From positions 1 to 20,475 of IMG/VR virus record IMGVR_UViG_3300029319_000664: a DNA stretch of 20,475 bases; one strand, 5' to 3'. This document shows positions 1 to 20,475 of this stretch, in pieces. The DNA is from a virus. The notes beneath the pieces are model-generated. The model was given only the letters and a program-made list of their open reading frames with translations, did not search any database and had not been told where the DNA came from. Positions within the stretch are counted from its first letter, which is position 1. Every line of letters starts with the position of its first letter. Made by a program: the position numbers and the translations under genes.

Positions 1-493
1 CTGTAGACCCACCTTTAAAGTAAGAATTGATTAAAACTTTTACTGCGTCGGCCCATCCTTCGATCGAATCGCCGACCAAATATCGACGGTTCCTGTTCGT
101 ATTTGGCTTTGTAATTTCGGGGAGCTTATCAACATGATGCCTTTGAACACTAAATCCAACACCAGTGCCCCCAAGAAGGAGAAACATGCACTCAGAAAAA
201 GAAGCGATATGATCGATAGGCATGTAAGCACAGTTATAAATCCTGTTAGGTGCCACTTCAATCGGCTTTCCTCCGAATTGCATAGACCGCATCGACGGCA
301 AAACTTTTTTAGCATAGACATAATTATACACCTCCTCAATTTCATCCTTGAGTTGCGGATATTTTTTAATATGCATATTTTTGTTACGAGTGACAAGCTC
401 TTGCCAAGTCTCTCTCCGTTCCATCTCCGGTAAGTAACGTGCATATTTCATGTGTACTGCAATGTCGGATAAAATTCTATTTGGTAATTCCAT
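1..493 (-). CDS. nrdJ: Class II (adenosylcobalamin-dependent) ribonucleotide reductase, N-terminal part; 3' end outside window
   Basis: The frame starting at the ATG at 493-491 is open for 164 codons to the window edge. NrdJ reduces ribonucleotides to deoxyribonucleotides using vitamin B12, supplying dNTPs for phage replication. Visible family landmarks are LPSMRSMQFGGKP (residues 65-77), the IYNCAYMPID segment whose Cys88 corresponds to the first redox cysteine of the Lactobacillus leichmannii enzyme (Cys119 there), the glycine-rich GGTGVGFSV stretch just after it, and EGWADAVKVLINSY near the cut. The known monomeric enzyme has about 739 residues, so roughly three quarters, including the radical cysteine and B12 site, lie beyond position 1. 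The start codon overlaps the helicase stop as TAATG, with AAGGGA 7 nt upstream, so the two genes are probably translationally coupled. A 134-residue minus-strand reading at 40-444 is only a shadow in another frame. Confidence 0.86.
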   Translation of the reverse strand, partial: MELPNRILSDIAVHMKYARYLPEMERRETWQELVTRNKNMHIKKYPQLKDEIEEVYNYVYAKKVLPSMRSMQFGGKPIEVAPNRIYNCAYMPIDHIASFSECMFLLLGGTGVGFSVQRHHVDKLPEITKPNTNRNRRYLVGDSIEGWADAVKVLINSYFKGGST

Positions 494-1857
494 TATACTG
501 TCCCTTGTTTTCTAAAACTCTTGTATTTTTGTTTTAATGATTGTGCCAATTCTTTGGGAGACGTAGCAGTTGGTAACTGGCCTGGCTCTACGCTCTCCAA
601 TACTTTCAATGAAACATTGCTGGTATCCATGAACATGGGGAATACTAACCCATCAGGCCCATTTCTATTTTTTGCAATGAACATACGTGCAGTGTTTGTT
701 ACTTTATCTTTACGTGTTCTAGAAATAGAACAAATAAAGTCCGCAACGAAACACTTATTAAAAGCTTCTGATATTGATTCCATAGTGACAACTTCAGCAC
801 TTAGTCCAGATCTATTGGTTTGTGATGCCGTCCAAACTGGACATTGATACTCTTGCGCTATACTCCTAAGGTTTTCATAAATAGACTCCAAATCAGCCCT
901 TTTTTCTTTATAATGTGTGGTGGGCTTGAGCAAATCCGCGTAATCCACTATAATCATGTCGATTTTTTGATTTCTTTTTTTTAATTTTTCTAAGTGAGAT
1001 CTGATAATATTGGTCGTTGCAGTCTTTGTTGGATACTCCTTAATAATTAAAGTTCCTTCCACATTAGAAATATTTTCTTTGACTTCTGTTCTTCTAGAGA
1101 AAAGCTCAGATAAGGGCACTGTTGAGATGCAACTATCATATCTTTGACCAGTGACCGCCTCAGACAATTCTAATGTGTAATGAACGACATTCTTGCCTTC
1201 TTTTACAGCACTAGCCCCAAGGTGCGCCAAGGCCATAGACTTGCCTGCGCCTGTGGGTGCAATAACAACACCCATCTCTCCAGACCCCAAGCCTTTTTTA
1301 GTTAGCTTATCAATCTTATCCCAGCCAGTTGTAACTGGATTGCGTGCTTTTATTTGGTATCTTAATTCAAAATCTTTAATATAGTCATGACCATGGTTAT
1401 TGTCCATACCAAGCTTAAGCGCATCATCAATCACATTTTTTACTTGGTCATATGACGAACTTTGAATTAAATCAACTGATTTCATTAGAGCTTCTTTAAG
1501 CTTCTGTTTCTTACAAAAGTCTAGAGCTGTTTCTTTGATATACTTTTGGTCCTGCAAAGTGCGAACCATAATAACAGAGAAGTAATCTCTAACTTGCTTT
1601 TGCACGTGTGGTTGAAAATCTTCTAGACCACTTTTCATTATCGAAGAAATAATTTCTTTGGTTGGATGTGTGCCAAATTCTTTTCTATAATTGAAAACTA
1701 TAGAAGTAAAAACTTGTAAGTATTTTAATTCGAAAAAATTAATATTAAGAACCTCTTCCATTTGATCGCAAAAGGGTCTATCATCTAAAATCATTTGCGC
1801 TAACGTTTCTTGAAAGCGTTTGCCATATCTTGAAAAATCCACGTTATCTGTAGTCAT
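493..1857 (-). CDS. Replicative DNA helicase, DnaB / T4 gp41 type
   Basis: This is a hexameric 5'-3' fork helicase of the RecA-fold DnaB superfamily, 454 residues against 475 for T4 gp41. The N-terminal 155 residues form a helical domain. The ATPase domain shows Walker A APTGAGKS (200-207), the glutamate-bearing YTLELSE strand (227-233), Walker B MIIVDYADLL (301-310), the TASQTNR sensor motif (343-349) and the C-terminal FIAKNRNGPDG motif (393-403), which resembles the DnaB arginine-finger region. The start is an ATG behind a strong AGGAGGT Shine-Dalgarno. Upstream is the FEN-type exonuclease gene (33 nt gap) and downstream nrdJ (1-nt stop/start overlap). A sigma70-like promoter candidate sits immediately upstream. 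No primase domain is present in this protein and no separate primase gene is visible in the window. Confidence 0.93.
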   Translation of the reverse strand: MTTDNVDFSRYGKRFQETLAQMILDDRPFCDQMEEVLNINFFELKYLQVFTSIVFNYRKEFGTHPTKEIISSIMKSGLEDFQPHVQKQVRDYFSVIMVRTLQDQKYIKETALDFCKKQKLKEALMKSVDLIQSSSYDQVKNVIDDALKLGMDNNHGHDYIKDFELRYQIKARNPVTTGWDKIDKLTKKGLGSGEMGVVIAPTGAGKSMALAHLGASAVKEGKNVVHYTLELSEAVTGQRYDSCISTVPLSELFSRRTEVKENISNVEGTLIIKEYPTKTATTNIIRSHLEKLKKRNQKIDMIIVDYADLLKPTTHYKEKRADLESIYENLRSIAQEYQCPVWTASQTNRSGLSAEVVTMESISEAFNKCFVADFICSISRTRKDKVTNTARMFIAKNRNGPDGLVFPMFMDTSNVSLKVLESVEPGQLPTATSPKELAQSLKQKYKSFRKQGTV

Positions 1858-1872
1858 GTTTACCTCCTAAAC

Positions 1873-1901
1873 ATTATAAAAACCAGAGAATCAATTGTCT
1901 A
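1873..1901 (-). promoter_or_regulatory. Candidate sigma70-type promoter for the helicase-nrdJ pair
   Basis: On the minus strand, TAGACA (1901-1896, five of six matches to TTGACA) is followed by exactly 17 bp and then a perfect TATAAT (1878-1873). The -35 box overlaps the last codons of the exonuclease gene. Transcription would begin within or just before the AGGAGGT ribosome binding site, giving a very short leader, which weakens the case. AT-rich DNA produces such matches by chance, so this is an inference only. Confidence 0.4.
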
Positions 1902-2856
1902 CAGACATTTTATGAAAGTGCTGGAACAAGTCAACAAAATTAATCTCACTAAAGCCATCTTGCGTCATCATTTTTAAAATCTCTGTTTTGTTAAATTGCA
2001 TACCAGCTTTAAAGATTGTCTTCTTTATTGTCTTCTTAGCATCAATAGTCAACATGGGTGCATAAAGTTGCATCATGTTATAATTTCTTCTTAGAATATT
2101 TTCGTTCTCTATTACATTCTCATAAGCTTTGATCTTTTTATCTTCCAAACATTTTCTGGAATGTTCTAGTATTGAATCGAAAGTCGCTTGTTTTTCCTCT
2201 CGCATAAACGGAAATCTTTTTGATACAGTCTTTAGGCCAACGCCTCCGACACCTTCAAGGTTGTCAGACTTATCACCAGCCATAGCTCTTGCCATGGCAA
2301 AGTTAGTTGGATGTATATCAAATCTTTCTAAGATATTGATTTTACTGACTGTTTCTTTTTGTATTGGTCTATGCAGTAAAGTTTTGTTGTCAAGAAGCTG
2401 AAAGAAATCTTTGTCACTAGAAACAATAATTTTTTCCCAGTCTTCAATCTCTTTCATTTGTGAAACAAAAGCAATAATATCATCGGCCTCTGTGCCTTGA
2501 AAGATGAATTGTTGTATTGGCATAGAATTATAGTATTCCATTAAGCGAGTTTGCTGCCAGATTTTATTATCTGACTCCTCTTGTTCAGTCATATTACGGA
2601 CGCCTCTATTAAGGCGAATTGGTTTGCGACCAGACTTGTAGTCTTTTTTCATTTGCTTTCTTTTTGTAGAGCCGCCTGCCCCATCCCAACAAATAAAAAC
2701 ACGGTCAGGTTTTGTTTCTCTGACAATCTTTTGAATCGACTGAACACAACCACGCAGGCCACCAATGGGGATACCATTAGATGACAGACTTGGATTAACA
2801 ATATAATTACGGAAGAACAGATTTAACTGATCAATGATAAGAACTCTTTTAGACAA
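1891..2856 (-). CDS. 5'-3' exonuclease / flap endonuclease, T4 RNase H (Pol I 5'-nuclease) family
   Basis: This is a structure-specific nuclease that removes RNA primers and flaps on the lagging strand; it has 321 residues against 305 for T4 RNase H. Metal-binding acidic residues appear in the usual order: Asp9 (LIIDQ), Asp58 (CWDG), the bridge-region YKSGR motif (73-77), Glu123/Asp125/Asp126 (GTEADD), Asp148/Asp150 (SSDKDF) and Asp195/Asp198 (GDKSDN). The helix-hairpin-helix-like GVGGVGLKT follows at 202-210. The start is TTG: AGAGG lies 6 nt upstream, the MSKRVLIID N-terminus aligns with the family, and no in-frame ATG fits. The stop of the preceding 111-residue gene is 1 nt away (TAAATTG), so the two are probably coupled. 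The catalytic set looks intact. Confidence 0.92.
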   Translation of the reverse strand: MSKRVLIIDQLNLFFRNYIVNPSLSSNGIPIGGLRGCVQSIQKIVRETKPDRVFICWDGAGGSTKRKQMKKDYKSGRKPIRLNRGVRNMTEQEESDNKIWQQTRLMEYYNSMPIQQFIFQGTEADDIIAFVSQMKEIEDWEKIIVSSDKDFFQLLDNKTLLHRPIQKETVSKINILERFDIHPTNFAMARAMAGDKSDNLEGVGGVGLKTVSKRFPFMREEKQATFDSILEHSRKCLEDKKIKAYENVIENENILRRNYNMMQLYAPMLTIDAKKTIKKTIFKAGMQFNKTEILKMMTQDGFSEINFVDLFQHFHKMSVDN

Positions 2857-2857
2857 T

Positions 2858-3193
2858 TTAACCTCTGTATATTCTACTTACAACCTTGTTGACCTTAGTA
2901 ACGATAAAAGAGTAAACGCCTGTAACTTTTCTTGCCTCGGCTGACATTTTAATAACTTGCTCGCGCATAGAAGGCAAAACTTGAAAGAATTTAACTTTAA
3001 GCTTTGTCCTCTCTGCGGAAGTTGAGACTGCCTTGGCAGGATCCACAACAGTAACCACTGTGATGCCTGCGATTCCTCGCAGGTTATCTGTGAGAATGGT
3101 TAAGTTTTCGCCTCTATCAGATCTTAAGATCACTTCTGCTTCATATAAGGTGTCAAGCAAATATTCAGAAACTACGTCTTTCAGAGAACTCAT
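2858..3193 (-). CDS. Conserved-looking small protein of unknown function between uvsX and the 5'-3' exonuclease
   Basis: This protein has 111 residues and no family I can name. A GTG at 3205 would add four residues, but GGAGG lies 6 nt upstream of the ATG at 3193, which makes that ATG the likely start. The sequence has no signal peptide, membrane segment or cysteine. It begins with an acidic helix (LKDVVSEYLLDTLYEAEVIL). A beta-rich stretch GIAGITVVTVVDPAK follows, then a basic helical segment, and it ends in SFIVTKVNKVVSRIYRG. Alternation of helices and strands suggests a small ferredoxin-like alpha/beta fold, but that is a guess. Position between the recombinase and the flap nuclease suggests a replication or recombination accessory role. 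It is not obviously UvsY, which sits near UvsX function in T4. An ACTATTTAT motif lies 15 nt upstream of the start. Confidence 0.72.
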   Translation of the reverse strand: MSSLKDVVSEYLLDTLYEAEVILRSDRGENLTILTDNLRGIAGITVVTVVDPAKAVSTSAERTKLKVKFFQVLPSMREQVIKMSAEARKVTGVYSFIVTKVNKVVSRIYRG

Positions 3194-3208
3194 ATTTTCC
3201 TCCACCTT

Positions 3209-3217
3209 ATAAATAGT
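3209..3217 (-). promoter_or_regulatory. ACTATTTAT motif, copy 1 (possible phage promoter element)
   Basis: The minus strand reads ACTATTTATAAGG, ending 15 nt before the ATG at 3193, in the 44-nt gap after uvsX. The same 9-mer occurs before two other genes (17162-17170 and 19021-19029) at 17 and 18 nt. The spacing leaves just enough room for a short leader with the ribosome binding site. Read on the plus strand, it contains TATAAATA, the T4 late promoter octamer, but in the direction opposite to the genes. Confidence 0.3.
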
Positions 3218-3237
3218 ACTTTAATATAAGAACACTA

Positions 3238-4350
3238 TTATTCAGTGTCAATATTATAGAACTCGTCAGCCTTGCCTTCTTTCTTATCAAAGCGCATAAT
3301 AATTTCTTCATCCATAATCTGCAAAATTCTTGCTCTGAATTTTTCATTCTGAAGCTTTTCTTTCCACTTGGATGCTTGGAACTTTTCTGTTGTTCCATCC
3401 TCGTAAACAAGATTATACCATGCCCCAGCCTGGCCGAGGTTTGGAGACGACTTTACAGCTTCAAACCAACTCTCTTCGTCTTGAATGCCAACATCACCAC
3501 CCCATAGGATCTTGAATGTGCACTGACGGCCTTCAGTTCCAAAGCGACTTTTCTTAAGTGTAACTTTAACTTCAGAGCCAACACGGAATCCATTGTCGTC
3601 AACAATAAATGAAGCTTTAGCTTTTCTCTTAGTTAACCAAATACGTAAAGAGTAAGCGTAATGCATAGCCTTTCCACCAGGAGTGACATAAGGCGTTGTC
3701 ATCGCTTCTGCAACATTGCTTGTGATGTTTGTTTTAAGCTGATTCAAAACCAAGAAAGTAGACTTCGAAGCAGCAATCGGCACTGTAAGCTTTGACATGC
3801 CTTTTGCTAAAATCCTAGGTTTAACTGCCATAGATGACTGAGGGTTGAAGTCACCCTCAACATCACTAATCGAAGGAGTCAATGCTAAGCTGTCCCAAAT
3901 AAAAAGCATTCTGTTATCGTTAGAGCCAAGCAATTCTTCAATAGTTTCTAACAACCACTCGACACTCATGGGGTTAAAGTACAGTAATTTATCTGTATCT
4001 ACGCCTGCGCTTTCTAGAAACGCGGAATCAATTGCCGCCTCTGAATCGAAATACACAACATCAATACCCATTTTTTGAGCATTCGCAGCGATCTGTGCAG
4101 CCATAAAAGATTTACCTGAGCCTTCAAGCCCAGCGATCTCAACAATCTTGCCTGTTGGAATGCCAGCTAATTTACCACGACAAATCGTACTGTCCAACCA
4201 TCGTGAGCCTGTTGGAATCCAATCTGTAACATCTGTCGGATTTTCTTTTGAAAGATCAAAGCCAACTTGCATGCCAGCTTTTTTATTGATAAGATTTCTC
4301 ATCTCATCAATGCTTAATTTACCTAATTTTCTTGCTTGTTTTCTAGCCAT
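3238..4350 (-). CDS. uvsX: UvsX/RecA-type recombinase
   Basis: This is an ATP-dependent strand-exchange protein for recombination-dependent replication and repair, 370 residues against 391 for T4 UvsX. The RecA core shows Walker A GLEGSGKS (74-81), the catalytic glutamate in FDSEAAID (Glu104), Walker B MLFIWDS (148-154) and the L2-proximal VLNQLKTNI motif (201-209, with Asn203/Gln204). A TTPYVTPGGKAMHYAYSLRIWL segment (218-239) is characteristic of RecA/UvsX proteins. The C-terminus is rich in acidic residues. The start is ATG with AGGGGA 4 nt upstream, and no better upstream codon exists. Its leader carries one copy of the repeated hairpin element, so expression may be controlled by read-through or by a binding factor. 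It lies in the same cluster as the ssDNA-binding protein, its expected partner. Confidence 0.95.
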   Translation of the reverse strand: MARKQARKLGKLSIDEMRNLINKKAGMQVGFDLSKENPTDVTDWIPTGSRWLDSTICRGKLAGIPTGKIVEIAGLEGSGKSFMAAQIAANAQKMGIDVVYFDSEAAIDSAFLESAGVDTDKLLYFNPMSVEWLLETIEELLGSNDNRMLFIWDSLALTPSISDVEGDFNPQSSMAVKPRILAKGMSKLTVPIAASKSTFLVLNQLKTNITSNVAEAMTTPYVTPGGKAMHYAYSLRIWLTKRKAKASFIVDDNGFRVGSEVKVTLKKSRFGTEGRQCTFKILWGGDVGIQDEESWFEAVKSSPNLGQAGAWYNLVYEDGTTEKFQASKWKEKLQNEKFRARILQIMDEEIIMRFDKKEGKADEFYNIDTE

Positions 4351-4365
4351 GATTCCCCTCTATGT

Positions 4366-4405
4366 AAAAAAATAAGACACCTGTAGACCCGTGCCTTCCT
4401 GCGGT
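4366..4405 (-). promoter_or_regulatory. Repeated leader hairpin, copy A (before uvsX); terminator-like
   Basis: On the minus strand the order is ACCGCAGG, stem AAGGCAC (4397-4391), loop GGGTCTACAG, stem GTGTCTT (4380-4374), then ATTTTTTT. The stem has 7 pairs including one G-U. It lies between the lipoprotein stop (4416) and the uvsX ribosome binding site. The stem plus T-run resembles an intrinsic terminator, but the conserved loop and 5' flank shared with copies B and C suggest an additional recognition role. Confidence 0.7.
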
Positions 4406-4415
4406 ATTAGCTAAC

Positions 4416-4769
4416 TTAGTCAGTTGTGACGTTGTTAGTAACACCAGTCGTGGGGGTCTCAACAGTGCCTGTAGTGGCTGTCCCAGTTGTGGTGGTTGTT
4501 GCAGTTGTGTCTGTCACAGCATTTGTGTTGCCACAAGTTGTACAGTCACATCCACAGTTACAATTCTCATTAGAATTGGTGGTTACAATACCAGTAGCGG
4601 TATTATCAGTTGCAGTGGTACCAACTGTGGTAGTAGTGGTGTTAACAGACGCTGGAGTCGTCGCTTCAACCGTTGTACCAGTAGTTGTTACAGTATTAGC
4701 TGGTGGGTTGCAGCCCAACAGCAAGACACAAGACGCCATAATGGCAAAGACACTTTTAATTAAAATCAT
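4416..4769 (-). CDS. Thr-rich lipoprotein with a CxCxCxCxxC cluster
   Basis: This 117-residue protein begins with a short charged end (MILIKS), a hydrophobic stretch and a lipobox LLGC (17-20), so it should be cleaved and lipidated at Cys20 and anchored in a membrane. The mature part is dominated by Thr, Ala, Val and Asn, as expected for an unstructured or surface-exposed linker. A central cluster has Cys70, 72, 74, 76 and 79 (NCNCGCDCTTCG), which could bind metal or form disulphides. The start is ATG with AAAAGG about 9 nt upstream, and a repeated hairpin precedes it. Known phage lipoproteins such as Llp of phage T5 block the receptor against superinfection. A similar role is possible here but unproven. 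The low-complexity Thr codons also leave a long open plus-strand frame (4426-4803) that is only a shadow. Confidence 0.7.
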   Translation of the reverse strand: MILIKSVFAIMASCVLLLGCNPPANTVTTTGTTVEATTPASVNTTTTTVGTTATDNTATGIVTTNSNENCNCGCDCTTCGNTNAVTDTTATTTTTGTATTGTVETPTTGVTNNVTTD

Positions 4770-4784
4770 AATATTAATCCTTTT

Positions 4785-4822
4785 AAAAATAAGGCATCCA
4801 TAAACCCATGCCTACCTGTGGT
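4785..4822 (-). promoter_or_regulatory. Repeated leader hairpin, copy B (before the lipoprotein gene)
   Basis: The minus strand reads ACCACAGG, one T, stem AGGCAT (4813-4808), loop GGGTTTATGG, stem ATGCCT (4797-4792), then TATTTTT. Relative to copies A and C the closing pair C-G has become T-A on both sides (CAC/GTG to CAT/ATG), a compensatory change. It sits between the Hc1-like gene stop (4830) and the AAAAGG ribosome binding site of the lipoprotein gene. Confidence 0.7.
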
Positions 4823-4829
4823 GATAAAA

Positions 4830-5018
4830 TTATCGCTCGTTTTTTGTTGTTTGAACGTGTTGCCTAACAGAATGAGCAGTATTTTTAATCTCTTGCATAG
4901 CTTTTCTGATGCGTGTTCCAGCAGCAGAATTATTACTATTATAAAATTTATCATAATCAGTGCGAACTGATTTCAAAAGACTAATCATATCATCTAAAGT
5001 ACTTGGCATACTATCCAT
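4830..5018 (-). CDS. Small basic Hc1 / histone H1-like protein
   Basis: This 62-residue helical protein contains DYDKFYNSNNSAAGTRIRK, followed by MQEIKNTAHSVRQHVQ. This matches the signature of bacterial Hc1/histone H1-like proteins (a linker with N-x-AAG-x-R-x-RK, then a helix with alternating Lys/Arg and hydrophobics), which bind DNA and compact nucleoids. The known family often has a Lys/Ala-rich tail after this core. Here the protein ends in TTKNER and no such tail is present. The start is ATG with AAGGAG 6-7 nt upstream. It lies between the ssDNA-binding protein and the lipoprotein gene, with a conserved hairpin on each side. Likely roles are organising phage or host DNA, but function is inferred from family resemblance only. 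Confidence 0.66.
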   Translation of the reverse strand: MDSMPSTLDDMISLLKSVRTDYDKFYNSNNSAAGTRIRKAMQEIKNTAHSVRQHVQTTKNER

Positions 5019-5032
5019 TATTTTCTCCTTTT

Positions 5033-5074
5033 AAAAAAAGTGAGGCACCTGTAAACCCGTGCCTCCCTGCGGTT
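5033..5074 (-). promoter_or_regulatory. Repeated leader hairpin, copy C (after the ssDNA-binding protein gene, before the Hc1-like gene)
   Basis: The minus strand reads AACCGCAGG, stem GAGGCAC (5065-5059), loop GGGTTTACAG, stem GTGCCTC (5048-5042), A, then C-free TTTTTTT (5039-5033) after one intervening base. All seven stem pairs are Watson-Crick. It is the strongest terminator-like copy and begins 7 nt after the ssb stop. AACC in the 5' flank could pair with GGTT in the loop, which would form a pseudoknot. Confidence 0.72.
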
Positions 5075-5080
5075 GGGGGA

Positions 5081-5830
5081 TTAAGAAGCGAGAAGCTCCT
5101 GAAATTTATTATCAATGGAGGAAGATTCAGAATCATAACGGGTAGATTCTTTAGAAGTCTCCTCGGCATCATCCTCCCCCAGGAGGAACTCATCAAGCAT
5201 AGCTTGAATCTCTTGCGGCGTCTTCCTCGCCGACTCAAAGACTGCACCTGGATCTGGCACAGAGTCTAGCCACTTAGCTGACTGCTCTTCATCTTTTGAA
5301 AGAACAGACGGCTTCCGGCGCGGGGTAATAGTAGTTTGTGGGAACTGTGCCCCTGGAGGCTTGCCATAATTAATGACAAGATCAGTGCCCTCATCTACAT
5401 CAGTAATATCTCCATACTCAGGATTGAGCACAAGATTCAGAAGCTCTTTGTAAGCCATTTTTCCATAGCCCCAAAGACGAACACCTTTGTCCTCCTCACC
5501 TCGAACAATCACAGGCGAAAAGAAACGTTGACGAGCAGATAGACTCTTGGCCATCTTAACTGACTCATCAGTGCCCTCTCGATAGAGCTGACGCACAAAG
5601 TCATCCAGTGGATCGTCCTCGCCAAAGTTCTTCTTTGGACTAAGAAATCCAGCATTCTTACCCAGATTATAGTGAAACCAATAATCCTTAAACGGATCAC
5701 CGTCTGGGGTTGGAACAATACGGATAACAGTCTCGCCATCTTCAGGCTTCCAGAATGTATCTTTATTTCCGTTACCACGATTTTCTAAGGCATCGCGTTT
5801 AGCCTTCATCTTCTCCATATCAATAGCCAT
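5081..5830 (-). CDS. Single-stranded DNA-binding protein, T4 gp32-like, without zinc cysteines
   Basis: This protein of 249 residues (T4 gp32 has 301) would coat ssDNA at the fork and cooperate with UvsX and the polymerase. The N-terminus is basic (MEKMKAKRDAL), followed by the OB-fold region with FWKPEDGETVIRIVP (26-40), a typical gp32 opening. Where gp32 relatives have a CP..FG..CP.C zinc loop, this protein has SPKKNFGEDDPLDD: Ser64, Asp73 and Asp76 replace the cysteines, and the whole protein has no cysteine. The C-terminal 50 residues are acidic and Ser-rich (LLGEDDAEETSKE), matching the partner-binding tail of gp32. The start is ATG with AGGAG 7 nt upstream. A different hairpin lies in its leader and a repeated hairpin follows its stop. 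Confidence 0.88.
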   Translation of the reverse strand: MAIDMEKMKAKRDALENRGNGNKDTFWKPEDGETVIRIVPTPDGDPFKDYWFHYNLGKNAGFLSPKKNFGEDDPLDDFVRQLYREGTDESVKMAKSLSARQRFFSPVIVRGEEDKGVRLWGYGKMAYKELLNLVLNPEYGDITDVDEGTDLVINYGKPPGAQFPQTTITPRRKPSVLSKDEEQSAKWLDSVPDPGAVFESARKTPQEIQAMLDEFLLGEDDAEETSKESTRYDSESSSIDNKFQELLAS

Positions 5831-5860
5831 TATAAACTCCTTTTTGCTTTAAGCTAAAGT

Positions 5861-5884
5861 CCAGCCAGCAAATCTTCTGGCTGG
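5861..5884 (-). terminator. Stem-loop in the leader of the ssDNA-binding protein gene
   Basis: The minus strand forms CCAGCCAG (5884-5877), an 8-nt loop AAGATTTG and CTGGCTGG (5868-5861), a perfect 8-bp stem. Only a weak T-rich tail follows (ACTTTAGCTT), so it may be a poor terminator, an mRNA-stabilising structure or a control site for the ssb mRNA. T4 gp32 represses its own translation through a structure in its leader, which makes this position suggestive. The stem sequence is unrelated to the three repeated hairpins. Confidence 0.45.
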
Positions 5885-5922
5885 CTACAATTAAGATAAG
5901 AACTCCAAAAAGAGGGTAAACA

Positions 5923-6744
5923 TTATTCTCCTTGAATCAAACTACTGACTTGGAGAGTGTAGACATAATCTACTTCATAGTTTGTAGGGAAAATACCAAA
6001 CGAGCATCTAACTTTATCTTCAGATTTTGCTTTTATGCTGTCAGTGATTTTATTATACAAACCTTTCTCCTCATCCATTGTTTTTTTACTTATCGCATAA
6101 TAATATAACTTCTCTCTTGCCATAAGTAAAGGATAAAATAATTTATCTTCATTATCAGCCACAATACCAATTGTGTTTATTCGCGCAGTCACGGGCAAAT
6201 CAGAGAATGTGCTCAAATCAGAATGAGAATTCTTAAACACGTTAATCATATGATAGGTGCTAACAATTGTTTGGTTGATGGTGTCCCAGTATTCAGCTAC
6301 TGAAACATCGCCTACCACGCTGCTAACAGATAAATTATCAATCATGGTTACGCTACGTAGGAGCGCAGACCTAGCATACTGCTGCAAGACTTGGCTGGTT
6401 AGGCGCTCTCTCATTGCGGCACGTTCACTTAAAATATCAATATCAGGTTTAATATATAACACATCGATATTTTTATTTTTTAACTTTTCTAGCATCCTCA
6501 AGCATAAGCCAGAACTCTTTCCTGCCCCACAAACTATGAAAATAACGTCTTTTTCTCTACTTCTAATATCAAACTTAAGCTTGCATCGCTCATAATTCTC
6601 ATGAGATGCGCAGTTTGGTATTGGCTTGTAGTTCACATAATCATTGTCTGCAACATCATAACTGTAAATTTTGTATTGTGGGTATTGTGAAAAATTCTGC
6701 GCTATTTTACATGCCACTGTGCCCAGGCCAATTACAACACTCAT
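5923..6744 (-). CDS. Possible divergent tubulin/FtsZ-fold GTPase (unknown function)
   Basis: This protein has 273 residues and no confident family. It starts with a Rossmann-like MSVVIGLGTVACKIAQNF (1-18), comparable in place to the first nucleotide loop of FtsZ. DVIFIVCGAGKSSGLCLRML (66-85) follows; its GAGKSSG resembles the G-x-G-T-G-[ST]-G tubulin signature and is followed by helix and strand, IDVLYIKPD. Next come a conserved-looking Glu/Arg-rich helix (SERAAMRERL) and MIDNLSV (134-140), the place where FtsZ has an 'I-D-N' element. Together this follows the order of the FtsZ GTPase domain, but an unrelated Rossmann-type P-loop protein is not excluded. ATGA overlap with the polymerase gene shows co-translation. 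SD AGGAG lies upstream of the ATG. There are no membrane segments. Confidence 0.5.
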   Translation of the reverse strand: MSVVIGLGTVACKIAQNFSQYPQYKIYSYDVADNDYVNYKPIPNCASHENYERCKLKFDIRSREKDVIFIVCGAGKSSGLCLRMLEKLKNKNIDVLYIKPDIDILSERAAMRERLTSQVLQQYARSALLRSVTMIDNLSVSSVVGDVSVAEYWDTINQTIVSTYHMINVFKNSHSDLSTFSDLPVTARINTIGIVADNEDKLFYPLLMAREKLYYYAISKKTMDEEKGLYNKITDSIKAKSEDKVRCSFGIFPTNYEVDYVYTLQVSSLIQGE

Positions 6745-7919
6745 TTTATCTCCTGCATATTGTAGTAGTCTTTGCCGACAGATACGTTGACTTTATACTG
6801 GCCAAAATCAGTGTCAGCAAAGGTTGTTTTTATCTCAGCCAAAAGATCGCTATCCTCCTCGCTGTAATCAATGACTAAACCATCATGCATGCATATGCTA
6901 ATGTAACTTCGTCTATCTTGAAGCAAGGTAAATATTTTATGTGCCTGTGTTAAGAACAAATCACTTGATACACTCTGCAATAGATAGTTAAGCGCTTTTG
7001 CTGGCTCTACTCTCATGTATCGATTAAATGGAGTCGTCACAATATTGTTTTTGTAATACTGTTCTAGAATCGTGTTTTTATCAATAAACTGTGAAAGTTT
7101 TTTGTTTTTAGACTTTGGATTGTATAGCCAGGAAAAAACTCTAGTCTTTGTTTTCTCTCTAGTAATTTTTGAACTGAACACGTTTTCACATATCCAGCTA
7201 TGCAAATCTCCCTCTGGCTGTTCTCTGCCATAAAGGTATAAGAGAGCCCGCAATTCAGCGGCGTTAAAATCAAGCTCAACAAACCAGTCATTATTTGGTT
7301 TGATTGCTACTCTATTTTCTTTTTTAATTGTCATGATGGGAAACGAGCCAGTCTTTGTTGAAAGCCTGCCTGTGTTGGTGCCATAAGGATCGTAGCAGAT
7401 ATAAGGTGTTGTGTTAGAAATTCTTTTCTTAAACGTAATTCTATCTTTAACACTTGTAGTGAGCTTACTCTCATCAATATTCAACTCACGAGAGCTTATA
7501 TCTTCTACCATCTCAATTAAATTCTTCATGAACTGGTAATTTTTAGGTCTGGTGTAATTATCAAAAACATACTGTGAGACCTGATCTTTTAATTCACACA
7601 ATTCAAGGAGATATTTTTTTGGCACTGAATCATAAAAACAAATATCGTTCAAATTAATTTTTGCTTTATTAAAACAATTTAGAAAAGCCTTGCCTTTTCT
7701 TAAAACGTCATCTAGTTCGCCTTTAAGATGATCTGGGCATACCTCTTTCAAGGACTTGCCATCGCACCAAATTTGTGCGCACTCAATATTCTTACCCCTA
7801 AGGTGCCTGGCATACTGCCATGTCTTAGTTAAATTTAAAGAATTAGGCAAATGATAAAGATCGCCATCACAATAGACAGCATAGCACTCACTCTTATTAT
7901 CTAAAGATTGGAATAACAC
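6741..7919 (-). CDS. Compact family A DNA polymerase (polymerase domain only)
   Basis: At 392 residues this is far shorter than E. coli Pol I (928) or its Klenow part. Palm and fingers motifs are clear: TGRLSTKTG (183-191), motif A ELDFNAAELRALL with Asp217, motif B with Arg254, Lys258, Phe262 and Tyr266 in the RxxxKxxxFxxxY pattern, and motif C MHDGLVID with His345-Asp346. The two catalytic aspartates are present. The glutamate after the motif C aspartate (E883 in E. coli) is Gly347, and the motif B glycine is Asn267. No 3'-5' exonuclease motifs are visible in the first 130 residues, so proofreading would have to come from another gene. The start is GTG, with AGAGG 4 nt upstream and no usable ATG. 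The downstream gene overlaps by 4 nt. Confidence 0.9.
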   Translation of the reverse strand: MLFQSLDNKSECYAVYCDGDLYHLPNSLNLTKTWQYARHLRGKNIECAQIWCDGKSLKEVCPDHLKGELDDVLRKGKAFLNCFNKAKINLNDICFYDSVPKKYLLELCELKDQVSQYVFDNYTRPKNYQFMKNLIEMVEDISSRELNIDESKLTTSVKDRITFKKRISNTTPYICYDPYGTNTGRLSTKTGSFPIMTIKKENRVAIKPNNDWFVELDFNAAELRALLYLYGREQPEGDLHSWICENVFSSKITREKTKTRVFSWLYNPKSKNKKLSQFIDKNTILEQYYKNNIVTTPFNRYMRVEPAKALNYLLQSVSSDLFLTQAHKIFTLLQDRRSYISICMHDGLVIDYSEEDSDLLAEIKTTFADTDFGQYKVNVSVGKDYYNMQEIK

Positions 7920-7927
7920 AAAACCTC

Positions 7928-9475
7928 TTAGCCAACTCTGTTCACAATATTTGTCAATTGCGCTTGGCGAATTTCTTTATTAATATAAGAATCAAGTTGG
8001 CCTAGTGAAGTGTTAAAATCGTTTAAAAGCATAAATGAATTAAATTTTTTAACAACTCTAGTAGTTTGTTTGTCTACAATTTGTATGCCTCTCTCTAAAA
8101 GTCTGAACTTTATATATACAGGTAGAAAATAATTAAAACCATATTTAAGATTAAATTCTTCAATTGGCAGTGGCGACCTTCTTATTGTCTTCTTAAAAAT
8201 AACGTTATTGCCTGGCATTCTAGGAACATTAGTAGAACTCATTACATCTGACTTTGTGTTAGGCTCTTGAGAGTTCATAATGCTCTGGACACTTGAGTGA
8301 TCATGCATCTCATGTGTCGGAAAGTCTCTAACAAAATTGTGATAAAGTTTTAACATGGTCTGTCGCAAGCCTAAATCATCAGGCGTGCCGTCTATATCAG
8401 TATCAATGACGGGTGAATAAAATTTTTCAAAAAAGGTATCTCTAGTCACCTTTGTTATGTTGTGATAATGATTGTCGGTAATTTCAGCCTGCTGTCCTGG
8501 GTGGCGAGCTTTGTGTACATTTGTAAAACTATCTATCGCATGCACGTGCCTTTGCTGACCAGCTCCTATCACTTGCTGATTGTGAATAACACTTTGTGTG
8601 TAGCCTTTTCCTTTGTTTTCGCCAAATATTGTATATACAAAAGTATGTTTATGTGGGTTTGTATATGTTTTGATCGCGCCGCCTTCATCTTTATAAATCG
8701 CTGGCCCTGTTAAATTATACATATTAAAATATCTTTCTGATGCTGGTGAATTTATATTAAAAATTAATCTTGTTGGCAAATCAAAATCAACTAAAAAACC
8801 AAATTTTTTAATCATTGATTTAAAAAAACCATACGCTGGGGATTTAATAAGTGCAGTTTTTTCAGAGTCATCAGAAATACTAACTCCACCCAAGTCTATC
8901 ATTAAGCCCGACACGTGTGGGCTACAGAAACGAGATAACAAAAAGCCTGTTTTTGTCAACGGAAAAATAGAGTTAAATCTTCTGGCAAAGTCTGTAAAAC
9001 ACTCTATAAAGCTATGAAAATCAGTTATTTTTTCCATTAAATTTTTTCTTTGAAAATATAAGAGTGACGAATTATAAAGCACTGTTATGTAGTTTTGATA
9101 CTGATCATTGAAATTTTCTTTAGCGTTTGCTATGTTTAACTGCAGTATGGGCAAGTGAGAATATGATAGCATTGTTGAGCTTGATTGAGTTTGTACAATA
9201 CAATATTCTTTCATATGTTCAAAAGCGTCAACCACAAACCCAAATGTCTCAGCAGCCGTATTGGTGTTGAACCTTTTAACATTCCTATTATTTGCGATAA
9301 CAGGCACCGACCTTGTGTCAACTCTACCATATAAAAACTTTTGGTCCATTAGCCTAACTTTACTTTTTGCATCAAAAGAATTTTCATGATAATAGCCCAT
9401 TCTAGCCTTGTACATTGCCATTGCATTTAAAGCGTTGTTTGCCGGTATGCCTTTTAATTTATCTTTGATGCTCAA
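7928..9475 (-). CDS. Unknown protein with HxH clusters, probably a virion component
   Basis: This protein has 515 residues and no recognised family. A TTG start is chosen: AGAGGA lies 10 nt upstream and the first internal ATG is about 19 residues in. The first half contains helical, aromatic-rich segments and SPAYGFFKSMIKKFGFLVDFDLPTRLIF. The middle carries repeated histidine motifs: HKHTFVYTIFG, RHVHAID, DNHYHN and later HEMHDHS. Such HxH groups occur in phage tail and fibre proteins, where they can bind iron or other metals. It follows the giant hub gene directly (26 nt gap) and ends 8 nt before the polymerase, so it is the last gene of the structural block or the first of the replication block. 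I infer a structural role from context only. Confidence 0.6.
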   Translation of the reverse strand: MSIKDKLKGIPANNALNAMAMYKARMGYYHENSFDAKSKVRLMDQKFLYGRVDTRSVPVIANNRNVKRFNTNTAAETFGFVVDAFEHMKEYCIVQTQSSSTMLSYSHLPILQLNIANAKENFNDQYQNYITVLYNSSLLYFQRKNLMEKITDFHSFIECFTDFARRFNSIFPLTKTGFLLSRFCSPHVSGLMIDLGGVSISDDSEKTALIKSPAYGFFKSMIKKFGFLVDFDLPTRLIFNINSPASERYFNMYNLTGPAIYKDEGGAIKTYTNPHKHTFVYTIFGENKGKGYTQSVIHNQQVIGAGQQRHVHAIDSFTNVHKARHPGQQAEITDNHYHNITKVTRDTFFEKFYSPVIDTDIDGTPDDLGLRQTMLKLYHNFVRDFPTHEMHDHSSVQSIMNSQEPNTKSDVMSSTNVPRMPGNNVIFKKTIRRSPLPIEEFNLKYGFNYFLPVYIKFRLLERGIQIVDKQTTRVVKKFNSFMLLNDFNTSLGQLDSYINKEIRQAQLTNIVNRVG

Positions 9476-9501
9476 TGTTTTGTCTTCCTCTTAATATATA
9501 T

Positions 9502-12500
9502 TTAATTTGACCTATTAGATTTGTAAAACGCCTCTCTGTCAGCTGACGCTATGCCAGATGATTGCCAAACAGCTTCCACAGTTGTGTCATAAGCTAAGAC
9601 ACCATCTCCCGTTTGAAGTGTGTGCGTAACTTTTTCAACCATGTAATAACCACCAAAACCAAATTCTCTGGATAAGAAACTTTCTTTAGCAGTGCGGCCT
9701 CCAAAAGCAGTAGCCGTTCTTAAGAAGAAATATTTTCCTGGAACGAAAATATTGTTTCCATGCAAAGTTAAGTCAACATCGTACTTTTCTCTGAACTGTC
9801 CTATTTCAATTGTCTCTGTGCTATTTCTAACTCTTGCCTCACCTAGATAAGGTATATCTGTCTTGCTAAACTTAATTCCCTTATACACACCAAGAGAAGC
9901 TCCATTTTGTGTCAGTGGTTCCATATCAATGGTCGGTATACCGTATCTATCATTTTGTTGTTTGGTTCCGTTTAAGTTAACTGCGTGCATGTTGTTAGCA
10001 TAAAAAATTACAACTTGTCCAGATTTATTTGGGTTTACATAACTATCGAAGCCAGTTGCTGGCATGGTTAATCTTCCTACTGATGGCAAAGAAACAGTTC
10101 TTCTTGGAACAATTGCTATTCCAAGTTTTGGCCTTGAATATTCAATTGGCATATTGTTTGTATCATATGGTGTAAGGTTGCAGCGGTCTACTACAATATC
10201 GCTTAAAACATAGTCTAGCAAGTCCCTAACAAACTTAACAAAAGAATAATTTAATGTTCCTGGCCGAACAACTTTATCAACAAACCAGCTGTAATAAAAG
10301 TCTGTTGCAACTGGGAGATCGGCAAGCGATATAGTCTTAGGGGATGAGGTAGTAACATCAAAATACTCATAAGGCCCAAGAACCAAGGTATCTCCCTCTG
10401 ACCGTGCCAAATTACCAAAGCCAACCAAGTCAGCTAAAATCTCAACCAAATCACCTAAATAAAAGTATTCAAATTGATATACATATTTGCCAGATTTTGT
10501 TGGGCTCACACGTGAAGTAGAGATACGGCTAGCCAATTCTATATCACTTTCTGCATCCATAGCCTCTGTGACTTTAAAAGCCTCTGTGTTGATGGCGGCG
10601 CCTCCAGCCACAGCTGAGGCGATTGTGGTGCCGCTAGCAGAGCGAGTTATTCTTGTACCTCCTGATGCGTCGACATGAACACTCATACCAACTTCATCTG
10701 ACTCTACTGAAACAGTGTACATTTTTTTTGTTTTTACTAATTTATCAAGAATATATTGATATTTCTCTACTTTTATCTGTTTAGATTGTTTTTTTGCCTC
10801 GTTTATAGCTCTCTGACGATCACTATTTGCGGCGCCGGCTGAGGTCTTGAAGCCCATGGCTAAAGAAGATTCTAAAGCAGCTTGAGTAGATTGTCTTATG
10901 TGATCATGCTCCTTAGGGGACAAAGCAAAAATATTATACTTTGGATGCCGTAGTCTAGATTCAATACCACCTATGTAAGAAATTTCTAAATTAATCTTGC
11001 CAGTTTCAGAATCTATATCAATTGTATGATTTTTTAAACTTAATTCAAGCGTTAGTTGATTTGAGTTAATGATATTTTTAAAATTTTCGTAATTACCTAA
11101 TCCAGAACCATAAGACATACCATGTCTTTCAATTTGTTCTCTGAACAAAAATTTTGATTCTCCTGTTAATTCTAGGCCTACGACAACTTCTATAGTATAA
11201 TCACCAACATCACGTCTATCTATTTGTTCTACTGATTTATTTTCTGATGCGTTGGAGCGAGGGATGCCAGCTGCATCCAGAGCCTCATCTACTATCGCAG
11301 GTTTGTTTGTTACTCTGCGTGTGATTAAATCAATAAAATCTCCCCTCTTCTTTTTTGTTGTAAGATTGATTGGTCTGTTAACTTCGTCCATCATAGCAGA
11401 AAAACTATTCATTTCAAAACTAAAATCAGCTTTAATGTATGAGTCAGCCTCAGTAGGATTGGTGCCAGCTACTTCAAGCTTAGCAGAGTTGAGCAATATT
11501 TTTTTGCTTTGGTGGCTAAAAGATGGCTGCTGCATAAGAGGCACGGTATATCTCACTTTACGCCCACTCTCTTTTCTTATTATGTTAAATATTATAAAAG
11601 GAGAAACTATGTCACGAAATGAAGTTGGATAAGAATTTAAGCCTCTGGCATCGTTTAAAGAAAGTATTGAATTTATAAGTATGGCAGCATCACCGTAATT
11701 ACGCCCATCTACAATTGATATATTTTGATAGTCTGTTTGTCCAACAGTGCTAGTTTTACCGGTTCTTGTTTTAAATTCAGTGACAGTGTAGCTCGGTGCA
11801 CTCTGATTTTGCAGAGCGCCGGCATTCTCAATAGATGTAGCAAAACTTTCACCGCCAGGGGTTTCTGCAGTTCCAAAGCTATCTCGACCACTAAACGGCA
11901 CTGATTGGTCATGCACTGGTGTGGTAATGACATTTTTAGTTGGATACGCTTGTTTGTATTTATACTCGATAACTTGAGGGTTGTTTAATAAAATACATTG
12001 ACTATCTATTCTTAAAGTTTCTATGGCTTTAAGAGCACCTTGAAGGTCTTGAGTGTCTGAACCGTCGCTAGCGCCGAGCGCAGCGCTAACATCATCAACA
12101 GTGAATGCTGTTGCAGCTTCTTTAATTGAAGAAGAGGCTTCTTTAACACGCTGCCCTTGAACCATTCTATAAACTTCGGTTTGAAGGCTCTTAACCACCT
12201 CCTGTTCTAATTCGTCTGGTTTTGTACCAAATTCTCTAACATAAGCCTCAAAAGTTTTTCTTACAAATGTATTGTACAAGATAAAACTAGCTAATTTTGA
12301 GGCCTCTTCTTTTCGTCCTAAAATACTTGTAAATGAATTTTGACTTAATGCTCCTCCTGCAAAATCTGCCACTCCTTCACTTAAAAAATCCTCTAAATTA
12401 TAAACACCAGCTTGAAAAGATCTTGAATTCCTACCAGAGCCAAAATCGCCGTCATAAGCTGAATCCTCTGCCTCATCTAAATAATTTTTGGCGTTCAAAT

Positions 12501-12876
12501 TTCTATAGAAAGATCTTGTCTCTGCTGGACTCAGACCACCATTCCTAACAGCTCTAATGGCTAAAAAAGTTTCATTGATAGATTCCTGCAAGTTTTTCAT
12601 AAGGAAATCTTGTTTTCTTCTTTTTGCCTGTTGTACATTTTCACCAAGTTTTCTCAAAGCATTGCCACTTTCAGTTGTTGACTCTAAACCAATAATTAAG
12701 TCATATACCTTATTGTTTATAGCTTGTAAGAGACCGCCAGGTTTGCCAAGATCGTCGTATAGCTTGCCTGCAATTGCAGCTTTTTGATCTTCAGTAAATG
12801 ATGGTGAAGTTGAGCCAGCCTGCACAACATGCGCAGAGCCTGGATTGTGCACAAAATGTGAATCCAAAATAGACAT
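9502..12876 (-). CDS. Large putative baseplate hub / structural protein
   Basis: At 1124 residues this is the largest gene in the window. The first 290 residues are mostly helical and charged. The central part contains a long beta-rich region with Ser/Thr-rich low complexity and a GTTIASAVAGGAA hydrophobic stretch. The C-terminal 250 residues include DFYYSWFVDKVV, GIAIVPRRT and a closing region VDLTLHGNNIFVPGKYFF, then GYYMVEKVTHTLQTG. This last part resembles the C-terminal beta domain of gp27-like hub proteins, which contact the spike and tube. No lysozyme or peptidase motif is evident. The ATG follows GAGGT within the TGA of the LysM gene, so translation is coupled. Its place after tape measure, 309-residue protein and gp53-like protein fits a hub or wedge component. 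The exact equivalent in T4 is uncertain. Confidence 0.68.
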   Translation of the reverse strand: MSILDSHFVHNPGSAHVVQAGSTSPSFTEDQKAAIAGKLYDDLGKPGGLLQAINNKVYDLIIGLESTTESGNALRKLGENVQQAKRRKQDFLMKNLQESINETFLAIRAVRNGGLSPAETRSFYRNLNAKNYLDEAEDSAYDGDFGSGRNSRSFQAGVYNLEDFLSEGVADFAGGALSQNSFTSILGRKEEASKLASFILYNTFVRKTFEAYVREFGTKPDELEQEVVKSLQTEVYRMVQGQRVKEASSSIKEAATAFTVDDVSAALGASDGSDTQDLQGALKAIETLRIDSQCILLNNPQVIEYKYKQAYPTKNVITTPVHDQSVPFSGRDSFGTAETPGGESFATSIENAGALQNQSAPSYTVTEFKTRTGKTSTVGQTDYQNISIVDGRNYGDAAILINSILSLNDARGLNSYPTSFRDIVSPFIIFNIIRKESGRKVRYTVPLMQQPSFSHQSKKILLNSAKLEVAGTNPTEADSYIKADFSFEMNSFSAMMDEVNRPINLTTKKKRGDFIDLITRRVTNKPAIVDEALDAAGIPRSNASENKSVEQIDRRDVGDYTIEVVVGLELTGESKFLFREQIERHGMSYGSGLGNYENFKNIINSNQLTLELSLKNHTIDIDSETGKINLEISYIGGIESRLRHPKYNIFALSPKEHDHIRQSTQAALESSLAMGFKTSAGAANSDRQRAINEAKKQSKQIKVEKYQYILDKLVKTKKMYTVSVESDEVGMSVHVDASGGTRITRSASGTTIASAVAGGAAINTEAFKVTEAMDAESDIELASRISTSRVSPTKSGKYVYQFEYFYLGDLVEILADLVGFGNLARSEGDTLVLGPYEYFDVTTSSPKTISLADLPVATDFYYSWFVDKVVRPGTLNYSFVKFVRDLLDYVLSDIVVDRCNLTPYDTNNMPIEYSRPKLGIAIVPRRTVSLPSVGRLTMPATGFDSYVNPNKSGQVVIFYANNMHAVNLNGTKQQNDRYGIPTIDMEPLTQNGASLGVYKGIKFSKTDIPYLGEARVRNSTETIEIGQFREKYDVDLTLHGNNIFVPGKYFFLRTATAFGGRTAKESFLSREFGFGGYYMVEKVTHTLQTGDGVLAYDTTVEAVWQSSGIASADREAFYKSNRSN

Positions 12877-12884
12877 AACTTACC

Positions 12885-13229
12885 TCAATATCCAAAAAAT
12901 TCTAAAATATCATTTAAAGGAGTAGGAATAAGAACTTTATCTCCTATCCTATAATCTGCTTCTGTTGGTTTACCATTATACCACGCAATAACCCACCAGT
13001 TTCTCGGTGAACCATAATATTTGTCTGCATACTTAAAAAGACGATCCCCAACTTTCCATATCTCTGTCTCAACACGTAAACTTTGTATTTCCTCATTTGT
13101 TGGGAACCGTAGTTCTGGTGTTGAATAATGCGTAATAGGAATTAAGTCTTGTTTAACGTTGTCTGTATTTCCTAAATGTGAATAATGGCGATCGAAATTA
13201 GTTAATAGCACTCTATTGTCATACCTCAT
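12885..13229 (-). CDS. LysM-type baseplate protein, T4 gp53-like
   Basis: This protein has 114 residues. The C-terminal half (about 57-105) is a LysM-like module: IWKVGDRLFKYADKYYGSPRNW, then IAWYNGKP and YRIGDKVLIPTP. This is the arrangement seen in contractile-tail baseplate proteins such as gp53, where LysM domains join the spike/hub to the wedge rather than binding peptidoglycan freely. The N-terminus (MRYDNRVLLTNFDRHYS) would be the family-specific arm. GGAGG lies 8-9 nt upstream of the ATG, and the stop of the previous gene is 1 nt away (TAAAATG). The protein ends in EFFGY. The call rests on the LysM pattern and on gene order. Confidence 0.8.
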   Translation of the reverse strand: MRYDNRVLLTNFDRHYSHLGNTDNVKQDLIPITHYSTPELRFPTNEEIQSLRVETEIWKVGDRLFKYADKYYGSPRNWWVIAWYNGKPTEADYRIGDKVLIPTPLNDILEFFGY

Positions 13230-13230
13230 T

Positions 13231-14160
13231 TTAAGCTCCCTCCGTTTCTGCGCGAGATTTTATGTTTACGATTTCCTCTCCGTTGTTGAACACTATTTGT
13301 CGAACAGTGTCATTTGAGACATTTCCCAGTGCGTTCCTGCCACCATCCGTATCTGAGCCTGGCGTTCCAAGTGAAGCTGCCGTTCTAACCTCTTTTTCAG
13401 TCTCTGTTCTTCTTGACGCGCCTCGGGCACTTGCTTCTTCCACATCAGTTAAAACACCAAAATCAGCGTTATACTCTATGCCAAAAGGAAAGTTTTGTGA
13501 GGCAGCGTTAGGGCGAGGCCGACCAGTTTCATCAGATTCCCAACCTATATTCTCAGATAAAACCATGAAAGACAAACTTACATTAACCACTTTCGGGTAA
13601 ACATTAACTCTATCACTATCTTCTAAAAAACCAGCGTCCATATCAAATTCATAATTTAAATCACTAATGTGCGCACGAACACCCTTATTTGTTTTGGATG
13701 GGGCGCCGATTGAGTTGTTTGAACCTTGTAACAAATTCATAAATTTTACTTCCAGAACGCTAGCTCTAGATGTATTTTGTTGACTGGTCATGCCTTTACT
13801 ACGACGCGGGTAAGCCATCAAATGAAGCAAACTTAATTTTTGTAAATTACTTTCCGCATTTCTAAAAGAAGAAGCAACCACTTTAAATGACAATGCAATT
13901 TTTCTTGTTACGGCGCCGTTATATAAAAATATATTTCCTTCACCAATAAGACTGTTGTTAACGCCTCTGGCAGCTGAGCCTACACCAATCTGCATATCCG
14001 TTATAAAAGCATCAAACGCAACCACGTGATCATGACCTCGAAATTCAATGTATTGATTTTTACTGTTAGATTGAAGCGCTAGTTCTGGTAAGCTGGTCCT
14101 AAACCCTTTTTTAATATGATCTGATATAAGTCTTGATATTTTATCATTCCCTGCCGCCAT
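13231..14160 (-). CDS. Baseplate / tail-end structural protein
   Basis: This 309-residue protein lies directly after the tape measure; the stop and ATG abut (TAGATG). It contains beta-rich, tube-like segments: YIEFRGHDHVVAFDAFITDM near residue 40, IALSFKVVASSFRNAESNLQKL, and ISDLNYEFDMDAGFL followed by VNVYPKVVNVSLSFMVLSENIGW. The pattern of a 'fold, then strand pair ending in SLSF-x-VL' resembles tail-tube-related proteins placed at the start of the tube (T4 gp48/gp54 or equivalents in other myophages). The C-terminal 90 residues are Asp/Ser/Arg-rich and probably flexible. No enzyme motif is visible. I am confident it is structural but not of the exact homologue. Confidence 0.64.
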   Translation of the reverse strand: MAAGNDKISRLISDHIKKGFRTSLPELALQSNSKNQYIEFRGHDHVVAFDAFITDMQIGVGSAARGVNNSLIGEGNIFLYNGAVTRKIALSFKVVASSFRNAESNLQKLSLLHLMAYPRRSKGMTSQQNTSRASVLEVKFMNLLQGSNNSIGAPSKTNKGVRAHISDLNYEFDMDAGFLEDSDRVNVYPKVVNVSLSFMVLSENIGWESDETGRPRPNAASQNFPFGIEYNADFGVLTDVEEASARGASRRTETEKEVRTAASLGTPGSDTDGGRNALGNVSNDTVRQIVFNNGEEIVNIKSRAETEGA

Positions 14161-16824
14161 CTAGAAGCCCTCTCCTGTTATTTTCTCTCTAAAGTCTCTT
14201 TCACTGATTAGCACTTCACCTATTTTACTGATACCTGAACGATCCAACACTAGATTAATTTGTATTGGTCGACCACCTGTTGGGCTGAGTGTTGCAGGCG
14301 AAGCAGTGGTTGTTGTTGCTGTTGCAGCTGCCATCCCTGCTAACGATGCCGCCCTGGCTGCTTCAAATATTTCTTTAATTGCCTCGGCACCCTCTGGGTT
14401 TTTTGCTAATTGGACTGACTTATCCATCACCTCTTTAACTTGGTTAACTCCAACTTGTAAAGAAGTGCCACTAAACGCTGATATTCCTTTAAGTATATCT
14501 GCTATGGATGCAAGATCCTCTGACTTAATTAGCGCTAAGCTAGCTGCTAAAGCTATTAAAGACGTGGCCATGAGACCGATGCCGCCTGCCATTGTAGTAA
14601 ATGCTAAAGCTGTCTCCATATTAACATATTGAAGCATCTCTGCAAATGGCTGTAAAGCCATGTTAATTCCTAAGCCCACGAGAGCGACGCCACCGCCGAC
14701 CATCAACAGTGCTCCTCCTAAAGCAAGTAACGGTAGCGCGGCTATACCTGAAGCTGTTGCTAACAATCCAATGCCCGCGCCTATGCCAAGTAAAATACCT
14801 CCAACTGCTGCCAACTGCCCACCACTTAATGGAGCCATGGCTGAGGCCATGGCAGCAATCCCCTCTGCTGCTAAAAAGACACCGCCGCCAATCATAAGTG
14901 CTGCTGCGCCCAGGGCAAGGAGACCTTGTGTATTCAAACTAGCTGATTTACCCACGGCAGTTATGGCTCCTGCAAAACTGAAAAATGCTAATACTAATTT
15001 TGATGGTGATTCAATTAACATAGCAGCGGCTATCCCTGCGAGAGCTATTGCTAGCGCGGTGGCAGCGCCTAGGCCGAGCATCATAGGTGTGACAGTTAAA
15101 CCTACAGCTCCTGCTAAGCTAGTAAAAGCAACTGCCAGACCACCAATAACTGATACTACTTTAAGCCCAATAATCGTGTACACAATCGTTTCGAAATTAC
15201 CGGCTAAATTATTAAGAAGAGTTGCTAAAGGACCGCCTTTTCGGAAGGCATCACCTAAACTAGTAGCTAAAGATTTGAATGAATCAACAAGAGGCCCAGC
15301 ATTAGTAAGCAATCCTAAAAATGCATTTTTTAGATCTTCCATAATTGGCTTCGAAGCTTTCATTAATTCGTTTCTTTGATTTTCTGATGCGATTTGCTTC
15401 CTCTGTGCCTCTGTTAAATCACCTGTCTCAGCGTTAAGAAGCCTGGAAACTTTGCTTAAATCTTTAATTCCAAGGGCGTTGGCTAGTGTTAGTTTTTCAA
15501 ACTTTTCCATGTTGTCAAACATTTTGCCTTCTTGCTTAAGTCTGGTGGCAATTATCTTAACTCTTTCTGCTTCGTTAGCATAAAGTAATTCTGTTGCGTT
15601 GAAAACACCTCGGCCTAAAAGTGCGTTCAAGCGGCCTGCTACTTGAGCAGATCCCTCAAAGGTGTCAAAGGCAGTGCCAAACATAGAAGCTAAATCAGCG
15701 ACTGCAATGCCTGTTAACTTGGATTGCTTTTCTAAATCAAAGAAAATATCAGTTGCGCGATCTCCGTAAACTAATAACTGTCCTGACAAGGCAATAAAAT
15801 CAGAAGTAACTTCATCAAAACTTTTACCAATATCACGAGCAGTCCCTTGGATTGTTTTATTAAGCATATTTGCTTCTTCAATAGACATGCCGAATGCATT
15901 AACGCCAATATCTAAAAGTGATGCTGTATTTTTTAATGAGACACCAAGCTCAGCGTTGGTGGCTGCAAGGCCTACTAGGTCCTCTCGCAAAGCATCACTT
16001 GCATTTGCAAACTTATTAAAATCTGTAAACAACATATTTGCTGCAGCACCAGCGTCTTCAAAGTTGACGCCTAGCTGAGCAAATTCATCGCGGACATTTG
16101 ATAAAACACCCGTTATATTTCTTGTAGAGCCTGATGTTTTAATAAAACTAGCTCTAACATTGTCTAAAGAAAAAACTGCGGTTGCTGCGACAGCACCCAA
16201 AGCAGTGAGCCCTTGAGAGATCTTTGATATGCCTGAAGCTAGTATATTGGCAGGGCTAAAAACGTTTTGCAAATTAGCACTAAGATCTGACATAATATCG
16301 GCAAATTCAGCACCTTCTGCTCTAGCCTCTATTAAACCACCAATTAAAGAATCGCTTAGTCTATTGCTAATACCTAAAGACCTTCCCAGACTTTCTGCAA
16401 CATTTCTGGTTGAACGTAATGAGGCTTCGGTTGCCTCTTGAAATTCCATGGCAGCAACAACCTGCTGCTCTTGTAGTCTAAGTAATTCCTCTGCGTTGTC
16501 TAAGAATGCTTGATCTTGTTCACTTAAAGTTTCGCCTAAGGCTTCAAGCTCTTCTAATTCTTGGCGTCTTCTAATTAAAAGACGATAACTATCCCTTTCA
16601 AGGTCTAGACTGGTTCTAGCTTGATCAATTCTTTTTTCGCGTTCGATGATTGCTGTTTGGCCGATGCCCAGACCTAAATTTAGCTGCTCAACACGCTGTC
16701 TTTCAAGACTGTTTATTTGCTCAAGAAATTCACGGTTAACTCTGTTAACTTCAAGAATTTCTTCTCTAAGTCTTGCTTGTTCCGCTAAAACACCTAAGTC
16801 AACATCTGTTACATCATCAGACAA
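14161..16824 (-). CDS. Tail tape measure protein
   Basis: At 887 residues this is the expected large, helical, Ala/Leu/Gly-rich tail gene between chaperone and baseplate genes. Residues 1-140 form a charged coiled coil (repeating E/R/L patterns such as LREEILEVNRVNREFLEQI), and 140-540 are helical with phase-like repeats. Residues about 545-765 hold a series of hydrophobic, glycine-rich segments suitable for membrane passage during DNA injection. The C-terminus ends in PIQINLVLDRSGISKIGEVLI, a common tape measure ending. With the usual rule of about 0.15 nm per residue the tail would be near 130 nm. The start is TTG with GGAG about 8 nt upstream; the ATG nearby (16827-16825 region) is out of frame. 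The preceding gene stops 5 nt upstream. Confidence 0.9.
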   Translation of the reverse strand: MSDDVTDVDLGVLAEQARLREEILEVNRVNREFLEQINSLERQRVEQLNLGLGIGQTAIIEREKRIDQARTSLDLERDSYRLLIRRRQELEELEALGETLSEQDQAFLDNAEELLRLQEQQVVAAMEFQEATEASLRSTRNVAESLGRSLGISNRLSDSLIGGLIEARAEGAEFADIMSDLSANLQNVFSPANILASGISKISQGLTALGAVAATAVFSLDNVRASFIKTSGSTRNITGVLSNVRDEFAQLGVNFEDAGAAANMLFTDFNKFANASDALREDLVGLAATNAELGVSLKNTASLLDIGVNAFGMSIEEANMLNKTIQGTARDIGKSFDEVTSDFIALSGQLLVYGDRATDIFFDLEKQSKLTGIAVADLASMFGTAFDTFEGSAQVAGRLNALLGRGVFNATELLYANEAERVKIIATRLKQEGKMFDNMEKFEKLTLANALGIKDLSKVSRLLNAETGDLTEAQRKQIASENQRNELMKASKPIMEDLKNAFLGLLTNAGPLVDSFKSLATSLGDAFRKGGPLATLLNNLAGNFETIVYTIIGLKVVSVIGGLAVAFTSLAGAVGLTVTPMMLGLGAATALAIALAGIAAAMLIESPSKLVLAFFSFAGAITAVGKSASLNTQGLLALGAAALMIGGGVFLAAEGIAAMASAMAPLSGGQLAAVGGILLGIGAGIGLLATASGIAALPLLALGGALLMVGGGVALVGLGINMALQPFAEMLQYVNMETALAFTTMAGGIGLMATSLIALAASLALIKSEDLASIADILKGISAFSGTSLQVGVNQVKEVMDKSVQLAKNPEGAEAIKEIFEAARAASLAGMAAATATTTTASPATLSPTGGRPIQINLVLDRSGISKIGEVLISERDFREKITGEGF

Positions 16825-16829
16825 TCATC

Positions 16830-17144
16830 TTACTCCATTGGCCAAGGAATGCCCGTTTTTCGCTCAAAGCTTTTTATGGCAGCATCCAACTTTTTTTTAT
16901 TTCTATAAGTTTGAGGACTATCTAAGCCATAGCTCTTAAAGGCCTTCATATAACTGGCTTCACCAGCTAAAGCATCAATAAACACTTTAACTTTATCTGA
17001 AGAGCCACGAACAACCAATTCCATGGCTGGGCTGGCAATGCCAAGAAGATCCTTTAATATGGCTGCTACACCAGTTCTAAATGAATTTAAGAATCCTTCA
17101 TTAAGTTGTTTTGAATCAAGATCAATTATAAGCTTATCAGACAT
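16830..17144 (-). CDS. Small tail-module protein of unknown function
   Basis: This 104-residue protein sits between the gp26-type/partner frame and the tape measure. It begins MSDKLIIDLDSKQLNEGF, carries an amphipathic stretch GVAAILKDLLGIASPAMELVV, and ends with a lysine-rich helix and FERKTGIPWPME. It has no cysteine, no signal sequence and no membrane segment. The ATG has GAGGG 7 nt upstream, and a 9-mer ACTATTTAT motif lies 17 nt upstream. Its stop is immediately before the tape measure start. The position and size suit a tail assembly or tail-end factor, but I do not recognise the family. Confidence 0.6.
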   Translation of the reverse strand: MSDKLIIDLDSKQLNEGFLNSFRTGVAAILKDLLGIASPAMELVVRGSSDKVKVFIDALAGEASYMKAFKSYGLDSPQTYRNKKKLDAAIKSFERKTGIPWPME

Positions 17145-17161
17145 TATAAACCCTCATATGT

Positions 17162-17170
17162 ATAAATAGT
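17162..17170 (-). promoter_or_regulatory. ACTATTTAT motif, copy 2
   Basis: The minus strand reads AACTATTTATACATATGAGGG, ending 17 nt before the ATG at 17144. It follows a weak hairpin and T-run, so a transcription unit boundary here is plausible. On the plus strand it contains TATAAATA, in the wrong direction for these genes. Confidence 0.3.
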
Positions 17171-17177
17171 TATACAC

Positions 17178-17204
17178 AAAAAAAGCCATAAGCAGAAAGC
17201 TTAC
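17178..17204 (-). terminator. Weak hairpin with T-run after the partner frame of the gp26-type gene
   Basis: The minus strand has TAAGC, a 5-nt loop TTTCT and GCTTA, then TGGC and seven T (17184-17178). The TAA stop of the partner frame lies in the first stem arm. The stem is only 5 bp and is separated by 4 nt from the T-run, so it is a marginal terminator. Confidence 0.35.
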
Positions 17205-17455
17205 AGCGTTTTAGTTCCTTTCATTTTTTGGTATTGTTGTTTTTCTTGCTCAAAATGTTTCATTAAGCGTTTTAAAAACCAAAGCCTGATTTTAAGGGGC
17301 AAGTTATAGGCTTCTGTAAAGCTCCAACCACCATGTATTTTTAAAATAAAAAACTGCTCAAAGACCTGCTCCATATAGCTAGGATCTAGGCCAAAAAAAG
17401 TCCGCGTTAAACGGAACCTCCATGTCTTGTTCATAGGAGCAGTAGCCGCACTCAT
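17201..17455 (-). CDS. Partner frame of the gp26-type gene; likely made by ribosomal frameshift (gp51/GT-like extension)
   Basis: This open frame overlaps the last 77 nt of the gp26-type gene in the +1 frame. No ATG in it (17455, 17434, or the one after GLDPSY) has a ribosome binding site. The first 21 codons merely re-read the CGYC region, and protein-like sequence begins only after the T7 run: GLDPSYMEQVFEQFFILKIHGG, then EAYNLPLKIRLWFLKRLMKHF. The latter resembles the 'YNLP-x-x-x-R' helical module seen in T4 gp51-like hub assembly factors. The simplest reading is that this segment is translated as a 63-residue C-terminal extension of the upstream protein, giving a fusion of about 362 residues. 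Independent initiation is an alternative. Location between tube and tape measure is where tail chaperone frameshifts occur in many phages. Confidence 0.6.
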   Translation of the reverse strand: MSAATAPMNKTWRFRLTRTFFGLDPSYMEQVFEQFFILKIHGGWSFTEAYNLPLKIRLWFLKRLMKHFEQEKQQYQKMKGTKTL

Positions 17456-18290
17456 AATGTTGTGTTAAATCAATATTAGGAGCAAGCTTCTGGTAGATTT
17501 TTCTGACAAATCTAGAGTCAGAGGCAGGCATATTGTGAACAAGAAGTTCAATAGCTTTGCGTTCAGTATGTCCATCAGCAGAGGCGATAAACGTTTTTAA
17601 CTGCGTTGTAAGAACACTATCGTCTTTTTTAGATGACGTAATTATTTTAGAGATAATTTTTTCTTCTCGGCCAGTTAGCAATTTTAATTCTACTTTAACT
17701 TTCATTCTTGGAAGTTCAACAAGGAAAGTGCCTTTGTCAGTTTTTTCAATGTCAACGTCCATTTCAGCCAAAGCGTCTACACCGCCAGATGAAAGCACAC
17801 CATCTTGCAAATCAAAAGTATATTCTCCAGCAGTGCCACAACGGGGGCAGGTAATTCGCGTTGTATAATCAGAGCCATAACCGGAAGAGCGAGCTGCGAC
17901 CACAAGTGCATTTTTATCACCCACCAATAATTCTTCAACTTTAACGCGCTTGTCAGCGATAATATTTTGAAGCATTCTATCGATCGCAACACCTTTCTTA
18001 ACCAAGGCAGGTGATGTTAAGATATCCTCATCTTTGGCTGTCATGTACTTAATTTCAATTGTATCGCACATGTGCAAAGGGTGGTCAGGGCCATAGTAAA
18101 GCCCCTTGGAAGGAATCTCAACAAACTCTGTTGGGACTGTAAAAGAAAATAATCCACTGGCTTGTGAAGCAGAAGCCTCGCTATCGGTTTGCTTTTCAGC
18201 AGCCTCCGCAGCAGCAATCTGTTCAAAAACCTCTTCGGGAATACCAGATTGAGGGGCTGAGAAGCGCCCCTCATTACGTTTCATACTCAA
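17379..18290 (-). CDS. T4 gp26-type baseplate hub assembly protein (tail chaperone position) with two CxxC pairs
   Basis: This protein has 303 residues. After a Glu/Ala/Ser-rich N-terminus (1-48) comes the family-typical VPTEFVEIPSKGLYYGPDHPL (52-72), then EIKYMTAKDEDILTSPALVKKG (79-100) and LLVGDKNALVVAARSSGYG (121-139), as in T4 base-plate gp26-like proteins. CPRC (148-151) and CGYC (281-284) could form a zinc site. The protein closes with FNADFFWPRS. T4 gp26 is needed for hub assembly but is thought not to stay in the mature hub, so it acts as an assembly factor. The start is TTG with GAGAGG 6 nt upstream; ATG at 18284 is the alternative. The T7 run in codons 298-300 allows shift into the partner frame. 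An extended -10 promoter candidate lies upstream. Confidence 0.8.
   Translation of the reverse strand: MSMKRNEGRFSAPQSGIPEEVFEQIAAAEAAEKQTDSEASASQASGLFSFTVPTEFVEIPSKGLYYGPDHPLHMCDTIEIKYMTAKDEDILTSPALVKKGVAIDRMLQNIIADKRVKVEELLVGDKNALVVAARSSGYGSDYTTRITCPRCGTAGEYTFDLQDGVLSSGGVDALAEMDVDIEKTDKGTFLVELPRMKVKVELKLLTGREEKIISKIITSSKKDDSVLTTQLKTFIASADGHTERKAIELLVHNMPASDSRFVRKIYQKLAPNIDLTQHYECGYCSYEQDMEVPFNADFFWPRS
17393..17399 (-). other. Putative programmed frameshift site (T7 run)
   Basis: Zero frame reads GAC TTT TTT TGG CCT AGA TCC TAG. Phe-tRNA on TTT in the P site can slip one base forward and still pair with TTT, so that decoding continues with GGC CTA GAT in the partner frame. A two-base backward slip gives the same frame with one extra Phe. 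A -1 slip would end after two codons (TTG GCC TAG). A GGAGG sequence lies about 16 nt upstream of the run. This is farther than the stimulatory Shine-Dalgarno of known sites. Confidence 0.6.
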
Positions 18291-18313
18291 AGTAAACCTC
18301 TCATGTTTAGAAT

Positions 18314-18322
18314 ATTATAGCA
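18314..18322 (-). promoter_or_regulatory. Extended -10 promoter candidate upstream of the gp26-type gene
   Basis: The minus strand reads TGCTATAAT, a perfect match to the TGnTATAAT extended -10 element of sigma70. It lies in the 70-nt gap after the tube gene. The -35 region at 17 bp (TTTTAT) is poor, as is common when the extended -10 is present. Initiation about 7 nt downstream would give a leader of roughly 17 nt holding the GAGAGG ribosome binding site. Confidence 0.42.
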
Positions 18323-18360
18323 CAAATCTTTTGTAGATAAAATTATTTATTTAATTAAGC

Positions 18361-19002
18361 CTAAATGTCTGTCACGACAGCACTTGGATTGTGTGTAATT
18401 TCTGCCCAATCATATCTTAGAGTCATTGAAATTTCCACCATATCCTCAGAATCGTAAGCCAAATCACCGAAATTAACATCTTGAACCCAAGCGTTTCTCA
18501 AAGTCCAGGTTTCTAAAAGTTGAAGCTCAGCAGCTTTTTTAACTTGCTTATGAAGATCTAAATTAGCCTCGCCAGTTGGCGCAGCGGATTCATGATGACT
18601 AATAAACTGATAAATGTTAAGCGAATCAACAGACAATGCTTTTTTAGATAGCATGTATGTTTTTCTATTATCTGGATAAATATAACCTGCTCTTCTAATA
18701 TTTTCAACCAAAGCTTTGGATGTATCAAAATTACCACCTGGGTCAACCAGTGTGGCCTCAACGGCGTTCCATTCTACTTTACCAGGATAATAAAAAGTAT
18801 GATTTAAGATTTTGTGAGGAGTTTCGGCGACTGTGAAGGAAGGCTTTGTAATTGACTTTACTTGCCAAAATTGCAATTCTGGACCACCCTGCAAGCCTGG
18901 AGGTGCTAGTGGTGTTAAGTCCACGTAAAACTTAAATTTTCTTTTTGGTTCCAGACTTAAATCAGTCCAGAAATTTTTTGGGTTTACTCCACCTTGTGCC
19001 AT
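18361..19002 (-). CDS. Tail tube protein, T4 gp19-like
   Basis: This 213-residue protein forms the inner tube of the contractile tail (T4 gp19 has 163 residues). Family-like segments are KFKFYVDLTPL (near 22-32), WQVKSITKPSFTVAETPHKIL (46-66), HTFYYPGKVEWNAVEATLVDPGG (68-90) and the terminal pair WTLRNAWVQDVNFGDLAYD followed by MVEISMTLRYDWAEI. A middle loop with ISHHESAAPTGEANLD is longer than in T4. The start is ATG with AGGAGG 8 nt upstream. The sheath gene precedes it and the gp26-type gene follows, giving the expected order sheath, tube, chaperone, tape measure. Confidence 0.9.
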   Translation of the reverse strand: MAQGGVNPKNFWTDLSLEPKRKFKFYVDLTPLAPPGLQGGPELQFWQVKSITKPSFTVAETPHKILNHTFYYPGKVEWNAVEATLVDPGGNFDTSKALVENIRRAGYIYPDNRKTYMLSKKALSVDSLNIYQFISHHESAAPTGEANLDLHKQVKKAAELQLLETWTLRNAWVQDVNFGDLAYDSEDMVEISMTLRYDWAEITHNPSAVVTDI

Positions 19003-19020
19003 TTATTGTTTCCTCCTAAG

Positions 19021-19029
19021 ATAAATAGT
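19021..19029 (-). promoter_or_regulatory. ACTATTTAT motif, copy 3
   Basis: The minus strand reads GACTATTTATCTTAGGAGG, ending 18 nt before the tube ATG, in the gap after the sheath gene. A major virion protein with its own late promoter would need such a site. Unlike copies 1 and 2 the plus-strand reading is GATAAATA, so the match to the T4 late octamer is lost here while the minus-strand 9-mer is kept. Confidence 0.32.
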
Positions 19030-19042
19030 CATAAATCATTTT

Positions 19043-20475
19043 TTAATCTTCAAAAGCAGCTCCTGCATTTGAAATGGTAAAGTCTACTGCAATGAACTCG
19101 ATAGCCTTTGCCGGCTTTAAGAATACTTTTGCATAGACCACGTTTCTATCAACCAAGTCAGGGGTTGTAGTGGTTGTGTCCAACACCAGCTTGTAGTCAT
19201 CAATTCCAAGTCTAGATTTGACGCTTGACAAGAATGGGTTTGCTTCATTTAAGAATCGATTCCAAGTTGATTGAACATTTTGATCAAACAATATTGTATT
19301 TGCGATTCTAGAAATTTGCTTTTTAATGTAAATCATAGAACGTCGAACGTTAATTCTATCTAAGGCAGAAGGTGTAACCTGTAAGGTTTTCTGGCCAAAG
19401 ATCACAATACCTTCACTTGGGAAAGATGCAATTGGATTGATGTTTGCATTGTAAAGTTTGTCTCTTTCATTAGACGTAAGTTTCTCACGAACACCGACCA
19501 CTGGTAGGCCTGAGGATCCCTCTGATAAGCCACCTCGGACAAATCCTGCAGGTGCGAACCAAAGCTCACTTCGTGCCGCTGAATTACCTATTGTACCGAG
19601 AGCAACAACAGATGGTGGCACCCAAATAATTTTATTTGTGAATTGATCTCTTACTTGGACCCATGGATAGTAAGCGCAACCATAACTTGTATTTAGCGCT
19701 CTAGTGTTAAGCTGACTAATTGTTTCATCAACACTTCCCAATCGAGAAGTTTCACCAGTAGTGTCTTCATGATCCGATTTATAACCGCCCTCTAGATCAA
19801 TAATTGCAAGAGCGTCTCCGCGATCTTCAACAGTTCTTAAAAGTTGATCAGTAATTTTTGGCTCTGTGATGCCTGGCACGCTAGCCAGGTTAAACTCCAC
19901 AACTTCAGGATCAGCGATTGAGCGAATTGCTCTCTTGATGCTGTATAGCTCAGAGCTATCTCTTTCTTGAGAAGCAGCTGATAATAATGAATTTCTAAAT
20001 GGATCTCTTTCTGTAATGTCAAGCCCATCAAACCCACCATAAAGAGGCAATGTAAACTTATTAATCTCTTGATCAATAATTGCTAAGTTACCACTTGTTG
20101 CTGTAAATGATGTGCCATTTGCACGAGATCCTGATACGTACTCGTAATGACCAGTTGAAGCTCCTCCACTGTTGTTCTTGCGAACAAGATCATCGAGTGT
20201 AAAGATAAACGAAAAAGGAAGTCCTTTTGCAGAAGAGAAGGAATCTAGTGGATATGGCTTAGCCCTTAAGATGTCCACAATGCTTTCTTCATGCTGTAAC
20301 GAGGCTCCACCTTTGGTCGTATCCATACCAAAGAAAGCGTTCTTTGGATCCGGCAATGATCCTGACTCAGTGTCGCCACGAAGAGGCAATACAGGGAATC
20401 CAAATGTGGCAGTTAAATTGCTTGTGTCGCCACCATTGGCTGGAGTTCCATAACTGCCCAGCGGTACGCCACCCA
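19043..20475 (-). CDS. Tail sheath protein, T4 gp18-like; 5' end outside window
   Basis: The frame is open for 476 codons from the window edge to the stop at 19043. A TTG at 20389 is only an internal Leu codon: the frame continues upstream without a stop for 28 more codons, so the true start lies beyond 20475. The protein is the contractile sheath subunit. Characteristic parts are PGITEPKITDQLL, the NTSYGCAYYPWVQVRDQFTNK region, WVPPSVVALGTIG, GIVIFGQKTL, the SALDRINVRRSMIYIKKQI helix and a C-terminus with YAKVFLKPAKAIEFIAVDF, which interlocks with neighbouring subunits in known sheaths. T4 gp18 has 659 residues, so about a quarter or more of the N-terminal side is probably missing here. The tube gene follows after about 40 nt. 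Confidence 0.95.
   Translation of the reverse strand, partial: GGVPLGSYGTPANGGDTSNLTATFGFPVLPLRGDTESGSLPDPKNAFFGMDTTKGGASLQHEESIVDILRAKPYPLDSFSSAKGLPFSFIFTLDDLVRKNNSGGASTGHYEYVSGSRANGTSFTATSGNLAIIDQEINKFTLPLYGGFDGLDITERDPFRNSLLSAASQERDSSELYSIKRAIRSIADPEVVEFNLASVPGITEPKITDQLLRTVEDRGDALAIIDLEGGYKSDHEDTTGETSRLGSVDETISQLNTRALNTSYGCAYYPWVQVRDQFTNKIIWVPPSVVALGTIGNSAARSELWFAPAGFVRGGLSEGSSGLPVVGVREKLTSNERDKLYNANINPIASFPSEGIVIFGQKTLQVTPSALDRINVRRSMIYIKKQISRIANTILFDQNVQSTWNRFLNEANPFLSSVKSRLGIDDYKLVLDTTTTTPDLVDRNVVYAKVFLKPAKAIEFIAVDFTISNAGAAFED

Follow-up and report, generated by a model that had tools for sequence, protein, structure and literature searches.

Genes and repeated RNA elements between ssb and uvsX

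The window, i.e. the whole stretch of DNA that was analysed, comprises the 20,475 bases of a virus record. It contains genes for T4-type replication and structural proteins, and everything around the element described here lies on the minus strand. Inspection of this region gave the following features, in which S1 and S2 denote helices and L1 and L3 loops:

3238–4350, minus strand: gene of the uvsX recombinase, 370 aa (PHROG 97, E 7e-57)
4374–4405, minus strand: element copy A, in the gap between the lipoprotein gene and uvsX; S2 of 7 bp including one G-U, S1 ACC:GGU
4416–4769, minus strand: open reading frame of a Thr-rich putative lipoprotein, 117 aa, a cargo gene
4791–4822, minus strand: element copy B, in the gap between the Hc1-like gene and the lipoprotein gene; S2 of 6 bp plus a U-U mismatch, S1 ACC:GGU
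4830–5018, minus strand: Hc1 (histone H1-like) cargo gene, 62 aa (Pfam PF07432, E 5.4e-18)
5033–5041, minus strand: tract 3' of copy C, AC followed by U7, running into the SD AAAAGGAG, as read from the sequence
5042–5073, minus strand: element copy C, an H-type pseudoknot in the gap between ssb and the Hc1-like gene; ACC(S1)-GCAGG(L1)-GAGGCAC(S2)-G-GGU(S1)-UUACAG(L3)-GUGCCUC(S2)
5081–5830, minus strand: gene of the T4-type ssb (gp32-like), 249 aa (PHROG 1192, E 1.5e-26)
5855–5887, minus strand: second conserved RNA, RNA X, in the ssb leader; AG, an 8-bp covarying stem, loop RARATTNG and ACTWTA
5923–6744, minus strand: gene before ssb, encoding a 273-aa protein

A sequence-only reading had described three copies of one hairpin in this region. 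It was found that they are real, lie on the minus strand and agree in position with that description: a 20-nt IUPAC pattern with at most three mismatches had exactly three matches in the window (A, B and C), compared with 0.02 expected from shuffles. Copies C, A and B scored 68.6, 64.3 and 57.5 bits with covariance model R1, values that are partly given by construction since two source-alignment rows of the model are window copies; the next-best score elsewhere in the window was 6.2 bits. The flank ACC[G/A]CAGG, the loop GGGTyTAyrG and the U tract were all as described, the stem of 6–7 bp corresponded to S2 (7 bp in copy C), and the compensatory stem change, CAC/GTG versus CAT/ATG, was real. 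As for the gene names, profile matches bore out Hc1, UvsX and the T4-type ssb, and the lipoprotein was recognizable only by an N-terminal signal and an LLGC motif. Homologues of the lipoprotein gene occupy the same slot in other phages (protein cluster cl5), and uvsX is the first fixed gene past the element array.

The spacers from the upstream stop codons to the elements were 7, 7 and 10 nt (the ssb stop lies 7 nt before copy C) and the gaps from the elements to the next start codons were 23, 21 and 23 nt, so that each element fills the entire intergenic gap. Single-sequence folding gave a z of –2.6 for copy C, while copies B and A were unremarkable (–0.4 and –0.8); the support for the element is therefore comparative, not thermodynamic.

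RNA X was present in 102 of 115 distinct ssb leaders, in which 71 distinct stems were counted, showing that its stem sequence is almost free and covaries. It is often followed by a small covarying 3' hairpin and then the SD, and in 48 of the 102 leaders a sigma70-like promoter lies upstream of it. No Rfam match was obtained for RNA X, which is likely the translational operator of ssb. The 273-aa protein encoded before ssb had no significant sequence match in Pfam, PHROG or PDB. Its predicted structure (pLDDT 95) showed a tubulin/FtsZ/TubZ fold, with a Foldseek E of 6e-12 to FtsZ and TM values up to ∼0.7; homologues were found in 136 loci, and the GTP-binding G-box is degenerate (GSGxISG).

Pseudoknot fold and covariation

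As judged from the aligned sequences, the element is a 32-nt H-type pseudoknot composed of S1 (NCC:GGN', 3–4 bp), L1 (RCAGG), S2 (7 bp), one spacer base and L3, which ends in AYAG. Among 83 distinct elements with a 10-nt loop, the outer pair of S1 was AU in 53, CG in 9, GC in 7, GU in 4, UG in 3 and UA in 2, and was unpaired in 5. The middle pair was CG in 77 and GC in 6 of the same elements and was never unpaired, i.e. the flip was always compensated. Over both helices, 98.7% of 830 cells were paired and 93 double changes were counted versus 24 in shuffles, where it should be considered that the collection search required the S2 helix and not S1, so that the S2 counts lean towards S2, and that sequences of one collection are related, so that the counts are not independent events. 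The covariation score was 0.39 versus 0.18 in shuffles (0/500 shuffles), and sliding the pairing partner by 1–3 columns destroyed the pairing in the 83-element set. Covariation of position 7 with the loop was also examined and was left as weak.

Less exposed to such relatedness is a natural double-mutant test, in which IMG/VR was scanned with equally specific patterns for the compensated middle pair G5:C21 and for the uncompensated combinations G5:G21 and C5:C21. The raw matches were near chance in all three scans (42, 41 and 37). With the S2 helix required, the compensated scan contained 7 true elements and 1 chance match, and the two uncompensated scans of IMG/VR contained no true element and one chance GC-rich match each. 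The pseudoknot between ACC of the flank and GGU of the loop, which had been suggested from the window, is thus supported by compensatory S1 changes among natural variants.

In 24 of the 83 elements one S2 pair was a G-U wobble, which would be an A-C mismatch on the opposite strand. These sense-strand wobbles and the constant co-direction with the genes indicate that RNA, not DNA, is under selection. L3 tolerated insertions, even an apparent hairpin (L009, L039, L253).

No family of Rfam 15 reached its gathering score for the element, which is a structured RNA family outside Rfam. Sub-threshold matches to the DUF2815 and freshwater-2 RNAs of Rfam (20 and 18 bits versus cut-offs of 41 and 50) covered mainly the T tract and the SD, and left the knot, loops and stem unmatched. 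The STAXI motif (RF01728) is a repeated pseudoknot RNA near single-stranded-DNA-binding protein genes (PMC2864571). The element is also a repeated pseudoknot beside ssb, but STAXI has a 153-position model, frequent UUCG tetraloops and a home in Enterobacteriales, and the RF01728 model had no match in the window.

Distribution, position and cargo

A covariance-model search beyond the window, as the sequence-only reading had proposed, found more copies in IMG/VR relatives. Since related phages retain the knot together with the flank and the two loops, and not just a stem and a T-run, the three hairpins represent one conserved RNA structure beyond a set of terminators. A 26-nt pattern scan of IMG/VR gave at least 120 stretches, and the element was present in well over 100 contigs; the pattern-fetched loci over-represent the class with ACC in S1. 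When loci were retrieved purely on the basis of ssb homology, so as not to select for the element, 71 of the 80 had at least one covariance-model match. Whole contigs of 74–205 kb carried 0 to 3 copies each, and 18 further records, most of them picked for holding the element, carried 1 to 3.

Nearly all copies were located within the ssb-uvsX region. Rare copies were observed 3' of an Hsp20 gene that is well away from ssb (L234) and 3' of the gene of a MoxR-like ATPase (L235). Others came from phages in which no T4-type ssb could be recognised: one separates an unknown gene from a DNA polymerase gene (L246), and one lies upstream of a bacterial-type SSB (L282). One GTDB contig also contained a copy, which is probably phage DNA inside a binned genome. 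In isolate phages no match to the element was found by blastn, for which the 38-nt query is a weak test, and the closest isolate uvsX match was only 32% identical; the carriers, which lack a close isolate, are large uncultivated phages.

A same-strand stop codon was found within 40 nt before 191 copies, which begin 1–30 nt, mostly 5–13 nt, after it. The next start codon lay within 45 nt in 128 cases, mostly at 20–30 nt, and some elements were separated from the following gene by 50–200 nt or more. The gene order can be written as ssb-[E]-(cargo-[E])n-uvsX, where E is the element and n ranges from 0 to at least 2; the simplest order, ssb-[E]-uvsX, was found in L010, L042, L057, L184 and L185. 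The proteins encoded downstream of the element fell into 56 clusters, one of which is uvsX. The cargo types included FKBP isomerase, cold-shock (CspA-like) protein, thioredoxin, ClpP, Hsp20, Hc1 and Thr-/acid-rich lipoproteins, and, by eye, ParB-like proteins of 300–450 aa, often encoded 70–80 nt past the element. From this gene content, the ssb-uvsX slot is taken to be a hot spot of accessory genes. The copies within one genome differ and are therefore not fresh duplicates. As side observations, DNA adenine methylase-like cargo was also seen by eye in the slot, and a tRNA-Met gene (L094:7481–7556, minus strand) starts 7 nt past an element copy inside the cargo region.

T4-type phages have PeSL cassettes (Comeau, Arbiol and Krisch 2014, a reference given in PMC5931544), which reportedly are short intergenic stem-loop modules that bound exchangeable genes. 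The element likewise lies in intergenic gaps and, judged by the order and variety of the cargo, bounds exchangeable genes. In contrast to the stem-loop plus early promoter of PeSL, most of its copies have no promoter, its structure is a covarying pseudoknot whose loops are fixed, and it occurs mostly at a single locus. It is doubtful that the role of the element is mainly recombinational, with short dispersed PeSL-like homologies serving cargo exchange between ssb and uvsX and with expression secondary. Such a role would suit the varied cargo (∼55 downstream clusters besides uvsX, n from 0 to at least 2), the copies followed by a promoter in the PeSL order and the occasional copies at other loci. 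However, pure homology would not preserve compensatory pairs, G-U wobbles and strand polarity, and the similarity of elements barely tracked the flanking family (mean distance of 4.0 with the same upstream gene versus 4.3 with neither gene shared).

Terminator-like features and the proposed attenuation

The element resembles intrinsic (Rho-independent) terminators in having a GC-rich stem, S2, just past the stop codon and a U-rich tract; the stem was there in every copy, and the U tract was enriched. In the tail after S2, U accounted for 65–74% at positions 2–5, compared with 28.5% genome-wide, and G for ∼1%. At least five U in seven positions were found in 49–56% of the copies versus 13% for random leader composition, with 57% in the ACC class and 26% in the CCC class. 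At most three U in any 7-nt window were found in 21% of the ACC-class and 41% of the CCC-class copies, about a quarter overall. The knot is retained regardless in these U-poor copies and thus outlives the U tract. Unlike intrinsic terminators, the element has a conserved single-stranded flank, conserved loops and a pseudoknot, and lacks a good U tract in about a quarter of its copies.

It had been considered that the hairpins might be ordinary intrinsic terminators copied by duplication. This is very improbable, even though the GC stem and U tract would agree with it and relatives without the element often have a plain hairpin and U-tract terminator after ssb, in the same slot (L166, L178, L186, L194, L038). 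The flank, the loops and a covarying S1 are conserved over hundreds of copies, many of them without a U tract; S1 and fixed loops would be superfluous for a plain terminator; and the compensatory S1 changes largely refute the idea. At other strong terminators of three near-complete genomes, flank-loop pairing was not above chance, indicating that the pseudoknot is not a genome-wide terminator type.

Candidate pseudoknots of other sequence with U tracts, for example GACCG..CGGTC and AGGG..CCCT, were noticed after ssb in distant relatives (L014, L034, L037, L055, L068, L100, L108, L111). Flank shuffles gave no individual support to those of L014, L034, L037, L055, L068 and L111 (best 28/500), and these post-ssb pseudoknots, suggestive by eye and individually non-significant in shuffles, are not claimed here.

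Promoter-like sequences followed 8 of 41 long-gap copies, and the U tract was strong in 7 of the 8. Clear TTGACA-like/TATAAT-like promoters were seen in the gaps past the elements of L041, L086, L097, L109, L167 and others. The promoters past the elements suggest transcription of the host sigma70 type. In 149 copies with a close start codon there was no room for a promoter. Two other roles were rejected: a promoter inside the element, because the –35-like loop sequence TTTACA is not conserved (GGGGTTACAG, GGGATTACAG) and a –10 box could not be fitted into the gap, and stop-codon read-through or frameshifting stimulated by the knot, because the spacing between stop codon and element was not fixed modulo 3 (68/71/52).

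The reading that we prefer, with a probability of roughly 0.5, is that the element is a pseudoknotted intercistronic attenuator or terminator, which would partition the expression of ssb from that of its neighbours and mark cargo boundaries. Judged by its sequence features, its effect is probably to throttle the transcription that continues into the following gene. The element would act in cis within the transcript of the ssb-to-uvsX operon: as the polymerase leaves ssb or a cargo gene, the GC-rich S2 would form just behind it, and S2 together with the U-rich, G-free tract would end a share of the transcripts, leaving more ssb mRNA than mRNA of the next gene. The knot and the invariant loop bases might give an unusually robust structure or a docking site for a phage or host factor that sets read-through; it is plausible that a factor binds, and the gp32-like protein is a candidate. 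Each gene inserted at the hot spot would bring or gain a copy and neighbours would be dosed separately, which could also provide the insulation of neighbouring genes that had been ascribed to the hairpins; the copies may in addition leave short homologies for cargo exchange. With the start codon ∼20–30 nt further on and no promoter room, strong termination would silence uvsX. Together with the poor U tracts in about a quarter of the copies and the retention of the knot, this favours an attenuator that lowers transcription and does not stop it. The L094 copy 7 nt before the tRNA-Met gene fits a role at the transcript level.

In the T4 gene 32 operator, a 7-bp hairpin has a loop that base-pairs with the 5' flank. 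The element is likewise an H-type pseudoknot formed by a 5' flank and a hairpin loop, but its place is downstream of ssb, ahead of other genes, and not the leader of ssb itself, and it differs in its 3-bp S1, longer L1, near-invariant loops and repetition up to several times. The operator of T4, T2 and RB69, which belongs to the T4-type ssb gene, consists of a pseudoknot, an A/U-rich unstructured stretch and the RBS (PMC535899, PMC3014915); because this topology and layout are shared, binding by the phage ssb stays a serious, if unlikely, rival to attenuation. The ssb would nucleate on the knot, spread over the A/U-rich tract and cover the next SD, and excess ssb would repress translation of uvsX and cargo. 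This would be in line with the G-free tail tract, the tight spacing from element to start codon, the tie to the ssb locus and the L282 copy upstream of a bacterial-type SSB in an unrelated phage. However, diverged operators are still accepted by T4 gp32 (PMC535899), in contrast to the near-invariance of L1 and L3 in the element. In addition, T4 has its operator upstream of gene 32, a place where the present phages carry the different RNA X. Copies also occur after Hsp20 far from ssb (L234), at distances of 50–200 nt or more to the following gene, and before a tRNA gene (L094), where the element cannot be a translational leader.

The element is comparable in size to small pseudoknot riboswitches. 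Near-invariance of L1 and L3 in so small a pseudoknot could point to a cis-regulator of read-through that senses a ligand or factor, either in the manner of a riboswitch or by binding a phage protein different from ssb. We consider this quite improbable, since the cargo genes have no pathway in common, the element has no Rfam relative and L3 tolerates insertions. It is tentatively conceivable that the element represents a new class of phage cis-regulatory RNA, a mini-pseudoknot whose invariant loops would be read by a phage protein (possibly ssb) or by RNA polymerase and which would gate the read-through that links ssb to the genes of recombination and cargo. Such an RNA would have spread with cargo cassettes and into the replication modules of unrelated phages.

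The element is a second pseudoknot family tied to T4-type ssb genes; it is unrelated in sequence to the first, occurs in well over a hundred loci and comes with natural compensatory mutants. It offers a concrete target for studying how phages dose ssb against recombinase, and it also lets one ask how cargo enters a fixed operon without upsetting its expression.

Follow-up and report, generated by a model that had tools for sequence, protein, structure and literature searches.

One gene of the viral DNA analysed here (20,475 nucleotides of IMG/VR record IMGVR_UViG_3300029319_000664, referred to below as the window) probably gives rise to two tail assembly chaperones through a +1 slip that would be aided by an upstream GGAGG motif and a short hairpin. 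According to this reading, most ribosomes would stop at the zero-frame TAG and release a gp26-type short protein of about 301 aa, and a minority would slip +1 at UUU UUU UGG to make a protein of ~360 aa with a gp51-type helical tail. The GGAGG could base-pair to the anti-SD of the ribosome during translation; the hairpin, which lies between the GGAGG and the U7 run, may bring the SD-like motif near the shift site and, by re-forming as the mRNA leaves the ribosome, may push the ribosome one base forward. Short and long forms would act like lambda G and GT, both binding the tape measure and the tail recruiting the tube protein. We infer the ribosomal nature of the shift, its efficiency and the chaperone function.

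The features of the locus are collected in Table 1. The original prediction had placed seven T in codons TTT TTT TGG just before the zero-frame stop, and its coordinates and frames are right: the gp26-type gene ends in GAC TTT TTT TGG CCT AGA TCC TAG, the open +1 frame extends from 17455 to 17201-17203, where it meets a stop, with the tail read from the GGC codon at 17392, and the -1 frame runs into an immediate TAG after the slip run. The predicted products of 303 and about 362 aa also agree with the computed ones, since the ORF list gives a short product of 303 aa from TTG 18290 or 301 aa from ATG 18284 and the +1 fusion comes to 360-362 aa. The gp26-type gene matches PF12322 (E 3.2e-12, 47 bits against a curated cut-off of 24.5) and the baseplate hub family phrog_150 (E 2.5e-16). 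It sits between tube and tape measure genes, in relatives as in the window, where the tape measure assignment is based mainly on position and length. HTVC008M and phiM12 carry ORFs of similar size where the window has its 104-aa ORF.

Table 1. Features of the putative chaperone locus and its neighbours in the window.
Feature	Position	Strand	Basis or remark
Sheath gene	19043-20473	minus	upstream context
Tail tube gene	18361-19002	minus	phrog_4542 tail tube, E 1.1e-21; upstream context
gp26-type zero-frame gene, short product	17379-18290	minus	ORF; PF12322; phrog_150
GGAGGT, SD-like motif within gp26-type gene	17416-17421	minus	17 nt before slip
5' hairpin TCCGT-TTAAC-GCGGA adjoining T run	17401-17415	minus	MFE -5.2 kcal/mol
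T7 slip site, codons TTT TTT TGG	17393-17399	minus	conserved in relatives
Zero-frame stop TAG	17379-17381	minus	15-18 nt after slip start throughout clade
+1-frame gp51-type tail, 63 aa, plus stop	17201-17392	minus	homology to gp51 tails
104-aa ORF, chaperone gene to tape measure interval	16830-17144	minus	ORF; no family match
Probable tape measure gene, 887 aa	14161-16824	minus	position, length; weak TMP_N match, E 0.038

A scan of IMG/VR identified 80 relatives, which together with the window form 51 loci non-redundant at 90% nucleotide identity. A further 61 non-redundant loci served as a held-out set, bringing the total to 112 (<90% identical), and a second clade, that of Flavobacterium phage immuto (loci L293-L372), contributed 41 non-redundant loci. 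Comparison across these sets, drawn from a large group of T4-like bacterial viruses, shows conservation of the slip site, the tail, the SD-like motif and the hairpin, as well as homology to gp26 and gp51. The slip site lies at the same place in all of the first 51 loci, with the full T7 run in 48 of them, the others having TTC TTT TGG (L017 and L048) or TTT CTT TGG (L047); in the held-out set the T7 run is present in 61/61. The two slip codons are TTT in 99 out of 101 cases, against 370 of the 502 Phe codons elsewhere in the gene (p 8e-10). In the immuto clade the site reads TTT CTT TGG or TTT CTA TGG in 24 loci and TTT TTT TGG in 17. Slip site, nearby stop and +1 tail are kept in the 112 loci and in the 41 of the immuto clade, with one lineage differing.

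This lineage consists of L002 and L003, from two metagenomes and identical across this stretch (4820-5000 of L002), in which a 4-nt ACAT duplication early in the tail places the tail in the -1 frame. Here GAT precedes the run (T_TTT_TTT), CCA replaces CCT, which removes the -1 stop, GGAGG is missing and the hairpin is weak. It is possible that this is a natural +1 to -1 switch; being a single lineage, it could also reflect a sequencing error or a dead gene. The same +1 cassette was seen on four contigs of bacterial MAGs (L374, L375, L376 and L377, from Actinomycetes, WOR-3, Alphaproteobacteria and Flavobacteriales), the MAG assignment of such phage contigs being weak; the slip site of L377 is TTC TTT TGG. 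A 484-kb uncultured phage record (L083, LR756508.1) has TTT CTA TTC at the slip, immediately preceded by a strong 7-bp hairpin (-11.0 kcal/mol) and, before that, by GGAGG.

The partner frame had been described as protein-like exactly after the run and as having no ribosome binding site at its start codons, and both statements are borne out. Conservation in the +1 frame starts at the slip, where the junction Phe-Gly-Leu is invariant (49/49); upstream of it most +1-frame positions vary and several are stops in some relatives. The tail is complete wherever the contig permits, L002 and L003 excepted. No +1-frame start codon in the window has an SD-like motif at usable distance, and among the 51 loci such a motif precedes any +1-frame start in only 4. 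A conserved start codon for the tail was sought across the 112 loci and not found. Short form and tail were modelled apart in the structure prediction. The tail model is predicted to be helical (pLDDT 81), and its comparison with viral predicted structures gave no significant match.

Upstream of the slip we found a signal that the original prediction had missed and that is the most unusual part of the locus. From roughly codon -11 to the slip, the choice among synonymous codons is constrained: Glu at -10 is encoded by GAG in 23/23 cases (33% elsewhere) and Asp at -1 by GAC in 42/45 (39% elsewhere). Most of this constraint is explained by GGAGG and the hairpin. GGAGG occurs in 108 of the 111 scored loci, at a spacing to the slip of 17, 23 or 26 nt with one exception, and anti-SD pairing upstream of the slip exceeds that of synonymous shuffles (z -7 to -9). 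The hairpin shows up in the 18 nt before the slip, where the mean folding energy over the 51 loci is -4.96 kcal/mol against -1.73 in synonymous shuffles (z -13.9), and the folding signal is weaker or absent at other offsets. In the held-out set the values are -4.56 and -0.66 (z -24), with 57/61 loci below their own null median; the z-scores for hairpin and SD-like motif are inflated by the relatedness of the loci. The window's own hairpin has a p of 0.0055 against synonymous shuffles. Stems are short and usually 1-4 nt off the T run. In one subfamily a Val and a Gly codon pair through their third bases as U-A, U-G, A-U, G-C and C-G, and in both the number of cells paired and the covariation score none of 500 shuffles reaches the level of this structure. 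For the subfamily to which the window belongs, the covariation test gives no support for a single hairpin register, and the hairpin there rests on energy and position. No clear hairpin was found in the +1 relatives Mel-JY01, SP-15, LIS04 and RM378. The 60 nt downstream of the slip show no structure (mean z -0.27), and a classical 3' stem-loop or pseudoknot stimulator was accordingly rejected.

The spacing of the SD-like motif bears directly on how the signal might work. SD-stimulated shifts use 9-14 nt for -1 and 3 nt for +1 (PMC5009743). The linear spacing in the +1 clade, 17-26 nt, departs from the 3 nt of prfB-type +1 shifting, which weighs against our explanation; with the hairpin looped out the spacing becomes 2-4 nt, although only in 58/95 loci. 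This looped-out spacing and the spacing rules for -1 and +1 form the basis of the looped-out mechanism that we propose. The P-site slip, for its part, is of the NUU_U kind, with UUU_U in the window and UUU_C in many relatives. We are evenly divided on whether SD-like motif, short hairpin and UUU_U or UUU_C together constitute a new class of bacterial +1 signal, in which the spacer would be folded out, the SD-anti-SD duplex would push the ribosome forward and the hairpin, where present, would help to determine the direction. The last point derives from the same gene family shifting -1 with an SD-like motif ~9 nt away and no hairpin. In the immuto clade GGAGG is present in 24/24 loci with interrupted runs versus only 4/17 with TTT TTT TGG, as if the SD-like motif compensated for a less effective slip site; common descent may account for some of this pattern.

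Two known systems resemble parts of this arrangement. The +1 shift of prfB (release factor 2) also combines an NUU_U P-site slip, UUU_U in a few species, with an SD-like stimulator (PMC5009743), but it has a stop codon in the A site and its SD 3 nt away, whereas here UUU or UGG follows and a hairpin lies between the slip and the more distant motif. For the bypassing of T4 gene 60, a 5' stem-loop that forms behind the ribosome has been suggested to move it forward (PMC5009743); that system differs in its 50-nt bypass, matched GGA codons and nascent peptide signal, compared with the one-base shift here. A likely +1 shift at the tail chaperone position has also been described for the haloarchaeal myovirus HSTV-2, which we liken to our case by description only (PMC5009743).

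The main rival to a ribosomal +1 slip is hairpin-stimulated transcriptional slippage, in which RNA polymerase would drop one U in the U7 run and the long product would arise by normal translation. A hairpin beside a T run does resemble a transcriptional slippage signal, or a terminator, and this counts against our explanation; in the Roseiflexus IS630 element a hairpin adjoins the slip motif and a one-base deletion results (PMC5009743). The window, with a hairpin directly 5' of a realignable run and a site that also scores terminator-like, fits this model, as do the 13/17 immuto-clade T7 loci without GGAGG. However, the runs are interrupted to 3-4 T, leaving no clean realignment, in 24 of the 41 immuto-clade loci and in L017, L047, L048 and L377, which makes slippage of the polymerase a disfavoured and, in our estimate, unlikely source of the long product. 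It would moreover give no role to GGAGG, conserved in nearly all main-clade loci. We think even less of a terminator or attenuator that would lower tape measure expression, with an overlapping frame devoid of product, and give this reading scarcely any weight. A consensus scan does score the site terminator-like, but chance alone would yield 1.8 hits of this kind across the region, the stems are short and set off from the run, the site is located within a coding region, and neither GGAGG nor the conservation of the +1 tail would be accounted for.

The tail might be translated separately if ribosomes stopping at TAG restarted at a nearby ATG, for instance the one located 25 nt after the slip start. 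A +1-frame ATG occurs within 45 nt in 57 of the 112 loci, in cyanophages an ATG just past the stop is conserved and gp51 is annotated as a separate gene, and SD-like motifs located close to gene ends can mediate translational coupling (PMC5009743). We nevertheless hold reinitiation to be improbable, as in 50/112 loci the +1 frame contains neither ATG nor GTG nor TTG between the slip and +45, and as it leaves unexplained why there is a slip run, why Phe-Gly-Leu ahead of the ATG is invariant and why T4 gp51 is fused. The direction of a ribosomal shift had been given as +1 or, alternatively, -2, which would yield the same tail with one extra Phe. Shifts of -2 are known in some tail chaperones, for example that of phage Mu, and the U7 run itself permits one. 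A -2 slip would mispair at TTC TTT TGG (L017, L048 and L377) and at TTT CTT TGG (L047 and most of the immuto clade), whereas after a +1 slip the UUU codon re-pairs on UUU or UUC at all variant sites. This pairing argument points to +1 and disfavours -2, to which we assign a very low probability. The window also departs from the canonical -1 heptamer X_XXY_YYZ, having C_TTT_TTT followed by TAG in the -1 frame.

The +1 slip would join two recognisable parts, as the original prediction had proposed in describing a gp26-type front and a gp51-like tail. The front profile matches the gp26/gp51 profile (E 1.6e-9), and the alignment ends at the slip Phe codons, corresponding to T4 gp51 residue 200. 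The tail profile matches gp51 tails, from cyanophage and KVP40 'gp51' ORFs and the T4 gp51 C-terminus, with hhalign at 94.6% (E 7e-8, 57 columns); enlarging the set of tails gave E 3.6e-6. Among phage records, 1,334 hold a protein that resembles gp51 along 80% or more of its length. The view of T4 gp51 as a tail only needs amending: PF12322 is matched by T4 gp26 (E 9e-64) as well as by gp51 (E 4e-52), the latter being a full gp26-like paralogue with 48 extra residues. The two T4 genes are separate, on opposite strands and divergently transcribed, and no shift is involved, unlike in the window clade, where one gene with a +1 slip would supply both. In T4, then, a pair of paralogues seems to provide the two forms, gp26 being the short one and gp51 the long one. 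Separate genes with no slippery run, a situation that had been named as refuting the frameshift, do occur here, but as a paralogue pair that fits the idea.

These relationships favour the likely equivalence with G/GT that had been suggested. As in lambda, a single chaperone gene located between those for tube and tape measure would yield two forms, the longer one through a frameshift close to where the first frame ends, and as in G/GT-type genes an overlapping second frame without a start of its own is joined at a conserved slip. The lambda system differs in that the shift is usually -1, that there is no sequence match, and that in the window the scaffold is a T4-type gp26 and the shift would be +1 at UUU_U, accompanied by SD-like motif and 5' hairpin. 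T4 was named in a 2016 review as the exception to the G/GT frameshift strategy (PMC5009743), and a 2010 review listed gp26 and gp51 as hub assembly chaperones, describing gp51 as an essential protein whose function was unknown and which is not part of the particle (PMC3004832). On our comparisons gp26 and gp51 look like G/GT tail chaperones, with T4 as a split, two-gene version of the same pair, given that its gp51 is a gp26-like paralogue plus the tail. If so, both proteins would gain a concrete role, in tape measure chaperoning and tube nucleation, testable in T4 itself. When the short form model was compared with solved structures, the first match was the HK97 tail assembly chaperone 2OB9 (Z 5.1, rmsd 3.8, 89 aligned), a weak match (Foldseek E 1.2) that is suggestive only; a sequence search against solved structures gave no match.

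The same two parts, in overlapping frames and placed before the tape measure, are found in other T4-like phages, where they are joined through a canonical -1 site instead of the +1 site of the window clade. In P-SSM2, S-PM2, HTVC008M, phiM12 and KVP40 the -1 frame at the end of 'gp26' is occupied by the overlapping 'gp51' ORF, the site being T_TTT_TTC or T_TTT_TTT, and Atu_ph07 and PA5oct have the same kind of -1 site. T_TTT_TTC is invariant in 27 non-redundant cyanophage and KVP40-type loci; with KVP40 gp26 as query only two viral contigs were matched. In the cyanophage set an SD-like motif lies ~9 nt upstream (z -10), and a hairpin sought before the -1 site was not found (z 0.6). Our search of the openly licensed literature found no report of a frameshift joining gp26 and gp51; an earlier mention elsewhere is possible. 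Should gp26 and gp51 correspond to G/GT, the fusion product has probably been overlooked where 'gp26' and 'gp51' are annotated in cyanophages and other T4-like phages. That the same fusion would be reached by -1 or +1, with or without a hairpin, offers a natural comparison of what sets frameshift direction.

Elsewhere in the window, a terminator-like hairpin plus T run (17185-17207) is found where the fusion frame stops, before the 104-aa ORF. Searches of the window gave no Rfam match and no tRNA. A low-complexity, Thr-rich ORF at 4416-4769 has a lipoprotein-like N-terminus (LLGC), and the start of a ribonucleotide reductase gene at 2-493 (RNR_Alpha, E 3.9e-5) is accompanied by genes for a DnaB-type helicase, a 5'-3' exonuclease and a RecA-type protein.
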